This document shows positions 1-64,000 of a stretch of DNA of 64,000 nt, one piece after another. Every line of letters begins with the position of its first letter. Position 1 is the first letter of the stretch. Below the pieces are notes generated by a model. It ran no database searches. It worked only from the letters and a program-made list of their open reading frames with translations, and was not told the DNA's origin. Origin of the DNA: Polycladomyces zharkentensis. Lineage in GTDB: Bacteria > Bacillota > Bacilli > Thermoactinomycetales > JIR-001. The stretch covers positions 372,280 through 436,279 of the forward strand of contig NZ_JAFHAP010000008.1 of NCBI RefSeq assembly GCF_016938855.1. The letters are read 5' to 3'. The position numbers were made by a program, and so were the translations under genes.

Positions 1-45
1 TGACAAATCGTGTCCTTCCACAACGCGGGTCAACAAAGCAGGCAT
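1..45 (-). CDS. trpE: Start of a truncated gene, probably anthranilate synthase component I
   Basis: Only the first 15 codons are inside the window (M-P-A-L-L-T-R-V-V-E...). An ATG at 45-43 follows a GGAGGG ribosome site at 57-52 on the minus strand. The product cannot be recognised from 15 residues. The trpE call rests on context: aroC-aroB-aroH precede it as in B. subtilis, and a TRAP-type leader lies directly upstream. Anthranilate synthase I makes anthranilate from chorismate, the product of aroC two genes upstream. Another trp gene in first position remains possible. Confidence 0.55.
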   Translation of the reverse strand, partial: MPALLTRVVEGHDLS

Positions 46-129
46 CGGTATCCCTCCGGTCGATGATGTGCGGGCTGATGAGACGACCGGCGGGAAGAGA
101 ACAGAGAAGCAACGGGAGGATCAGTGAGG

Positions 130-163
130 AAAGAAAAACGACCAAAGCAGAGGCGCTTTGGTC
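130..163 (-). terminator. Intrinsic terminator of the trp leader (attenuator)
   Basis: On the minus strand GACCAAAGC (163-155) and GCTTTGGTC (148-140) form a 9-bp stem with a 6-nt loop, followed by GTTTTTCTTT. It sits between aroH and the trpE start and just downstream of the TRAP triplets, the position of the B. subtilis trp attenuator. CAACTCCG just before the stem (170-163) can pair with GAGTTG or CGGAG inside the triplet array. That gives a plausible antiterminator which bound TRAP would disrupt. Confidence 0.85.
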
Positions 164-185
164 GGAGTTGTCCGTTTCGTTTTCA

Positions 186-239
186 CTCCGCTCCGCTCTG
201 CTATGCTCTTCCCGTCTCGTCTCCAACTCGGCTCAACTC
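186..239 (-). promoter_or_regulatory. TRAP-binding site: 11 GAG/TAG-type triplets in the trp leader
   Basis: Read on the minus strand, triplets start at 239, 234, 229, 223, 218, 213, 208, 203, 198, 193 and 188. They read GAG x5, GGG, GAG, TAG, GAG x3. Spacers are 2 nt throughout except one of 3 nt. Eleven (G/U)AG repeats with 2-3 nt spacers are the known RNA target of the 11-subunit TRAP ring. One triplet (GGG) departs from consensus. The first two overlap the aroH stop codon region. The gene for TRAP is at 12790-13017 in this window. Confidence 0.88.
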
Positions 240-652
240 GGCTTACTCATCACTGTATCGGAGAATCCGTCGGGTGTCAATGACTCATTTTTCGCCAGAT
301 CCGGCCGAAGCGACCGGGCACCGCGCAAATATACGTGTTCGATCTCCTTCTGACCCCGATTCGTATTGATCAGCAGTAACAGACGAATACAACGCGGCAA
401 ACTTCCCGGCACCGGGATTTCATTGGCACACAGTAAAGGAACCATCTCCCATCCCGGAATGGATCGGATGGCCTCTGTCGGAAACACCGCGTTCAAATCG
501 GTGGTCATCGTAACGAACACGCAAGCGATATCCTCCGGCGTCACCTGATTGCGCCGGATCATCTCCCGCAACAATTCCTCCGTCGCCGACAAAATCGGTT
601 CCCCTTCATTTTTTTCCACCGTGGTTGCGCCGCGAATGCCTCGCACCTTCAT
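233..652 (-). CDS. aroH: Chorismate mutase, AroH class
   Basis: Converts chorismate to prephenate, the branch to phenylalanine and tyrosine. The 139-residue protein opens with the RGIRGATTVE motif of the monofunctional trimeric AroH family and keeps the TTDLNAVFP and HVYL segments; family members are usually about 120-127 residues. The ATG at 652 is preceded by GGAGG, and the aroB stop is 1 nt upstream, so the genes are translationally close. The roughly 12 extra C-terminal residues are encoded by DNA that also holds the trp promoter and the first TRAP triplets, so coding and regulatory sequence overlap here. Confidence 0.93.
   Translation of the reverse strand: MKVRGIRGATTVEKNEGEPILSATEELLREMIRRNQVTPEDIACVFVTMTTDLNAVFPTEAIRSIPGWEMVPLLCANEIPVPGSLPRCIRLLLLINTNRGQKEIEHVYLRGARSLRPDLAKNESLTPDGFSDTVMSKPS
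252..280 (-). promoter_or_regulatory. SigA-type promoter of the trp transcript inside the end of aroH
   Basis: The minus strand reads TTGACA (280-275), a 17-nt spacer, then TACAGT (257-252). Initiation near 245 would put the TRAP triplets at the very 5' end of the transcript. The promoter lies within the last codons of aroH. The -35 is a perfect match and the -10 matches 4 of 6. Confidence 0.65.
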
Positions 653-653
653 C

Positions 654-1745
654 TTATTCCTCCTTCAACCGCCGCAACGCTTCGCGTATCACACGCTCCT
701 CGACTCCTTTTTTCACTTCCACCGTACCGATACCCTTGGGCAAAACAAATACGTATTCCCCTTGTCGCGCTTTTTTGTCCCTGCGCATCAGAGTAAGCAA
801 TTCCTCATCGGAAAGCGGTTCATCCAAACTTACGGGCAGACCGTACAACGCGAGCAGACGCCGGGTGAACCCGGCCACGTCCCGTGCCGTCCCCAACAGC
901 TCTCCCAGGATCGCTTCTCCCACCATTCCGATCGCCACCGCCTCGCCATGCGTCCAACGACGGTAGCCTGTCACCGCCTCCAACGCATGGCCGATGGTGT
1001 GACCGTAGTTCAATATGGCGCGCAGACCGGATTCGCGTTCGTCGCGGGCCACCACCTGTGCTTTGATGGCGCATCCACGCACGATTGCTTCCGTCAGCAG
1101 AGCCGGGTCCCGTTGCAACAGCGCCTCATGATGTTGTGCCAGCCACATCGCGAAATCCGCGTCGGCAATCAGTGCGTGTTTGATCACCTCGGCAAAGCCG
1201 GAAGCCAACTCCCGTTCAGGCAAAGTGGCGAGTGTATCCACATCAAACAACACCAATTCGGGCTGATGAAACGCACCGATCATATTTTTGCCCAGCGAAT
1301 GGTTGACCCCCGTTTTCCCGCCCACACTGCTGTCGTGAGCCAACAGTGTCGTGGGGAGTTGCACGAACCGGATGCCACGCATGTAAACGGCCGCCAAAAA
1401 CCCGGCCAAATCTCCGACCACTCCGCCGCCGAGCGCCAACACCGCGCTGTCCCGATCCATGCCGAAGCGAATCGCTTCTTCCACCAACCGGGACAACTGA
1501 TCCAGGCTTTTGGAAGCTTCACCCGCCGGCACCACAATCATCCGAACCCGGTATCCGGCCGACTCCAACGGTGTCAGCACGCGTTTGCCGTAATGCGGCG
1601 CCACACTGGAATCGGTCACGACCAACAGTGAATGTGCGGGCGTGATTTGACGCTGTTGAAGCCAACGGGGCAAATCCGCATACAAACCGGAACCGACCAC
1701 GATGGGATAGGACCGATCGCCCAACGCCACTTCCAACGTGCGCAT
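654..1745 (-). CDS. aroB: 3-Dehydroquinate synthase
   Basis: Second step of the shikimate pathway: cyclises DAHP to 3-dehydroquinate using NAD and a divalent metal. The 363-residue length is normal. Visible family motifs are the glycine-rich ALGGGVVGDLAG segment, VGGKTGVNH, and the metal/substrate histidine regions GHTIGHALE and HGEAVAIGM. It lies between aroC (2-nt gap) and aroH (1-nt gap) in one minus-strand operon, in the same order as the B. subtilis aroF-aroB-aroH cluster. Confidence 0.97.
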   Translation of the reverse strand: MRTLEVALGDRSYPIVVGSGLYADLPRWLQQRQITPAHSLLVVTDSSVAPHYGKRVLTPLESAGYRVRMIVVPAGEASKSLDQLSRLVEEAIRFGMDRDSAVLALGGGVVGDLAGFLAAVYMRGIRFVQLPTTLLAHDSSVGGKTGVNHSLGKNMIGAFHQPELVLFDVDTLATLPERELASGFAEVIKHALIADADFAMWLAQHHEALLQRDPALLTEAIVRGCAIKAQVVARDERESGLRAILNYGHTIGHALEAVTGYRRWTHGEAVAIGMVGEAILGELLGTARDVAGFTRRLLALYGLPVSLDEPLSDEELLTLMRRDKKARQGEYVFVLPKGIGTVEVKKGVEERVIREALRRLKEE

Positions 1746-1747
1746 GA

Positions 1748-2908
1748 TCAGAATTTCGCCGCCCTTTCCCTGTACCGCTTCAGTTCATCCAGCAATTCAT
1801 CCATCGTGTCGCTGGAAAATTTCTCGGTCAATGCCCGGGCCACTTCCCATGCCACCACATTTTCCGCCACGACGCAGGCGGCGGGCACGGCACAGCTGTC
1901 GGAACGCTCGATACTGGCCAAGAACGGTTCCTTGCTGTCGATGTCCACACTCCTGAGCGGTTTGTACAGCGTCGGGATCGGTTTCATCACGCCGCGTACC
2001 ACAATCGGCTCGCCCGTCGTCATGCCGCCCTCGAATCCGCCAAGGCGGTTGGTCCGGCGGTAAAACCCGCGGGATTCATCCCACATGATCTCGTCATGAA
2101 CCTGGGAGCCTTTCAACCGGGCCGCTTCAAAACCGATGCCGATTTCCACGCCCTTGAACGCTTGGATGCTGACGATCGCTTGGGCGATCCGCGCGTCCAA
2201 CTTCCGGTCCCAATGCACGTGCGATCCCAAACCGACCGGCACGCCCTCGACGATCACTTCCACGATGCCGCCCAGGGTATCCCCTTCCTTCTTGGCCTCA
2301 TCGATCAGGCGCATCATTTCCTTTTCCGCCTCCGGGTCCAGACAGCGGACGGGAGAAGCCTCAGCACGTGCCACACATTCTTCCAGCGGCAAGTCCATCG
2401 GTTGAGCCGTCACTCCCCCAATGCACACCACATGACCGGCAATGCGAATGCCGCACGCTTCCAACAGCTGGCGTGCCACCGCTCCCGCGGCCACCCGGGC
2501 TGCCGTTTCCCTTGCGCTGGAACGTTCCAACACATCACGCATGTCCCGGTGATTGTATTTGATCGCACCGTTGAGATCCGCATGTCCGGGGCGCGGCCGG
2601 GAGACCCGCCGTTTTTCCGCTTCTTCCGGTACGGGGTCCAAGCTCATGATTTTCCGCCAATGCTGGAAGTCCTTGTTTTCGATCACCAGCGTGACCGGCG
2701 CTCCGGTCGTTTGACCGAACCGTACGCCCGAGAGAACCTGGACTTGGTCGGACTCGATTTGCATCCGGCGTCCGCGTCCGTATCCTTTTTGACGCCGGGC
2801 CAGTTGTTCATCCACTTTCTGTTTGGAGAACGGCATACGGCTCGGCAGTCCTTCGATAATCACCGTCAATTGGGGGCCGTGCGATTCCCCCGCTGTCAAA
2901 TACCTCAT
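1748..2908 (-). CDS. aroC: Chorismate synthase
   Basis: Last shikimate step: converts 5-enolpyruvylshikimate 3-phosphate to chorismate with reduced FMN. The 386-residue protein begins [12 protein letters not shown], the diagnostic N-terminal FMN-binding signature, and also has [11 protein letters not shown] and the [14 protein letters not shown] block. It is called aroF in B. subtilis. It is first in the aro operon, and its product feeds trp synthesis (trpE), tyr/phe synthesis (aroH) and the futalosine menaquinone pathway (mqnA, 8297-9151). Confidence 0.97.
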
Positions 2909-2975
2909 TCGCGACCTTCCTCTCCACTTTCGCGCTTTTTAGCTTCTAATTGCTAAAGAGTGTCAGTTGCTTGAT

Positions 2976-3004
2976 ATGATACCATACGATGAGCCGACTG
3001 AAAA
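2976..3004 (-). promoter_or_regulatory. Possible promoter of the aro operon
   Basis: Minus strand TTTTCA (3004-2999), 17 nt, TATCAT (2981-2976), about 60 nt upstream of the aroC start. The -35 is weak, so this is a tentative call. Confidence 0.35.
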
Positions 3005-3229
3005 CGCCTTGGCTGTTCATGATCATTCATGGCGCAGAGGGGAATGCCTCTTTTTTTCAGCTCCCGACAGATTCAATGGATCAATACGGGGTATTATTCA
3101 AAATACTATGCATAATGACGATGAAACGGATTTGATGCGAGCAAACCCGCAAATTTCCGGAAACGATGACGTGTCAACAAATCAGCCGGCCTTCAAGAAC
3201 AAGACGTACAGCAGGAAGTCCCCCTGACC

Positions 3230-3573
3230 ATGATCAAGCATCATCGAGGGCTCATTCAAGGGAACCGTGTTGTGGACAAGCTGACGTGTTCTGACGAACA
3301 CCGTCTCACGATTGCCTGGAAAGACATGAAAAGCATTCGTGAGCGGACAACATTCATGGCGCACATCAACTTCGCCGGAATACCCGGCAGAAAGCCAAGA
3401 AGGCAGGAGTTCCCGTATTCTTGGTTGATCCAAGAAACATCAGTCGCACCTGCCCTCGTAAAGATTGGATTCATTGTCAGTCTTGCGGGATCACTGCCTC
3501 CGCTGACAATGTGACATCTCGTAACTTTGCGAGTGGGACAGCCGTCAACCTGCCGAACACAGTGATTTTCTGA
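3230..3573 (+). pseudogene. Decayed IS605/IS1341-type tnpB fragment
   Basis: Two reading frames together recall the C-terminal part of TnpB (OrfB). One frame gives LTIAWKDMKSIRERT, like the TnpB 'EDLKxIRERT' segment. After a frameshift near 3350-3390 a second frame gives AKKAGVPVFLVDPRNISRTC and then CQSCG, ADN and SRNFA, like the RuvC-end and zinc-finger region. Part of the first CxxC of the finger is missing. The N-terminal two thirds is absent and the frame is broken, so no nuclease can be made. The element lies where B. subtilis has cheR between ndk and the aro genes. Confidence 0.75.
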
Positions 3574-3583
3574 TAAACCGCAA

Positions 3584-3612
3584 CGCCCCGTTTCACAGGT
3601 GGGCAGTTTACA
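3584..3612 (+). mobile_element. Possible right end of the tnpB element
   Basis: Just after the tnpB stop the sequence CGCCCC...GGTGGGCAGTTTACA resembles the terminal hairpin plus 'AGTTTAC/AGTTCAC' end typical of IS1341-like elements, which also ends the guide RNA of active copies. The stem is imperfect. The call rests on memory of such ends and has not been aligned. Confidence 0.35.
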
Positions 3613-3647
3613 TCATTGTACACAAGAAGCGACAGGCGCTCAATACA

Positions 3648-3677
3648 CAAAAAACCCGGTGTCGTTTGACACCGGGT
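3648..3677 (-). terminator. Strong hairpin with minus-strand U-tract
   Basis: ACCCGGTGTC-GTTT-GACACCGGGT is a perfect 10-bp palindrome followed on the minus strand by TTTTTTGTG, the form of a Rho-independent terminator. No convincing minus-strand gene ends here apart from the pirin operon about 520 bp upstream. A related palindrome is at 4121-4144. Confidence 0.6.
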
Positions 3678-4120
3678 ACAGATTGTATGCCATGGTTCGT
3701 GCCACTTAATAAGCGTGGCAATGAAGTCCCCTTCTGTCATCGGGCGTAACTTGGGCTCCATTGTCGAAGCGGAGGAGATTGGCCGCAAGACACCAGTTCG
3801 CGTTGGCGCCAGTGAGCTTTTCGATATAGGCTTTCCGACCAAGATCTGCGAAACATGAAGGCAACAACCAAAAGTATCCAGAAGCAACTTCCTCCACCTG
3901 TTCCCTGCAAGGAAGCGGATCATGCAGCTTACCCGACAAGTCCCGAGTGCGCTTCACTTCGAGAAAATTGCACGCGATGCCATTCCTGCGCTTTCCGGAC
4001 TTCGCCCGGTCGGGCTTATCTCCTATCCGCTTCGCACAGAAGGATGGCTGCATTCCCACGAGCGGCCGTTTTGCTGTGCGAAACAGGGACACGACACCCT
4101 GTACCATTTTGTCAGCAATC

Positions 4121-4144
4121 TCCCGGTGTCAAGTTACACCGGGA
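4121..4144. repeat. Second CCCGGTGT palindrome, related to 3654-3677
   Basis: CCCGGTGT-CAAGTT-ACACCGGG forms an 8-bp stem extended by a T-A pair. It shares its arm sequence with the palindrome 470 bp away but has no U-tract on either side. It lies just downstream of the pirin gene. Confidence 0.45.
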
Positions 4145-4196
4145 AGTCGTCGGCAACCCGAGTCACCGATCAGCAAGGGTGCTTTGTCCAGTCCGC

Positions 4197-4907
4197 TTAA
4201 TCCAAAGACGCCAAATCCATCAGCATGAAATGCGCATTTTCCCCAGCCGTGATCACGATGCGGGAGAGATCAGTGATACGGGCCGTATCTCCCGCTTTCA
4301 ACGTATGTTCCCCGTTCAATTTTACGCATCCTTCAATCAGAAACAGATACATCAAGCGTCCGTCTTCCTGTTCATGCGTCAATGAACGCCCCGCATCCAA
4401 CTGCGCCAGATACACCGTGACATCCTGATGGATCGACAGTGCACCTTCCCGAGGTTTACCGGAGACAACCGGCAGCAACCGGTTGTGTTGCGCTTCTCTG
4501 GGGAAAGATGCTTGTTCCCAGGAAGGGGTCAAACCCCTGCGTTCAGGATAAAACCAGATTTGCAGAAAATGGACCGGTCGTTCATGGGAGTGATTGTACT
4601 CCGAATGGAAAATGCCCGTTCCCGCCGTCATCCGTTGTACCTCACCGGCGCGGATCAAACCTTGGTTACCCATGCTGTCCCGGTGTTCCAACACACCGTC
4701 GATCACATAGCTGATGATTTCCATATCCGCGTGAGGGTGCATACCGAACCCTTTTCCCGGCTGCACGATATCGTCGTTAAACACACGGAGCGGTCCGAAA
4801 TGAAGATTGTTCGGGTCGTAATACTCCGCAAACGAGAAACTGTGCCGTGTCGTCAACCAACCGTGGTCGGCCGTATATCTTTCTTCAGATGGAATAATGC
4901 GAATCAT
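4197..4907 (-). CDS. Pirin family bicupin protein
   Basis: The 236-residue protein has the N-terminal pirin cupin with metal-ligand pattern GMHPHADMEI, then GVLEHRDS and HSEYNHS, and a second cupin with a C-terminal AGDTARI-type turn. Some relatives (YhhW/YhaK group) have quercetin 2,3-dioxygenase activity; others act in redox sensing. The ATG at 4907 follows GAGGTGAGGG. It is third in a minus-strand operon after doxX and an extradiol dioxygenase, opposite an HxlR-type regulator. That suggests a role in handling catechols or quinones. The substrate is not known. Confidence 0.85.
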   Translation of the reverse strand: MIRIIPSEERYTADHGWLTTRHSFSFAEYYDPNNLHFGPLRVFNDDIVQPGKGFGMHPHADMEIISYVIDGVLEHRDSMGNQGLIRAGEVQRMTAGTGIFHSEYNHSHERPVHFLQIWFYPERRGLTPSWEQASFPREAQHNRLLPVVSGKPREGALSIHQDVTVYLAQLDAGRSLTHEQEDGRLMYLFLIEGCVKLNGEHTLKAGDTARITDLSRIVITAGENAHFMLMDLASLD

Positions 4908-4918
4908 GGTCCCTCACC

Positions 4919-5698
4919 TCAATCAAATTGTAGAATCAAATGGCTCAATGAACCGTACTGATAGCTTTGATGATACACCCGAGCGGTACGGTTGTCATCG
5001 CCCGCCCCCATCGCGATATACAGCGGCAAAAAGTGTTCGGCATCCGGTGTGGCCCGGAGGGCATGCGGTGCCAAGCGTCGGTAGTGAAAGAGTGAATCGG
5101 TGTCCCATTCCCCCATGCGATCGATCAGCCAATCATCGAATTGCTTCGCCCATTCATCGGTCTGATCCGGCGCATCAAAGTTCATGTAGCGGAAATTGTG
5201 AACCGTGGCGCCGCTGGCGATGATCAGGATGTTGCGTTTTTTCAGGGAGGAAAGAGCCGCCCCGATCCGGTACTGCTCTTCAGGTGGTAGAGAGGGATTG
5301 ACGGAAGCCGCGATCACCGGGATGTCCGCCGCCGGATACATATGGCGCAAAATCACCCACACCCCGTGATCCAGCCCCCGATGTGCATCCAGCACCGCCT
5401 CAATCCCGTGGTCTCGCAGCAGCTTCTGCACCGTGTTGGCGACGTGGACCGATCCTTTTGCCGGATAGGCAATCTCATACAGTTCTCCCGGAAAACCGCC
5501 AAAATCGTGGATGGTATCTTGAATCTCATCCGTGGCCGTCAAAGTCAGTCTCCCACTTACCCAATGGGCGGTGAATACCAGGATCGCCTCGGGTCGATCC
5601 AGTTTCTCCCCCAACCGCCGCAAGTCCCGGGTGTATGCGATGTCCTGTACGGCGAGGAGCGGGGAGCCGTGAGCGATAAAAAAGGAATGGGTCAACAT
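4919..5698 (-). CDS. Class III extradiol ring-cleavage dioxygenase, YgiD/LigB type
   Basis: The 259-residue protein matches the 4,5-DOPA dioxygenase-like family: FFIAHGSP at residues 6-13, VFTAHWVSG near 45, GLDHGVW near 120 and a C-terminal MGAGDDN segment. The histidines in these motifs are the expected single-metal ligands. Family members cleave catechols between or beside the hydroxyls. It follows doxX by 10 nt and precedes the pirin gene by 11 nt, so the three are very probably cotranscribed. The pairing of a DoxX protein with a catechol dioxygenase resembles catDE of B. subtilis, although CatE belongs to a different dioxygenase fold. Confidence 0.85.
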   Translation of the reverse strand: MLTHSFFIAHGSPLLAVQDIAYTRDLRRLGEKLDRPEAILVFTAHWVSGRLTLTATDEIQDTIHDFGGFPGELYEIAYPAKGSVHVANTVQKLLRDHGIEAVLDAHRGLDHGVWVILRHMYPAADIPVIAASVNPSLPPEEQYRIGAALSSLKKRNILIIASGATVHNFRYMNFDAPDQTDEWAKQFDDWLIDRMGEWDTDSLFHYRRLAPHALRATPDAEHFLPLYIAMGAGDDNRTARVYHQSYQYGSLSHLILQFD

Positions 5699-5708
5699 TC
5701 TCTCCCCC

Positions 5709-6098
5709 TCAGCCGATCAAAACGTAGGAACCGGGACCGATCAAAGCCACTCCAACGGCTACCGCAATCAGAACGACATTATACTCAATCCCACCGTTGG
5801 TAACCCAATAACCGTTTTTCCCGTGCACTTTGAAGATGGCGACCAACATTGTCAACACGATCAGGGCCGCACCCAAAGTCGTTCCTACACCAGCCGCAAA
5901 CAGCGCCCCTCCGATCACTTCGGCCAGACCGGCCAACAACGCCATCCACCAACCGGGACGCAACCCGATCGATTCCATCCAACCGGCCGTTCCTTTCAAC
6001 CCATGGCCGCCGAACCAACCGAACAGCTTCTGTAAACCATGACCCACAAACGTCAAACCTACCACCAATCGAATGATCAACAGACCCAGATTCATCAT
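5709..6098 (-). CDS. DoxX family membrane protein
   Basis: A 129-residue protein with four predicted membrane segments and the N-terminal RLVVGLTFVGHGLQKLFGWFGG signature (positions about 9-30) of the DoxX family, which includes CatD and MhqP in B. subtilis. Such proteins are induced by quinones and catechols and are thought to work with dioxygenases or quinone reductases at the membrane. It is the first gene of the operon doxX-dioxygenase-pirin and diverges from the HxlR regulator at 6228, with the control region between them. Confidence 0.88.
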   Translation of the reverse strand: MMNLGLLIIRLVVGLTFVGHGLQKLFGWFGGHGLKGTAGWMESIGLRPGWWMALLAGLAEVIGGALFAAGVGTTLGAALIVLTMLVAIFKVHGKNGYWVTNGGIEYNVVLIAVAVGVALIGPGSYVLIG

Positions 6099-6139
6099 GT
6101 TCCACTCACTCTCCTATTGTTTATTGCTATATTTTTATC

Positions 6140-6193
6140 AGTAATTTACTTTACATCTGTATCATACGATTATAACTTACTTTTGTCAAGTAA
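6140..6193. promoter_or_regulatory. Candidate HxlR operators in the divergent intergenic region
   Basis: Two inverted repeats with the same half-sites are present: AGTAA-T-TTACT at 6140-6150 and TTACTT-TTGTC-AAGTAA at 6177-6193. TTAC/GTAA dyads recall the operators of YodB and CatR, the B. subtilis relatives of the adjacent regulator. The second site is 20 nt upstream of the regulator's ribosome site, consistent with autoregulation. The first lies nearer doxX. Confidence 0.55.
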
Positions 6194-6227
6194 CTATGAT
6201 AAAATAAAAATCCAGGAGGTGATGGCC

Positions 6228-6554
6228 ATGCACTCACATCATCTTTGTCCCAAATTCGAAGCCGCTTTTGAACTGCTGGGGAAACGGTGGACCGGATTGA
6301 TCATCCGGGCATTGATGGACGGTCCCCGACGGTTTCGCGACATCTCCGACAGCATCCCTCAAATGAGCGATAAAATGCTGTCCGAACGCTTCAAGGAATT
6401 GGAAGCCGCCGGGGTGTTAAAACGCCACATTTATCCGGAAAAACCCGTGCGGATCGAATATGCGCTTACCGAAAAGGGAAAAGCACTGCGACCGGTGATG
6501 GATGCCGTTCAGGCATGGGCCGAAGAATGGGTGGATTTGGAAGAGGGGAATTGA
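6228..6554 (+). CDS. HxlR-family redox-sensing transcriptional regulator (CatR/YodB-like)
   Basis: A 108-residue winged-helix protein with LCPKFEAAFELLGKRW at its N-terminus, then GPRRFRDIS, MSDKMLSERFKELE and the YALTEKGKAL wing. ATG codons at 6222 and 6228 compete. The AGGAGG at 6214-6219 suits 6228 (8-nt spacing), and that start places the conserved cysteine at position 7, where CatR and YodB sense quinones and diamide by Cys modification. It is divergent from doxX-dioxygenase-pirin, which it probably represses. Specificity for catechol or quinone is inferred. Confidence 0.9.
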   Translation: MHSHHLCPKFEAAFELLGKRWTGLIIRALMDGPRRFRDISDSIPQMSDKMLSERFKELEAAGVLKRHIYPEKPVRIEYALTEKGKALRPVMDAVQAWAEEWVDLEEGN

Positions 6555-6691
6555 GGATGAAAAAGAAAGAGACCCATCCGTGGGGAAGGTGACCATGATC
6601 CAGCGAGCGACATTTGAGCACGTTAACGGTAGCGTGACGGGAAGCTTCAGAAACAATCCGTTTTTGACCCGAAGCACCCCGGATCATCATG

Positions 6692-6720
6692 ACAGCCCGG
6701 AGTAAATTCCGGGCTGTTGT
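6692..6720 (+). terminator. Terminator after the HxlR gene, convergent with ndk
   Basis: ACAGCCCGGA-GTAAAT-TCCGGGCTGT forms a perfect 10-bp stem followed by TGTTTAT on the plus strand. The U-tract is short. The hairpin abuts the ndk stop codon on the other strand. Confidence 0.6.
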
Positions 6721-7167
6721 TTATCCGATCCATTTGTTGATGGTTTTGTCGTAGGTGATCAGTTCCTGTTCACCAAACCAGAGATTGATTTCCCGTTCCG
6801 CGCTCTCAGGTGAATCGGAACCGTGGATGATGTTCATCCCCACACTGATACCGAAATCACCGCGAATCGTACCGGGCGCGGCGTCGGCGGGATTGGTTTT
6901 GCCCATCATTTGCCGTGCTCCGGCGATCACGTTTTGACCTTGCCACACCATGGCGAACACCGGACCGGAGGTGATGAAGTCGACCAATTCGCCGAAGAAC
7001 GGCTTCTCTTTGTGCTCGGCATAATGTTTTTCAGCCAGCTCCCGGGAGACCGACATCAATTTGGCCGCCACGAGCTGATACCCTTTTTTCTCGAATCGAG
7101 ACACAATTTCGCCGATGAGTCCGCGTTGTACCCCATCCGGCTTGACCATCACAAACGTTTTTTCCAT
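6721..7167 (-). CDS. ndk: Nucleoside diphosphate kinase
   Basis: Transfers the gamma phosphate from ATP to other NDPs through a phosphohistidine. The 148-residue length is normal. KPDGVQRGL near the start and NIIHGSDS with catalytic His115 are diagnostic. The ATG at 7167 is preceded by a GGAGGCGAAACC region. The position after hepT matches B. subtilis hepT-ndk. Downstream, where B. subtilis has cheR, this genome has the redox locus and tnpB debris. Confidence 0.97.
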
Positions 7168-7204
7168 GGTTTCGCCTCCATGCTATGTAAATCGCCCGTT
7201 GAAA

Positions 7205-7224
7205 GGGCTACCACATGGTAGCCC
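7205..7224 (-). terminator. Hairpin between hepT and ndk
   Basis: GGGCTACC-ACAT-GGTAGCCC is a perfect 8-bp stem-loop. Only TTTC follows on the minus strand, so it may slow rather than stop transcription from hepT into ndk. Confidence 0.4.
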
Positions 7225-7319
7225 AACGGAATTGTATCAGATTCAGTCGGTTAAAAGCAAACATGGTATCAGATCATTGTACGGATCAAGTTTCAGCTCA
7301 GGCAATGACGAGCGACATT

Positions 7320-8291
7320 CTAATACGTGCGCGTGCCTACAAACCTGGCGATCATACGCAACGATTCCCGCGCGTCGCATGGCGGCAAGGCGTCCACCAT
7401 TGACAGCGCCTTCTCCAAATACCGTTCAGCCAGGTTGAGCGAAAAGGGGATCCCTTCAGCATGGCGGACGCATGCCAACACCTCGTCCAAGGACACCTCT
7501 TCACCGCGTGAACGCAAATACGCCAAAATCCGTTCACGGTCCTCCCTTTTTCCGTAGTGCAGCGTATGAATGACCGGCAATGTCACGTTTCCCTGTCGCA
7601 AATCGCTCCCAGCCGGCTTGCCGAGTTGTTGTTCGTTCCCTGTCAAATCCAACACGTCGTCGGTAATCTGAAACGCCATGCCCACATAATATCCGTAACG
7701 GTATAACACCCGCACAATCTCCTCGGAAGCATTGCTTGCCAGCGCCCCCAACTGGCAACTGATCGCCATCAAGAGCGCCGTTTTCCGCTTGATTCGGTGC
7801 AGATAACGCAGCAAATGCTGACCGGCGTTATAGAAATCGCGGATCTGTTCGATCTCCCCCCGGCACATCTGTACAATCGCCCGGGACAAAATACGGTGAA
7901 TCCGCGGATGGTCGATCCGGGAGACCACTTCCAATGCGCGGGCAAAAATGAAATCCCCGGTGTACATGGCGATGCGATTGTCCCATTGGGCCCTTACCGT
8001 TTTTCTGCCCCGCCGGGTCTCCGCATCGTCGATCACGTCATCGTGCACCAGTGTGGCCATGTGAATCAGCTCCAGAGGGACGGCGATTCTTTTTAACCGC
8101 TCCAGATCATACCGGCCGAACCGACCTGACAACAATACGAAAACAGGTCGGATCCGTTTCCCCCCTGCATGGAGCAAGTGGCCGGCCGACGCCGCCAGTT
8201 GGCTGTCCCGGGACGCGACCGTTGCCGACAGCTCCCGCTCGATCAATTGCAAGTCATTTTTCAAGTCTTCATAAATATCCTGGAGTCTCAT
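7320..8291 (-). CDS. hepT: Heptaprenyl diphosphate synthase component II
   Basis: Catalytic subunit of the two-part synthase that builds the C35 side chain of menaquinone-7. The first aspartate-rich motif is at residues 84-88 (HDDVIDD) and the second at 211-215 (ITDDVLD); GGKRIRP is near 43. The ATG at 8291 is preferred because AAGGTG stands 6 nt upstream. A GTG at 8300 is in frame but would lie too close to that site. The start lies 5 nt after the mqnA stop. The partner subunit HepS is at 11381-12133 in the same gene run. Confidence 0.94.
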   Translation of the reverse strand: MRLQDIYEDLKNDLQLIERELSATVASRDSQLAASAGHLLHAGGKRIRPVFVLLSGRFGRYDLERLKRIAVPLELIHMATLVHDDVIDDAETRRGRKTVRAQWDNRIAMYTGDFIFARALEVVSRIDHPRIHRILSRAIVQMCRGEIEQIRDFYNAGQHLLRYLHRIKRKTALLMAISCQLGALASNASEEIVRVLYRYGYYVGMAFQITDDVLDLTGNEQQLGKPAGSDLRQGNVTLPVIHTLHYGKREDRERILAYLRSRGEEVSLDEVLACVRHAEGIPFSLNLAERYLEKALSMVDALPPCDARESLRMIARFVGTRTY

Positions 8292-8296
8292 GACAT

Positions 8297-9151
8297 TCAC
8301 CTTGGTTCGCCCATACTTGTGCCCGCAGGCAAATCCAACATCTCAATCCGCACATTCGGGGATAACAGCCCAATCTCGGCGGCACGTCGATAATACGCTT
8401 CCAATCCTTCCAATTGAGGCTGGCGCAAATCATAACACAACCCGTTATAATACTTCCGCCAGAACGCCTCATCACCACCCAGTTGACGCTGCGCCTCGCG
8501 GATGACCGGTATGGGATCAAGTCGGCTTCGTTCTTTGCTGGCAAAGAACCGTTCATATACTGCATACAACTCATCGGGCCGCTCCTTCACCACTTCCCTG
8601 CGTACCGCCCAAACCGCAAACACCATGTCCAACCCGGTCCGTTGGTACCATTCCCACCCCATATCCAACACGCGGTATCCCGGATTTTCCCACTGTGCCC
8701 GAATGGCATCGTCACCAATCAACAGAGCGGCATCCGCCTGCTCCATCATCTCACCGAGCGAAGGCGGCAAGGTGATGTATTCGGGATTTCCCCCCTCAAA
8801 TCCATTGAGCAGTACCTTCAACAACGCCACTGACGAAGCCGAGGTGTTGGTAAGCGCGATTTTGGCCGAACGCAGATCGGACAAATCGGCATCACGCGTA
8901 AACAAAAAAATGGAACCGACCCGCCCCCTGGCACTGACTGATAAATCCGGCAACAGGACGTAGTTTGGATACTGTTCGGCATAGGCGAAAGAGGAAATGG
9001 GTCCCATGTCGACCTCTCCGGCGGCCATGAGCCGGTTCAATTGGGACGGCACCATGGGCACCAGCTCCACCGGCAGCCCGTCCGCCTCAAAATAATGGTA
9101 AATCGGCAAGACATTCGTAAACGCGATTCGACCGATTCGCAGGGGTCTCAT
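8297..9151 (-). CDS. mqnA: Chorismate dehydratase of the futalosine menaquinone pathway
   Basis: A 284-residue periplasmic-binding-fold protein with RIGRIAFTNVLPIYHYF at the start, VPSQLN near residue 35, MGPISSFAYAE, ALTNTSASSV and GDDAI, typical of MqnA (MqnA/MqnD superfamily). MqnA removes water from chorismate to give 3-enolpyruvylbenzoate, the entry step of the futalosine route. The ATG at 9151 overlaps the ubiX stop (ATGA) and has GGGAGGGA upstream; an earlier ATG at 9166 lacks this. MqnD is the main alternative, but the N-terminus fits MqnA better. Confidence 0.85.
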   Translation of the reverse strand: MRPLRIGRIAFTNVLPIYHYFEADGLPVELVPMVPSQLNRLMAAGEVDMGPISSFAYAEQYPNYVLLPDLSVSARGRVGSIFLFTRDADLSDLRSAKIALTNTSASSVALLKVLLNGFEGGNPEYITLPPSLGEMMEQADAALLIGDDAIRAQWENPGYRVLDMGWEWYQRTGLDMVFAVWAVRREVVKERPDELYAVYERFFASKERSRLDPIPVIREAQRQLGGDEAFWRKYYNGLCYDLRQPQLEGLEAYYRRAAEIGLLSPNVRIEMLDLPAGTSMGEPR

Positions 9152-9747
9152 CGCCTTCCCTCCCATCGTCGATACAATTGGTGCGGAACCGACATCTGAT
9201 CCAGCACCTTACCGGCCACGAACCTCACGATGTCGTCCAGTGTTTCGGGACGGTGGTAGAAAGCCGGCATTGCCGGAACGATTTTGACGCCGATTCTGGA
9301 GAGACGCAACATGTTTTCCAAGTGAACAGGGGACAACGGGGTCTCGCGTGGCACCAATACGAGCGGCCGTCCTTCCTTGATCATCACATCCGCCGCCCGT
9401 TCCAGGAGATTGGTGGACAATCCGGCAGCCAGTTTCGCCAAGGTCCCCATCGAACAGGGGATCACCGCCATCCCGTCCACCGGATAAGAACCTGAGGCGA
9501 TTGAAGCCCCGATGTCCTTGATCGGATGATGGATCAGCCGTCCGGGCAAATGCCGCCACCGATCGCGAAAAACCGTCTCCCGGACGGACACATCCCAATC
9601 GTGCTCTTCCTTCAGTACCCGCCAGGCGGCTTCCGTTACCACCAAATGCACCTCGTGTCCCTGGCGAAGCAGTTCTTCCAGCAAACACAATGCATAGGGG
9701 GCGCCGCTCGCCCCCGTCATACCCACCACAAACCGTTTGGCATTCAT
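9148..9747 (-). CDS. ubiX: Flavin prenyltransferase, UbiX/PAD1 family
   Basis: Makes prenylated FMN, the cofactor of UbiD-type decarboxylases. The 199-residue protein has VVGMTGASGAPYAL at the N-terminus, IASGSYPVDGMAVIPCSMGTLAKLA in the middle and PRETPLSPVHLENML, all family hallmarks. It overlaps ubiA upstream and mqnA downstream by 4 nt (ATGA), so it is translationally coupled. In the futalosine pathway a UbiX homologue (MqnM) supports decarboxylation of the prenylated naphthoate. The UbiD partner is not in this window. Confidence 0.93.
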   Translation of the reverse strand: MNAKRFVVGMTGASGAPYALCLLEELLRQGHEVHLVVTEAAWRVLKEEHDWDVSVRETVFRDRWRHLPGRLIHHPIKDIGASIASGSYPVDGMAVIPCSMGTLAKLAAGLSTNLLERAADVMIKEGRPLVLVPRETPLSPVHLENMLRLSRIGVKIVPAMPAFYHRPETLDDIVRFVAGKVLDQMSVPHQLYRRWEGRR

Positions 9748-10616
9748 TTGAGCATCACATCCGCCATCGCAAAGAGGAACACGATCACGCTCAATACGCC
9801 GTTCATCGTGAAAAAGGCCGTGTTCAGACGGGATAAATCATCGGGTGACACGATTCGGTGCTCATAATACAGGATCACCAATGCGATCAATACCCCGACA
9901 CCGTACCACGCACTGAGCGGTGTGATTTGGATCAGCAGGATCAGACCGATGGCGGTTCCGACGTGCATCCATGCCGAATAGCGGAGTGCACGGGCCAGAC
10001 CGAATCGTGCCGGAATGGAATATAACCCTTCCCGGCGATCGAAATCGATGTCCTGACACGCATAGATGACATCAAATCCTGCCGTCCACAACGTCACCGT
10101 CGCAAACAACAGCCATGCCGTCGCGTCCAACTGCCCGGTGGTGGCCACCCATCCGCCCATGGGCGCCAAACCGAGCGCCGCCCCCAGCACCAGATGGCAC
10201 GCCCAAGTAAACCGCTTGGTGTAGGAGTAAACGGTCAACACCAACACGGCGACCGGCATCAGTTTGACGGCCAGTGGGTTTAATTGCCAGGCAGCCACAA
10301 ACAGCAGCAGGAACGAAAAGAACACGAACACCCACACGGCCGGGACCGAAATTTTGCCAGCCGGAATCTCCCGCTGCGCCGTTCGCGGGTTTTTCGCATC
10401 GATATGGCGGTCGATCAGCCGATTGAGCGCCATTGCCGCACTGCGCGCACCCACCATGGCGACGGTGATCCAGACGATCTCAGGCCAGGTGGGCAGACTG
10501 CCCTCCACCATCACGTTGCCCAGTACGGCCCCCAGATAGGCGAATGGCAATGCAAACACCGTATGTTCAAACTTGATCATATTGAGAATGATCCTGAGCT
10601 TTTGCCACCATTGCAT
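9744..10616 (-). CDS. mqnP: UbiA-family prenyltransferase, probably MqnP
   Basis: A 290-residue polytopic membrane protein. The first aspartate motif appears as NRLIDRHIDAKNPRT and the second as DVIYACQDIDFDRREG. These bind prenyl diphosphate through Mg. The start at ATG 10616 is supported by GGAGAGG upstream; the longer open frame has no such site and would run deep into menG. Its position between ubiX and menG and next to mqnA suggests it prenylates 1,4-dihydroxy-6-naphthoate with the HepST product. A MenA-like role cannot be excluded from sequence alone. Confidence 0.85.
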   Translation of the reverse strand: MQWWQKLRIILNMIKFEHTVFALPFAYLGAVLGNVMVEGSLPTWPEIVWITVAMVGARSAAMALNRLIDRHIDAKNPRTAQREIPAGKISVPAVWVFVFFSFLLLFVAAWQLNPLAVKLMPVAVLVLTVYSYTKRFTWACHLVLGAALGLAPMGGWVATTGQLDATAWLLFATVTLWTAGFDVIYACQDIDFDRREGLYSIPARFGLARALRYSAWMHVGTAIGLILLIQITPLSAWYGVGVLIALVILYYEHRIVSPDDLSRLNTAFFTMNGVLSVIVFLFAMADVMLK

Positions 10617-10638
10617 CCTGCATCGACCTCTCCAGCTC

Positions 10639-11376
10639 TCATGCATTCCGTTTCTTGATACCGATGTGCACCGCCGCAATCCCGCCGGTCAAGGGATAGA
10701 CCCGAACCGATTCGAATACACCCATTTCTTCCATGATGCGTGCCAATTCCTTGTGATCGGGAAATTGAACCAATGATTCCGGCAACCAGCGGTATTGTTC
10801 GTACCGTCCTGCCAACCACTTGCCCAGCCACGGCAGAATCCGCCGAAAGTACAGATAGTATACCGCGCGAAACGGTGCCCAGGTCGGCTTGGACAATTCC
10901 AGGGATACCACCTGACCGCCCGGTTTGACCACACGGGCCATTTCACGCAATACGTGACGGTAATCGGGCACGTTTCGCAAGGCGAATCCGATCGTCGCGT
11001 GGTCGAAGGTGTTGTCCGCAAACGGCAATGCCATCGCATTGCCATGAATCAAGCGGATTTGCCGGTCAAGTCCCCTTTCACCAATTTTTCTCTCCGCCTC
11101 TTTCAGCATGTTTTGGCTGAAATCCAGCCCCACGATCTCTCCCGTTCCCGAAGCCTCCGCCAGCGCAATCGCCCAGTCGCACGTCCCGCAACAGACGTCG
11201 ATGGCGGTGTCGCCCTGCTTGACCGCCATCATCTTCATGGTGAACTTGCGCCAAGCCTTATGACGCCTGAAACTGAGGATCGTGTTCATCCGGTCGTAAC
11301 GATGGGCAATGCTTTCAAAGACACTGTGGACAAACTGCTCTTTCGACCGAAACATTTTGTCCTGATCCACCGACAT
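10639..11376 (-). CDS. menG: Demethylmenaquinone methyltransferase
   Basis: SAM-dependent methylation of demethylmenaquinone, the last step of menaquinone synthesis (UbiE/MenG). The 245-residue protein has DVCCGTCDWAIALAEA as SAM motif I, GLDFSQNML, and FALRNVPDYRHVLREMARVVKPGG, which are family signatures. It lies between hepS (4-nt gap upstream) and mqnP, as menG lies between hepS and hepT in B. subtilis, except that three extra quinone genes are inserted here before hepT. Confidence 0.95.
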   Translation of the reverse strand: MSVDQDKMFRSKEQFVHSVFESIAHRYDRMNTILSFRRHKAWRKFTMKMMAVKQGDTAIDVCCGTCDWAIALAEASGTGEIVGLDFSQNMLKEAERKIGERGLDRQIRLIHGNAMALPFADNTFDHATIGFALRNVPDYRHVLREMARVVKPGGQVVSLELSKPTWAPFRAVYYLYFRRILPWLGKWLAGRYEQYRWLPESLVQFPDHKELARIMEEMGVFESVRVYPLTGGIAAVHIGIKKRNA

Positions 11377-11380
11377 GATT

Positions 11381-12133
11381 TCACCCTTCCCGGATTAGCG
11401 GCTCTCCCAATACCGAAGCAAATCTGCGCCGGATCGCCTCCGCCCATTCTTGGCGCGCTTCCGGATGCTTCATTCCTTCCAGCCTGGATTGGATCTCCCC
11501 CAGCAGAACGGTTGGAACCGATTCGTCGGTCAACCACGGAAATATCTCCTTCACACCGGGTGAGACGAGGTAATCGAGCGCCATCAAGCGCTCTGCCAGC
11601 GGACGCCATGGATGGCCCCACCGGTTTTCTGCATGAAAAAAATCGGCCAACGCCGCAAGCAATTCGCCCCGGATTCGCCGAATCAAAGGAAGCCACACCG
11701 AGGATGACGTTCGTGTATCGTCGCGCAACGCATACAAACGCATTTTCGCTTCGTTGATGCGGCAGGTTGCCTGGGCCAAACATGCTACGACTTCCACTTC
11801 CCCCTGCTCGCTCAATAAACGGTAAAACTGACTGGAATAATAATCACCCGCCAACACGGTGAGTTGACGTATGCGCATTTGCTCTTCCGTTCGGGGCTTG
11901 TCCAGGGAGACCGTTTCGTGAATGTCCAAGGCCATCTGCAACAAAGCGGTCGCCGTACACAACCGGCGAATCCGTGAAACGGGCAGTTCATGCGACTTCA
12001 ACATCATATACAATACCTGCACAAAAAAAGATGGCACATGGGGTCGGCCGAGACAGCGCTTGACAAACGGGTTTTCTGCATAATGAGCGACTTCTTCCAC
12101 GATGGATTCCCATTCGGTATGTACGGACGTCAT
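11381..12133 (-). CDS. hepS: Heptaprenyl diphosphate synthase component I
   Basis: The non-catalytic regulatory subunit that pairs with HepT. It has no DDxxD motif, as expected for HepS, and shows the family-like helical region with PSFFVQVLYMML and LHE/IHETVS. I chose ATG 12133 (250 residues), which follows AGGTGGGGGG; the open frame extends to 12238 but that part is unlike HepS. Gene order mtrB-(small gene)-hepS-menG agrees with B. subtilis. Confidence 0.85.
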   Translation of the reverse strand: MTSVHTEWESIVEEVAHYAENPFVKRCLGRPHVPSFFVQVLYMMLKSHELPVSRIRRLCTATALLQMALDIHETVSLDKPRTEEQMRIRQLTVLAGDYYSSQFYRLLSEQGEVEVVACLAQATCRINEAKMRLYALRDDTRTSSSVWLPLIRRIRGELLAALADFFHAENRWGHPWRPLAERLMALDYLVSPGVKEIFPWLTDESVPTVLLGEIQSRLEGMKHPEARQEWAEAIRRRFASVLGEPLIREG

Positions 12134-12237
12134 GTCGCGCCCCCCACCTACAGACAAATCGATGACACAATCTTCTCGTCCAGTATACCATAATTTTGGC
12201 GAAGCGACACGAATCACCTCTTCAGACGGTCGGGTCA

Positions 12238-12720
12238 TCAGTATCGTTTCACCTCAAAAAACCGTTCCATCAGTTGTTGGTACGACCACCCGGACTCCTG
12301 CTGCACGGGACTCTCACACAGATCCCCCCGTGTCGCCCGAACCGTCATCAGCGGTGCAGGGGTCGCCGGTGATGCATCATATACTGTCAGACGAACCGAT
12401 TCCACATTATCCGTTTGCGTGAGCGTACGCTGAATCAGGAGATACATCTCCCGGTACTGCTCACTCGTCAAACGGGCCGTCGACAAATCCAGCGATAAAC
12501 GGTTACGCTCCCACTCTACGTGATGAAGCCGCATCTGCATCGGTTGGCGGGATAAAAAATCAACCAGCGTCCCCTCCGTCAAATGAACCGGCTTTTCCAC
12601 CCGAAAAGCGGGAAGCGATCCACTCTCGCGGTTTGACAGCACCGGTGCCAACGACAACAATGCTGCCAGCATCACGGACAAAAACACCGACGCAAACAAC
12701 GCCCGGGCCAATCGCTCCAA
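12238..12720 (-). CDS. Unrecognised single-pass membrane or secreted protein
   Basis: About 160 residues with one hydrophobic segment near the N-terminus (LARALFASVFLSVMLAAL) and a mixed alpha/beta region after it. It has no metal or catalytic motif that I recognise. A TTG start at 12720 follows GGGGGAAGG. An ATG at 12777 is also possible but has its ribosome site too close. It lies between mtrB and hepS and is probably cotranscribed with them. B. subtilis has no gene at this place, so the gene is an addition to the conserved block. Confidence 0.6.
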   Translation of the reverse strand: MERLARALFASVFLSVMLAALLSLAPVLSNRESGSLPAFRVEKPVHLTEGTLVDFLSRQPMQMRLHHVEWERNRLSLDLSTARLTSEQYREMYLLIQRTLTQTDNVESVRLTVYDASPATPAPLMTVRATRGDLCESPVQQESGWSYQQLMERFFEVKRY

Positions 12721-12789
12721 GACCCTTCCCCCTTTCCCCGTCCTGAGACCATTGTATCGGAACGGCGGGGAAATCATGCCTCCCGGTGT

Positions 12790-13017
12790 TCACTCATCCG
12801 TGTCGATCGTTCCATATCGCGTTAAAATCGTCGCCTTGCCGCGGACCTTGATCGCTGAAGTGTGTTCCGTAAATTGTGCGATCATCACTTCTCCCTTGTC
12901 CAGCTTTTCCGAGTGATGAAATCGTGTATCCTTGCCCCGTGTCAACCCGATCACATTGACCCCGTTTTCTTTCGCCTTGATCACGATATAATCGCTTGTA
13001 ATCGGTTCCATCCCCAT
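12790..13017 (-). CDS. mtrB: TRAP, tryptophan-activated RNA-binding attenuation protein
   Basis: The 75-residue protein is nearly identical in its core to B. subtilis Mtr[36 protein letters not shown]. It forms an 11-mer ring that binds 11 (G/U)AG triplets when loaded with tryptophan. The lysine and arginine of KVRG and the KLDKGE lysines are known RNA-contacting residues of the family. An ideal TRAP target lies at 186-239. Here the gene is separated from folE (mtrA) by a tRNA gene and a terminator and has its own promoter. Confidence 0.96.
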
Positions 13018-13041
13018 CGCCTCCTCTATTGATCAATCACA

Positions 13042-13070
13042 CTATGCCTCAATCGCCGACACCTGTCAAT
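13042..13070 (-). promoter_or_regulatory. SigA-type promoter for mtrB and the quinone operon
   Basis: Minus strand TTGACA (13070-13065), 17-nt spacer, CATAGT (13047-13042), 25 nt upstream of the mtrB ATG. The palindrome ATTGATCAAT (13029-13038) lies between the promoter and the ribosome site. Because a terminator lies upstream at 13082-13118, this is probably the main promoter for mtrB-hepS-menG and the genes beyond. Confidence 0.6.
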
Positions 13071-13081
13071 GGAGTATCAAC

Positions 13082-13118
13082 AAAAGAAAAAGACTCTCCG
13101 ACCGTTCGCGGAGAGTCT
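13082..13118 (-). terminator. Terminator after tRNA-Pro
   Basis: AGACTCTCCG/CGGAGAGTCT 10-bp stem followed on the minus strand by TTTTTCTTTTG, 5 nt after the tRNA CCA end. Confidence 0.88.
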
Positions 13119-13122
13119 GGTT

Positions 13123-13199
13123 TGGTCGGGCTAGCCGGATTTGAACCGACGACCTCTTGCGCCCCATGCAAGCGCGCTACCAAGCTGCGCCATAGCCCG
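13123..13199 (-). tRNA. tRNA-Pro (GGG)
   Basis: A 77-nt cloverleaf. Acceptor CGGGCTA pairs with TAGCCCG, the discriminator is A and CCA is encoded. The anticodon arm is CTTGC-ATGGGGC-GCAAG, giving anticodon GGG. The T arm has GGTTCAAATCC. It sits between folE and mtrB, genes that form one operon in B. subtilis. Confidence 0.95.
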
Positions 13200-13291
13200 A
13201 CATCGTTCCAAGATATATCTTGAAGCAGAAGCGACATTCATTAATATATCTCGGAACTGGATTTCTGTCAAGGGATGTCGGGAAAATTTTT

Positions 13292-13858
13292 TTAGCGAAT
13301 TCCGATCAGGCTCAGCGCCTCCGCACGGGCCGCTGCATTTTCGGCAAATATGCCGCGAACGGCCGATGTGACGGTTTTGGAACCCGGCTTTTTCACGCCC
13401 CGCATCGTCATGCACATATGTTCGGCCTCCACCACGACGATCACACCGTGAGGATCCAGTTTTTTCATGATGGCATCCGCCACGGTCGCAGTGATGCGCT
13501 CCTGCAGTTGCGGACGCCGCGCAACAGCCTCAACCGCCCGCGCCAATTTGCTGAGACCGGTCACACGACCGCCGCGGGGAATGTATCCGACATGCGCTTT
13601 TCCGAAAAACGGAACCAGATGGTGTTCGCACATGGAGAAAAACGGAATATCCTTCACCAATACCAACTCTTCATGCTCTTCGCTGAATATGACCGAAAAA
13701 TATTCGCCGGGGTCCTGATCCAATCCGACAAACACTTCCTCATACATTCGAGCCACACGAGCCGGTGTATCCCTCAGACCTTCCCGGTCCGGATCCTCTC
13801 CGATCGCCTCCAAGATCATCCGCACCGCGGTTTGAATCTTTTCGTGATCTACTCGCAT
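13292..13858 (-). CDS. folE: GTP cyclohydrolase I
   Basis: Converts GTP to dihydroneopterin triphosphate, the first step of folate synthesis; it is called mtrA in B. subtilis. The 188-residue protein shows [22 protein letters not shown], the zinc-site segment [26 protein letters not shown] and [11 protein letters not shown] with the second zinc cysteine. It is followed by tRNA-Pro rather than directly by mtrB. Folate and tryptophan synthesis share chorismate, which probably explains the ancestral mtrA-mtrB pairing. Confidence 0.97.
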
Positions 13859-13951
13859 CTTTCATTTCGCCTCCACATAGTCTGTCCATTTGACATTGAT
13901 TCCTATGCCGACTGTCCGCTGGCGCAATTCTGAAACGTCCCCGCCATTATA

Positions 13952-13984
13952 CCATAAAATAAAAAGGCCCGGGATACGGGCCTT
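13952..13984 (-). terminator. Terminator after hup
   Basis: AAGGCCCG-GGATA-CGGGCCTT stem, followed on the minus strand by TTTTTATTTTATGG. It isolates the hup transcript from folE. Confidence 0.88.
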
Positions 13985-14034
13985 GACGTTCATATGTACC
14001 CCCACAGGCTGAAGCCTGTGATTAGTACCTTTCA

Positions 14035-14310
14035 TTACTTGTTCACTTCGTCCTTCAGCGCTTTGCCCGGTTTGAAAGCCGGAACCTTGCTGGCCGGAAT
14101 GGTGATTTCTTTTCCGGTTTGCGGGTTGCGCCCTTTGCGGGCAGCGCGTTCACGTACTTCGAAGTTGCCAAACCCGATCAGTTGCACTTTCTCGCCGTTT
14201 TTCAGCGCTTCGGTGATGGCTTCCAACACGGCTTCAACGGATTGGGTGGCATCTTTCTTCGTCATTTGGGTTTTTTCCGCCACTTTGGCAATCAATTCCG
14301 TTTTGTTCAC
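14035..14310 (-). CDS. hup: HU-type DNA-binding protein
   Basis: The abundant nucleoid protein HBsu homologue, 91 residues against 92 in B. subtilis. It begins [12 protein letters not shown], with [21 protein letters not shown] forming the DNA-binding arm and [11 protein letters not shown] at the end. The start is GTG at 14310, with AGGAGGTGA just upstream; the longer open frame to 14538 crosses the promoter and terminator. It lies between folE and spoIVA as in B. subtilis (mtrA-hbs-spoIVA). Confidence 0.96.
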
Positions 14311-14412
14311 AACCCTCACCTCCTCTCTCAAGACCCCCTTCGCTTCACCGCCTACCGCACCTTCCAAAGCTGGAAAGTAGGCGATACTCAGGCGGTCGTG
14401 AGGGACAAACCT

Positions 14413-14442
14413 ATAGTAATACAGACAGTGGGGAGAATTCAA
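14413..14442 (-). promoter_or_regulatory. SigA-type promoter of hup
   Basis: Minus strand TTGAAT (14442-14437), 18-nt spacer, TACTAT (14418-14413). It gives a leader of about 95 nt before the GTG start. Confidence 0.6.
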
Positions 14443-14470
14443 GGGGATTCGTACCCATCTTTGCGAAAAA

Positions 14471-14503
14471 CAGAGCAAAAAAAGCACTCCAAATGAGCGC
14501 TTT
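14471..14503 (-). terminator. Terminator after spoIVA
   Basis: AAAGCGCTC-ATTTG-GAGTGCTTT stem (one G-U pair) followed on the minus strand by a T run, TTTTTTTGCTC, 19 nt after the spoIVA stop. Confidence 0.85.
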
Positions 14504-14521
14504 TTGAATGGAAATCCATTT

Positions 14522-16000
14522 TTATAAGATGATGGCAATCAGTCCGCCCGAACCTTCATTGATGATCCGCTCCAGTGTCTCCTGCAGTTTGTAACGGGCG
14601 TTTTCCGGCATCATCGACAATTTGGCTTGAATGCCTTCCCTCACGATCGAATTGAGCGACCTGCCGAAAATGTCCGATTCCCAAATTCTCAATGGATCCT
14701 GTTCGAAATCACGCATCAAGTAGTTGACCAGCTCTTCGCTTTGCCTTTCCGATCCGATGATCGGGGCAAACTCGGAATGTACATTCACCTTGATCATATG
14801 AATCGACGGTGCCGTCGCCTTGAGCCGGACCCCGAACCGGGAACCCTGTTTGATCAGCTCCGGCTCATCCAGCGTCATTTCGTCCAGCGTCGGCGCGGCT
14901 ACCCCGTAACCGGTCGTCCGGACCATTTTCAGCGCTTCCGCTACCTTGTCATATTCCCTTTTGGCTCGCGTGAACTCCACCATCAATTCCAACAAGTGAT
15001 CCTTTCCGCGAATTTCGACTCCGACCACTTCGGTCAGGATTCGATCGTACAATTCATCCGGCGCGTACAGATCGATCTCGGCAATACCTTGCCCCATGTC
15101 CATACCGGAGAGGGCGGCCCGCTCGATGAAGTCGTACTGCACGAATTGGTCCACCACGGCATCGACATCGCGCAGACGCCGGATATCCTTTACCGTTTCA
15201 CGGACGGAGTTCTCAAATTCCTGACGCAACCAGTGATCCTCATCCAGCACCATCACCCAGCTCGGCAGATTGACGTTCACCTCATGAACCGGAAACTCGA
15301 AGAGTACTTCTTTCATCACTTGCAGAATCTCTTCTTCACCCATGTTGGCCACTGACAGTGCCATCACGGGGATGTCGTATTTCTCGGCCAGCTCCTGTCG
15401 GAGCGCCTGCGTTTGCTCCGAGTAGGGGCGGTTTGAATTGAGCACCATAATGAACGGCTTGCCGACTTCTTTCAACTCCTCAACCACCCGCTCCTCCACT
15501 TCTTCATACGCATAGCGGGGGATGTCGGTAATGCTGCCGTCCGTTGTCACCACTACGCCCAATGTGGAATGTTCCTGGATTACCTTGCGCGTGCCGACTT
15601 CGGCCGCTTCCTGGAAAGGAACGGGATCGTCAAACCAAGGGGTGTTGATCATGCGGGGGCCGTTCTCATCCTCATATCCTTTGGCCCCTTCGATCGCGTA
15701 GCCGACGCAGTCCACCAAACGGACATTGATGTCCAATCCTTCGCTGACATGAATTTTGACCGCCTGATTGGGCACGAACTTGGGCTCGATCGTCGTGATT
15801 GTCTTGCCCGCCCCGCTGTGCGGCAGCTCATCCGTCGCCCGAATGCGGTCGGATTCTTCACTGATGTTGGGAATCACCACTTGTTCCATAAACCGTTTGA
15901 TAAACGTCGACTTCCCGGTGCGCACCGCACCGACCACCCCGAGGTAAATATCCCCTCCTGTCCGTTCCGCAATATCTTTGAAGATATCGACTTTTTTCAC
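14522..16000 (-). CDS. spoIVA: Spore coat basement-layer ATPase SpoIVA
   Basis: Polymerises on the forespore surface with ATP hydrolysis and anchors the coat; needed for coat and cortex assembly. The protein is 492 residues, the same length as in B. subtilis. It starts at GTG 16000 with GAAGGAGG upstream and reads [20 protein letters not shown]. Walker A is GAVRTGKS with Lys30, the residue known to be essential in B. subtilis. The long C-terminal domain ends [11 protein letters not shown]. The open frame upstream of 16000 is noncoding. Expression is expected from SigE in the mother cell. Confidence 0.97.
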
Positions 16001-16144
16001 GAGAACCCCTCCTTCAATGGTTCCGTTACCATGATCAACGGATTGTCGCCGGTGCGAAAAGGGCGCTCCCTTCCCCTCCGCTGTTCCCGTACGATTTTTG
16101 GACACTATAAATATATGAGGGCATTTCCTCTTTATGATACCGGT

Positions 16145-16171
16145 CAAAAAAAAGAGCCGCTTTTTGCGGCT
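16145..16171 (-). terminator. Terminator upstream of spoIVA
   Basis: AGCCGC-TTTTT-GCGGCT stem with a run of eight T residues on the minus strand. It probably ends transcription from the small gene at 16497-16640. Confidence 0.75.
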
Positions 16172-16496
16172 GAGAATCGGCCAAGCGGTAGAAACCTCCC
16201 GTGATTTCGAGTGCGCATCCGGTAATTCCGTGACGAGCAAATGCTTCAGAGGCAAGCAAAGACCCGGAAAGCGCAGGAATGAAATCGCGGGCAACTTCCT
16301 TCCGGTGAAGCGTTACTTTGCCTGCGTCCTGCGTTCCTGGTCAGAGCGACCATGACCCACTTCCGTGAGGGCACAGGTGGAGCGAACCCCGGAAGCATTT
16401 GGACAATTATCTGCAGACAGACTCCGGTGGGAGGGTTCCCATTTTCCGTTGTGAGCTTCAGACGGGAAATCCGAACCCGTGAACTTTTGCCGCTGA
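16172..16496. other. Gene-poor stretch with a degenerate repeat
   Basis: No supported gene. Bases 16250-16310 resemble the reverse complement of about 3945-4010; both contain GGAAAGCGCAGGAATG, followed by ATCGCG and a GTGAAGCG segment. The repeat type is unknown. Confidence 0.4.
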
Positions 16497-16640
16497 TCAC
16501 CAACGAAACGGCGTTTGGGAAGAATGATTGTCTTTTTCCTGTAATTTGGTGCGAAACCCGACCACTTTCACCGACGCTGACAGCCTTCCAAGCAGAAAAG
16601 CGGCCAATACCAACACCACGGTCAACGCATTTGTCTCCAT
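16497..16640 (-). CDS. Small one-pass membrane protein, unrecognised
   Basis: A 47-residue frame, METNALTVVLVLAAFLLGRL followed by a charged tail. It has one clear transmembrane segment starting at residue 5. The ATG at 16640 has AAAGGA 9 nt upstream. It lies between yphF and spoIVA, and the terminator at 16145 could serve it. No family is recognised, and a gene this short needs comparative support. Confidence 0.45.
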   Translation of the reverse strand: METNALTVVLVLAAFLLGRLSASVKVVGFRTKLQEKDNHSSQTPFRW

Positions 16641-16851
16641 CCGTCTCAGTCCTTTGCGTGTAAAATCAGACTCGTTTGTTTTCACATGTATGAAAACCTG
16701 GGGACAAATATGCTTTCCGTGATTCACGCCAAGGCAGCCCGGCTGAATCTCCCGCTATTCTCCCGCACAGGAGCAAACCAACTCCCCGAGAAACCGGGTT
16801 GGGTCTCTGGTCGCCTTGGGCAAGCGTTGCCGCCTGACTTCACAACCCCAA

Positions 16852-16890
16852 ACGAAAAAGTCGGCTCCCCTCTTTCAGGGTAAACCGACT
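16852..16890 (-). terminator. Terminator after yphF
   Basis: Minus strand AGTCGG...CCGACT with an inner ACCCT/AGGGG helix, followed by TTTTTCGTT. It lies about 105 nt downstream of the yphF stop. Confidence 0.8.
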
Positions 16891-16995
16891 GAGCCTTTTT
16901 CCTTCTCCTGTTTCGCCTATGCTCAAAAGATCACTCGCCGGATTGGGTCATCCTTCGCCAGCCAAATCAACGAATGGCAGCCCCCGGTTAACCGC

Positions 16996-17712
16996 TTACC
17001 TGACCCGATCCAGAACCGGTTCCCCTTTTACCAACCGCATCGGTGGTGTATGTGCCGGAAGAAACAACGACTGTTTTTCCAGCCAACCCACCATATCGGT
17101 CCCTTCGGGGAGACGCTTCGAAGACTGTTGCAGGTATTGCATCACATCCATTCGGTAATCCACGTACAGCCGCCCTTTGTCGTCAATCAACAAAGGAAGC
17201 TGCAATTGGGGGTGGTATGGACTGGGAATCGTCACCGGGTCCGTCCGTAACACCCGGTAATCGATCGTATAGAATCCGTTCCCTACCGAGGCTGCGAATG
17301 GCCATTTCCCGTTTTTCTCATGATAAACCTGTATGGCCGGCTGAAACTCCCGCAGCTTTTCCGTCACCCGCAGATCATACAGACGGACCGTCAACCGCTT
17401 GTCCACCACCGTCAGCACATAGATGAAATCCCCGCCCTGCTCAAACGCGCTGGGCGGAATTTGGCTGATATAACCTTGCAATTTGGAAAAATCGATCATG
17501 TATTTCCCGTACAGAAATGGCGCTTGCGGGGCACTCTCCTTGATGGGCAACCGATTCCCCTCATTCTTTCGATACGCGTCCACCGCCGACTGCACCGTCG
17601 CCACATGCTGGGGCAGATGTGCGATGTCCTGACGGAGATGCTGGGGATACATACACCCCGTCATGATCAGGAAGCCGAGCAAAACAGCGATCCACCCGAT
17701 CCAACGTTTCAT
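16996..17712 (-). CDS. yphF: YphF-like lipoprotein
   Basis: A 238-residue protein with a lipoprotein signal: MKRWIGWIAVLLGFLIMTGC with the lipobox cysteine at residue 20. The mature part has no recognised catalytic motif. The ATG at 17712 follows AGGAGG; the open frame to 18036 crosses the small gene upstream. The position matches B. subtilis yphF between spoIVA and yphE-gpsA. The function of YphF is not established to my knowledge. The lipoprotein location outside the membrane is well supported. Confidence 0.8.
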   Translation of the reverse strand: MKRWIGWIAVLLGFLIMTGCMYPQHLRQDIAHLPQHVATVQSAVDAYRKNEGNRLPIKESAPQAPFLYGKYMIDFSKLQGYISQIPPSAFEQGGDFIYVLTVVDKRLTVRLYDLRVTEKLREFQPAIQVYHEKNGKWPFAASVGNGFYTIDYRVLRTDPVTIPSPYHPQLQLPLLIDDKGRLYVDYRMDVMQYLQQSSKRLPEGTDMVGWLEKQSLFLPAHTPPMRLVKGEPVLDRVR

Positions 17713-17726
17713 CGTCCATCCTCCTC

Positions 17727-17885
17727 TTACAAAAACGAACGCATTCCAAACAAAAAAGCCGATATCAAGGCCAAAAAGGCGAAAATTTTCCAGAAACCCC
17801 GCCAGATTCGCCCCCGGCTCAATCTGGACAGCGCGATCAGAAAATTGGCCAACACCAGCAAAATCAGCGCCATCATCACATCCAC
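17727..17885 (-). CDS. Small two-segment membrane protein, YphE/DUF2768-like
   Basis: A 52-residue protein (MDVMMALILLVLANFLIAL, then SRLSRGRIWRG, then a second hydrophobic segment ending MRSFL). It uses a GTG start at 17885 with GGAGGG about 9 nt upstream. It ends 14 nt before the yphF start and occupies the yphE position of B. subtilis, whose product also has two membrane segments joined by a short basic loop. Sequence similarity to DUF2768 is by eye only. Confidence 0.6.
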   Translation of the reverse strand: MDVMMALILLVLANFLIALSRLSRGRIWRGFWKIFAFLALISAFLFGMRSFL

Positions 17886-18023
17886 GACAGTTGTCCCTCC
17901 TCGTTTCTCCTACAGTATAGCAAATCCACGGATGCCTACCAACGAAACGGGCGACTGTCCTTATTCTTCTCTGGTGCAAACGCATAGGATAGGATGACAA
18001 AAGCCCGAGTGGAGGAAATTCCG

Positions 18024-18557
18024 TTGAAACCGACAAATACGCGTGTCAGAAAAGCAAAACCGAATCCCCGTCGTCGCACGCAAACCCGCAAGCCCCGACA
18101 ACCCACGACCAAACCGGTTCAAGCCGAACCGCTCTCTTCACTCAATCTCGCCAGCATCATCTCCGGGTTTGCCAATGTCCGTTCGACCCTCCAGGACTTA
18201 AGTCAATCCATCCAACGGATCGAACGTATCATGGACTCAGCATATCAGATGTTTGAACTGGCTCAGCACTTCATGGCCAACAGACGTGGCCCGCGTCGCC
18301 CTCTCTTCCCCTTCGGCCCGCCGAGAGGCTTCCGAAACCGTCCACCGTCCCTGCCGTTTCCGGGTGGCAACCCCAACAACCCCGGCAACCCCGATAGCAC
18401 CGGTCCTCCTTCGCCGCTGGGATTACTGGGCAATCTGGATTTGCGTCAACTGTGGAACTTGCTGCAATCCCCACTGTTGCAAGCCTTTCTGAGATCGTTT
18501 GCCAAAGTGAGCGAATTTCCCGAAACCGAAAACGAACGACACCAAAAACAGGGGTAA
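18024..18557 (+). CDS. Arg/Pro-rich protein of unknown function, lone plus-strand gene
   Basis: A 177-residue protein in three parts. Residues 1-35 are very basic (KPTNTRVRKAKPNPRRRTQT). A helical middle (about 40-90) reads LASIISGFANVRSTLQDLSQ. A Pro/Gly/Asn-rich stretch (about 95-135) is followed by a hydrophobic helix, LRQLWNLLQSPLLQAFL. TTG 18024 is chosen because GGAGG lies 8 nt upstream; ATG 17994 is in frame but lacks a ribosome site. The design recalls small spore-coat or spore-associated proteins of Bacillales such as YppG-like proteins, but I cannot name a family. Confidence 0.65.
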   Translation: MKPTNTRVRKAKPNPRRRTQTRKPRQPTTKPVQAEPLSSLNLASIISGFANVRSTLQDLSQSIQRIERIMDSAYQMFELAQHFMANRRGPRRPLFPFGPPRGFRNRPPSLPFPGGNPNNPGNPDSTGPPSPLGLLGNLDLRQLWNLLQSPLLQAFLRSFAKVSEFPETENERHQKQG

Positions 18558-18577
18558 CGCAACCGGCGTTACCCCTC
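18550..18577 (+). terminator. Hairpin at the end of the Arg/Pro-rich gene
   Basis: GGGGTAACGC-AACCG-GCGTTACCCC forms a strong 10-bp stem beginning inside the stop-codon region. No T-run follows, so termination efficiency is uncertain. Confidence 0.5.
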
Positions 18578-18718
18578 TCATCGATCCATTACCGCTTCAG
18601 CCAACTGAGTCTGGTCCCTAACCCGAATTCTAAGAGCTGATATTGATCGGTAATGGTGAGCTGTACTTACAGGATATGATGTTATCCACAAAACCGGTAC
18701 CCAACCAATCGCCCAATC

Positions 18719-19747
18719 CTACCATCCCTGGACAATTTCCTCCATCTCGTTTGTCTTGCCACGACACATCAGATCCTCGACCGCTTGGCGCGGATCTTTC
18801 CGGTCGAACAAAACCGCGTGCAATTCGTTGGTGATGGGCATCTCCACCTGATATTGCCGAGCCAAACGGTAAGCGGCCCGCGTCGTTTTCACGCCCTCGA
18901 CCACCATCCCCATACGTTCGAGTACCTCATCCAAGGTCATGCCCTGGCTGAGCATGTGCCCCGCACGCCAGTTGCGGCTGTGGCGACTGGTGCATGTGAC
19001 CACCAGATCCCCCACACCAGCCAGTCCGGCAAAAGTGATCGGACGGGCACCCATCGCCATGCCCAACCGGGCAATCTCAGCCAACCCGCGAGTGACCAAG
19101 GCGGCTTTGGCATTGTCTCCAAAGCCCAGTCCGTCGGATAAACCCGCCCCCAATGCGATGATGTTTTTGAGTGACCCTCCGATCTCCACTCCCACCATAT
19201 CGGGATTGGTGTAGACGCGGAAATACGGATTGATCAGATAAGACTGCGCCATCTCTGCCGTTTGTTGCCGTTCGGATGAAACCACGACAGTCGTGGGCGA
19301 TTTTTTTGCCACTTCCTCCGCATGGCTCGGTCCCGACAATACCGTGATCTTCTCCCGAAGCGCGGTTGGCAGTTCCTCCTTCAACACTTCCGACATCCGT
19401 TTGAGCGAATCCAGTTCAAATCCTTTCGACGCATGGACAATCAAGGCGTCCTTCCGCAAATGGGGTGCCGCCGCACGCGCCACTTCACGCATTGACTGAG
19501 ACGGAATCACGAAAAGCACCATCTCCCGGTCGCGTATCGCTTCTTGGATCGACATGGTGGCACGCACGGACCGGGGTAAACGCACATCCGGTATGTATCG
19601 GGAATTGCGGTGCTGTTCATTGATTTCCCGCACCGTCGATTCCCGTCGGGCCCATATGATCACTTCAAAACCATTGTCCGCCAATACCGTCGCCAGGACA
19701 GTTCCCCAACTGCCTGCTCCCAGCACGGCGGCCGTTTTCTTTGACAT
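18719..19747 (-). CDS. gpsA: Glycerol-3-phosphate dehydrogenase [NAD(P)+]
   Basis: Reduces dihydroxyacetone phosphate to sn-glycerol 3-phosphate for phospholipids. The 342-residue protein has VLGAGSWGTVLA for NAD binding, VIPSQSMR, HASKGFE, LSGPSHAEEVA with the family lysine region, and GGSLKNIIALGAG. It is followed upstream in the chromosome by plsY and der, making a lipid/GTPase group; in B. subtilis gpsA also follows der. Confidence 0.97.
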   Translation of the reverse strand: MSKKTAAVLGAGSWGTVLATVLADNGFEVIIWARRESTVREINEQHRNSRYIPDVRLPRSVRATMSIQEAIRDREMVLFVIPSQSMREVARAAAPHLRKDALIVHASKGFELDSLKRMSEVLKEELPTALREKITVLSGPSHAEEVAKKSPTTVVVSSERQQTAEMAQSYLINPYFRVYTNPDMVGVEIGGSLKNIIALGAGLSDGLGFGDNAKAALVTRGLAEIARLGMAMGARPITFAGLAGVGDLVVTCTSRHSRNWRAGHMLSQGMTLDEVLERMGMVVEGVKTTRAAYRLARQYQVEMPITNELHAVLFDRKDPRQAVEDLMCRGKTNEMEEIVQGW

Positions 19748-19771
19748 GCACTTCCCTCCATCCGATCATTC

Positions 19772-20365
19772 CTATCGTCGTTCCTTTGATCCCAACCGGC
19801 GTTCGGTTCCGGCAAGCAACGAGCGTATATTGCGGGAATGACGGATGACGGCCAGCAGTGCGATCACCAGACTCACCGTAAAGTAAGGAGAAGGATACCC
19901 GATCCAGCCGATCATGATCGGCAAACCGACCACGAAGATCAAGGAGCCGAGCGATACGTAACGCGTCAAAACGATCGAGGCGATGGCGAAAATCCCGGAA
20001 ATCAGCGCTGCCTGAAAAGTCAGAACCGCCATCACCCCGATGGTGGTTGCAATACCCTTTCCACCGCGAAAGCCCAGGAATATCGGCCAATTATGCCCCA
20101 CAATCGCCGCCAAGCCGGACAAGATCATGGCGGCAGGGGAGCCGTCTAACCAGTACCCCAAACCGACTGCCAGCATTCCCTTCACACCGTCCAGCAGAAA
20201 TACCAGGACAGCCGGTCCTTTCCCCACTACGCGCAACGTATTGGTGGCTCCCGCATTGCCACTGCCATATTGCCGGATATCAATCCCCTTTGCCAAGCGT
20301 ACGATTACATAACTGAAACTGATGGAACCGATGAGATAAGACAACAATACTGCCAGGCCAATCAT
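19772..20365 (-). CDS. plsY: Acyl-phosphate:glycerol-3-phosphate acyltransferase
   Basis: An integral membrane enzyme that acylates the sn-1 position of glycerol 3-phosphate with acyl phosphate. The 197-residue protein shows the three loop motifs: SGNAGATNTLRVVG near 34, GHNWPIFLGFRGGKGIAT near 90, and a third in the C-terminal half (HSRNIRSLLAGTERRLG). It lies next to gpsA, which makes its substrate. PlsC, the next enzyme, is at 26334-26927. Confidence 0.95.
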   Translation of the reverse strand: MIGLAVLLSYLIGSISFSYVIVRLAKGIDIRQYGSGNAGATNTLRVVGKGPAVLVFLLDGVKGMLAVGLGYWLDGSPAAMILSGLAAIVGHNWPIFLGFRGGKGIATTIGVMAVLTFQAALISGIFAIASIVLTRYVSLGSLIFVVGLPIMIGWIGYPSPYFTVSLVIALLAVIRHSRNIRSLLAGTERRLGSKERR

Positions 20366-20401
20366 GATCGTCTCCCCTCAAGCCACGAGTTTCCTCTCGT
20401 T

Positions 20402-21718
20402 CTATTCGTTCCTTTTACGCAACAACAATCGTAAGGGCGTTCCGTGGAAACCGAACGCTTCGCGCAACCGATTTTCCAGATACCTTTGATAGCTGAAATG
20501 CGCCAACTCGGGATCATTGACAAACAACACGAATGTCGGCGGTTTCACGGATACCTGGGTGCCGTACAAAATCCGCAGACGCTTCCCTTTGTCCGACGGC
20601 GGTGGTGTCGTCAGTACCGCATCGGTCAACACTTCGTTCAGCACGGAAGTGGACACGCGCATCGCATGTTGCTCGGCGACCTCATTCACCATCGGCAGAA
20701 TCGTGTGCACCCGCCGCTTTGTTTTGGCGGAGACGAACAGGCTGGGCGCATAATCCATAAAGTGGAACTCATCCCGAATCTCCCTGCGAAAACGGTCCAT
20801 CGTCTTGTCATCTTTTTCGACCGCGTCCCACTTGTTCACCACGAAAATGGATGCCCGTCCCGCTTCATGCGCATAACCGGCAATCCGCTTGTCCTGCTCG
20901 GCAATTCCGCGCTCCCCATCCAACACCACCAGTACGACGTCGGAACGTTCGATCGCCTTGAGCGCGCGCAACACGCTGTACTTCTCCGTGGTTTCGTACA
21001 CTCGTCCTTTTTTGCGCATACCGGCTGTATCGATCAGAACATATTTTTGCCCGTCCCGCTCAAACGGCGTGTCGATCGCATCCCGGGTGGTACCCGCCAC
21101 CGGACTGACAATCACCCGTTCTTCCCCCAAGATCGCATTGACCAACGACGATTTGCCGACGTTGGGCCGGCCGATCAAACAGACGCGGATCGTGTCTTCA
21201 TCATACACTTCCTCTTCCAAATCGGGGAACAACTCGACGATGCGGTCCAGTAAATCACCTGTCCCTGTACCATGCAGGGCGGAGATCGGAAACACATCTC
21301 CAAATCCCATTTGGTAAAAATCATAGATCACTTCCCGATGGTTGGGATGATCCACCTTGTTCACCCCGACGACCACAGGCTTGTTGGAACGATGAAGCAG
21401 GCGCGCCACTTCTTCGTCGGTTGCGGTCATCCCTGCCTGACCGTCGACGAGAAACAGAATGACGTGTGCCTCTTCGATCGCCAACTCGGCTTGGTGTCGG
21501 ATATGGTCCAACATCTCGTCATCGCCGCCAAACTCCAGTCCACCGGTGTCAATCAGGTGGAAGGAGCGCCCGTTCCATTCTCCGCGGCAATAGATCCGGT
21601 CACGGGTGATCCCCGGTTTATCTTCCACGATGGCGATTCTTTCCCCTGCTATCCGATTGAAAATGGTCGATTTCCCCACATTGGGCCGACCCACAATCGC
21701 TACTACTGGCAAACTCAT
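20402..21718 (-). CDS. der: Ribosome biogenesis GTPase Der
   Basis: A 438-residue protein with two tandem GTPase domains (GRPNVGKST at residues 10-18; GRPNVGKSS near 183), NKVD and NKWD base-recognition motifs, DTGG and DTAGM switch regions, and a C-terminal KH-like domain ending in [10 protein letters not shown]. It is essential for 50S subunit assembly; it is YphC/EngA in B. subtilis, also upstream of gpsA. Confidence 0.97.
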
Positions 21719-21887
21719 CTGCTACCTCTCCTCAAATCGTACAAATCCGAACCTGTCAGCCAGACATACCTTATCTTATCCGTAAAACCACGATTAATCA
21801 ACCAGAAAAGCGGCCTGAACCGCTTTCTCCCACCCTTGGGGCGACGTTTTCCGGTCCAGTGGCCGCTCGCGGAAAGCCGTCCACTCA

Positions 21888-22400
21888 TTACTCTGATCGG
21901 TGAACGATCGGGCACACCCCGGTCAAGTTCCCCGCTTCTCCCGCCCCATGCAACTGCCGTTTCACCTGTTTCACCAAATCGACCAACGTCGGGTAACTGC
22001 GTGTGATCCCCCAAGCTGCGATCGGTCGGCCGATGATGCGGATGCCATAACGCCGGGACAATGCTCCGCCCACTTTGGTCATCATTGTAATACACCTCAA
22101 CGCGCCGACAAAGTGAAAGGACTCAGGATCGGCACCCGCCAGCACCAAGATCGATTTGATCGTTTGAAGCGCTGCCGCGGGCTGGCCGCCCAAGCCCATC
22201 GTATATACGCGAAATCCTTTTTCGTCCTTTCCCTTGTAAAAAAGAGACCCGAGATGACGGTCATCGGATCGGTCGAAATCGGGTAATGCCATAATCTCTC
22301 GCACACCGGGAACCCGTGAATCCGGCAGTCTCCCCAAATGAATCGCTGCGGCGATCACGGATGAATGTGCACTGCCGTAACAATGATAGATGATGTTCAC
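21888..22400 (-). CDS. DUF3189 family protein
   Basis: A 170-residue protein opening MNIIYHCYGSAHSSVIAAAIHLG, the recognisable start of the DUF3189 family found in spore-forming Firmicutes. A YTMGLGGQP segment follows near residue 67. The GTG start at 22400 overlaps the stop of the gene upstream (GTGA). The run of four overlapping genes (21888-23909) implies a single transcript with the YIEGIA pair. The function of DUF3189 is not known to me. Confidence 0.75.
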   Translation of the reverse strand: MNIIYHCYGSAHSSVIAAAIHLGRLPDSRVPGVREIMALPDFDRSDDRHLGSLFYKGKDEKGFRVYTMGLGGQPAAALQTIKSILVLAGADPESFHFVGALRCITMMTKVGGALSRRYGIRIIGRPIAAWGITRSYPTLVDLVKQVKRQLHGAGEAGNLTGVCPIVHRSE

Positions 22401-22786
22401 CGTTTCAGCTCCTTTGCCACCTGCGGGAACAGACGCGGTACTTGTTTTTCCAGTTCATGCCACGACCGCACCCGTGGACTGCGGGATATCAAAAGGATCA
22501 TCTCCCAATCCAGAGGAGAAGACCCGACCAGCGGCAGGAAATAATGGATTGCCCTTTTGACAACCTTCCCGTTTTGCCTGACCCCACCGAAAAACAGCGC
22601 ATAACCGTCCTCATTTGAGCCTGCCGGCCACAACCGACCCACCTGCGCCCAATCCATGCCGGTTTTTCGTCCCCATGCCACGACATCTGCGGGAACCCCA
22701 TCTTTCCGCCAGCGATGGGCGTCCCCGTAAGCCGCTATCAGCGCAGCGGCTCCGTCATCCTCACTGAGATAAATCCTCCTCTTCAT
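22397..22786 (-). CDS. Unrecognised protein, possible DUF3189 relative
   Basis: 129 residues, soluble, with YLSEDDGAAALIAAYGDAHRW at the N-terminus and a C-terminal helix (HELEKQVPRLFPQVAKELKR). Its length, partner gene and the AALIAAYGDAHRW-like start are faintly reminiscent of DUF3189, but the similarity is weak. It overlaps the capping-subunit gene by an ATGA and the DUF3189 gene by 4 nt, so it is translationally coupled on both sides. Confidence 0.65.
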   Translation of the reverse strand: MKRRIYLSEDDGAAALIAAYGDAHRWRKDGVPADVVAWGRKTGMDWAQVGRLWPAGSNEDGYALFFGGVRQNGKVVKRAIHYFLPLVGSSPLDWEMILLISRSPRVRSWHELEKQVPRLFPQVAKELKR

Positions 22787-22983
22787 GAATGCCTCACGAC
22801 GATCACGGTCTCCGGCTCCAGTTCATGCGCCATACCGTCCAATATGTTGGCCAGAGTCGCACTGAAGTGCTGCACCTCTTCCGTTGATTGTGCCAAAAAA
22901 ACGGGAACCGCACCATTGCCCATTCGGTCCGGTTTACAGGAGACGACAGCCAATATGGATTGTGAAATGGTGATATCGATCAT
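22783..22983 (-). CDS. Small partner protein of YIEGIA (capping-complex subunit type)
   Basis: A 66-residue protein, MIDITISQSILAVVSCKPDR then GGAVPVFLAQ-like and AHELEPETVIVV segments. Small proteins of this kind accompany YIEGIA genes in spore formers and are annotated as the capping complex subunit for YIEGIA. The ATG follows GGGAGGGG and overlaps the YIEGIA stop by 4 nt. The annotation is by context and general resemblance. Confidence 0.7.
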   Translation of the reverse strand: MIDITISQSILAVVSCKPDRMGNGAVPVFLAQSTEEVQHFSATLANILDGMAHELEPETVIVVRHS

Positions 22984-23909
22984 GACAATCCCCTCCCGCC
23001 CGACGCAGTGTTGCGATGCCGGGCCTCCATCGGCATGCGGATGGCGCTCTCCAGCACGGGTACACGAGCCACGGCATCGATGACTTTCTGCTCATCCTTT
23101 TCATGCGGCAACACCAGAATTCCCAATCGACCGTCTTCCAGCTTCCGTTTGGCGATCGGCACCAATCCGGCATCCCCGGTATCGCGGTAGACCCCCAGTG
23201 TGGCCGAAACATCGTGCAGAATCGCCTGTCGTTGTCCCAAGTTGGCCAATGTCACCACACTGACGTCATTCAGCGGCCGAACCACCACCCCCACCCCGTG
23301 TCGTTCGATTCGTTCCCGATCCCCTTTCAGCCCCACGTTCATCAAATGAATGTCGTCCACAAACAGGTTGGCCCCCTCCCAACGCAGGTTTCCGAGGCGA
23401 ATTTCGGCAATTTCCCGCAGGACTTTCCCGGTGCGCAGGCGGGCTGCCACGAGGATCATGACCAATCCCGCGATGACGCCACCGTACCAGCGATGGCTGA
23501 TCACCACGACGAGGGAAGTGATAAACGATGAAAAAATGACCAAATAGTTTCGCCCTTCAAATACCATGGCGATTCCCTCGATATAGGAAGAGCCGCGAGG
23601 CACCAGTTCCATTTGATCCAGTTTGGACATCGTTTCCCGTTCCATATTGCGAACTTCGCGAAATTGTTGTGCTGCCAGAGCCAAAAACGTGATGGCCGTA
23701 TAGTTGCGATCCAACAATGCGGGGACAGCGACGGCGCCCATACCGGCGGCGATCAGCCCCAACGACAAATGCATCACGTGCCCGTGCGGGTATGTGGGGT
23801 AGTGCCGATAATCGGTCCGCAACATCAACAGCCGTGTCACAAAGCCGGCCATCACACCGATGATCACCGCCCACGTATACAGGTCCAAACGCATCATCTT
23901 TTCTATCAT
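22980..23909 (-). CDS. yphB: YIEGIA family membrane protein (YphB-like)
   Basis: A 309-residue protein with several N-terminal membrane helices (from residue 10), the name-giving YIEGIAMVFEGRNYL motif near residue 107, two more helices, and a long soluble C-terminal part. YphB of B. subtilis is the counterpart and lies in the same place near der and yphA. Genes of this family belong to sporulation. The precise role is not established to my knowledge. The start at ATG 23909 has GGGGAGG 10 nt upstream. Confidence 0.88.
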   Translation of the reverse strand: MIEKMMRLDLYTWAVIIGVMAGFVTRLLMLRTDYRHYPTYPHGHVMHLSLGLIAAGMGAVAVPALLDRNYTAITFLALAAQQFREVRNMERETMSKLDQMELVPRGSSYIEGIAMVFEGRNYLVIFSSFITSLVVVISHRWYGGVIAGLVMILVAARLRTGKVLREIAEIRLGNLRWEGANLFVDDIHLMNVGLKGDRERIERHGVGVVVRPLNDVSVVTLANLGQRQAILHDVSATLGVYRDTGDAGLVPIAKRKLEDGRLGILVLPHEKDEQKVIDAVARVPVLESAIRMPMEARHRNTASGGRGLS

Positions 23910-23933
23910 CCAATCCCAACCTCCCCGTCCTGA

Positions 23934-24557
23934 TCAACGCGTTGTTCGAAACAGCCGCACACGAACCCAGTCGGTCGTTGATTTCCCGCACAGATGCACG
24001 GTCAACCATCCCGCCAAGAAAAGCACCACCGTATCCATCCATGCCCCGTTTCCGATTTGAAGCGGCCGAAACATCTGGCGATGAAGGATCAACCAAATTC
24101 CATCCGCTAAAAACAGTCCGCCCAGTACAGCAACTGTTCGATCAATCCAGTTTTTGTGCCCCGTCCACAGAAGCAACCACAGCAACCCCAACATGATCCC
24201 ATGGAGCCAGAATCCTGTAAAAGACGGACGCGTCCAAGACCATTCCCTGATCAGAAAAAAAACCACACCGGCCATTGCCATACTGTTCAACAGCTTTCCC
24301 CATGCGCGACGGTCGCTTTTGGTCAATAACACCAAAAATCCAGCCGCCAACCACAACCAGGACAATTGAACATGCACATCCGGCGTGATTTGCACTTCCA
24401 ACGGGAATACCAGCCCCCATGACAACAACCATCTGCGGAATCGTATCGGATCTTGCACATGGAATGCTTGGTGGATCTGCGGCAACCAGCCGGTGACTGA
24501 TAAAATCCAAACGGTCCAGACGCATAGTTGCGCCGGAATACCCGGTGCCAATGTCAA
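23934..24557 (-). CDS. yphA: YphA-like polytopic membrane protein
   Basis: About 207 residues with six or so hydrophobic helices separated by short loops, and no catalytic motif. It lies between rpsA and yphB as yphA does in B. subtilis. The start is uncertain: TTG at 24557 or at 24551, both downstream of AAAGGAG. Function unknown. Confidence 0.7.
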   Translation of the reverse strand: MTLAPGIPAQLCVWTVWILSVTGWLPQIHQAFHVQDPIRFRRWLLSWGLVFPLEVQITPDVHVQLSWLWLAAGFLVLLTKSDRRAWGKLLNSMAMAGVVFFLIREWSWTRPSFTGFWLHGIMLGLLWLLLWTGHKNWIDRTVAVLGGLFLADGIWLILHRQMFRPLQIGNGAWMDTVVLFLAGWLTVHLCGKSTTDWVRVRLFRTTR

Positions 24558-24635
24558 AACGCTCCTTTGTCATAAAAAAATGATTCCATCTCACTGTATC
24601 ATGTAGTATGCGCCTTGATCCGTTTTTTAGCATGA

Positions 24636-24668
24636 AAAAACCGGCGAACTTGAAAGTTCGCCGGTTTT
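24636..24668 (-). terminator. Terminator after rpsA
   Basis: AAAACCGGCGAACTT-GAA-AGTTCGCCGGTTTT, 14-bp stem, followed on the minus strand by TTTTTTCATGC; it works structurally on either strand. Confidence 0.88.
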
Positions 24669-24687
24669 CGGTCCATGTCCGGAAAAC

Positions 24688-25842
24688 TTATTTCAAGCGG
24701 CGGAGTTGGTCACCGAACACGTCGCCCAACGTGACATTCAATCCGCCGTTATTGTTGTTGCGGTCAACGTTTTGCAGTTCTTTGCGCGCTTCTTCCTGTT
24801 CGGCATCCTTGATGCTGAGGCTGATCCGTTTTTGTTCCGGCATCATATCCAGCACCTTGACGCGCACCTCTTGTCCCTCTTCCAATACTTCAGCAGGTGT
24901 GGCGATATGCTTGCGGGAGATTTGCGAGATGTGAACCAACCCTTCCACGCCCGGATACACTTCGACAAAGGCACCGAAGGAAACCAGACGTTTCACGGTA
25001 CCGGTAATCACATCACCGACTTTGATCTCATCCCCCACTTTTTCCCACGGACCCGGTTGCGTTTCCTTGATGCTCAAGCTGATCCGCTCGTTATCGCGAT
25101 CCACTTTGAGCACTTTCACCTGTACTTTGTCACCTTCGGCCAATACGTCGGACGGATGTTCCACCCGGTTCCAAGCCAGCTCGGACACATGAACCAGACC
25201 ATCCACGCCCCCAATATCCACGAAAGCGCCGAAGTCGGTGATCCGCTGTACCGTGCCTTCAATCACTTGACCTTCCTGCAAGCTTTCCAGTGTGGCCCGT
25301 TTCTGCTTCTCAGCTTCCTCTTCCAAAACCGCTTTATGGGACAGGATCAATTTGTTTTTGGAAGGATCGATTTCGATGACTTTCAGCGGCAAGGTACGTC
25401 CTTTGTAATCGGAGAAATCTTCCACAAAGTGACGCTCCACCAAGGAGGCCGGGATAAAGCCGCGAACGCCTACGTCTACGACCAAACCGCCTTTGACGAT
25501 GTCAGCCACAGTCGCTTCCAGCGTTTCGCCGGATTCAAAATTCCGTTGCAGTTCCGCCCAGGCGCGTTCGGCATCCACCGCACGTTTGGACAGAATCAAT
25601 TTATCCTCCTCGTCGTTGACGCGCAGCACTTTGACCTCCACTTCCTGTCCTTCCTGCAAAACGTCGGACACTCGATCCACATGGAGGCTGGACAACTCTG
25701 AAATCGGGATCACACCGTCAAATTTGTATCCGACGTCCACCAATGCCTGGTTGTCCTCCACCTTGGTCACTTTGCCCTTGACCACGTCCCCACGCTTCAA
25801 CGGAGTCACTTCTGCCATTTCGGATTTCATTTCTTCCACCAT
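24688..25842 (-). CDS. rpsA: 30S ribosomal protein S1 homologue
   Basis: A 384-residue protein with four S1 (OB-fold) repeats starting near residues 15, 100, 190 and 275, for example [25 protein letters not shown], and the [18 protein letters not shown] and [19 protein letters not shown] blocks. Low-GC Gram-positive S1 proteins have four repeats rather than the six of E. coli; this is YpfD in B. subtilis. ATG 25842 follows GAGGAGG; the open frame runs 9 codons further. The gene sits after cmk-plsC, a classic pairing. Confidence 0.94.
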
Positions 25843-26088
25843 GACGACAACCTCCTCATTTCCCTGCAAGCTGATCAGTCAATCTATCCTCTCCAAAAAA
25901 TTAGAGAGCGAATGAAAACGAATGGACCGCCCGCGAGCCGGCACTCCGACGAGTCCGATGACAGGGATCGTTTTACGTGATGGCTGGACCTTCCCCATCA
26001 CAACCCCCTACGATCCGGCATGTGATCGAAAACAAACGGGTGATTCCCAATGATTCGCAAGAATGGGGAAATGCCCACTCCTGTGATT

Positions 26089-26337
26089 TCAAGAAGACAT
26101 GCGCCCGCTTTCTTTCATGATGCCCAACACCAACGGGATCAGAATGACCAGCCCGCCGATCATCCCGACCACTGCACCTATTTTTCCCAATCGCCAAGCC
26201 ACAGAGAGCAGGAAGAATCCGACCAAAACGAGAACCATCACTCGCGGAAAACGTTTGACGACCGCAAGCGGATGCTGTCGCAAACGAAGCGTCAACAGGA
26301 GCCATACAACCAGAACAGCCCCGATCATCACCTTCAT
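26089..26337 (-). CDS. Small hydrophobic membrane protein
   Basis: 82 residues with two or three membrane helices (MIGAVLVVWLLLTL; VMVLVLVGFFLLSVAW; GAVVGMIGGLVILIPLVLG). The ATG at 26337 overlaps the plsC stop (ATGA), and GGAAGG lies upstream. It appears translationally coupled to plsC. No family recognised. Confidence 0.6.
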   Translation of the reverse strand: MKVMIGAVLVVWLLLTLRLRQHPLAVVKRFPRVMVLVLVGFFLLSVAWRLGKIGAVVGMIGGLVILIPLVLGIMKESGRMSS

Positions 26338-26927
26338 TGTCCGCTTCCTTCCTCGATCAGACGCCGGATTTCCGTCATGATCCGTTTGGTCGCTTCCTTG
26401 GTCGTCTCCGTGTTCACCTTGGTCTCCAACCACGGTGTCAAATCAACAGGGGGACCGAAACGAAGGCGGATGGGACGGAAAAGTCGGTAAGGGCCGATGA
26501 TCGCTGCCGGCACAACGGTCGCTTTGCTTTTTAATGCGAGGAATGCCGCACCGGGTCGGCCATCGCCCAACTCCCCGGTTTTCGAACGCGTCCCTTCGGG
26601 AAAGATGACCAAAACCCGTTTCTGTTCCAACAATTCCAGAGCAAGTTTGATCGCACGTTTATCGGATGCCCCCCGTTTGACGGGAAACGCTCCCAAAGCT
26701 TGAATCAGCTGTCTGAGCAGGGGTATGCGAAACAACTCCTCTTTGGCCATGAAATGCACTTTGCGCTGAAGTGCCGAACCGACCAGCGGAGGGTCCAGAT
26801 TGCCGATATGATTGCAACAAACGATAACAGGGCCGTCAGCCGGGATGTGATGCGCCCCATCAACTCTCCAGCGATAAACCAAGGTGAAAAAACAACGGCA
26901 CACCCAACGCGCAAATGGATATAACAT
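26334..26927 (-). CDS. plsC: 1-Acyl-sn-glycerol-3-phosphate acyltransferase
   Basis: Adds the second acyl chain to lysophosphatidate. The 197-residue protein has an N-terminal hydrophobic segment. The PlsC motif I is degenerate: VIVCCNHIGNLDPP carries N-H-I-G-N-L-D, an NHxxxxD form of the usual HxxxxD. Motif III is FPEGTRSKTGEL, and VPAAIIG is present. ATG 26927 is preceded by GGAGAG and follows the cmk stop by 1 nt. It is YpfB-like in position. Together with plsY and gpsA it covers phosphatidate synthesis. Confidence 0.93.
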   Translation of the reverse strand: MLYPFARWVCRCFFTLVYRWRVDGAHHIPADGPVIVCCNHIGNLDPPLVGSALQRKVHFMAKEELFRIPLLRQLIQALGAFPVKRGASDKRAIKLALELLEQKRVLVIFPEGTRSKTGELGDGRPGAAFLALKSKATVVPAAIIGPYRLFRPIRLRFGPPVDLTPWLETKVNTETTKEATKRIMTEIRRLIEEGSGQ

Positions 26928-26928
26928 C

Positions 26929-27597
26929 TTACTCTCCACCGCCCACTTTGGTTCGACAGAGTTCCAAAATTCGCTCCACCACATCGTCGATGGAACGGGA
27001 CGTGGTGTCGATTTCCACTGCATCATCCGCTTTGCGCAAAGGGGCGTGTTCACGAGTGGTGTCCGCTTCGTCCCGTCGTCGAATCGCTTCTTTCAATTCC
27101 TCCAAATTTGCGGAAAATCCGCGGCGCATCATTTCCAGATACCGCCGACGGGCACGCTCCTCGATGGAAGCGGTCAAAAATACTTTCACATCGGCATCGG
27201 GCAGCACATAGGTGCCGATGTCCCGGCCATCCATGACAACACCAGTCTTTTGTGCAATCGCCCGTTGTTTCTCCACCAATGCCTCCCGGACACCGGGGAT
27301 TCGGGCCACTGCCGACACCTGGGCTGTCACCTCGGGGGAGCGGATCTCTTCGGTTACACGAACACCATCCACCCAAATGTCTGTCGGATGAATATCGATT
27401 TGGGTCTGCTGCGCCAAACGCGTCACAGCCACTTCATCCGACGGATTCACCTGCTCGCGCAGGGCTTTCCAAGTGACTGCCCGATACATGGCGCCGGTAT
27501 CGACATACGTCAGTCCCAGCCGGTCCGCCACTTGTCGGGCAACCGTACTCTTCCCGGCACCTGCCGGGCCGTCGATCGCGACTGAAAAAGACTTCAT
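26929..27597 (-). CDS. cmk: Cytidylate kinase
   Basis: Phosphorylates CMP and dCMP. The 222-residue protein has the P-loop IDGPAGAGKSTVA near residue 7, DTGAMYRAVTW, MDGRDIGTYV and RAxRRYLEM segments. ATG 27597 follows GGGAGGAATCG; the open frame continues upstream without a ribosome site. Order cmk-plsC-rpsA is conserved with B. subtilis cmk-ypfD. Confidence 0.96.
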   Translation of the reverse strand: MKSFSVAIDGPAGAGKSTVARQVADRLGLTYVDTGAMYRAVTWKALREQVNPSDEVAVTRLAQQTQIDIHPTDIWVDGVRVTEEIRSPEVTAQVSAVARIPGVREALVEKQRAIAQKTGVVMDGRDIGTYVLPDADVKVFLTASIEERARRRYLEMMRRGFSANLEELKEAIRRRDEADTTREHAPLRKADDAVEIDTTSRSIDDVVERILELCRTKVGGGE

Positions 27598-28010
27598 GCC
27601 CACGATTCCTCCCATAAGCGGGATGAAATGAAAACGAGCAGGTCGAGCCTGCTCGATTGTGGATAACTTTATTCGATTCAACTCGATTTCAAGTGATCCC
27701 CTATCGAAAAACTCCGACCGTGAGACAGACAGCGATTTCGCAATCCGCTATGTATTCCTTTGTTGTCAATTCTGTTTTTAGGTTACCACAAAACCCTGTC
27801 CCGTGCAATGACCTTCACCATTTTTTTCTGTCATTTTCCCGCTGGTGGTGTGGGATCTTCGTTCACGTGAAAGGGAGGAACAGGACAGGGACCGTATCCC
27901 CGGTGGTTTCACGGGATAAACGGTCCCGTTTAAAATTTCGCGTTCTCCTTCCGGCTTGCTCGGCCTTCACCCTGCAAAGGCAGACATGCCGCCCCGCACT
28001 TCGGCTGTCG
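27598..28010. other. Intergenic region between ypeB and cmk
   Basis: It holds the ypeB-side terminator at 27625-27655. A second inverted repeat, CGGGATAAACGGTCCCG, lies at 27914-27930. No supported open frame is seen. The cmk promoter may lie in the AT-rich segment around 27660-27790, but I cannot choose a hexamer pair with confidence. Confidence 0.4.
27625..27655 (-). terminator. Terminator between ypeB and cmk
   Basis: CGAGCAGG-TCGAG-CCTGCTCG stem followed on the minus strand by TTTTCATTTC, about 355 nt after the ypeB stop. Confidence 0.65.
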
Positions 28011-29360
28011 TTACAACGATGTCGTATCCGCCTTTTTCACCTTATCCACAAATTCTTCCCGTCCGTTGTCCGCATTGATGAAGATGCGGTACTGGTCATC
28101 TCCCAGCCAACCGACAAACTCGTAGCACAGGACGGGATTGCCGTCTTCACCGTAGATGACAGCCAGATTGCTCTTCTCCAGATTGAGCCGGGGATTGACC
28201 GCCTTTTCTGCCTGTTTCGCAGACAGGCGGGGACGGTGAAGCGATTTCATCACGGGATGATTGAACACGTAATCATTGGCCTGCAGCGCCATGATCTCTC
28301 CATTGTCCAGCGCCACCTTCACCGTGACGGTTTCCGGATAGATCAACACTCCCCGTTCTTGGTGAACAAACGTAAACGTCGCTGTCCGTTGCGAGGAATC
28401 ATACGAAACGGCCCGCATCGTTGGATAGCCCAGCCGGTTTAAAAACCGCGATGCACGCTGCTGCGCTTCCCCGATTGACAACCGTTGCCGCTCAACCGGT
28501 CTGTCGAACATCAACCATACCAGATAGCCGCCCTTTTTGGTGAAGTCCGCATAAACCACATAACCGTCCTCCCGCTTCAACCGGGCGGAGTACGTTTGAA
28601 AGTCCCCTTTGCGGTTTTCCGTCACCACGATGCCCCGCGTGGAAGGCCGACCCAGCACAAACGCCAGTTTGTTTTTTACTTCCTGCACCGTTGCCGGCTT
28701 TCCGGGAAGCCGCACATATTGTTGTTTTTTCCTGGCTTCCTGGTTGTGAATGGTGGGTCCCCAATCCACTTCGGAATAAGCGTCCATCGTATTGTCCACT
28801 TTGCGGAACCCGTCAATGATGGTCGTGTCCATCTTTTTCCCTTCCGTGGCCAGCGCCAGTTCCACATCCATCCAACGCAAATTGCGCGACAACACCTGGG
28901 ACTGCACTTTCTGCAATTCTGTCTGCACCTGACTCGCCCGTTCGTACAATGACCGCAGCGTGCCCCATTCTTTGTCCGTCAACGGTTGTTTATCAAGGTC
29001 CCTCAATCCGACGCGAAAACTGAAATCGCCCATCTTGGACAAAAATTCCTCTGTCTTGTTAAATGGCATCAATGTCAGCGGCAATTGGGAAAGATCGCTC
29101 TGCGCAGCATAAGTGAGCCGCCAGACATTGGTCAAGCAGTTGACCATGGATGGCCGCGTTTGTAAAACCAACGTTTTGCCCAACTCATCCTGCAATTGAT
29201 CCAAGTGAAAATTCAGCTCGTGAAACGCTCGCTGATACTGGTTTTCCGCTTTGATCAGCACTGCATTCTTATCCTGGTTCTCTTGATAACCCCACACCAC
29301 CGTACCGATCAGCGCGATCACGGCAATGGGAAACAGTATCGCGGCTATGCGTCTGTACAC
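28011..29360 (-). CDS. ypeB: Spore germination protein YpeB
   Basis: Needed for SleB to be packaged and stable in the spore. The 449-residue protein has an N-terminal membrane anchor (IAAILFPIAVIALIGTVVWGY), a helical domain, and C-terminal PepSY repeats visible as LSIGEAQQRASRFLNRLGYP and LSAKQAEKAVNPRL. The length matches B. subtilis YpeB (450). It follows sleB by 18 nt in one operon. Spores of this organism probably need the pair for cortex breakdown during germination. Confidence 0.95.
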   Translation of the reverse strand: MYRRIAAILFPIAVIALIGTVVWGYQENQDKNAVLIKAENQYQRAFHELNFHLDQLQDELGKTLVLQTRPSMVNCLTNVWRLTYAAQSDLSQLPLTLMPFNKTEEFLSKMGDFSFRVGLRDLDKQPLTDKEWGTLRSLYERASQVQTELQKVQSQVLSRNLRWMDVELALATEGKKMDTTIIDGFRKVDNTMDAYSEVDWGPTIHNQEARKKQQYVRLPGKPATVQEVKNKLAFVLGRPSTRGIVVTENRKGDFQTYSARLKREDGYVVYADFTKKGGYLVWLMFDRPVERQRLSIGEAQQRASRFLNRLGYPTMRAVSYDSSQRTATFTFVHQERGVLIYPETVTVKVALDNGEIMALQANDYVFNHPVMKSLHRPRLSAKQAEKAVNPRLNLEKSNLAVIYGEDGNPVLCYEFVGWLGDDQYRIFINADNGREEFVDKVKKADTTSL

Positions 29361-29378
29361 GTCATGATTCCTCCCTCT

Positions 29379-29852
29379 TCAACGACAGAAAATATGTTTG
29401 CCGATCCGTTTGACCTGCGGACGATTCCAGATCCATTTGGATGTGGCGGTAGCCGGATTGAAATAGTACAAACATCCTGACACGGGATCCCAACCATTGA
29501 TCGCGTCCATCGCCGCTTTTTTGGCGGTCGCGTCGGGTGTCAACCAAATCTGACCGTCCGATACCGCCGTAAACGCTCCCGGCTCAAAGATGACACCCGG
29601 GATACTGTTGGGAAACTTGGGTGACGCCACCCGATTCAGAATGACGGCGCCGATGGCGACCTGCCCGATATACGGCTCTCCTCTTGCTTCCCCGTAAATC
29701 GCATTGGCCATCAACTGGATATCATTCGCAGAAAACTTTCCGCTGTATTTGCCCACACGGGCGGCGGAAGTGTCAAGAGAACCGGTGAGACAGAACACGA
29801 GGGTGAAACAGCTGACCAGGAGTAAAACGCGCACCGGAAACTTCCGCTTCAT
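29379..29852 (-). CDS. sleB: Spore cortex-lytic enzyme SleB, catalytic domain only
   Basis: A lytic transglycosylase of cortex peptidoglycan. The 157-residue protein has a signal peptide (LLLVSCFTLVFCLTGSLDTSA) and one Hydrolase_2 domain: MANAIYGEARGEP with the presumed catalytic Glu55, QVAIGAVILNRV and YYFNPATATS. B. subtilis SleB is about 305 residues with an N-terminal peptidoglycan-binding domain, which is absent here. ATG 29852 follows GGAGGGGGAAAGC. The ypeB neighbour shows it is SleB and not CwlJ. Confidence 0.92.
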   Translation of the reverse strand: MKRKFPVRVLLLVSCFTLVFCLTGSLDTSAARVGKYSGKFSANDIQLMANAIYGEARGEPYIGQVAIGAVILNRVASPKFPNSIPGVIFEPGAFTAVSDGQIWLTPDATAKKAAMDAINGWDPVSGCLYYFNPATATSKWIWNRPQVKRIGKHIFCR

Positions 29853-29884
29853 GCTTTCCCCCTCCATGATATTGCCTTTGGAGG

Positions 29885-29915
29885 TAGTCTGGGCCAAAGA
29901 TTCCCCCTTTATGCA
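29885..29915 (-). promoter_or_regulatory. Possible SigG promoter of sleB-ypeB
   Basis: Minus strand TGCATA (29915-29910), 18 nt, CAGACTA (29891-29885). SigG promoters have a TGMATA -35 and CATAMTA-like -10 with this spacing; the -10 differs by one base. Forespore expression by SigG is established for sleB in B. subtilis. Confidence 0.55.
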
Positions 29916-29941
29916 ACAAAAAAAGCCGGTTTCAACCGGCT
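29913..29941 (-). terminator. Terminator after the small zinc-ribbon gene
   Basis: AGCCGGT-TTCA-ACCGGCT stem with minus-strand TTTTTTTGTTG. It overlaps the possible sleB promoter. Confidence 0.8.
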
Positions 29942-30012
29942 GTCACTGGCTGACAGTGCCTTGCGGTGAGACACTGTCTTTCGGAAACGTCCAAGCGAAG
30001 CATGTCACTGTT

Positions 30013-30171
30013 TCAGCATCGCTCGGTATGGATGTCAAAATCGGTTTGATTATCGCACAAACATTGCTTGAAACCTGTTTCAATTTGTCCTTTTCGCATA
30101 CGTCCTTTCAGTACGAACCGCTCTCCGCAACGCTTGCAACGAATCCGCACCCAGTACTTGTCTTTGTTCAT
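30013..30171 (-). CDS. Small zinc-ribbon-like protein
   Basis: 52 residues, MNKDKYWVRIRCKRCGERFVLKG, with CKRC (residues 11-14) and a CLC pair near 39-41 as possible zinc ligands. ATG 30171 follows AGGGTGAG. It lies between ypdA and sleB and has its own downstream terminator. No named family recognised; a role in nucleic acid or redox binding would be a guess. Confidence 0.55.
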   Translation of the reverse strand: MNKDKYWVRIRCKRCGERFVLKGRMRKGQIETGFKQCLCDNQTDFDIHTERC

Positions 30172-30229
30172 ATGCCGCTCACCCTGATCCGTTCCCAACG
30201 TGTATGATCATTTTACCCAAATCCGTCAC

Positions 30230-31210
30230 CTACGATACGGATACCTTACGCGTTATGTGTTCGGCAATTTTTTCTCCATGAAAGCGTCCGTTTTCGATGA
30301 AGATTTTGTTGGCGTCATGTCCCGCCGCAATGACTCCGGCAATATAAAGACCCGGCACGTCGGTTTCCATTGTGTCGGGATCATGGGTCGGTTCCCCCGT
30401 CTTTGGATCGAACGTCACCCCCAATGTTTCCATCAGGGAACGGTCCGGTCGGTATCCGGTCATGGCGAATACCGCATCATTGGCAATTTCCAACCGCCGC
30501 CCCTCCTGCTCCAGAACGACGGTATCCGGTTTGATTTCCCGTACTTCGCTGTTCCAATACATATGGATCCAGCCTTTGCGGATCGCGCTTTCGATTACCG
30601 GCTTCAACCAGGCTTTGACACTGTCGGTAAACGCCGATCGGCGATAGGACATCGTCACCTTTGCCCCGGCCCGATAGAGTTCCAACGCGGCGATCACCGC
30701 CGAATTTTTCCCTCCGACCACCAGCACTTCCAATCCCGAAAACGGATGTCCTTCCTCAAAATAATGATGTACTTTGGGCAGATCTTCTCCGGGAATCCCC
30801 ATCAAATTGGGATTGTCATAATAACCGGTGGCAATGACGACGTGACGGGTTCGATACTGAAGGGATCGACCGTTTTTCTCCGTCTGTACGTCAAAAACGC
30901 CGTCGTCGTCTTTCTCCACGCGCACCACTTTTTCGTACGTACGGATGCGTAAATCATATTTTTCCGCTACCGTGCGATAATATACCAACGCCTCGTGACG
31001 GGTCGGCTTTTCACGGGCGGTCACGAACGGCACATCCCCGATCTCCAGCAATTCCGGGGTACTGAAAAAGGTCATGTGTGTGGGAAAATGATAAATCGAA
31101 TTGACCAAGCATCCTTTTTCAATCACCAACGGGGAAAGCCCCCGGTTTTTCGCTTCCACCGCAACGGATAATCCACACGGTCCCGCTCCGATGATGATCA
31201 GATCTTCCAT
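30230..31210 (-). CDS. ypdA: YpdA family bacillithiol disulfide reductase
   Basis: An FAD/NADPH enzyme that reduces bacillithiol disulfide in Firmicutes. The 326-residue protein has IIIGAGPCGLSVAVEAK as the FAD GxGxxG motif, VVGGKNSAVIAALEL as the NADPH motif, and VVIATGYYDNPNL. Cys14 in the GPCGL segment corresponds to the family's N-terminal active-site cysteine. It follows gudB as in B. subtilis. A bshB-type deacetylase gene for bacillithiol synthesis is 1.8 kb away at 33035. Confidence 0.93.
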   Translation of the reverse strand: MEDLIIIGAGPCGLSVAVEAKNRGLSPLVIEKGCLVNSIYHFPTHMTFFSTPELLEIGDVPFVTAREKPTRHEALVYYRTVAEKYDLRIRTYEKVVRVEKDDDGVFDVQTEKNGRSLQYRTRHVVIATGYYDNPNLMGIPGEDLPKVHHYFEEGHPFSGLEVLVVGGKNSAVIAALELYRAGAKVTMSYRRSAFTDSVKAWLKPVIESAIRKGWIHMYWNSEVREIKPDTVVLEQEGRRLEIANDAVFAMTGYRPDRSLMETLGVTFDPKTGEPTHDPDTMETDVPGLYIAGVIAAGHDANKIFIENGRFHGEKIAEHITRKVSVS

Positions 31211-31232
31211 TGCTTCACCACCCCTGACGATG

Positions 31233-31257
31233 AAAACACCCTGAGACAGGGTGTTTT
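31233..31257 (-). terminator. Hairpin between gudB and ypdA
   Basis: AAAACACCCTG-AGA-CAGGGTGTTTT, 11-bp perfect stem with T residues on either side. It should limit read-through from gudB into ypdA. Confidence 0.75.
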
Positions 31258-31283
31258 CTATTCAGCATTTCTTTATTATTTTA

Positions 31284-32567
31284 TTATACCCAACCGCGGA
31301 AACGGGAGGCTTCGGCCATTTTTCGCACGCCCACCATGTAAGCGGCAAGGCGCATGTCCACGTTGCGGGATTGTGCTGTATGATAGACGTTTTCAAATGC
31401 TTTGACCATGATTTCTTCCAGTTTCCGCTCCACTTCTTCTTCGGACCAATAATAACCCTGATTGTTCTGTACCCATTCGAAATACGAAACCGTCACGCCA
31501 CCTGCACTGGCCAACACGTCAGGGACGAGCAAAATCCCCCGCTCGTGCAGAATGCGTGTCGCCTCCAAGGTGGTCGGGCCGTTGGCCGCTTCAACGACAA
31601 TGTTGGCACGGATGCGATGCGCATTGGATGCTGTAATTTGGTTTTCCACCGCTGCCGGTACCAAAATGTCGCAATCCAACTCGAGCAGTTCCTGGTTGGT
31701 GATCGTATCTTTGAACAGCTTGGTTACCGTTCCGAACGAGTCGCGTCGATCGAGAAGATAGTCGATATCCAATCCGTTTTCATCATACAAACCGCCGTAG
31801 GCGTCGGAAATGCCGATAATCTTGGCCCCCGCATCACTCATGAACTTCGCGAGGAAGCTGCCGGCATTGCCAAAGCCCTGGATTACAACCCTGGCGCCTT
31901 TGATGTCCAGGTTGCGCTTCTTGGCCGCTTCGCGGATCATGATCGTCACACCTTTGGCCGTAGCCGTCTCCCTGCCCCGGGACCCGCCCAGCACGAGCGG
32001 TTTGCCGGTGATGAATCCGGGGGAGTCAAATTCGCGAATTCGGCTGTATTCATCCATCATCCACGCCATGATCTGTGAGTTGGTAAATACATCCGGCGCG
32101 GGAATATCTTTGGTCGGACCCACAATTTGGCTGATCGCCCGAACATAGCCGCGTGAAAGCCGTTCCAATTCGCGGAAGGACATCTGCCGCGGATCGCAGA
32201 CGATCCCGCCTTTCCCGCCGCCGTACGGCAAATCGACGATTCCCGCTTTCAAACTCATCCAAATCGAAAGCGCTTTCACTTCATTTTCCGTTACATCCGG
32301 ATGAAAGCGCACACCGCCCTTTGTCGGACCGACTGCGTCATTGTGCTGTGCGCGGTAGCCTGTAAACACCTTGACGGAACCATCGTCCATCCGCACCGGG
32401 ATTCGGACCGTCAACACGCGCAAAGGCTCCTTCAACAGTTCGTAGACATGCTCCGGATAACCCAGCTTCTCCAGCGCCTGCTTGATCACGACCTGCGTGG
32501 ATGCGAGTACGTCGAGGTTTTCTTTCGGTTCCACGGATTCGTTGGTCCTCTCAGACTGTTGTCCCAT
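31284..32567 (-). CDS. gudB: NAD-type glutamate dehydrogenase
   Basis: Interconverts glutamate with 2-oxoglutarate and ammonia. The 427-residue protein has the catalytic-lysine region GGVRFHPDV...[19 protein letters not shown], the [12 protein letters not shown] nucleotide motif and the C-terminal [15 protein letters not shown] block. Position beside ypdA and the mecA homologue matches gudB of B. subtilis. The segment that is duplicated in the cryptic B. subtilis laboratory allele is not duplicated here as far as I can see, so the enzyme should be active. Confidence 0.95.
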
Positions 32568-33034
32568 CCCTTACCACCTCAAAAGAAAGTTCCCATCAAT
32601 CCAATGCTCAGTATACACTTTTTTTCAAAAAAACATGGGGTCGTCCTTACACAGTATACAACACATCCCCTATTGAAGAAACACCATTTGTCTTGACGAA
32701 TCAATGAAGGGAGACAAAAAGCCATTTCAAAAAAAATGAAATTCCATTCCTAATGAATGAATATGCAGGGGACAGCGGTGGATCACCCACGAGGGGAAAC
32801 GCGGTTTTTTTGGGAGATACTGCTCACCGCCTGCGGTCCGTTTCGAAGCGGACATGTATTGCTTCCGGCGGGGTGAACCGGAAAAACAAACGCAGAACGC
32901 AAGAATATACGGGTTGACCTATTTTTGAAAGAAGCGCAAAATCGATTTTGGGGAACGATTACAGGGAACAGGGGAAAATCGTGACTGAATATCACCGGCA
33001 TCCGGATCTCCTTGAAAGGAAAGGATCGAACCTT
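32568..33034. other. Divergent control region between gudB and the bshB-type gene
   Basis: About 465 nt without a gene. A TATACT hexamer on the minus strand (32658-32653) may be the gudB -10 but lacks a good -35. Several short dyads occur, for example GTCCGTTTCGAAGCGGAC at 32837-32854. The plus-strand promoter at 32914-32942 is listed separately. Confidence 0.45.
32914..32942 (+). promoter_or_regulatory. SigA-type promoter of the bshB-type gene
   Basis: TTGACC (32914-32919), 17-nt spacer, CAAAAT (32937-32942), about 90 nt upstream of the ATG. Confidence 0.5.
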
Positions 33035-33763
33035 ATGACGCGAACTGCGTTGCTCCTATTTGCTCATCCCGATGATGAAACGTTTACTTGCGGCGGGACC
33101 ATCGCCAAATATGCCCATGATCCCGGTGTAAGAATCATCCTGTATTGCGCCACGCGGGGCGAAGCTGGCAAGGTGGGGGACCCTCCTTTATGCCGTCCCG
33201 AAGAGTTGGGTGATGTGCGCGAAAGGGAATTGGCACGTGCAGCGAAAATCCTCGGAATCCACATGGTCATCCAGCGGAATTTCGGCGACGGGAAGTTGTC
33301 CCGCTTGCCCAGGGAGGAATTGACCAAGGACATTTTACAGGTGATGGAGAAAGTACGCCCCGACGTCATCGTCACCTTCCCGCCTGATGGCATCTCTGGC
33401 CATGCCGACCACCGCGCATTGCACCAAGCTGTTGTGCAAGCCTGTGATGAGGCAAAAAACCGCTGGAATTTCAAATTGTACTATGTGGTCATACCCCGAT
33501 CAACAGCACCTGATGCGGGAGCCATTTACACCACACCCGACGATGATGTCACCACCTCGGTTGATGTGACAGCCCATCGGCAGGCGATCATGGAAGCATT
33601 GCGCCAACATCGCACCCAGCACTTGTCCATCGAACGCGTGTTTCCGGGAGTGTTGGCTGGAGAGTGGCAACGACTGCGCACAACGGAATATTATCAGCTG
33701 GCAATGCAGAACGGCCGATGGCTGTTGCAACCGGATTTGAAAGAAACGGATTGGTGGGGATAA
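33035..33763 (+). CDS. bshB2: PIG-L/LmbE family N-acetylglucosaminyl deacetylase, BshB-like
   Basis: A zinc-dependent deacetylase of 242 residues. The metal motif HPDDE appears near residue 12 (LLLFAHPDDETFTCGGT) and the second GHADHRALHQA near 126. Members BshB1/BshB2 remove the acetyl group from GlcNAc-malate in bacillithiol synthesis. ATG 33035 is chosen because AAGGA lies 9 nt upstream; the open frame starts earlier. Presence of ypdA nearby supports bacillithiol metabolism, but other LmbE proteins share these motifs. Confidence 0.82.
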   Translation: MTRTALLLFAHPDDETFTCGGTIAKYAHDPGVRIILYCATRGEAGKVGDPPLCRPEELGDVRERELARAAKILGIHMVIQRNFGDGKLSRLPREELTKDILQVMEKVRPDVIVTFPPDGISGHADHRALHQAVVQACDEAKNRWNFKLYYVVIPRSTAPDAGAIYTTPDDDVTTSVDVTAHRQAIMEALRQHRTQHLSIERVFPGVLAGEWQRLRTTEYYQLAMQNGRWLLQPDLKETDWWG

Positions 33764-33780
33764 AGGTTTACCGACCGTGG

Positions 33781-33829
33781 AAAAAAGCAGGGGCCGACTT
33801 CCCTTTCACACAGGGAGTCAGCCCCTTAC
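33781..33829 (-). terminator. Terminator after the mecA homologue
   Basis: Long stem AGGGGC...GCCCCT extended by CGACTTCCCT/AGGGAGTC, loop about 7 nt, followed on the minus strand by GCTTTTTTCC. It may also stop the convergent bshB transcript. Confidence 0.8.
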
Positions 33830-33869
33830 GTGTATCCATCAAACATACGCACCGGACCGATGCGTACGC

Positions 33870-34457
33870 TTATTGGCCAAAATAGCGGATCAATTGATCG
33901 ATCGCATGGTTCGTCATTACCGCTTTACCGTATTCGGCCAACATATGTTCGGTCAGCGTGGAAGGTTCTCCGAATTCAGTCAAAATGGCGATGACGGCTT
34001 GCAGATAATCCGTTTGGATTTCTTCGTCAAACACGAGGAAGTATTGATTCTGGTAAGCGTACACCTTGCCGCCCCCGCGAATCAAAGACCGCAAGCGGAT
34101 CGCCGCCTGAACGAGATCTTCGAAATCCGAAAAGCGGAAAATGATCTGCTCACTTTCCTCCAGCGTCACTTCCAACTCATACATGTCGTCATCGAGATCG
34201 TCCTCGGGCTCAGGGGTACGACCGCGGGTGACTACGACCACCATCCCCTGCGTCGGAAGGGCAAACACTTCTACCGCCACAGGCCCCGCAATCTCAAACC
34301 CCAGCTCCTGATACGCCTGTTCCATCATGTCATTGAACAGTTCGTGCACCTTGGGGATATCTCGCCACATGTCCTCTTTGTTGATCCCGCGATCTAGTAG
34401 ATCGTCCATGGATAAGTAGAAGCGGACCTTGTCTCGCCCTAAACGCTCGACGCGCAT
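33870..34457 (-). CDS. mecB: MecA-type ClpC adaptor
   Basis: A 195-residue adaptor. The N-terminal substrate-binding part reads MRVERLGRDKVRFYLSMDDL; an acidic linker (PEPEDDLDDD) follows near residue 83; the C-terminal ClpC-binding domain contains FSDFEDLVQAA and the final TNHAIDQLIRYF. ATG 34457 is supported by GGGAGGGTAAACCC just upstream; the open frame to 34568 is not coding. Its place next to gudB matches ypbH (mecB) rather than mecA of B. subtilis, but the genes are paralogues and the choice rests on synteny. Confidence 0.85.
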   Translation of the reverse strand: MRVERLGRDKVRFYLSMDDLLDRGINKEDMWRDIPKVHELFNDMMEQAYQELGFEIAGPVAVEVFALPTQGMVVVVTRGRTPEPEDDLDDDMYELEVTLEESEQIIFRFSDFEDLVQAAIRLRSLIRGGGKVYAYQNQYFLVFDEEIQTDYLQAVIAILTEFGEPSTLTEHMLAEYGKAVMTNHAIDQLIRYFGQ

Positions 34458-34602
34458 GGGTTTACCCTCCCTCGCTGGAGACCTGCTCCATACAGCGTAT
34501 GAGGGTGAATTGCGTTTCGTTACGCAAACAGGTCTCCAATTTCTCTCTTTAATTACATGATACATCATATGGGCGGGGAATGCACCTGAACATCCTGTTG
34601 CA

Positions 34603-34630
34603 AATAAAAAAAGAACCCCTTTGACGGGTT
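34603..34630 (-). terminator. Terminator of the tRNA operon
   Basis: AACCC-CTTTGAC-GGGTT hairpin followed on the minus strand by CTTTTTTTATTTG, 26 nt after the tRNA-Cys end. Confidence 0.75.
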
Positions 34631-34655
34631 ATCGTCGATCCTCATTCCAATAGAA

Positions 34656-34729
34656 TGGAGGGGGCACCCGGAATCGAACCGGGGATAAGGGATTTGCAGT
34701 CCCGTGCCTTACCACTTGGCTATGCCCCC
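34656..34729 (-). tRNA. tRNA-Cys (GCA)
   Basis: 74 nt. Acceptor GGGGGCA/TGCCCCC, encoded CCA, discriminator T, anticodon loop CTGCAAA giving GCA, T arm GGTTCGATTCC. Last gene of a four-tRNA operon. Confidence 0.96.
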
Positions 34730-34735
34730 ACGTTT

Positions 34736-34809
34736 TGGCAGGGGCGGTAGGAATCGAACCCACACTAGAGGTTTTGGAGACCTCCGTTCTACCATTAAAC
34801 TACGCCCCT
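34736..34809 (-). tRNA. tRNA-Trp (CCA)
   Basis: 74 nt. Acceptor AGGGGCG/CGCCCCT, discriminator G, encoded CCA. The anticodon stem GAGGT/ACCTC encloses CTCCAAA, so the anticodon is CCA. Confidence 0.95.
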
Positions 34810-34815
34810 GCGTGA

Positions 34816-34892
34816 TGGTAGCGGCGGAGGGCCTCGAACCCCCGACCTCACGGGTATGAACCGTACGCTCTAGCCAACTGAGCTACGCCGCC
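34816..34892 (-). tRNA. tRNA-Met (CAT), elongator type
   Basis: 77 nt. Begins GGCGGCGTAGCTCAGTTGG, anticodon loop TTCATAC, encoded CCA. It matches the elongator Met tRNA of Bacillus and lacks initiator features such as the GGG/CCC pairs of the anticodon stem. Confidence 0.93.
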
Positions 34893-34897
34893 ACACA

Positions 34898-34990
34898 TGG
34901 CGGAGAGAGCGGGATTCGAACCCGCGCGGGGCCATTCGGCCCCCTAACGGTTTAGCAAACCGTCCCCTTCGGCCACTTGGGTATCTCTCC
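34898..34990 (-). tRNA. tRNA-Ser (GCT)
   Basis: 93 nt class II tRNA with a long variable arm. Acceptor GGAGAGA/TCTCTCC, anticodon loop TTGCTAA giving GCT, discriminator G, encoded CCA. First gene of the operon. Its 3' end GCCA suits the TGGC bulge of the T-box at 54740. Confidence 0.95.
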
Positions 34991-35014
34991 GCTTCATTTG
35001 ATGTGACAATTTTT

Positions 35015-35043
35015 ATCTTAGTATGATTGTCCCACTGTGTCAA
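35015..35043 (-). promoter_or_regulatory. SigA-type promoter of the tRNA operon
   Basis: Minus strand TTGACA (35043-35038), 17 nt, TAAGAT (35020-35015), 25 nt upstream of tRNA-Ser. The -35 overlaps the end of the membrane-protein gene upstream. Confidence 0.7.
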
Positions 35044-35483
35044 GGGGGATTTGAGGTGGTATCGGAGAACCCGTTCCTCGCGTCCCGCGCTGAGGCAGCC
35101 GTATATTTCCCCCACCCGAGCGCGCGCCACTTTCGATAGAGGAGCCACCCTTCCCGCACCCCGAACAGCACCAAAACCGTTACGGCATGCCCGCCCAATT
35201 GAGAGATCCCGTACCATCCCAATCCGATCCCGGTCGCACAGCGAATCAACTCAAGACGGCGCAGGGGGTGGCTCCACGGAAACGGCCACTCCCACATCCG
35301 GACGAAGGAGCGGATGCCCCATCGAGCCACCACAAACGAACAAGGCAGAAAACTGGCCAAAAAAACCCAATAAGGCCATGATAAATATCGTCGCCATCCC
35401 TGCCAATCATCCGGAAACAACCGCACTGTCACCCACCACCAACCGATTACACCGGCCAACTCCATCCATCCCCGCAAGCGCAT
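35040..35483 (-). CDS. Unrecognised polytopic membrane protein
   Basis: About 147 residues with four hydrophobic segments rich in Trp (GWWWVTVRLF, YWVFLASFLPC, GIGLGWYGI, VTVLVLFGV). ATG 35483 follows GGAGGGGTGACACGG; another ATG at 35510 lacks such a site. It follows the CPBP protease gene by 59 nt on the same strand and could be cotranscribed. No family recognised. Confidence 0.6.
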   Translation of the reverse strand: MRLRGWMELAGVIGWWWVTVRLFPDDWQGWRRYLSWPYWVFLASFLPCSFVVARWGIRSFVRMWEWPFPWSHPLRRLELIRCATGIGLGWYGISQLGGHAVTVLVLFGVREGWLLYRKWRALGWGKYTAASARDARNGFSDTTSNPP

Positions 35484-35542
35484 CCGTGTCACCCCTCCGT
35501 CTTTTTCCATGTATATCGCGAAGGGGATTGCGGAATAACACT

Positions 35543-36106
35543 TCATTGAAGACGATCCCAATCCAAATGAATTCGAATGCCGGTGATACAATCAATGACA
35601 AAATGGGCGATGATTGCGGGAACCAGTGATCCGCTCCATTCGACCAACATGCCGAAGCCCAGACTGACTGCAAACACCAACAACATCAACGGAATTCGTT
35701 TCCAATAGCGAAAATGCACCAGCGTGAACAACAGACAGGAACCCCACAGCCCGATCAAAGATTGTAATGCACCGCGAAACAACAACTCCTCCGCCACCGC
35801 TACCAGACAAGCGATCCACACAATGTGTACGGGGGAGCGTCCTTGAAACAACAACCGGTTGATCCCACCGTCATCCCACCAATGAGCGGGAGCCATCCTC
35901 GTCAACACAATGTCCACCGCTACCACCAACAGGCCAAATCCCAGTCCGCTCCACCACAGAACGGGATCTTGCCAGTAAAACAGGCGATGCCATCCTCCAT
36001 CCATCCATTGCAGGAGGAGAAAGCCTGTCAGCATCAATATGGCTTGTGACGCATAAAGATGGAACAACAGCCTGCGGGAGTCGTCTTTTTGATTGGCCTG
36101 CAACAT
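35543..36106 (-). CDS. CPBP family intramembrane metalloprotease
   Basis: A 187-residue membrane protein with the Abi/CAAX-protease motifs in order: EELLFRG (residues 106-112), FTLVHFR near 127 and HFVIDC near 170, which provide the Glu, His and His/Asp metal and catalytic residues. It corresponds in position to ypbD, which lies near fer in B. subtilis. The substrate is unknown; relatives process prenylated or peptide substrates or act in bacteriocin immunity. It diverges from the ferredoxin gene. Confidence 0.88.
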   Translation of the reverse strand: MLQANQKDDSRRLLFHLYASQAILMLTGFLLLQWMDGGWHRLFYWQDPVLWWSGLGFGLLVVAVDIVLTRMAPAHWWDDGGINRLLFQGRSPVHIVWIACLVAVAEELLFRGALQSLIGLWGSCLLFTLVHFRYWKRIPLMLLVFAVSLGFGMLVEWSGSLVPAIIAHFVIDCITGIRIHLDWDRLQ

Positions 36107-36181
36107 GTTTCACCCCTTAATGTCTTACATTCCCAACAATCGGCAAAATTCATGGTTGTTCGCCTGTTTTCGTTCATCGAC

Positions 36182-36210
36182 TTGCAATTCTATACAACTC
36201 GTTCTAAAAT
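36182..36210 (+). promoter_or_regulatory. SigA-type promoter of fer
   Basis: TTGCAA (36182-36187), 17-nt spacer, TAAAAT (36205-36210). Transcription should begin near 36217, at the edge of the 16-bp direct repeat. Confidence 0.65.
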
Positions 36211-36219
36211 GAGGTGTGA

Positions 36220-36491
<272 letters not shown>

Positions 36492-36499
36492 ACCGACGA

Positions 36500-36527
36500 A
36501 AAGCTGCTCTGATCGAGCAGCTTTTTT
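36500..36527 (+). terminator. Terminator after fer
   Basis: AAGCTGCTC-TGATC-GAGCAGCTT followed by TTTTTC, immediately after the fer stop codon and convergent with the rhodanese gene. Confidence 0.9.
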
Positions 36528-36531
36528 CAGG

Positions 36532-36864
36532 TCAATCAGCGTCAGCATCCAGATACAGGCGAACCGCCGCCAACCCGTCATCCACGTTGACAACGCGACG
36601 AAATCCCTGGTTGAGCAGGAAATTGGCGGCATAGATGCTGCGGATGCCATGGGCGCAAAGCACATACACCGTTTTGTCCCGATCCAGCTCGTGCAACCGA
36701 TTGGGAAGATGATGCAGAGGGATCAAAATCGCACCGTCCAGATGATCCGCTTCCCATTCCTCAGGTTCACGTACATCCAGGATAATCCCGTCCCCCAGTT
36801 CTCCTCTCCGGTACTGACGGGCGAACACTTTCGGCGAAATATGATACTGCTCCTGAGAATCCAT
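36532..36864 (-). CDS. Single-domain rhodanese
   Basis: A 110-residue sulfurtransferase domain with ILDVREPEEWEADHLDGAI and the active-site loop CAHGIRS (Cys70). A cysteine in this loop carries the persulfide. Its sulfur acceptor is not known. It is alone on the minus strand between two plus-strand genes (fer and ppa). Confidence 0.9.
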   Translation of the reverse strand: MDSQEQYHISPKVFARQYRRGELGDGIILDVREPEEWEADHLDGAILIPLHHLPNRLHELDRDKTVYVLCAHGIRSIYAANFLLNQGFRRVVNVDDGLAAVRLYLDADAD

Positions 36865-37034
36865 CCCAACGCCTCTTTTCTTTCATTCTCCCATCCATTG
36901 TACCACAAAGATTTCAACCAAAACGGATTTGCTTCGGCACGCCAATCCGACTACAATGGTGGGTAGAGCGAGACTGACAATTCCGATGGTCCCGTTCGAT
37001 GGAAACATCCGTACATAAGGAGGATAAACGAGAC

Positions 37035-37532
37035 ATGGCACAACAAGAATTGATCGTGGATGCATTTATCGAAATTCCGACCGGCAGTCAAAACAAATAC
37101 GAATACGACAAGGAAAAAGGCGTGTTCCGTCTGGATCGTGTGTTGTACTCCCCGATGCATTACCCGACCGAATACGGTTATCTGGAATCCACCTTGGCCG
37201 AAGACGGCGATCCGTTGGATATCTTGGTATTGACCACCTTCCCCACCTTCCCGGGATGCGTCATCCGCTCGCGCGTGATCGGCGTTCTGCTGATGTCCGA
37301 CGATAAAGGCCAAGATGAGAAACTGTTGGCGGTGCCTGCGGACGACCCGCGCTGGGACAACGTAAAATCCCTGGATGACGTCGCACCGCACGTGTTGAAA
37401 GAAATCGAGCACTTCTTCCAAGTATACAAGGATCTGGAGAATAAAGAGACCAAAATCGAAGGCTGGAAGGATGCCCAATTTGCAGCAGACCTGTACCAAG
37501 CCTGCCTCAAACGCTATCAAGAGCAGAAGTAA
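37035..37532 (+). CDS. ppa: Inorganic pyrophosphatase, family I
   Basis: Hydrolyses pyrophosphate. The 165-residue protein has EIPTGSQNKYEYDKEKG, the YPTEYGY segment and the Mg-binding signature DGDPLDILVL near residue 65. ATG 37035 follows GGAGG; the open frame starts 12 codons earlier. B. subtilis uses a family II enzyme (PpaC), so this soluble family I enzyme marks a difference from that species. Confidence 0.96.
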   Translation: MAQQELIVDAFIEIPTGSQNKYEYDKEKGVFRLDRVLYSPMHYPTEYGYLESTLAEDGDPLDILVLTTFPTFPGCVIRSRVIGVLLMSDDKGQDEKLLAVPADDPRWDNVKSLDDVAPHVLKEIEHFFQVYKDLENKETKIEGWKDAQFAADLYQACLKRYQEQK

Positions 37533-37536
37533 TGTA

Positions 37537-37565
37537 AAACCCCGGCTTTTGCCGGGGTTTTTTGT
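37537..37565 (+). terminator. Terminator after ppa
   Basis: AAACCCCGGC-TTTT-GCCGGGGTTT followed by TTTTTG, 4 nt after the ppa stop. Confidence 0.92.
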
Positions 37566-37671
37566 AGTTTCAGTTAAACGATTCAGGGCACTGCCACCTG
37601 CCAACGAACCGAAACCGTGCAATGAAAAGGTTCTTCCGGATCCACTCTCCCGAATGTGCCATAGATTGTTT

Positions 37672-38685
37672 TCAACCGCCTATATAAGACATTTCCACCT
37701 TTTTGCGGTCACGTATCCGGGTGTTTTTCAATCGCTCGTCAGAATAACGGTCCCGTCGTTGGTTCCAGACTTCGCGAATGCGTGCTTCCAGTTCGTCGTC
37801 GCTCTCCCCCGCGCGCAACGGGCCGCGGAGGTCGTATCCCTCGGAAGCGAACAGGCAGGTGTACAGCCGTCCGTCTGCGGACAGTCGCGCCCGGGTGCAA
37901 GTGGAACAGAAAGATTCGGTCACCGAGGAGATCACCCCGATCTCCTCCTCTGTTCCCCGGTAACGATAGCGGGAGGCGACCTCACCGTAATAGTTGGGTT
38001 CCGCCGGTTCCAAGGGCATTTCCCTGTGAATCCGCTCGATGATCTCCCTTTTGGACACCACTTGGTCCAGGTTCCACCCGTTGCTGTTGCCCACGTCCAT
38101 GAATTCGATGAAGCGCAGGATGTGCCCCGTTCCGCGAAAATAGCGGGCCATGGGGATGATCTGCCCGTCATTGACCCCCTTCTGGACAACCATGTTGACC
38201 TTCACCCTCAGCCCGGCACGACTGGCTGCCTCGATCCCCTCCAACACTGATCGGACATCGGAACGCCCCCCGTTGATTTCGGCAAAGATTTTGTCATCCA
38301 GCGCGTCCAAGCTGACGTTGACCCGCTTCAGTCCGGCTTCCTTGAGGGCGCGGGCCTGTTTGGCGAGTAAAGAGCCGTTAGTCGTCAGGGCAATGTCCCG
38401 AATCCCCTCCACACCGGACAGCATCCGGATCAGATCGGGCAACCCGTTTCTGAGCAGAGGCTCGCCTCCGGTGATCCGGATCTTTTCCACGCCCAGCCTG
38501 GCAAAGATCCGCACCAGACGGGTGATTTCCTCAAAGCGGAGGAGAACCTCCCGCGGAAGAAACTTGTAATCAGGACCAAACACTTCTTCAGGCATACAGT
38601 AGCGGCAACGAAAATTGCAACGGTCCGTCACGGAAATGCGCAAATCCCGAAGCGGACGGCCCAACGTGTCCTTGATTCCGGTCAT
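37672..38685 (-). CDS. moaA: GTP 3',8-cyclase
   Basis: A radical SAM enzyme of molybdenum cofactor synthesis. The 337-residue protein has Cys23, Cys27 and Cys30 ([13 protein letters not shown]) for the SAM cluster, ITGGEPLLR, and the second cluster Cys260, Cys263 and Cys277 ([10 protein letters not shown]...YTC). The C-terminal GG motif is the last two residues (YIGG). It lies downstream of the CO dehydrogenase island, which needs molybdopterin cytosine dinucleotide. It is separated from mocA by 410 nt, so it may be a separate transcript. Confidence 0.96.
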
Positions 38686-39095
38686 CGTCTCACGTTCCTC
38701 CCTCCCGCCTTCGAAGCAGACTTCTCGTCTCTCTCCTTCTCTTCATTTTACCGAGATGGCGGAAGAATGGATAATAAATCTTTGATTCCGGACCGATTCG
38801 TTTTGCGAGGGGCTTGTCAGCTTTTTGTTCGAATACTGGAAATTGCCAACTGAAAGCCCTCGTTTCAATCGTAGGGTGAAAGACGGTTTTGTCAGGGGAA
38901 TTTCCTTCGTTCGCAGCTCATCCGGTCAGGATTACGGTAGGTCACGGTGGAAGTTTCCGGTGGCGAAGACTCCCACTGCGTAAATCATGAGAACGAGAGG
39001 TAACCAGCGTAGCGGTAACAGGTACGCCGCTCATCCGGAAACATTAAGAGCAGCAAATGAAACGGGGAGATGACGGCTGAATCCAAAATTTTGGT
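38686..39095. other. Structured 410-nt intergenic region, no gene seen
   Basis: GC-rich, with several possible helices (for example AACCAGCGTAGCGGTAACAGGTACGCCGCT near 39012). The stretch CGAAGACTCCCACTGCG at 38964-38980 resembles the end of IS1341-type tnpB elements. It could be an element scar, or a leader RNA for moaA, which lies downstream on the minus strand. I cannot decide between these. Confidence 0.35.
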
Positions 39096-39779
39096 TCACT
39101 CTGTTCCCATGCGATCACCGTGTTTCCCACGAATCACATTCGAGCTTCTGTCACGCGGACGGAAGGCAAGCCGCAAGGCGCTCTTATAAGCCTGAGGAGT
39201 GTCGATATCCAGCACGACACCTGGATCTTCCACTGGCAGAATCGTCCGGTTCCGTACAGTGCGAAGCACTTCCTTCGCCCCGCAATCCCCCTTCAGCCCC
39301 GCCAAATTCATCGACCGGACATTCCCCAAAAAAACCGGATGACCGGGAATACCCCGGAAGCAGGGCCGGACGACGATGGGTTCGGACTCTTGAAAGGTGT
39401 GAAGCTGTTTGAGGCTGCTTTCAAAGATTTGCCGGATTGTTTCTTCCGCAATCAGGGGTTGATCGCCCAAAAACACCATCGCCGAGTGGTATCGGCCTTC
39501 TCCACTAGCCAAACCGGACAAAAGGGACGTGCTCTGTCCGGCGTCGTAATCCCGGTTGACCACCCAGCGGAAGCGATGGTCCTCGATCCGGATCAATCGC
39601 CTGATCTCCTTCTCCCGGTGACCGACCACGGCAACCACCTCCGGGAAGGGGAATGCAAGTGTCTTCCGGATTACTTGCTCCAACAACGGCATGCCTCCCC
39701 ATTCGAGGAGTTGTTTCGGCGTCCCCATTCGCGAAGATGTCCCCGCAGCGAGGATCAGAGCAAACACACCGGTCTCCAT
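39096..39779 (-). CDS. mocA: Molybdenum cofactor cytidylyltransferase-like nucleotidyltransferase
   Basis: A 227-residue MobA/MocA-fold protein: LILAAGTSSRMGTPKQLLEW near residue 8, VGHREKEI, DYDAGQSTSLLSGL, VFLGDQPLI and the HPVFLG and GDCGAKEVL segments typical of the MocA/PucB group. MocA attaches CMP to Mo-molybdopterin, giving the MCD form used by xanthine dehydrogenase and CO dehydrogenase. ATG 39779 is preceded by AAAGGTG. It is the end of the Mo hydroxylase maturation group. Confidence 0.88.
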   Translation of the reverse strand: METGVFALILAAGTSSRMGTPKQLLEWGGMPLLEQVIRKTLAFPFPEVVAVVGHREKEIRRLIRIEDHRFRWVVNRDYDAGQSTSLLSGLASGEGRYHSAMVFLGDQPLIAEETIRQIFESSLKQLHTFQESEPIVVRPCFRGIPGHPVFLGNVRSMNLAGLKGDCGAKEVLRTVRNRTILPVEDPGVVLDIDTPQAYKSALRLAFRPRDRSSNVIRGKHGDRMGTE

Positions 39780-39881
39780 GGTCAACACCTTTCGGCATCG
39801 GTTTTCAAAATTGCCGCTGCTCACAACCATCTCCCCACCCAAATAACGAACGAATCACAAAGAGAGGGAAACCGGCCGCGT

Positions 39882-40721
39882 TCATTTTCGGACGGGTTGG
39901 TGAATGCTGTCCCTTCCCCGCAAAAACCCGCCCGCGTGACCCTTTCGAAACGCCAGAATCTCCGACAGAATGCTGATCGCCACCTCCTCCGGTGTCTCGG
40001 CACCAATGTCCAAACCTACGGGATTATACATCCGGGTCAGTTTCTCTTCCCCGAAGGTCACCCCTTCCTTTTCCAATGCCTCCAACATCCGTTGACAGCG
40101 AGATCGTGGCCCAAGCACGCCCACATAAGGAGCGGGTGAATTCAAGGCAAGCCGGATGGCAACCCGATCACGCTCCAGGTGATGGTTCATCACAACAACA
40201 TACGTACGTCTCCCGATGATCACGCGTTCCTCCCATAAACCCGAATCGGCCAGAATAATCCGGGCTCCCGGAAAGCGATCCTCGGTGGCGTAGGCCGGGC
40301 GCGGATCCACCACCGTCGTTTTGAACCCCGCCTGGACAGCCAACTTTACCAGCGGAATCGCGTCATGGCCGGCACCGAAAATCATCAGTTCCGACGGAGG
40401 GAGGTTGACGTCGACGAAAACCTCCGCCTCCCTGCCTCCGGGCAAGGAAAATCTGCATGTTTCCGACTTGGGGTACAGGGCCTCCAGTTTTTCTCGTGCC
40501 CGTTCGACGACCAACCTGTTCAAGTCCTCATCGCCCAAGTCTCCGAGGGGTTCGCCGTTCTCGGGGACGAAGAGGCGCATCCCGGTTGGAAGGCCCGGGA
40601 AAGGAGAAAACGCCAGCAATGTGTTCAAAACAGCCGCCCGCTCTTTCTTGAGGCACTCGGTCCATGCGGCAAAGGGGTCGCGATCCGGATCTTGCCGTTC
40701 GTTTTCCTTCCGTACGCTCAT
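39882..40721 (-). CDS. XdhC-type Mo-hydroxylase maturation protein (Rossmann part)
   Basis: A 279-residue protein. The middle contains MIFGAGHDAIPLVKLAVQAGFKTTVVDPRPAYA, the XdhC Rossmann-like nucleotide motif, then VVVMNHHLERDRVA and GVLGPRSRCQRML. The C-terminus keeps NPVGLDIGAETPEEVAISILSEIL. XdhC proteins bind the molybdenum cofactor and help its sulfuration and insertion. ATG 40721 follows AAAGGAGG and overlaps the stop of the small XdhC/CoxI gene (ATGA), so the two likely form one functional unit split across two genes. Confidence 0.9.
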   Translation of the reverse strand: MSVRKENERQDPDRDPFAAWTECLKKERAAVLNTLLAFSPFPGLPTGMRLFVPENGEPLGDLGDEDLNRLVVERAREKLEALYPKSETCRFSLPGGREAEVFVDVNLPPSELMIFGAGHDAIPLVKLAVQAGFKTTVVDPRPAYATEDRFPGARIILADSGLWEERVIIGRRTYVVVMNHHLERDRVAIRLALNSPAPYVGVLGPRSRCQRMLEALEKEGVTFGEEKLTRMYNPVGLDIGAETPEEVAISILSEILAFRKGHAGGFLRGRDSIHQPVRK

Positions 40722-41119
40722 GAGGATGCCTCCTTTCCCGCAAACCCGTCGAATGATGGCGGAGCACCCGCGTCGTTCGTCCCACTCCACGAAACCGGTT
40801 CAATCAACACGTCGACGGTACCCGGGCAGCCCAGCCCCAATCCCCACACGAGATCCTCATCCAAATCGTAGCGTTTGAGGACCGGTTTACCGTCTGCCAT
40901 CACTTGTTTGGCCACTTCCGCTACGTCCGGCTCCAAGCAACCGCCGGAGATCACACCGGTCATCTTACCTTCTTCGTCGATCAGCAATTTTGCGCCTTCC
41001 CGGCGATAGGCGGATCCCTTCACGCGGACAACGGTGGCCAGTGCCATCTTTCTCCCCGCCCGCTTCCCCTCTTCCATTGCCAGAGCGATTTCCCGATTCT
41101 CTTTCACGTCCGTCATCAC
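40718..41119 (-). CDS. XdhC/CoxI N-terminal domain protein
   Basis: 133 residues: ALATVVRVKGSAYRREGAKLLIDEEGKMTGVISGGCLEPDVAEVA and GCPGTVDVLIEP. This is the XdhC_CoxI domain, usually the N-terminal part of XdhC. Residues GGCLE carry the conserved cysteine. It is translationally coupled to the Rossmann-part gene downstream. A third, full-length copy of this architecture is the CoxF-YHS protein at 44099-45106. Confidence 0.9.
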   Translation of the reverse strand: MMTDVKENREIALAMEEGKRAGRKMALATVVRVKGSAYRREGAKLLIDEEGKMTGVISGGCLEPDVAEVAKQVMADGKPVLKRYDLDEDLVWGLGLGCPGTVDVLIEPVSWSGTNDAGAPPSFDGFAGKEASS

Positions 41120-41507
41120 CTCCGGGAATGGTTGCGTGAAGCCAATTGTTGGAAGGAGCCCGGGTCACAGGCCTCCGTAACATGTCCATACGGGAACGAG
41201 CCAACATCGACAAACACAGCTTCACGTTCATGCCAAGCTGATCGGCTTCTCGTCATATCCATGTTGAGAGGGAAACATCTCCAACATCGTCCCCTTTCGG
41301 GTAAGAACGTTGGTGAAATGGAGAAACCGTTCGGCCAACTTCCTCGCAGAACAATGGATTTCAATTTCCCACTTGCCAGATCCCGCTGATCGGACAAGCT
41401 TCCACTCCCCTGTGAACGTCCCCTTTGAAGAGCCGTACCAGTGTGGAACCATACGGGAACGTGCAGGAACGATGAAGAATCATGATCAACGCCGGATCAT
41501 TGGGGCA
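41120..41507. other. Gap between the xdhC pair and coxE
   Basis: A minus-strand frame at 41228-41452 (74 codons, MVPHWYGSSKGTFTGEW...) is open and has reasonable codon use but no ribosome site and no recognised family. No other support for a gene. The 390 nt could hold a promoter for the xdhC-mocA group. Confidence 0.35.
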
Positions 41508-42674
41508 CTAAACATCCTGTGTACGCACAGACAACGGCGTCACAGGCACGGAGGAAGGTTGAAAAATCTGACTTTCCTCCACCGCCTGCCGCCAACTTTC
41601 CAAGTCGTGTACGTCGACCAACCGATGGATGTACGGCATTGCGGCGGACATACCGCTCGAGATCGGCTCGTATTCAGGATCTCCGAGCAGAGGATTGAGC
41701 CACACCACATGCCGGACACGTTCAGAAAGCGTCCGCAGAGCGGAGCGCAGGCGCTCGGGATGGCCGGCGTCAAACCCGTCTGATGCGATGATCACGAAAG
41801 TATGTCGCCGCAATAGACCACCGTATTTGTACAGCAACTCCTCAAGCGCTTCTCCGATGCGCGTCCCGCCCTTAAGTTCTGCCAGTTCCGACACCGGGAT
41901 TCCCTGAATCGCTTTGCGCGCCACCAGATGTGTGACGCGCTTGAGCCGAGTCGAGAAGACGAACACTTCGCAGCGCAGGCGCAGACGCGTAAACGACCAC
42001 GCAAGGGTGGTCATGAACGGAGCATACTCCTTCATCGACCCGGAAATGTCGATCAAAATCATAACCGATGGCCGATCCGGACGATACTGTTGCCAATGCA
42101 GGCGGAGCGGTTCTCCCACATAACGAACACTCCCGCGCATCGTCGCGCGCAGATTCACCCGATCGCGCCCCCCACGGCGAAACCGTCGCCCCGGTGGACT
42201 GTCAAATTGTCGTAAAGCCCGCTTGGAGACGGCCAATACCGCCCGCAACCGAGACGGATCGGCCTGCAGGGCGTAGCGTTCTCCCTGACTCGGACTGGAT
42301 CCCGGTTGCATGGCAAAACTCAAGATGGGCGGGTGATCCTGCGTCACAGTTGGACTTCGCGAATTACCGGACCGTTCCTCCGCTTGAACCCGTTTCTTTT
42401 CTTCCAGTCGCGTACCCTGATTCAAAAAGTGGCGCTTGAACAGATGCGGAAACGATGCCCACTCGGCCGGCGATCGGGCGTAGACCGAGCGCAGTGCCAA
42501 AAAGAGTTCTTCCGGCATCGACAGGTCCGCCTCCGTCAAGCACCTGAGCGCGGTCAACGTCTCCGGCGTGCCCACACGAAACCCGTGTTTTCGCAAAAAA
42601 GGGGTAAACTCCCGCACCTGACGAATTACCGCTGCAGTCATCCCCGTCAGTCCGGACAGGTCTAGGCGTTCCAC
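41508..42674 (-). CDS. coxE: CoxE-like VWA-domain protein
   Basis: 388 residues with a C-terminal von Willebrand A domain. The MIDAS sequence DISGS is near residue 209 (VMILIDISGSMKEYAPF), followed by FVFSTRLKRVTHL, LKGGTRIGEALEEL and ASDGFDAGHPE. In Oligotropha CoxE acts with CoxF to insert copper into the Mo-S-Cu centre. GTG 42674 with AAAGGA upstream overlaps the end of coxD by 13 nt. An ATG at 42641 is an alternative. The MoxR-VWA pair is a standard metallocofactor chaperone module. Confidence 0.9.
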   Translation of the reverse strand: MERLDLSGLTGMTAAVIRQVREFTPFLRKHGFRVGTPETLTALRCLTEADLSMPEELFLALRSVYARSPAEWASFPHLFKRHFLNQGTRLEEKKRVQAEERSGNSRSPTVTQDHPPILSFAMQPGSSPSQGERYALQADPSRLRAVLAVSKRALRQFDSPPGRRFRRGGRDRVNLRATMRGSVRYVGEPLRLHWQQYRPDRPSVMILIDISGSMKEYAPFMTTLAWSFTRLRLRCEVFVFSTRLKRVTHLVARKAIQGIPVSELAELKGGTRIGEALEELLYKYGGLLRRHTFVIIASDGFDAGHPERLRSALRTLSERVRHVVWLNPLLGDPEYEPISSGMSAAMPYIHRLVDVHDLESWRQAVEESQIFQPSSVPVTPLSVRTQDV

Positions 42675-43528
42675 AACAGAGCCAGTCCTTTCTCTCGAAC
42701 CAGTTCCATATCTTCCTGCGTCTTCAACAGGCACCCGAGCGTCAGTCGGGTGACCGATTCATCCAACTCTCCTGCCGCCAGCTCGGCAACAGCACGCGCC
42801 CAATCAATCGACTCCGCCAATCCGGGAGGTTTGAGGAGCGACCACTTGCGCAACCGGCGCACCGCGCGTGCTATCTGGCGGGCGACTGTTGGAGCCACAT
42901 CGGGTACATGGAGGGCAATGATCGCCGCCTCCTGCTCCACACTCGGATAATCCAACCAATAGTAAAGACAGCGCCTCCGCAACGCATCCGATAAATCACG
43001 CGTGCGATTGGATGTCAGAATCACCGTCGGCGGTACTTCAGCCCGATAGGATCCCCGTTCCGGAATCGTGATCTGGAACTCTGACAGAAACTCCAGCAAC
43101 AGCGCTTCAAATTCTTCATCCGCCCGATCCACCTCGTCGATCAACAGAACGGGGGCGGGTTTGGTCTTCAACGCACGCAGCAATGGCCGTTCAATCAAGA
43201 AACGGTCGGTGTAGATGTCCGGCGCCTTACCCCCGGCCTCGCCGGAAAATGCAGCCCTGGTCAACAACAGCTGTTTAGGGTAATCCCAATCATACAATGC
43301 ATGTGCAGCATCCAATCCCTCATAGCACTGCAGACGAATCAACTCCACACCGCGAACCACTGACACCGCCTTGGCCAGCTCGGTTTTGCCGACACCGGCC
43401 GGCCCCTCCAACAGCAGAGGCCGGTTCAAACGCTGTGCCAAGTAGAGTACCATGGCCAGTCCTTCGTCTGCCACATATTTGGCGTCCTGCAAATGTTTCC
43501 GCAACTTCTCCACACGATCGTCCACCAT
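42662..43528 (-). CDS. coxD: CoxD-like MoxR-type AAA+ ATPase
   Basis: 288 residues. Walker A is GPAGVGKT at 42-49, Walker B is LLIDEVDRAD with Asp131-Glu132, and sensor-1 is TSNRTRDLSDALRRRC. It reads YDWDYPKQLLL near 80, typical of the CoxD branch. CoxD is known to help sulfurate the molybdenum centre in Oligotropha. The ATPase works with the VWA protein encoded next to it. Order coxL-coxF-coxG-coxD-coxE differs from the Proteobacterial coxMSLDEFG. Confidence 0.92.
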   Translation of the reverse strand: MVDDRVEKLRKHLQDAKYVADEGLAMVLYLAQRLNRPLLLEGPAGVGKTELAKAVSVVRGVELIRLQCYEGLDAAHALYDWDYPKQLLLTRAAFSGEAGGKAPDIYTDRFLIERPLLRALKTKPAPVLLIDEVDRADEEFEALLLEFLSEFQITIPERGSYRAEVPPTVILTSNRTRDLSDALRRRCLYYWLDYPSVEQEAAIIALHVPDVAPTVARQIARAVRRLRKWSLLKPPGLAESIDWARAVAELAAGELDESVTRLTLGCLLKTQEDMELVREKGLALLWNA

Positions 43529-43558
43529 TCATTCCCTCCGCACGGCGGCCCCGGTATG

Positions 43559-44059
43559 TCAGTCCGTCGTCTCGGGTTCCACCGTCTCCGCCGACGTCGC
43601 TGCCACCTGTTCCGACACGGATGAGAGTGCCTCACGCAAATTGGCAAACAGCTTTTCTGTGATTTTCCTGGCTTCATTGTCAATCATCCGACCGCCGAGA
43701 CTGGCGATCGGTCCGCTGATCGCAGCGTCACATCGCCAATCCAGTTTCGTTCCGCCACTTTCCGTGTCACCGAGCGTGACTTTCGCTTTCATATCCACGC
43801 GGCTGCCCATCCCTCCACCTCGGACGGAGAGTTCAGCAGACACTTGCGGCTCGATCACTGACACTTCCACCATCATGTCAAACTTGCCCCGTACGGGCCC
43901 GACACCGACGCGGACAAGTGTGCGAAAGCGGGTCTCGCTCTCCACATCCAGCTTCAGAAGATCCGGAACACACGGTCCTACCCGATGCGGATCCATGATG
44001 AACTCCCACACAGTCTGACGCGGTAATTCAATGGCAAACTCTCCTTGATAGGTTCGCAC
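43559..44059 (-). CDS. coxG: CoxG-like SRPBCC protein
   Basis: 166 residues, MRTYQGEFAIELPRQTVWEFIMDP then SVIEPQVSAELSVRGGGMGS and TKLDWRCDAAISGPIASLGGRMID, characteristic of the carbon monoxide dehydrogenase subunit G (START-like) family. CoxG has been proposed to tie CO dehydrogenase to the membrane or to bind quinone-like ligands. It lies between coxD and the CoxF-YHS gene. Confidence 0.93.
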   Translation of the reverse strand: MRTYQGEFAIELPRQTVWEFIMDPHRVGPCVPDLLKLDVESETRFRTLVRVGVGPVRGKFDMMVEVSVIEPQVSAELSVRGGGMGSRVDMKAKVTLGDTESGGTKLDWRCDAAISGPIASLGGRMIDNEARKITEKLFANLREALSSVSEQVAATSAETVEPETTD

Positions 44060-44098
44060 CTGTATCCCTCCTTGCCGGAATCGATCGTCGCGCCCACT

Positions 44099-45106
44099 TT
44101 ACCGGGTAATCGCGTACGCTTCCGGTTCTCGTTGAAATTTCCGTAAACAGTGAGGACAACAGAATCCATATGTCTTTCCTTCATGTACCGTACGATAAGG
44201 CGTGTTGTCGAGATCGACAATCATTCCGCAAACCGGGTCGACACCCGTCCCCAGCCGCTGCGCCGTGGCCGCGGGCGCAGCCTTCTCGGTGGCCGGCTGC
44301 GTGTTTACCGCACCTGATGGCGGGTGGTAGCGGACTTCCACCTGCCGGCGCCGCCGCTCGATCATCTGCGCAAAGATGCTGAGTGCGATCTCCTGCGGTC
44401 CCACAGCGCCAATGTCGTAACCGGCAGGCGCGGCGACAAAATCGCAAAACTCTGCCGACGCTCCCGCGCTGAGCAACGCTTCCCGCAGTGAGCGCCAGCG
44501 CTTCGGACTGATGACCACCCCGGCGTAAGCTAACGGGAACTCCCAAAGTGCCAACAGTCCATCATCATCGTACTGTCCCATCGTCGCCACCACCGCGTAC
44601 ATGTCCGACTCATATACCTTCGATACGTTTGTTTTTAAACGGTCTGCCGGATCATTATCGTTCCCTTCCATTTGCTCCAATGCCAGTCGCCGGGGAAACC
44701 ACCCAAACTTCGGAGCCAGTTCCTCCAGCGCCAAGGCAACGGGAGAATCTCCGATCACAAGCAGGAGCGGATCCGGGAGCTTCGGTTCGATAAACAATTC
44801 CACCTCGCCCTCAGAATGGCAGGTCATCGGTAAAACCGTTACCCCCTCCTCCGTCTCGGCGGGTGGATTGGCAGTAATGAGCAGTAATTGGCTCTGACCC
44901 GTTTTGAGACACTGCCGAGCTTGATCCGTCACCAATCCGCGCGTACATTGACCTCCGACAAATCCGAACATCCGGCCGTCGGAAGTAACAACGGCCCGGT
45001 CACCCACGTTGGCCGAACTGGGTCGGACCCGACGGACCACGGTCACCACAGCGTAGGGTTCCCGTCGCTCCTCCAACAAGCGAATCTCGTCCGGTATTGT
45101 ATGCAT
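44099..45106 (-). CDS. coxF: CoxF/XdhC-like maturation protein with C-terminal YHS domain
   Basis: 335 residues in three parts: an XdhC_CoxI domain (about 1-90, with FVGGQCTRGL); a Rossmann part (about 120-260, with LLVIGDSPVALALEEL, GVVISPKRW and APAGYDIGAVGPQEIALSIFAQ); and, after a Pro/Ala linker, a YHS domain (about 285-335) with DPVCGM (Cys293) and YGFCCPHC (Cys316, Cys317, Cys320). YHS domains bind metals such as copper. CoxF is needed for copper insertion into CO dehydrogenase. The start is weak: ATG 45106 lacks a clear ribosome site, and the open frame extends to 45289. It follows coxL by 187 nt. Confidence 0.87.
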   Translation of the reverse strand: MHTIPDEIRLLEERREPYAVVTVVRRVRPSSANVGDRAVVTSDGRMFGFVGGQCTRGLVTDQARQCLKTGQSQLLLITANPPAETEEGVTVLPMTCHSEGEVELFIEPKLPDPLLLVIGDSPVALALEELAPKFGWFPRRLALEQMEGNDNDPADRLKTNVSKVYESDMYAVVATMGQYDDDGLLALWEFPLAYAGVVISPKRWRSLREALLSAGASAEFCDFVAAPAGYDIGAVGPQEIALSIFAQMIERRRRQVEVRYHPPSGAVNTQPATEKAAPAATAQRLGTGVDPVCGMIVDLDNTPYRTVHEGKTYGFCCPHCLRKFQREPEAYAITR

Positions 45107-45293
45107 CCGCGTGATCCGGCAGAGGTACCCCCTGCCGGAACCACCTCCTTGCCCAACTTTTTCTGTGAATCCTGCACCTGCCCATACCGGATCGCCCGCG
45201 CTGATCGATGCAGGAAAACAACCCGGGGGCGGCCGGCTCTCAGATGGTCCTGTTGGGAGAAGCCGCTTCCGCCCCGTCCTTCTGTTCAAGCCG

Positions 45294-47645
45294 TCACTCG
45301 GTCACTCCGTGCTCGCGCAGGATTTTCCACACCTTCCACGGGTAAATGGGCATGTCAATATGTTCGACCCCCAGCGGTGCCAGGGCGTCCACCACCGCGT
45401 TGACAAACGCCGCCGGCGAACCAACGTTCGGTGACTCACCCACTCCCTTCGCCCCGATGGGATGGTGCGGCGAGGGCGTCACGGTCCGGTCGGTCTCCCA
45501 CTTCGGGGTGTCCAACGCGGTCGGAACCAAGTAATCCATCCAGTTCGTCGCCAGACAGTTTCCGTCCTCGTCGAAGGGGATATCCTGCATAAACGCGATC
45601 GCAAAGCCTTCCGTCAATCCCCCGTGCACCTGCCCCTCGACGATCATCGGGTTGATCACGGTGCCGCAATCGTCGACAGCGAGAAAACGGCGAACTTTGA
45701 CCGCGCCCGTTCCCTTGTCGATGTCGACGACCGCAATATATGCACCGTGGGGAAAAGTGAGATTGGGTGGATCATAATAGTACGTGGCTTCCAACCCGGG
45801 CTCCATTCCCTCCGGCACATTGGTGTACGCCGCAAATGCGATGTCTTTCATCGTGACAGTCCTGCTGGCAAGGCCTTTGGCGGAAAATCCGACGCCATCA
45901 AACACCACATCGTCTTCCCCCACTTCCAGCAGGTGTGCCGCAATTTTCTTTGCCTTTTCGCGGATCCGCCGGGCGCAGAGCGCTGCGGCACCACCGGCGG
46001 TCGGGGTGGAGCGGCTGGCGTAGGTTCCCAGTCCGTAAGGGGCGGTGTCAGTATCCCCCTCTTCGACGATGACATCATCCGTACTCAGCCCCAGCTCCTC
46101 AGCGATGATCTGGGCAAACGTCGTCTCATGCCCCTGTCCCTGGTGACGGACTCCCAAGCGGGCGATCACTTTACCCGTAGGATGGACACGAATTTGGGCG
46201 CTGTCGAACATCTTGATCCCCATGATGTCGAAGGTGTGGCTCGGCCCTGCACCGACCACCTCGGTGAAGGTGGAGATACCGATGCCCATCAATTCCCCTC
46301 GGGCCCGCTTTTCCGCCTGCTCCTTGCGCAACTGTTCATAGCCGATTTTCTCCAGCGCCAACGCCAGCGTTTTCTCATAGTCACCACTGTCGTAGGTCCA
46401 ACCCGTCGGAGACTTGTAAGGGAACTGTTCCTTACGGATGAAGTTGCGTCTCCGCAACTCAGCCGGATCAACGCCCACACGACGAGCGAGCACATCCATC
46501 ACGCGCTCGATCAAATATGCCGCCTCGGTCACGCGGAACGAACAGCGGTAGGCTACCCCGCCGGGTGCCTTGTTTGTATAAACGCCGTCGACCTCGACGA
46601 ACGCCTCCTTGAAGTCGTAGGAGCCGGTAACGATGCTGAACAGTCCAGCCGGGAATTTGGACGGATCGGCCGCCGCGTCAAAGGCTCCGTGATCGGCAAT
46701 CGTTTTTACCCGCAATGCCAGCACCCGCCCGTCTTCTTCAGCGGCGATCTCGGCAGTCATGTGGTAATCGCGGGCAAAACCGGTGCTGGTGGTGTTTTCG
46801 GTACGCGTTTCGATCCACTTGACGGGTTTGCCCAGCTTGAGCGAGGCCACGATGGCGCATACATATCCGGGATAAACAGGGACCTTGTTGCCGAACCCTC
46901 CCCCGACGTCCGGTGAAATCACGCGAATCTGGTGCTCCGGCAGGCCGCTGACCAACGACAAGACTGTGCGGTGCGCATGCGGAGCTTGGGACGTCACGTA
47001 CCATGTCAGCTTCCCGGTCGCCGAATTGTAGTCGGCGATACAGCCGCACGGTTCGAGCGGCGACGGATGGACGCGGGGAAAGCGCACATCCTGCTTGACC
47101 ACCACCGGGGCGTTTCGGAACAGTTCTTCCGTCGCTTCCTTGTCGCCGGCTTCCCAGTGAAAAATGAGGTTGGACTTCTGCTCCCTGTCCTCACGCAGAA
47201 TCGGCGCGTCGGACTCGAGCGCCTTGAACGGATCGACGACGACGGGCAACGGTTCGTACTCGACATAGACCAACTGCGCGGCATCTTCTGCCTGCTCACG
47301 CGTCTCAGCGATAACCGCGGCGACCTCCTGGTACTGAAACAGCACCTTGCCGGTTGCCAGCACCATCTGTTGGTCATTGGCCATGGTCGGCATCCAGGCC
47401 AAGTTCATCGCCGCCAGATCTTCACCAGTGATCACCAGCTTGACGCCCGGCGCTTGCAGCGCAGCCGAAGTATCTATGCTCTTGATCCGCGCATGCGCAT
47501 ACGGGCTGCGGACCAAACACATGTACAGCATGCCGGGCAATGAGATGTCATCGAGATAACGACCTTTGCCGCGGATGAAACGCGGGTCCTCCTTGCGCCC
47601 GACGGACTTGCCCAATGGACGCAACTCAGTCTGACGAACTGCCAC
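45294..47645 (-). CDS. coxL: Aerobic CO dehydrogenase large subunit, form I
   Basis: Oxidises CO with water at a Mo-S-Cu centre. 783 residues from the GTG at 47645, which follows AAGGAGG; the open frame begins 12 codons earlier. The loop AYRCSFR is at about residues 365-371 (Cys368), the signature of form I CO dehydrogenase; the cysteine binds the copper. [21 protein letters not shown] and GAKGVGE (catalytic-type Glu737) are also present. It overlaps coxS by 20 nt. This separates it from xanthine dehydrogenase and form II homologues, which lack the Cys loop. Confidence 0.95.
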
Positions 47646-48141
47646 TGGCTGCCACCTCCTTGGAAGGTTCAGCAGATGCATCGGCCAATTTTACAGCAGC
47701 CGATCGGATGGCTTTCACGATGTTCATATATCCTGTACAACGGCAAAGGTTTCCAGAAATCCCCCTCCGGATCTCCTCTTCCGACGGGTGCGGGTTGGTT
47801 TGCAACAGAGCGTAGCCGGACATCAACATGCCAGGAGTACAGTAGCCGCACTGCAGACCATGTTCCTCCCAAAACGCCGTTTGCAACGGGTGCAACTGGC
47901 CGTCCCGTTCCAACCCTTCAACGGTCATCACATCGCATCCGTTGGCCTGAACAGCCAACACCGTACATGATTTGACCGCCTTGCCGTCGAGCAATACCGT
48001 GCAGGCGCCGCAGCTTGTCGTGTCGCATCCGACGTGGGTACCGGTAAGCCCCAGGTCATCCCGCAAATAGTAGACCAGCAGCTTCCGCGGCTCCACATCG
48101 GATTCATATGTCTGCCCGTTGACGCGAACCCGGATCTTCAT
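47626..48141 (-). CDS. coxS: CO dehydrogenase small [2Fe-2S] subunit
   Basis: 171 residues. Plant-type cluster cysteines are at 39, 44, 47 and 59 ([14 protein letters not shown]...SC) and the second cluster cysteines at 98, 101, 133 and 135 ([15 protein letters not shown]). It passes electrons from the molybdenum subunit to the flavin subunit. It overlaps coxM by 4 nt and coxL by 20 nt, in the order M-S-L found in known cox operons. Confidence 0.96.
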
Positions 48142-49022
48142 CGGAGTACCACCTCTCCCTGCAGTTCTTTGGCGATATCGGACAATCCCCGCTTGGCGAA
48201 CACACGCAGAACATCCCGCTTGTACTCCGCGCTGCCGCGCAGATCATCCGTCGGATCGGCATCTTCCGGAACCAAGCGGGAGACGGCCTCAATCGTCTCC
48301 GGCGTCAGCTTCTTGCCCAGCAAGTACTCCTCCGCACGCTTCCCTCGCAACGGAATCGGGCCGCATGCGCAAATGCCAAACCCCGCCTCGGCTACGGTCC
48401 CGTCGGAAGCAATCGAAACGTGGATGGCCAATCCCGCAATCGCGAAGTCCCCGGCTTTCCGTTCAATCTTCAGATACCTCCCGGCCGTCCGGCCCGCCGG
48501 CGTCGGAATGAGTACCGCCGTTGCGATCTCGGTCTCCTCCAGCGCTGGTGTAAACGTGTCCACGAAAAAGTCGTCGATGGGAATCTGCCGTTTCCCTCCG
48601 GGCCCGATCGCCTCCACCTGGGCATGCAACGCCAACATGGCTGCCCCCCAGTCGGAGGCCGGATCAGCGTGTGCCAACGACCCGCAGACCGTGCCCAGGT
48701 TGCGCACAAGAGGATCGGCGATCCAGACGGCGGTTTCGGCCAACAGCGGGTACCGGGCCCGCAACTCATCCGCATGCTCCAGCTCCGAGTGTCTGACCAA
48801 CGCTCCGATCCGTAGGAAACCGTTTTCTTCTCGCCACCCTTTTAACTCATCAATACCGTTGATGTCGATCAGGATCGGTGGTGCAGCCACACGCAGTTTC
48901 ATCATCGGCAGCAGACTCTGTCCCCCGGCGAGCACTTTCGCGTCGTAGCCGTGACGCTGCAACAGTTCTATCGTCTCCGTCAGCGTGGTGGGGGCTATGT
49001 ACTCAAATGAGTTCGGAAACAA
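48138..49022 (-). CDS. coxM: CO dehydrogenase medium FAD subunit
   Basis: 294 residues. FAD motifs AGGQSLLP (residues 32-39) and [14 protein letters not shown] (111-124) are the two conserved glycine-rich segments of this family. TTG 49022 is preferred because AAAGGAGG lies 7 nt upstream and the length then fits the family; the frame is open to 49160 without support. First gene of the cox operon; it passes electrons to the quinone pool. Confidence 0.93.
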
Positions 49023-50092
49023 CGCAGTACCTCCTTTGATGATTGTTTTGCCTTGCGGCCGAATGGACGCTTCCAATCCCGAACACCATACTGATCGGCC
49101 TGACTTGATTGTCTGCAAATGGCGGAGTCCACGATAAACGGATCCCCATCGTCTCGACAACCGGACACCATTGTGGTGTGAGCAAATTCAGTAAGCGGTT
49201 TCAAATAAGGTTGAAGACGGGGAATGATGGATGTTGATTCGGATCTCCTTCAAACACAGCGATATGCAACGATATGGCACGACCGATCTGACTGCTAATC
49301 ATCCATATTTCCTTCATAACGCCGGACACCCGCACGCTTTATATCGGGGTTGCCTATTTTTTATAATAAGCAGAATAAATGATGAAGTCAATTATTTTTA
49401 TATATTTATAATTATTAAAATATTGATCGAATATTGATTGAAATGTACGAGACTGGTGATCTGTTGATGGATAAGAGATGATAACATCGTTAACCAAAGA
49501 GTATTTACTTGTTCCGGGTAGACGATCTTAGGGCAGTCGATCTCCTGCCATGGGTATCCGACCTGCCAACCGCTCGTAATTTTCAAGTCGTAAGGCTTGT
49601 CAGTATCCGGTGTCAACCCGACGGCTTCACTTATAAGCCATAGCGATCCTAGTGAAACGGCCGTATTGCCAACTATTTTACCGCTAACTACGAATCCAGA
49701 AAGGCCCACTGAGGCCTTCTGCTTTTCGTTCTGATGACTTTTTTCCGGATGACCATTTCCCTGTCCACGTTATTGATACTCTTTCATTGGATTGGAGATC
49801 CCTCATTCTGATAGATGATTTGGCCGATACGGGGACCGCGACCAAGCGACAGCTGCTTGTTGTTACCGGCTGGACTGCAAACCGGCTGAAATTCACCTCC
49901 AATGGATCGGTAAGCGTGAAAATGAGGAGGTACCTTATGGTTTCAGCATATAAAGGGGATCATAGACGCGCGCTCATTCGCTGAATATAGCAGGAATTCG
50001 CCACATCAGTGATAATGTAGGATTGGACACCACATTGTGTTTTCGGGCTTTTTGTGCAATCGAGAACCCTCTGTGTTATCCCCGGGTATCTC
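49023..50092. other. Low-GC 1-kb region upstream of coxM with orphan fragments
   Basis: No intact gene is supported. A minus-strand frame at 49398-49709 (103 codons, with SGKIVGNTAVSLGSLWLISE and LKITSGWQVGYPW) looks coding-like but ends in AT-rich sequence and has no clear ribosome site. A plus-strand frame ending at 49984 (IDDLADTGTATKRQLLVVTG, TANRLKF) recalls a winged-helix protein fragment, possibly of plasmid replication-relaxation type. Both may be remnants of mobile DNA. Confidence 0.45.
49363..49391 (-). promoter_or_regulatory. SigA-type promoter of the cox operon
   Basis: Minus strand TTGACT (49391-49386), 17 nt, TATTAT (49368-49363), within the only strongly AT-rich stretch of the region. 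It gives a leader of about 335 nt before coxM. No riboswitch was recognised in that leader. Confidence 0.65.
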
Positions 50093-51250
50093 CTATTTGA
50101 CGACCGGCCATTTCTTCTTCCGCAGTGCGTTCATTAACTCCGGTCCCACATGCAAGTTGCTCTGTACCAGCTCAGAAGGAGTCAGTGCCATCCACTGGTT
50201 CAGCGACACGTCTTCATATCGGTCAGTCTTGAATATCTCAAAAAACCACAGGCTCTTGTCACCGATGTTCTGGATGTAGTGCCCGTAGGAACGAGGTACA
50301 TATCCTACATCACCGGCCCGATAATTGAAAGTTCGGGCCTTGCCATTCGCTGCGAACACCGTCATGCGTGCCGTGCCCGAGAGGTAATACTGCCACTCGT
50401 CGCTATTCGGATGCCAATGCATTTCCCTCATTCCGCCCGGTTTGACTTCTACCAGCGCCGCTGCAATTGTAGTCGAAACGGGGAAGTTGGTGGAATCGAC
50501 GATTCGTACCGTCCCGCCCGGGGTTACGATCGGCTTCTGCGCCAGCAGCCGGTGTGTGAAGGGCTGTGGCACAGTACCGTATGGAGACCGTACCTTTTGA
50601 CTTTCCAGCGGACCGGGTACTTTCGCTTGATAAATGTATCGCTGTTCTGTCGGGATGTGGGCAAAGGCGCTTTCCGGCACACCGAAATTCGCCGCCAACA
50701 CATCCTTCGGTGTGTGCGCGAACCAATCGGAGATGGAGAGAGTGTTGAGGTCGGAGAAACTGCCGTCGTCGAAAACAAGCAGAAACTCGCAACCTTCCTC
50801 CAGCCCTTGAATCGAGTGTGGGATTCCGGCGGGAAAATACCACAGATCGCCTGCACCGACATCGGCGATGAAGTTCCGTCCGTTCTGATCAACCGCGGTG
50901 ATGCGTGCCCGGCCCCAAAGCATGTAGGACCATTCTGCTTGCTGATGCCAATGTAACTCACGCACACCACCCGGCGTCAGACTCATGTTTACACCCGCAA
51001 GCGCGGTTGCGATCGGCAGTTGTCTGACCGTCACTTCCCGTGACCAGCCACCGTGATTCAACTGCATATTGGTGTCGGAGAAAGAGAACTTCAAGTTGGG
51101 GATCGTTCCGGCGTCGGTTTCCGGTGGAACCAGCATATCAGGGTTCTCAAGGTCGCGCATCACATCCCGCGGGCCGAAATCGGGCGCGCCGGCGCCATCA
51201 TCCCTTATCGGCTGCGGTATATATGCCTGATTCCGAGATTGGTTTTTCAT
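50093..51250 (-). CDS. oxdC: Oxalate decarboxylase-like bicupin with altered lid
   Basis: 385 residues with two Mn cupins: ligands His100, His102, Glu106 and His145, and His278, His280, Glu285 and His324. The C-terminal-site Glu338 (FFEIF), equivalent to OxdC Glu333, is present. The N-terminal active-site lid, SENST in B. subtilis OxdC, is SDLNT here (166-170). The proton-donating Glu is thus replaced by Asp and Asn by Leu. OxdC makes formate and CO2 from oxalate; altered lids can shift activity to oxidation. No signal peptide is seen. The nearest gene downstream is coxM, about 1 kb away and with its own promoter. Confidence 0.9.
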
Positions 51251-51621
51251 GGATATGCTCCCTTTGTTTTGGAGGTCAGTCGGTTTTTATAGAATATGCT
51301 CCTCTGGTTTTGGATTATTACGTGCACTGCACGTGAACAAAGCAGTCCTTCTGCGCTATTCCACTATCGTGAAAATCTTGCATATCTCCGGCGGGCGAAA
51401 ACTGGACAGGATGCCATAACAAAGGTGGATATGATGCGCCAAAGATTCTCGTGTACATTGTTTTGTTTCTTGGAAAGCAAATAAAAAAGACACCCGGCAA
51501 TGTAGCCGAATGTCTCTAAAGTGAACGAATATCTCAACCAAAGCCTGCTGATGATGATTCCCGCTCTACAGGGAATCTTTCCACTATCCTTAACGAATTA
51601 CGAGTACGCCGCAAGTCGCCT
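51251..51621. other. Gap upstream of oxdC
   Basis: It contains a minus-strand terminator at 51478-51514, and otherwise no supported frame. The promoter of oxdC should lie at 51250-51470 but no strong hexamers stand out. Confidence 0.4.
51478..51514 (-). terminator. Terminator downstream of the orphan gene
   Basis: Minus strand GACATTCGGC-TACATT-GCCGGGTGTC with a 2x2 mismatch in the stem, then TTTTTTATTT. Confidence 0.65.
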
Positions 51622-52110
51622 TCAAAAGGCGGCTTTTAAGTTAAAACTCTCATTATCTAACCATCGATTCTCTTGCAAATGGTAATACCTATCACGATCT
51701 GCATCCCGAATCATACAAGGAAGCGGATAATTCTTACCCCCAGCCTCTTCAAAGCATTTAGCAAACCATTTGACAAAATAATTTCGACCAAATTCAATCA
51801 GCTCATCTTCCAGCTCCGTATCCTCATCTTCCTCCTCGTCTAACGGTAACTCATCAAAGTCGATGTATTGAGTAAGATCCACCGAGATGACATGGGTTGG
51901 GTGAGGATGGGGGTGCGAGACACTTTCGGCTGAATAGGCCACGACAGCTAGAAACTCACCATCCAGCTCAGTATCAAAAAGGAGAACATTCGTTTTTTCA
52001 GGATGATTTTTTGCCAATACTTCCTTTATACCGACAAGCGTTTTTTCCTTCTTCTCATGAATACTTTCAATCACTTTTTCCCTTAAACGTTGCCCGTCCA
52101 ACTGATTCAC
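51622..52110 (-). CDS. Orphan acidic protein of unknown function
   Basis: 162 residues. An N-terminal helix (GQRLREKVIESIHEKKEK), a NVLLFDTELDGEFLAVVAYS strand region, a very acidic stretch (PLDEEEDEDTELEDEL, about residues 90-105) and a C-terminal part with WFAKCFEEAGG. Codon use is more AT-rich than its neighbours, which suggests recent acquisition. The size and acidity are like those of immunity or SMI1-type proteins, but no match can be claimed. It stands alone with its own terminator. Confidence 0.65.
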   Translation of the reverse strand: MNQLDGQRLREKVIESIHEKKEKTLVGIKEVLAKNHPEKTNVLLFDTELDGEFLAVVAYSAESVSHPHPHPTHVISVDLTQYIDFDELPLDEEEDEDTELEDELIEFGRNYFVKWFAKCFEEAGGKNYPLPCMIRDADRDRYYHLQENRWLDNESFNLKAAF

Positions 52111-52330
52111 CTTTTAGACCCTCCCCATGTTTGGCGGCCACCAGTATGCGGATTCTCCCTCACAGAATCTCCTCTTTAGTTAAAGACTTAAACAGTGAGA
52201 AGATGATCCCAAGAGAAATCAAGTAGACAATCTTAGCTGATAAACAGACATAGAAACGTCACCAAGCAGATTCGAAATGTGAGAGGGACCAAGCCTTCCC
52301 GCTCCTGCGCTCGCTTTCTTTTCCCGCTCG

Positions 52331-52369
52331 ATTTATAAAAATATCGGACACCTTAAGACACGGTGTCCG
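52331..52369 (-). terminator. Terminator after the helicase gene
   Basis: CGGACACC/GGTGTCCG stem followed on the minus strand by ATATTTTTATAAAT, 12 nt past the stop. Confidence 0.8.
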
Positions 52370-52380
52370 CTGAACCTGCA

Positions 52381-54522
52381 TCATTCTTCCGGCGACAACA
52401 ACCCCAGTTGTCGTGACAACTCGTAGTGCAAGGACTGGACACCCGTGGGAAAGCGAATGACAACCTTGCGTCCGGGGGCCACACCGCCGATCGGCGCCAC
52501 TTCGATGACTTCACCTTCTCCCCATTTGACGTGCCGGATTCGATCGCCCACGTGGACAGCCTCGCCGTGAAACTTCTGCTGCGGCTGCGGACGCCGGGAT
52601 GAAGATGCCGGTACAGACACGGATGGCCTCCGCTTCTGTTCCGTGTCCGATCCCTCTTTCCGATCCACTCCGTCCGCAAATCCCATCTCACGCAAAAACG
52701 GGGACGGTGCCACCCGTTTGCCTTGACGCGTCCGACTGACCGACAGAAACAGCTCCCTTTTCGCCCGCGTGATGCCCACATACAACAATCTCCGTTCCTC
52801 TTCCCACGCTTCCGCTTTTTTGTGTTCAGGCACCTGCAAACTGCGCCGGTGCGGAAGTACCATGCTATGTAGGCCAATCAGGAATACACGGTCAAATTCC
52901 AGCCCTTTTGCCCGGTGAAACGTCATCAAGTGCACACGGGGTTGTTCCGGTTGGTGAGACACCACTTCATTGACTTTGGTAACGTGGCCCAACAGCTCGT
53001 CCCGGCTGGAAAACTGGGTCGCTGCCACCGCCAGTTCCTCCACCGGTTCCTTCACCGCAGATTCGTCATTTCCGGTTTCCCGGGCAAATGATGAGAGAAA
53101 CGCATCGTAACCGATCTGTTCCCGGATATGGGCAACCGCCTGTGAGGCATTCATCCCTCGCAACGCCGCCACATCCGCAGCCAACTTCTGCAACAGTCTC
53201 CGCTGGTAGGGTTCCAAACCGGAGAGATCCGCCAACGCCTGTATCAACGATTGGCCCGTCTTTCGGGAGATTCTCCACGCTTGATCCATCCAGTCTTCCC
53301 CGAACAGATACCGTTTCGGTTTGTTGATGACACGCACCAGTGCATCCCAATCGTTCGGATTATCAGCCAACCGTAAATAAGCCATGATATCGAGCACTTG
53401 CCAACGGCGGTAAAAAGACGCATCCCCCTCCGCCACCGCAAAAGGCACATCCGCCCGCACCAACGCGTCGATCAACGCACGGGCCTGTGTGGATGTCCGG
53501 TACAACACTGCCGTTTCCACCCCGTCGTCCAAACGGGCGAGAATCTGCCGCGCCTCCTCTTCCTCGTCAGCCGGCTCCATCCACACCGGGTCGGGTCCCT
53601 GTTTGCCCGTACCGTTCAGTGTTTTCTCTTGCCTGCGCCGATTATGGCGAATCAACCGTTGGCCCAGTTCGATGACGGAGTCGGTGGAACGGTAATTGGT
53701 GGACAGTACAATCGTACGGCAAGGAGAAAACCATGTGCGAACCTCCTGCATCAACCGCGGATCACTGCCGCGAAAGGAATAGATCGCCTGGTCGTCATCC
53801 CCGACGACAAACAGATTGCCGCTGGGCGGAGCCAATATACGCAATGTCTCAAACTGCACCCGGTTGATGTCCTGAAACTCGTCCACCAGGATATGTTCCC
53901 AATACCCGCACCACACGGATTGATGCCGGGGGTCCTGAAGCAAACGATACGTTTCGACGAGAATGTCGTCGTAATCCCACACCCCGTTCATTCGTTTCCG
54001 CGATTCATACGCTTGGTAAAGGTCGCGAAACAGGATGTTCTTTTCCTTTTTCACCTTCAACCGCTCAGGCAGGATCAAATTTCCTTTGCACAAACCGATC
54101 TGGTTGAGCAAAGTGGATACCGCCTCGTCATCGGCCGGCTGTTCCCGCTCGATCAACAGTTGCCGCAACCACTGCGTTTGCTCCGTTTCCTTCAGTAAAC
54201 GCGGAACGGAACGCCCCGACCGACGCAGCAGGGATAAAAAAAGGGAGTGAAAGGTACCGATCCACAATCCGTTGTGCGGTCTTCCCGCCGCTTGTGTCAA
54301 ACGGTTTTCCATTTCCCTTGCGGCGGCACGTGTGAAGGTGACCACCATCAGCCGTTCGGGTGACACCCCTTGCTCCAACAAATACAAAACACGGCGCGTC
54401 AACACCGTCGTTTTGCCGCTTCCAGGACCCGCAAACACAACAGCAGCTCCTTCCCCGTGCGTCACTGCGGCCTTCTGACTGTCGTTGAGATCCGCCGTCA
54501 AAAAGGTCCCGGTTCCCTGCAT
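52381..54522 (-). CDS. UvrD/PcrA-like superfamily 1 DNA helicase
   Basis: 713 residues. Motif I GPGSGKTTVL near residue 39, motif II as DEFQD, motif III DDDQAIYSFRG, motif IV TNYRSTDSVIELGQ, motif V MTFHRAKGLEFDRVFLIGL and motif VI LLYVGITRAKRELFLS. The C-terminus (RHVKWGEGEVIEV) is a PcrA-like RNA-polymerase-binding tail. ATG 54522 follows GGAGGGGGAGC. Standard PcrA is encoded beside ligA, so this may be a second UvrD-type enzyme; the exact subfamily is uncertain. Confidence 0.9.
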   Translation of the reverse strand: MQGTGTFLTADLNDSQKAAVTHGEGAAVVFAGPGSGKTTVLTRRVLYLLEQGVSPERLMVVTFTRAAAREMENRLTQAAGRPHNGLWIGTFHSLFLSLLRRSGRSVPRLLKETEQTQWLRQLLIEREQPADDEAVSTLLNQIGLCKGNLILPERLKVKKEKNILFRDLYQAYESRKRMNGVWDYDDILVETYRLLQDPRHQSVWCGYWEHILVDEFQDINRVQFETLRILAPPSGNLFVVGDDDQAIYSFRGSDPRLMQEVRTWFSPCRTIVLSTNYRSTDSVIELGQRLIRHNRRRQEKTLNGTGKQGPDPVWMEPADEEEEARQILARLDDGVETAVLYRTSTQARALIDALVRADVPFAVAEGDASFYRRWQVLDIMAYLRLADNPNDWDALVRVINKPKRYLFGEDWMDQAWRISRKTGQSLIQALADLSGLEPYQRRLLQKLAADVAALRGMNASQAVAHIREQIGYDAFLSSFARETGNDESAVKEPVEELAVAATQFSSRDELLGHVTKVNEVVSHQPEQPRVHLMTFHRAKGLEFDRVFLIGLHSMVLPHRRSLQVPEHKKAEAWEEERRLLYVGITRAKRELFLSVSRTRQGKRVAPSPFLREMGFADGVDRKEGSDTEQKRRPSVSVPASSSRRPQPQQKFHGEAVHVGDRIRHVKWGEGEVIEVAPIGGVAPGRKVVIRFPTGVQSLHYELSRQLGLLSPEE

Positions 54523-54700
54523 GCTCCCCCTCCTTATCTCCCATTTCCGAGACAAGTCCGATATGGCGCCCCTCCATCGTATCACAAAGAAAATTGGGCT
54601 GAACAGAGAGCAAAGCAGATCCCGGCCACATTCAACGCGAAGACAGGTCAATAACGAACATTCCATCCTCTCCAACAAAAAATGTTCACATTTCAGGCTG

Positions 54701-54729
54701 TTGACACCTCTTTACGTCCATGGTAAAGT
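54701..54729 (+). promoter_or_regulatory. SigA-type promoter of the serine operon
   Basis: TTGACA (54701-54706), 17 nt, TAAAGT (54724-54729); transcription should start near 54736, just before the T-box stem I. Confidence 0.7.
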
Positions 54730-54739
54730 AAATGCCAAA

Positions 54740-55039
54740 CTTTCCGATAAGCTTGAATCCCATGTTAACAGCGAGGAAGGAGCCAAGCGGTAAAACGGAA
54801 CCCTCAGAGAGCCGGTGGTCGCTGCGAACCGGTGGTCCGTTGCCGTGGAGCACTCCGGAGCTGTCCGGCTGAACCCTGAAACAGGCAGTAGGCCGGAACG
54901 GCGGAGCCGTTATCCCAGGGTCGCCTTCGGGCAGACCCGCCGAGGCTGCAAGTGCAAACTTGCGGCGAATGAGGGTGGCACCACGAGCCTCTCGTCCCTC
55001 ACCTGCCATAGGAGTAGGTGTGCAGACGAGAGGCTTTTT
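54740..55039 (+). promoter_or_regulatory. T-box riboswitch, probably serine-specific
   Basis: The T-box sequence AGGGTGGCACCACGAG is at 54972-54987 and is followed by a terminator with stem GCCTCTCGTC/GACGAGAGGC (54987-54996 with 55025-55034) and CTTTTTG. An AGAGAG segment (stem I bulge) is at about 54804. A TCC codon at 54854-54856 (CACTCCGG) is a candidate Ser specifier. The TGGC of the T-box matches the GCCA end of tRNA-Ser. Uncharged tRNA should allow read-through into the aminotransferase-serA genes. Confidence 0.9.
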
Positions 55040-55072
55040 GATTGTGCTCAAATTTTGGAAGGAGGAAACAGT

Positions 55073-56251
55073 ATGCCGTTCGCAGACAAAACGCATTTGC
55101 GCATCCCTGGTCCCACACCGATCCCGCCTCGGGTGCAATGGGCCATGAACCAACCGATGATCGGACATCGCAGCGGGGAATGTTCCCGTTTGGTGGTAGA
55201 AAACAGCCGACGGTTGCAACCCGTGTTCGGAACGGATCAACCGGTACTGCTCGTCACCGGCAGCGGGACGTCCGCACTGGAAGCGGCCGTGGTCAACGCC
55301 GTCGCCCCCGGTGAGGAAGCGGCCGTCGTCGTCACGGGCGCATTCGGCGACCGATTCGCCAAAATCGTCACACGCTACGGGATACCGTTGCGTCGTTTGG
55401 ACATTTCCTGGGGCGAAGCCTGTCAACCGGAAATATTGGCGGGTTTCCTCCGGCAGCATCCGCAGGTCAAAGCGGTGTTTCTCACCTATTGCGAAACGTC
55501 CACCGGTGTGCTCAACCCGATCCGTGAGTTGGCCCGTACCGTTCACCAACATTCCGACGCATTGGTGATCGTTGACGGTGTCAGCTGTTTGGGGGCAGTG
55601 GATTGCCGGATGGACGAATGGGGCGTCGATATCATGGTGACCGGTTCTCAAAAAGCGCTGATGTTGCCACCCGGTCTCGCCTTCATCGCCGTCAGTGACC
55701 GGGCATGGGAAGTGATCGAACGCAATCCGCGATCGCGGTTTTACCTGGACCTCGTCGCCTATCGCGACAACTTGGCCAAACAGACCACCCCATACACACC
55801 GGCCGTTTCATTGCTGTTCGGCTTGAAAGAAGTGCTCAACCTGATCGAAGAAGAAGGACTTCCGGCCATCGTGGCGCGCCACCGCCTGATGATGGAGATG
55901 TCACGCGCCGGGGTTCGCGCATTGGGATTGGAATTGTTGGCACCGGATGCGTTCGCTTCCCCCACCGTGACAGCGGTCAAAGGCGGCGAGCAACTGGATG
56001 TGGAAGCGTTCCGGAAAGAATTGCGCCAGATCGGCGTTGTCGTCGCCGGCGGACAACAACACCTGAAAGGGAAGATTTTCCGCATCGGTCACATGGGTTA
56101 TTGCGATCCGCTGGACGTATTGACCGTTTTCAACGCCATCGAACTGGCATTGTTCCGCATGGGCATGCCTGTTGAACTGGGTTCCGCCGTAAAAGCTTGC
56201 GAGGAGGTTTGGGCAAATGTATCGCGTACTTATCACGGATCCGCTCAGTGA
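55073..56251 (+). CDS. Class V aminotransferase (serine-pyruvate/alanine-glyoxylate type)
   Basis: 392 residues, PLP-dependent. RIPGPTPIPPRVQWAM and MIGHRSGECSRLV at the N-terminus, VTGSGTSALEAAVVNA, DGVSCLGAVDC and the PLP lysine segment GSQKALMLPPG near 200. The family includes serine-pyruvate and alanine-glyoxylate transaminases and some archaeal or bacterial phosphoserine transaminases. It overlaps serA by 35 nt under a serine T-box, so I infer it replaces SerC in 3-phosphohydroxypyruvate transamination. ATG 55073 follows GGAAGGAGG. Confidence 0.88.
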   Translation: MPFADKTHLRIPGPTPIPPRVQWAMNQPMIGHRSGECSRLVVENSRRLQPVFGTDQPVLLVTGSGTSALEAAVVNAVAPGEEAAVVVTGAFGDRFAKIVTRYGIPLRRLDISWGEACQPEILAGFLRQHPQVKAVFLTYCETSTGVLNPIRELARTVHQHSDALVIVDGVSCLGAVDCRMDEWGVDIMVTGSQKALMLPPGLAFIAVSDRAWEVIERNPRSRFYLDLVAYRDNLAKQTTPYTPAVSLLFGLKEVLNLIEEEGLPAIVARHRLMMEMSRAGVRALGLELLAPDAFASPTVTAVKGGEQLDVEAFRKELRQIGVVVAGGQQHLKGKIFRIGHMGYCDPLDVLTVFNAIELALFRMGMPVELGSAVKACEEVWANVSRTYHGSAQ

Positions 56252-57797
56252 CCAAGGCATTGAACGCCTGATCGAAGCAGACGATGTAGAGGTCGTGAAA
56301 AAAACGGGTCTGAACCCGGAAGAATTATTGGCCGAGATTGAACATGCCGACGCTTTGCTCGTCCGCAGCCAGACCAAAGTCACCGCCGAAGTGATTCAGG
56401 CCGGCAAAAAACTGAAAGCCATCGGCCGCGCCGGGGTGGGTGTCGACAACATCGATGTCGCCGCCGCCACCAGCCGCGGAGTGGTGGTGGTGAACGCGCC
56501 GGACGGCAACACGATTTCCACCGCGGAACACGCCTTTGCCATGTTGATCGCGCTGGCGCGCAACATTCCGCAAGCGTACCGCTCCACCATCAACGGAGAA
56601 TGGAAACGGAAGCAGTTCGTCGGCGTGGAACTGCACAAGAAAACTCTCGGGATCGTAGGTCTGGGCCGCATCGGGACGGAAGTGGCCAAACGGGCGCACG
56701 CATTCGGCATGAATGTGGTCGCTTTCGACCCGTATCTGACTGCGGAACGTGCCAAAAAGATCGGCGTCACCCAGGCCACCTTGGACGAATTGTACGCCCA
56801 AGCGGACTTCATTACCGTTCATACGCCTTTGACCAAAGAAACCCGCCACCTGATCAACCGGGAGGCGTTTGAAAAAATGAAGACCGGCGTGCGCATCGTC
56901 AACTGCGCCCGTGGCGGGATCATCGACGAGCACGCGCTGTTGGAAGCGATCCAGGCCGGGAAAGTGGCCGGTGCCGCGTTGGATGTGTTTGAACAAGAAC
57001 CGCCCGGCAAGCACCCGCTGTTCGACTTGCCGCAGGTGATCGTCACCCCGCATTTGGGCGCCTCCACCGTGGAAGCACAGGAAAACGTGGCGATCGACGT
57101 ATCGGAAGAGATCCTTCACATCTTGCGGGGTGAACCGTTCAAAAACGCCGTCAATCTGCCATCCATCCCGGTGGAGCTGCAGGAAAAACTGGCACCGTAT
57201 CAAACCCTGGCCGAAAGCCTCGGTCAGTTTATCGCCCAGGCTGCGCCGGGTGCACTGCATGCGTTGACCGTCACGTATTCCGGCGAACTGACGGAACTGG
57301 ACACCGCGCCGCTCACTCGGATGATCATCAAGGGAGCACTCTCTTATCACCTGTCGGACGTCAACTATGTCAACGCACCGTTCCTGGCGCAACAGCGCGG
57401 CGTGAACATCACCGAACAAAAAACGTCACAAACGCGCGGATTCACCAACCTGGTCACCGTGGAGATCACCACCGATCAAGCACAACGCAAAGTGTCGGGC
57501 ACTCTGCTCAACGGCCTTGGACCGCGCATTGTCAAAGTGGATGAATATCCGATCGACGTGGTACCGGAAGGACATCTGCTGCTCATCCAGCACCTGGATC
57601 AACCCGGTGTGATCGGTCGAGTGGGTACCCTGCTCGGAACCCGCGACGTCAACATCGCCTCGATGCAGGTGGGGCGCAAACAAATCGGCGGACAAGCCAT
57701 CATGATGCTGACCGTCGACAAACCGGTCTCCCCCGACATCTTGGCGCAGTTGGCCCAATTGGACGATGTTCAATCGGTCAGGGAAATTGATCTTTGA
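56217..57797 (+). CDS. serA: D-3-Phosphoglycerate dehydrogenase
   Basis: Oxidises 3-phosphoglycerate, the first step of serine synthesis. 526 residues of the long form: catalytic D-isomer-specific domain, NAD motif LGIVGLGRIGTEVAKRA near 145, DEHALLEAI and HLGASTVEAQ with the catalytic His, then an intervening domain and a C-terminal ACT domain (LLIQHLDQPGVIGRVGTLLG). ACT domains usually give serine feedback. The start ATG 56217 has GAGGAGG upstream and overlaps the aminotransferase. Confidence 0.97.
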   Translation: MYRVLITDPLSDQGIERLIEADDVEVVKKTGLNPEELLAEIEHADALLVRSQTKVTAEVIQAGKKLKAIGRAGVGVDNIDVAAATSRGVVVVNAPDGNTISTAEHAFAMLIALARNIPQAYRSTINGEWKRKQFVGVELHKKTLGIVGLGRIGTEVAKRAHAFGMNVVAFDPYLTAERAKKIGVTQATLDELYAQADFITVHTPLTKETRHLINREAFEKMKTGVRIVNCARGGIIDEHALLEAIQAGKVAGAALDVFEQEPPGKHPLFDLPQVIVTPHLGASTVEAQENVAIDVSEEILHILRGEPFKNAVNLPSIPVELQEKLAPYQTLAESLGQFIAQAAPGALHALTVTYSGELTELDTAPLTRMIIKGALSYHLSDVNYVNAPFLAQQRGVNITEQKTSQTRGFTNLVTVEITTDQAQRKVSGTLLNGLGPRIVKVDEYPIDVVPEGHLLLIQHLDQPGVIGRVGTLLGTRDVNIASMQVGRKQIGGQAIMMLTVDKPVSPDILAQLAQLDDVQSVREIDL

Positions 57798-57845
57798 AAC
57801 GACAAACTCCGTTCCATTCACATCGGGTTGTAATGCTCTTCTCTC

Positions 57846-57881
57846 AACGAAACCCCTTCGTTTCGGCGAAGGGGTTTCGTT
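57846..57881 (+). terminator. Terminator after serA
   Basis: AACGAAACCCCTTCG-TTTCGG-CGAAGGGGTTTCGTT, a 15-bp perfect stem followed by CTTGG. The T-tract is only two residues outside the stem. Confidence 0.75.
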
Positions 57882-58240
57882 CTTGGATGAGAAATGGCGA
57901 TTTTCCGATGATCGGCGATTCCGTCAGGCGCTCATCTCCTTTTGTTAGTCGGCCTGCGCTTGCCTTGTTTCCCTCACCAATCACGTGATACCATGATGAG
58001 GGCCTGTCCGGTCATTAATCAGACGATACTTTTCCCAGGAAAGGAACCTTCACAAACATTTTCCTCCAAGCACAGCGCACGTTACCCGCGGCCAGCTTTC
58101 TTTCCTGCGGGCAAACGAGCCCGGGAAAAACGATACGGACGTGATGGATCAAACATGACCCGGAAACACCGCCATGGTGAATCGAGAGGAACCCTTTTCC
58201 CCAAGTGCAAGTTCATCAATTGGAAACAGGAGGGATTCAT
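57882..58240. other. Gap between serA and the SDR gene
   Basis: 360 nt without a supported gene. The frame at 57942-58244 is open but has no ribosome site or family. The promoter for the SDR gene should be here. Confidence 0.4.
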
Positions 58241-58942
58241 GTGAGCGAACAACGGGTTGCCGTCGTCACGGGCGCCAGCAAAGGATTGGGCAAAGCAATC
58301 ACTTTGCGACTGGCAAAAGGCGGTATCACCGTCGTGGCATGCGCACGCAGTGAAGGGTTGTTACAGGAACTGGCCCGGATGCATCCGGATCGGATCCTTC
58401 CGTTTGTCTGCGATGTCACCAACGAAACGGATGTGCAGGATGCGATCGCCTACACCGTGGAAACATGCGGTCGATTGGACATCTTGGTCAACAACGCCGG
58501 ATTGGGCCGGTTCGCTCCCGTTCACGAATTGTCCGTAGAAGATTGGGATGCCATGATGAACGTCAACCTCAAAGGCGCCTTTCTCTTCTCCAAACATGCG
58601 ATCCCCCATCTGATCCGGCAAAAGGGGCATATTGTCAACATCTCCAGCGTCGCCGGAACGGTCACCTTTGCGGGAGGCGGCGCCTACTGCGCTTCCAAAT
58701 TCGGCCTGATGGCACTGAACGACGTGCTGACGCAGGAATTGAAACCGCATGAAGTGAAAGTGACCGCGATTTGCCCCGGTTCGATTAAAACGGAGTTTTT
58801 CGGGGGTTCCGTCAAACCGTACTACCTCGAACCGGAACACGTCGCGGAAACGGTTTGGCATGTGGTGACTGCACCGCCCGGCGTCATTTACAATCAGGTG
58901 ATCATGCGCCCACAGGTACCGCCGACAGAGCAAAAGAAATGA
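58241..58942 (+). CDS. Short-chain dehydrogenase/reductase
   Basis: 233 residues. TGASKGLG (near residue 10) is the NAD(P) glycine motif, NNAG near 85, catalytic Ser in VNISSVAG and Tyr-x3-Lys in GAYCASKFG, and PGSIKTEF. The GTG start at 58241 has AGGAGG 7 nt upstream. The substrate is unknown. SDRs of this group (YdfG/FabG-like) act on varied alcohols and ketones. It is followed by a shared terminator and converges with resE. Confidence 0.9.
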   Translation: MSEQRVAVVTGASKGLGKAITLRLAKGGITVVACARSEGLLQELARMHPDRILPFVCDVTNETDVQDAIAYTVETCGRLDILVNNAGLGRFAPVHELSVEDWDAMMNVNLKGAFLFSKHAIPHLIRQKGHIVNISSVAGTVTFAGGGAYCASKFGLMALNDVLTQELKPHEVKVTAICPGSIKTEFFGGSVKPYYLEPEHVAETVWHVVTAPPGVIYNQVIMRPQVPPTEQKK

Positions 58943-58943
58943 A

Positions 58944-58973
58944 AAAGGACGCGGATCAACCGCGTCCTTTTTC
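58944..58973. terminator. Bidirectional terminator between the SDR gene and resE
   Basis: AAAGGACGCGG-ATCAA-CCGCGTCCTTT, with T residues after it on both strands. It overlaps the last codons and stop of resE. Confidence 0.85.
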
Positions 58974-60797
58974 GCTCTCTCCCGCTGCGTCGGTGGGAGT
59001 GCCGATCGGGAGCTGCACCGCAAACGTCGTTCCTTCGCCCACTTTGCTGTTGACGGTCACATTGCCGCCATGGGCGTTGACGATATGCTTGACGATCGCC
59101 AAACCCAATCCCGTTCCCGCCTGCCCGCGGGTCCGAGCTTTGTCCGCTTTGTAAAACCGTTCAAAGATGAACGGCAAATCCTCCTCCGGGATACCGGAGC
59201 CCGTATCCTGCACGATGAGGCGAACGGAACCGTTGGTCCGCATCGCCTGCAACGACACCTTGCCACCCCGGGACGTATGGCGGATGGCATTGTCCACCAA
59301 ATTGGTCAACACTTGCTCCATTTTGTCTTCATCCCAATAGACGGTCGGCAGATCCGGCTCCACTTCGCCCGTAAGCTGTACACCTTGTTCCCGGGCAATC
59401 GTGTGGAATTTGCGCAACAGACGTTCCACCAATTCCGACACCCGCAAACGGGAGCGCACAATTTCGACATGTCCCGCTTCCATCCGCGCCAAATCCAGCA
59501 ACTCCCGTACCAAACGTCCCATGCGTAACGATTCGTCATGAATCACCTGTACCAATTCACGCCGTTCTTCCGGTGATTGGGCGATATCGTCCAACAGTGC
59601 CTCGCTGTACCCCTGGAGCATGGCCAGCGGTGTGCGCAATTCATGGGAGACGTTGGCAACGAAATCTTTGCGCAACTTGTCCAAACGGCGCTCATCCGTC
59701 ACATCGCGCAATACAGCCACCACACCGCGTACCTGTTCGTTGGCGTACAGCGGTGCCATCACCACCGCCCATGTACGACCGTGCGCTTCGATATCGCCGA
59801 ACTGTTCCAGTTCGTCTTCGACCACCGTCTCGAAAATCTCCCGCAAGGGCAACGGTAACCGCTCTTTGGGATCGTCCGAAACGGTTTCCTCCATTTCGTC
59901 AGCCCACGCGGACAGGAATTGTTCAGCCGGCGGGTTGGTGAGCACAATACGTCCATTGGCATCCAGCGTGATCACCCCGTCGGCCATACTGCGCAAAATA
60001 CTGGCCAACTGTTCTTTTTCATGGGAGAGCGCGCGGACCAGCTCCTCCAACTGCTCCGCCATACGATTGAATGTCGCCGCCAAATCCCCGATTTCATCCC
60101 GTTCATGCTGACGAACGGGAACACGAATGTTAAATTCTCCTTCAGCCATGCGTTCCGCCGCTTTTTTCATCTGCTTCAGCGGTTGGGTGATCCGGGTGGA
60201 AAGGAAGAAAGCAAAAATGGTCGTCAAAAAAAATCCGACAATGGCGGAGTAATAGATCCACCTTTTGATGTCCGTTTCGCTTTGCAGTTGATTCTGCGTC
60301 CGGTAGAGCACCACTGCTCCCTCAATGCGGGACCCTTTTTTCAGCGGTACGGCCACCATCAGGATGTCCTCTTTAAACAGAGGAAACGGCATCCCCTCGC
60401 CTTCCTCCACGAACACCCTGTCTTTCATGACGACCGTTTCTCCGCGCAACACGCGATCGATATCCGTCTTTTCCAGAAGCTGTTGCCAAGGAACGTTGGC
60501 GATGGTGGGCGAAACGCCGATCGGCTCGGCAGCCCCGTCCGGTCCGAGGACAATCATATACGTATCGAACAACTCCGAGATCCTCAGCATGTCACTAAGG
60601 TATGTCCCGCGTTTCGCCCCTTTTTTCTCCAGATCATGCTGGATCTTGTGCGCCAATGCCAACAGGCTTTCCTGTTGGCTGTGTTGGTGGGTCTTTTCCA
60701 CCTGGTCGCTCAGGAACGCACTTAGCATCACCAACAGCAACGTGACCAAACCGATGATGGTCAGCCACAACTTACCGACAACACTTCTCCAAATCAA
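58956..60797 (-). CDS. resE: Sensor histidine kinase ResE
   Basis: 613 residues. Two membrane segments enclose an extracytoplasmic sensor (about 30-165). HAMP (LKQMKKAAERMAEGEFNIRV) and PAS-like domains follow, then the H box NVSHELRTPLAML and ATPase motifs (LVDNAIRHT, DTGSGIPEEDLPFIFERF, GTGLGLAIVKHIV). It phosphorylates ResD in response to oxygen limitation or NO. It overlaps resD by 4 nt, as in the B. subtilis resABCDE operon. Confidence 0.94.
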   Translation of the reverse strand: MIWRSVVGKLWLTIIGLVTLLLVMLSAFLSDQVEKTHQHSQQESLLALAHKIQHDLEKKGAKRGTYLSDMLRISELFDTYMIVLGPDGAAEPIGVSPTIANVPWQQLLEKTDIDRVLRGETVVMKDRVFVEEGEGMPFPLFKEDILMVAVPLKKGSRIEGAVVLYRTQNQLQSETDIKRWIYYSAIVGFFLTTIFAFFLSTRITQPLKQMKKAAERMAEGEFNIRVPVRQHERDEIGDLAATFNRMAEQLEELVRALSHEKEQLASILRSMADGVITLDANGRIVLTNPPAEQFLSAWADEMEETVSDDPKERLPLPLREIFETVVEDELEQFGDIEAHGRTWAVVMAPLYANEQVRGVVAVLRDVTDERRLDKLRKDFVANVSHELRTPLAMLQGYSEALLDDIAQSPEERRELVQVIHDESLRMGRLVRELLDLARMEAGHVEIVRSRLRVSELVERLLRKFHTIAREQGVQLTGEVEPDLPTVYWDEDKMEQVLTNLVDNAIRHTSRGGKVSLQAMRTNGSVRLIVQDTGSGIPEEDLPFIFERFYKADKARTRGQAGTGLGLAIVKHIVNAHGGNVTVNSKVGEGTTFAVQLPIGTPTDAAGESEKGRG

Positions 60798-61510
60798 TCC
60801 TTCGGCACCTCGAGCTTATACCCCACGCCCCACACGGTTGTGATCATCTTGGCCGCTTTTGCGGAGGCGCGGTTCAGTTTTTCGCGCAATCGTTTGATGT
60901 GCGTGTCCACAGTGCGCAAGTCACCGAAAAACTCATACTGCCAAACATCGCGCAACAATTCTTCCCGTGTGAACACTTTGTCCGGTGAACGTGCGAGATA
61001 ATGGAGCAGCTCATATTCCTTGGGCGTCAACTGCACCGTTTTGCCACCCGCACGCACTTCGTGCGCATCATGATCGATCGTCAGATCGGGGAAGACGATC
61101 ACATTGTGCGTCTCGGTGTCCGTTTTCAGATACGCAGTAGCCGACGAACGGCGCAAAACCGCTTTAACCCGATGGACCAACTCGCGTGGGGAGAACGGCT
61201 TCACCACATAATCGTCCGCCCCGGCCTCGAACCCCTCCACCCGGTTACCCTCTTCTCCCCGGGCGGTCAGCATGATGATCGGGGTCGCCTTTTTTTTGCG
61301 AATGCCGCGGCAGACATCCACTCCGTCCATCCCCGGCAGCATCAGATCCAGCACGATGAGATCGTAATCGGTTTCCAACGCCTTGGCCAAAGCGGTTTCC
61401 CCGTCCTCCGCCTCCTCGATTTGGTACCCCTCCCTCTCCAGATACATGGTGAGCAATCGGCGGATGCGATCCTCATCATCCACGATCAAAATACGTTCCC
61501 GCTTTTCCAT
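60794..61510 (-). CDS. resD: Response regulator ResD
   Basis: 238 residues. Receiver domain with phospho-acceptor Asp in DLIVLDLMLPGMDG and the Lys of KPFSP; OmpR-type winged helix with LTPKEYELLHYLARS and RTVDTHIKRLREKL. It activates respiratory and anaerobic genes in Bacillus. It follows resC by 39 nt and overlaps resE. Confidence 0.96.
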   Translation of the reverse strand: MEKRERILIVDDEDRIRRLLTMYLEREGYQIEEAEDGETALAKALETDYDLIVLDLMLPGMDGVDVCRGIRKKKATPIIMLTARGEEGNRVEGFEAGADDYVVKPFSPRELVHRVKAVLRRSSATAYLKTDTETHNVIVFPDLTIDHDAHEVRAGGKTVQLTPKEYELLHYLARSPDKVFTREELLRDVWQYEFFGDLRTVDTHIKRLREKLNRASAKAAKMITTVWGVGYKLEVPKD

Positions 61511-61549
61511 TAACCTTCACCTCACTGGCACAACCTCTTCTTTCACGGA

Positions 61550-62761
61550 TTATGCATAAGAATGGAGGCCGGCGATCACCAGGTTGATCACAATCAGATT
61601 CAACATGATGATGACAAATCCGATCACCGCCATCCAGGAGGACTTCAGCCCGTGCCAACCACGGGAAAGGCGCAAATGCAGATAGGCACTGTAAAACAAC
61701 CAGGTGATGAGCGCCCATACTTCTTTGGGGTCCCATCCCCAAAAACGCCCCCATGCTTCCTGGGCCCATATCATGGCGAAAATCAGGCCGCCCAGCGTGA
61801 AGATGGGGAATCCGATGGCGATGGCACGATAGCTGATTTCATCGGCTATCTCCAACGAAATGTTTTTCACCATGGGATAAAGCAGCTCACTGATCCGTCT
61901 GCGTGCCGCCAACCGGATCAAACCGTAGAGAACCAAACCGGACAACACCGACCAAATCACCGAGTTAAACTTGCGGGCCGCTTCCTGTCCCTGCATCCAG
62001 GACGGCGCTTCAAACAACGGTTGCGTCATCCCCAAAAATGGCTGCATCCGCAACACTTCTCCGCCGTTCGGTCCCACGATTGGCGGCATTTCGTACACCT
62101 GCACCAATTGCTGCCCTTCAAAGGTGTGCTGGATCTCCGCATGATAACCGGCCATCGAAAACGCAAAGCTGGTGAGGATAAAGCCGATCAGCATCACCAA
62201 CAGGAGAAGGGTTCCCTCCAATACGGCAGCACCGGTGGTTCCCCGTTCGTGACCGACAGCACCGATCAGATAAATCAAACCGGCCACGAATCCGACGATG
62301 AACGCTCCTTCCCCCAGTGCGGTGGTGGTGACGTGGATGAACAGCCAATAACTTTGCAACGCCGGGATCAACGGCTCCACTTCCCGCGGAAACACGGAAG
62401 CGTATGCCAACATGATCACCGCGATCGGCATGGCAAACGCCCCGAGCACAACCGTCCGATACATGTAGAAAATGACAATGAACGCAAGCACGATCGTAAA
62501 CGAGAGGAACGATGCGAATTCAAACATGTTGCTGGTGGGAAAATGGCCGCCGATGATGATCCGCGTGATGATGAACATCACTTGAAACAACACGCCCACA
62601 ATGGTGAGCATGATGCCCAACCGGGACCATCGCCTTACGTGAACCTCTTCACCCGTACTCCACTTTTTCCCCACGATGGCGATGACAAACACGACCGAAG
62701 CCAACACGTACAAAAAAAACGTACACAACAGCAGATTTTCCATTACTTTTTCCCAAACCAT
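61550..62761 (-). CDS. resC: Cytochrome c biogenesis protein ResC (CcsA/CcsB family)
   Basis: 403 residues with multiple membrane helices. The heme-handling WWD-type motif is visible as WGRFWGWDPKEVWALITW near residue 330. Partner of ResB in system II heme delivery to apocytochrome c. ATG 62761 follows AGGAGTG; an internal ATG six codons later is less likely. Confidence 0.94.
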   Translation of the reverse strand: MVWEKVMENLLLCTFFLYVLASVVFVIAIVGKKWSTGEEVHVRRWSRLGIMLTIVGVLFQVMFIITRIIIGGHFPTSNMFEFASFLSFTIVLAFIVIFYMYRTVVLGAFAMPIAVIMLAYASVFPREVEPLIPALQSYWLFIHVTTTALGEGAFIVGFVAGLIYLIGAVGHERGTTGAAVLEGTLLLLVMLIGFILTSFAFSMAGYHAEIQHTFEGQQLVQVYEMPPIVGPNGGEVLRMQPFLGMTQPLFEAPSWMQGQEAARKFNSVIWSVLSGLVLYGLIRLAARRRISELLYPMVKNISLEIADEISYRAIAIGFPIFTLGGLIFAMIWAQEAWGRFWGWDPKEVWALITWLFYSAYLHLRLSRGWHGLKSSWMAVIGFVIIMLNLIVINLVIAGLHSYA

Positions 62762-62767
62762 TTTTCA

Positions 62768-64000
62768 TCACTCCTGCCCAAGCTGGGTCAAAGACAACTT
62801 CAGGCCTGCCCGTTCAGCGATCTGTTCCACCTCGCGTTTCAGTCCGAACCAGTTTTTATTGGTATGAGCGCCCAAATACAGTCTGCCCTCGTGCCAACGC
62901 AGCCAGACCCGTCGATGTTGCCAGTAAAAGCCCATCACCAGACCGATCATACAGACCGCCGCGCCGAAAAAGATGACAGGCAAGCTTTTGTCCACGCGTA
63001 CCATCAGCCCGGACTGGTCAACCACCTGCAACCCGGTCATATTGATGTCATACCGATTGTTTCGATTGATATCGTCCAGGTTGGTCTGCGCAATCATCCA
63101 GGACTTCTCACCCTGCTTCAATTCCGGCGTGATCACCTCAAAAACGAAAGCCGGACGGTTGGGAAACTCCGATTTGGTCGCCGGTCGATCCCCTTCCATC
63201 GTAAAGTCGGGGAAATAGTTCAAAATCCGCACGGTTCCCCCGTTTTGAAGCGGATAGGACTCTTTGGGGTGATACAGATTGACGGTAAACGTACCGACGC
63301 TTTTTTTCGTCTTCTTATCCGTCACCGTCATCTGCAGCGATACGGGCTGGTTGGGCTGAAATCCCGACTGGAACAGCATCAAACCCTTGTATTCCATCGG
63401 ATGATTTACCATGATCATCTTGCGTGATACCGGTTCCAATCGCCCGGTCTGCGGATCTTGCCGCATCAGCGTGATATCTGATTTGTACTGTTTCACGGTC
63501 GGTTGGGCATTCTCCTTTTTGCCCGGCAGTTCTTTCGGATCGTAGAACTCCACTTCCGCCTTATTATTCTTCACATAATAGGGCATCTCCGGCACCTTGG
63601 CCATTTCGCCCTCACGCACCCATACAAACTGGTCCAGGTACCAACCGGGTACCAAGCGCAACAATGCACCAAACAAAAAGAGAATCAGCCCGATATGATT
63701 GATATAGGGGCCCCAACGGCTGATCCGTCCTTTCTCGGCCAGCAGGGCATGTCCTTCCCGGCGCACGTGAAAGCGCCGGTTTTGCAATTGGCTCGCCAAC
63801 CGGTCGAGCAATGCATCCCGTTCTTCTTCAGGTACTTCCAGCGTATGACTCACTTTTTGGCGGGAAATAAACGAGAGGTCCTTGGTCACTTGCTGGTTTT
63901 TCAACGCTTTGTACAGCGGGATCACGCGATCCAGGCTGCATACGACCAATGAGATGCCGATCATGGCCAGCAAGGTGACATACCACCATGAATCATACAT
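62768..64000 (-). CDS. resB: Cytochrome c biogenesis protein ResB, N-terminus missing
   Basis: 410 residues to the window edge; the true start lies beyond 64000. MYDSWWYVTLLAMIGISLVVCSLDR is an internal ResB helix, and ISRWGPYINHIGLILFLFGALLRL another. A large extracytoplasmic part and a final helix (VIFFGAAVCMIGLVMGFYW) follow. It works with ResC to export heme. It is 6 nt from resC. The first part and resA are outside the window. Confidence 0.94.
   Translation of the reverse strand: MYDSWWYVTLLAMIGISLVVCSLDRVIPLYKALKNQQVTKDLSFISRQKVSHTLEVPEEERDALLDRLASQLQNRRFHVRREGHALLAEKGRISRWGPYINHIGLILFLFGALLRLVPGWYLDQFVWVREGEMAKVPEMPYYVKNNKAEVEFYDPKELPGKKENAQPTVKQYKSDITLMRQDPQTGRLEPVSRKMIMVNHPMEYKGLMLFQSGFQPNQPVSLQMTVTDKKTKKSVGTFTVNLYHPKESYPLQNGGTVRILNYFPDFTMEGDRPATKSEFPNRPAFVFEVITPELKQGEKSWMIAQTNLDDINRNNRYDINMTGLQVVDQSGLMVRVDKSLPVIFFGAAVCMIGLVMGFYWQHRRVWLRWHEGRLYLGAHTNKNWFGLKREVEQIAERAGLKLSLTQLGQE

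What the first reader, a model, noticed from the sequence alone, without database searches (positions are those of the whole stretch)
44099..45106. CoxF-like maturation factor fused to a Cys-rich YHS domain: possible copper chaperone
The C-terminal about 50 residues carry DPVCGM and FCCPHC on an XdhC/CoxF body. In Oligotropha, CoxE and CoxF are required to put copper into the Mo-S-Cu site of CO dehydrogenase, but the copper source is unclear. A YHS (TRASH-like, metal-binding) domain fused to CoxF would bring the metal directly. The clustered CoxL has the form I Cys loop that binds this copper. I am not aware of this fusion being described.
Basis: partly seen in the sequence, partly recalled or inferred. 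Interest (0 to 1): 0.8.

Follow-up and report, generated by a model that had tools for sequence, protein, structure and literature searches.

The report
CO-dehydrogenase assembly factor with copper-type arm
A helper protein that builds the copper-containing CO-oxidising enzyme of bacteria carries an extra small metal-binding arm; this arm turns out to be widespread with that enzyme but missing in the textbook model organism, which suggests a testable answer to how the copper gets in.

Summary
Confirmed: window 44099-45106(-) encodes 335 aa, XdhC_CoxI + XdhC_C + a C-terminal YHS domain (53.6 bits, cut-off 30.3), inside a full form I cox cluster. It is the CoxF orthologue: CoxF of Oligotropha (Afipia) carboxidovorans falls in the same 100/100 clade, but that protein has no YHS. 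The fusion is not peculiar to this genome. Of 299 Bacilli genomes, all 19 with CoxL over the cut-off have it; of 396 Actinomycetota genomes, 52 of the 56 assessable with CoxL; of 19 form I plasmid records, 6 have it (Thermomicrobiota, Halobacteria, Betaproteobacteria, Deinococcota) and the 12 alphaproteobacterial ones lack it. In what I examined, no XdhC beside a copper-free Mo hydroxylase carries it. Best reading: a mobile copper-handling arm for loading the Mo-S-Cu site. That CoxF supplies copper was proposed in 2014 from another motif; my open-PMC searches found no paper on the YHS arm. Copper binding is untested.

The parts
44099..45106 (-). coxF-YHS gene: XdhC_CoxI + XdhC_C + linker + YHS, 335 aa
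   Evidence: CoxF clade
44111..44239 (-). YHS domain (residues 290-332); predicted ligands D290, C293, C316, C320
   Evidence: (same place in genome coordinates)
44261..44338 (-). linker, residues 257-282, predicted disordered (pLDDT under 50)
44807..44821 (-). CxSxG motif (residues 96-100), at the place of the published putative Cu motif M107CPSHGTM of O. carboxidovorans CoxF
45294..47681 (-). coxL, form I large subunit with AYRCSFR loop (Cys380)
47626..48141 (-). coxS, [2Fe-2S] subunit
48138..49160 (-). coxM, FAD subunit
43559..44059 (-). coxG
   Evidence: PF06240
42662..43528 (-). coxD, MoxR-type AAA+ ATPase (by place and AAA match)
41508..42734 (-). coxE, VWA protein
   Evidence: PF05762
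40718..41119 (-). second XdhC (CoxI-like), N-terminal half as its own ORF, no YHS
   Evidence: PF02625
39882..40790 (-). second XdhC (CoxI-like), Rossmann half, no YHS
   Evidence: PF13478
39096..39842 (-). MobA-like NTP transferase, probably for the Mo cofactor nucleotide (inferred)
   Evidence: PF12804
37672..38685 (-). MoaA-like molybdopterin synthesis protein
   Evidence: PF06463, PF04055

Best explanation
The protein is CoxF, the maturation factor of form I (Mo-S-Cu) CO dehydrogenase, with a C-terminal YHS domain on a flexible linker. Proposed mechanism: the YHS arm binds one copper ion through D290, C293, C316 and C320, keeps it from damaging the sulfurated Mo cofactor, and brings it to CoxF docked on apo-CO dehydrogenase. 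There the ion passes, possibly through the C54/C96 site of the XdhC body, to the Mo-SH group and Cys380 of CoxL, while CoxD and CoxE remodel the apoenzyme. The arm was probably present in the ancestor of form I CoxF and was lost in Alphaproteobacteria, including the model organism, and a few Actinomycetota. Shown here: architecture, orthology, the link with form I, ligand conservation. Inferred: copper as the metal, delivery as the role, the path of the ion, loss rather than a second gain.
For: Architecture. Orthology: O. carboxidovorans CoxF lies in the same clade, 100/100. Published coxE and coxF mutants make CO dehydrogenase without Cu, and Cu(I) restores activity in vitro (PMC4240915, section 23 and passages). 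Form I link: 19 of 19 Bacilli genomes with CoxL over the cut-off; 51 of 58 Actinomycetota genomes with CoxL by profile and 1 by eye, 4 without, 2 cut by contig ends; a Bacilli genome with an AYRGAGR loop has an XdhC without YHS; four loci have both kinds of large subunit and the only YHS sits on the CoxF (L057, L065, L066, L111). Ligands: D,C,C,C in 80 of 83 and N,C,C,C in 2; C293-C316 spacing 23 in 78 of 83, C316-C320 spacing 4 in 83 of 83. This is the spacing of D178/C181/C204/C208 in the M. phlei cyclase, which Cu2+ activates with Mg2+ and six other metal ions do not (PMC4626032). CxSxG: C96 and G100 in 100 of 100, S98 in 99 of 100 form I CoxF rows, unlike the 18 other XdhC rows. Linker disordered, YHS blocks 291-330 at pLDDT 79-86.
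Against: No copper binding shown. O. carboxidovorans makes copper-loaded enzyme without a YHS. Its coxE and coxF mutants each lacked both proteins, so even there the copper role is not pinned on CoxF alone. Deinococcus sp. AJ005 has an AYRCSFR CoxL but a YHS that lost three of the four ligand positions. YHS domains elsewhere can be sensors or have no known role (PMC4626032). Four Actinomycetota of the sample and Nonomuraea gerenzanensis have form I CoxL and no YHS in the locus. The form I link is one clade, so not many independent events. The host genome also has ordinary HMA domains, one in a 75-residue CopZ-sized ORF near an 829-aa ORF with two, so another copper source may exist. The model rests on 5 sequences (mean pLDDT 73, pTM 0.56), so domain placement is unknown.
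Confidence: 0.5

Rival explanations
1. The YHS domain is a copper gate or sensor: copper binding switches CoxF between docking states, as in the M. phlei cyclase, but the copper that enters the active site comes from elsewhere (CopZ, glutathione) and uses the CxSxG site of the XdhC body.
For: In the one study of a YHS domain that I found it is a probable copper-triggered switch. CxSxG is present in all 100 form I CoxF rows bar one Ser, including the YHS-less ones, so the core function does not need the YHS. HMA-type proteins are in the genome.
Against: I know of no regulated activity of CoxF. A sensor on the carrier itself would be unusual (inference).
Confidence: 0.22
2. The domain is a zinc-stabilised docking module for CoxL, CoxE or CoxD and never exchanges its metal.
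For: Related domains can be structural: the TRASH-domain protein L24e binds Cd in a crystal, and for the phenol hydroxylase domain no role is known (PMC4626032; sequence match). The Deinococcus copy still scores 75 bits with ligands lost.
Against: Four ligand positions are kept in a fast-changing tail. A docking module has no obvious reason to be confined to copper-type enzymes.
Confidence: 0.18
3. The cysteines carry sulfane sulfur for Mo sulfuration, not metal.
For: XdhC proteins are thought to assist Mo sulfuration through a cysteine desulfurase (PMC4240915).
Against: All xanthine-oxidase-family enzymes with a Mo=S ligand would need this, yet I saw no XdhC outside the form I clade with a YHS. 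In O. carboxidovorans sulfuration was assigned to CoxD, and coxF mutants still contained sulfurated Mo, besides unsulfurated Mo.
Confidence: 0.06
4. The fusion is a passenger: gained in the form I CoxF ancestor, without a role in copper loading, and slowly decaying.
For: One clade explains the link; the tree needs four losses outside Alphaproteobacteria, plus one loss there or a second gain; the domain scores low in several Actinomycetota.
Against: Kept in 19 of 19 Bacilli, with ligands intact in 80 of 83 copies in proteins down to 29% identical to the window's.
Confidence: 0.04

Closest known systems
CoxF of Oligotropha (Afipia) carboxidovorans OM5
   Same: Orthologue: same gene cluster, same two XdhC domains, CxSxG motif, 36.5% identity over residues 6-254.
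   Different: 280 aa, ends after the XdhC body, no YHS; its C-terminal RHGQRQS (the published phytase motif) is not in the window protein.
YHS domain of the Mycobacterium phlei adenylyl cyclase (PMC4626032)
   Same: C-terminal YHS on a linker; identical spacing of the Asp and three Cys ligand positions.
   Different: Fused to a cyclase and acts as a probable Cu2+ switch; no delivery role.
XdhC of Rhodobacter capsulatus and PaoD (PMC2997495, passages; partly recalled)
   Same: XdhC family, maturing xanthine-oxidase-family enzymes.
   Different: No copper in the client enzyme. Not examined here directly; among 18 non-CoxF XdhC rows 11 have CGG and none has CxSxG with a YHS.
NorQD and MSMEG_0748/0751 MoxR-VWA pairs (PMC12657314, passages)
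   Same: AAA+/VWA helpers linked to metal-enzyme maturation, like CoxD and CoxE here.
   Different: They are thought to be remodellers; no metal-donor domain was described in what I read.

Membership tests
CoxF (form I CO dehydrogenase maturation factor) | XdhC_CoxI and XdhC_C domains | tested here: met
CoxF (form I CO dehydrogenase maturation factor) | Clade with O. carboxidovorans CoxF, apart from other XdhC | tested here: met
   100/100 clade, 82 rows against 6 outgroup rows; with 118 rows, CoxI-like ones included, again a fully supported clade of 100 rows
CoxF (form I CO dehydrogenase maturation factor) | Gene beside form I coxL, coxD, coxE | tested here: met
CoxF (form I CO dehydrogenase maturation factor) | Required for copper in the enzyme | not testable with these tools
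   published for O. carboxidovorans, where coxE and coxF mutants each lacked both proteins (PMC4240915)
YHS domain (PF04945) | Score over the curated cut-off | tested here: met
   53.6 against 30.3 bits
YHS domain (PF04945) | Predicted metal ligands Asp and three Cys | tested here: met
   D290, C293, C316, C320; 80 of 83 copies
Copper chaperone (functional class) | Binds Cu(I) tightly and exchangeably | not testable with these tools
   no binding data for this domain found
Copper chaperone (functional class) | Confined to a copper-requiring client | tested here: met
   within the samples examined; not phylogenetically independent
Histidine acid phytase (proposed for CoxF in PMC4240915) | RHGxRxP-like motif at the C-terminus | tested here: not met
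   RHG.R is in 2 of 119 extracted XdhC rows, O. carboxidovorans and Rhizobium jaguaris; absent from the window protein

The most novel reading that the evidence does not exclude
In most lineages of aerobic CO oxidisers the copper of the Mo-S-Cu site is loaded by a YHS arm built into CoxF. The arm is ancestral, and the organism on which the known maturation genetics was done has lost it, so the published copper route (phytate and a phytase motif) describes at best a derived case.
Probability: 0.38. Interest if true: 0.75.

Novelty: new variant of a known kind. Interest (0 to 1): 0.62.

Why it matters
The Mo-S-Cu cluster of aerobic CO dehydrogenase is called unprecedented in nature (PMC4240915), and how copper reaches it is unsettled; that paper calls protein-level work on CoxD, CoxE and CoxF a challenge for the future. 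A small, separable, conserved domain with a likely metal site on CoxF gives a handle that can be purified, mutated and swapped. It also suggests that organisms other than O. carboxidovorans are better models for this step, and that expression of form I enzymes in other hosts may need the matching CoxF-YHS.

Tried and rejected
Phytase route: the RHGxR motif of the published model is in 2 of 119 extracted XdhC rows, O. carboxidovorans and Rhizobium jaguaris, so I do not carry it over. Copper-free Mo hydroxylases with the fusion: looked for in plasmids (6 of 135 records cover at least 80% of the query, all six among the 19 form I records), Bacillota (of the listed rows only G000, G055 and G094 run through both parts; list cut) and Actinomycetota (list cut); none found. 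XdhC frames whose nearest large subunit has another loop: 7, none fused. MHYT proteins as an alternative copper handler: a MHYT profile hits 9 of 9 alphaproteobacterial loci read, and two YHS loci (Paraburkholderia, annotated there as a LytTR protein, and Caballeronia, not annotated). The profile was built from six of those nine loci, and the pattern is confounded with phylum; I draw nothing from it. Eight hits (L006-L013) are YHS domains on an unrelated N-terminal part and were left out. YHS-only rows (L129-L131) are other proteins and were left out of counts. Ancestral presence against a second gain in Betaproteobacteria: equal parsimony (6 changes either way on the tree); I prefer loss because the same fusion at the same place twice is less likely. 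Foldseek: the six PDB matches at E 0.001 or better are XdhC folds (2we7, 2we8, 3on5); I recognised none for the YHS part among the 50 listed of 1383.

Rows dropped: contig-edge CoxF rows (L083, L087, L116, L117) and the front half of the frameshifted L149 were not counted as lacking YHS; L132 and L135 are copies of L003 and L005; L090 (G639) is counted as YHS by eye, as it fell below my profile threshold; L148 gave no ligand match because my search window cut it. The tree left out 30 of the 118 rows (near copies, edge or long-branch rows, CoxI-like rows). Sampling limits: Thermomicrobiota, Halobacteria, Deinococcota and Proteobacteria were seen only through plasmids; I read 15 of the 19 form I plasmid loci (10 of 13 unfused, 5 of 6 fused).

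Full report
What is there. The gene at 44099-45106 on the minus strand encodes 335 residues from an ATG. Pfam finds XdhC_CoxI at 13-75, XdhC_C at 115-248 and YHS at 290-332, all over their cut-offs. The order on the minus strand is coxM, coxS, coxL, this gene, coxG, coxD, coxE, a second XdhC split in two overlapping frames, a MobA-like protein and a MoaA-like protein. CoxL scores 1272.8 bits with the CO dehydrogenase model (cut-off 991) and has the loop AYRCSFR. The YHS is the only one found in the genome assembly. The nearest named relatives, 77% identical, are in Thermoflavimicrobium and Melghirimyces.

Which XdhC it is. A tree of the XdhC body with the YHS columns left out puts it, with CoxF of O. 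carboxidovorans, in a clade with 100/100 support (88 rows, 30 of the 118 rows left out). The clade is marked by C-x-S-x-G at residues 96-100: C96 and G100 in 100 of 100 rows and S98 in 99 of 100, where the other 18 XdhC rows have CGG (11) or something else. This is the place of the putative Cu-binding motif M107CPSHGTM that Pelzmann and colleagues named in CoxF (PMC4240915; abstract, section 23 and passages seen; positions 107 and 266 checked on the plasmid's gene). So the gene is coxF.

How widespread the fusion is. Bacilli: 299 genomes, 19 with CoxL over the cut-off, all 19 with CoxF-YHS (one, G707, is split over two frames). Three other Bacilli are informative: G744 has an AYRGAGR loop (the form II type, name recalled) and an XdhC without YHS; G728 has an unfused XdhC and no CoxL match; G713 has a truncated CoxF-YHS and no coxL in the 19.5 kb read, an apparent decay remnant. 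Actinomycetota: 396 genomes, 58 with CoxL at E 1e-250 or better (56 over the cut-off); 51 have CoxF-YHS by profile, one more by eye (L090), four lack it (G299, G451, G626, G682), two are cut by contig ends. Plasmids: 384 records have a Mo-hydroxylase large subunit at E 1e-50, 19 of them form I (57.6% identity or more; the next listed is 43%); 6 of the 19 have the fusion and 13 do not, namely 12 Alphaproteobacteria and one Nonomuraea. I read 15 of these 19 loci; all 15 have the CSF loop.

Does it track with form I only. Of 83 fused reading frames in the fetched loci, 73 have a CSF-loop large subunit nearest, 6 a form-I-like piece whose loop lies beyond the contig end, 4 no large subunit on the piece, none another loop. 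Of 87 unfused XdhC frames there, 15 are CoxF-like frames beside form I CoxL and not cut by a contig end (nine alphaproteobacterial, six actinobacterial including L090), 7 are nearest to another loop, and most of the rest are the second XdhC of form I clusters. These loci were chosen by similarity to CoxF, so I also ran looser searches. In 149 Actinomycetota genomes the 150 listed rows comprise, by my count, 26 fused CoxF (three of them in two rows), 8 YHS-only rows on other contigs, and 113 XdhC rows without YHS, two of which are form I CoxF (G299, and G318 at a contig end) (the list is cut). In 299 Bacillota genomes only three listed XdhC rows run through a YHS, all beside form I CoxL (list cut). 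The association is mostly one shared ancestry. Parsimony needs 6 changes; one gain at the base with five losses, and two gains with four losses, cost the same.

The metal site. In the M. phlei cyclase the predicted ligands are D178, C181, C204 and C208; Cu2+ switches that enzyme on with Mg2+, six other metal ions do not (PMC4626032; abstract and passages seen). D290, C293, C316 and C320 have exactly that spacing. Among 83 matched tails 80 have D,C,C,C, two N,C,C,C, and one (Deinococcus sp. AJ005) has lost three of the four. L086 has two YHS domains in a row, both with the four ligands.

Structure. An AlphaFold model from five sequences has mean pLDDT 73 and pTM 0.56: a folded XdhC body, a linker at 257-282 under 50, and a YHS whose blocks 291-330 have 79-86. 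Its significant PDB matches are the XdhC folds 2we7/2we8 and 3on5. Relative placement of the domains cannot be read from it.

Mechanism. Published: coxE and coxF mutants make CO dehydrogenase that lacks copper (each mutant lacked both proteins), the 2014 model has CoxF escort the ion, and Cu(I) restores activity in vitro (PMC4240915). Cytoplasmic excess of Cu+ is a potent inhibitor of xanthine-oxidase-family enzymes in vivo (PMC10434068, passages), so guarded delivery makes sense (inference). I therefore propose that the YHS arm picks up copper and hands it over at the docked apoenzyme, perhaps through C54/C96, with CoxD and CoxE remodelling the enzyme. Only architecture, distribution and conservation are shown; metal identity and transfer are inferred. 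O. carboxidovorans shows that copper loading can do without the arm.

What is known. CoxF as copper supplier is in print since 2014. For the YHS fusion I searched 5.39 million open PMC papers: XdhC with 'YHS domain' 0; CoxF with carbon monoxide dehydrogenase and YHS 0; YHS with coxL 0; TRASH domain with XdhC, CoxF or CO dehydrogenase: 17 papers held two of the four terms, and none of the 15 listed held 'TRASH domain'. The word YHS is absent from the main text of PMC4240915, PMC2997495, PMC10434068, PMC12657314, PMC9164220, PMC7248562 and PMC10609526 (word searches, not full reading). Subscription papers and preprints were not searchable, and domain databases probably list the architecture. I call it a new variant of a known kind.

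Score. The fusion is usual for form I CoxF in the samples, not a rarity of this genome. What is of interest is that it is the rule in the groups sampled outside Alphaproteobacteria, was found only with the copper enzyme, and is absent from the organism on which the maturation genetics that I read was done.

Noticed in passing
window 39882-41119 (-): The second XdhC (CoxI-like) is split into two overlapping frames, an XdhC_CoxI half (40718-41119) and a Rossmann half (39882-40790); three related loci (L003, L133, L134) show two separate XdhC frames at the same place.
   Followed up: partly
L019-L021, L152-L154, L156-L158: All nine YHS-less alphaproteobacterial form I loci read have a MHYT-profile protein upstream of the cox genes (up to about 8 kb away; profile built from six of them). 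Of the YHS-bearing loci only L016 and L017 hit it, and that of L016 is annotated as a LytTR regulator. Confounded with phylum.
   Followed up: partly
L086:9304-10404 (-): A CoxF with two YHS domains in tandem, both with the Asp and three Cys positions.
   Followed up: no
L148:9378-10106 (+): A decayed cox cluster in a Bacilli genome: no coxL in the stretch, CoxF cut at its N-terminus, its YHS still intact, frames that look by eye like CoxG and an AAA+ ATPase downstream.
   Followed up: partly
L114 and L015, CoxF tails: CC-rich stretches (GGGCCGHG at the end of L114, CCGGG in the linker of L015), possible extra metal ligands.
   Followed up: no
L091, L095, L097-L113, L155 CoxL: A group of Actinomycetota has AYACSFR in place of AYRCSFR in CoxL; many of their YHS domains score low.
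   Followed up: no
L006-L013: Nonomuraea and Microbispora proteins with a C-terminal YHS very like this one (DPVCGAT...YGFCCPHC) on an unrelated N-terminal part of about 150 residues.
   Followed up: no
window 50093-51250 (-): A bicupin of the oxalate decarboxylase family (TIGR03404, 596 bits) upstream of the cox genes.
   Followed up: no
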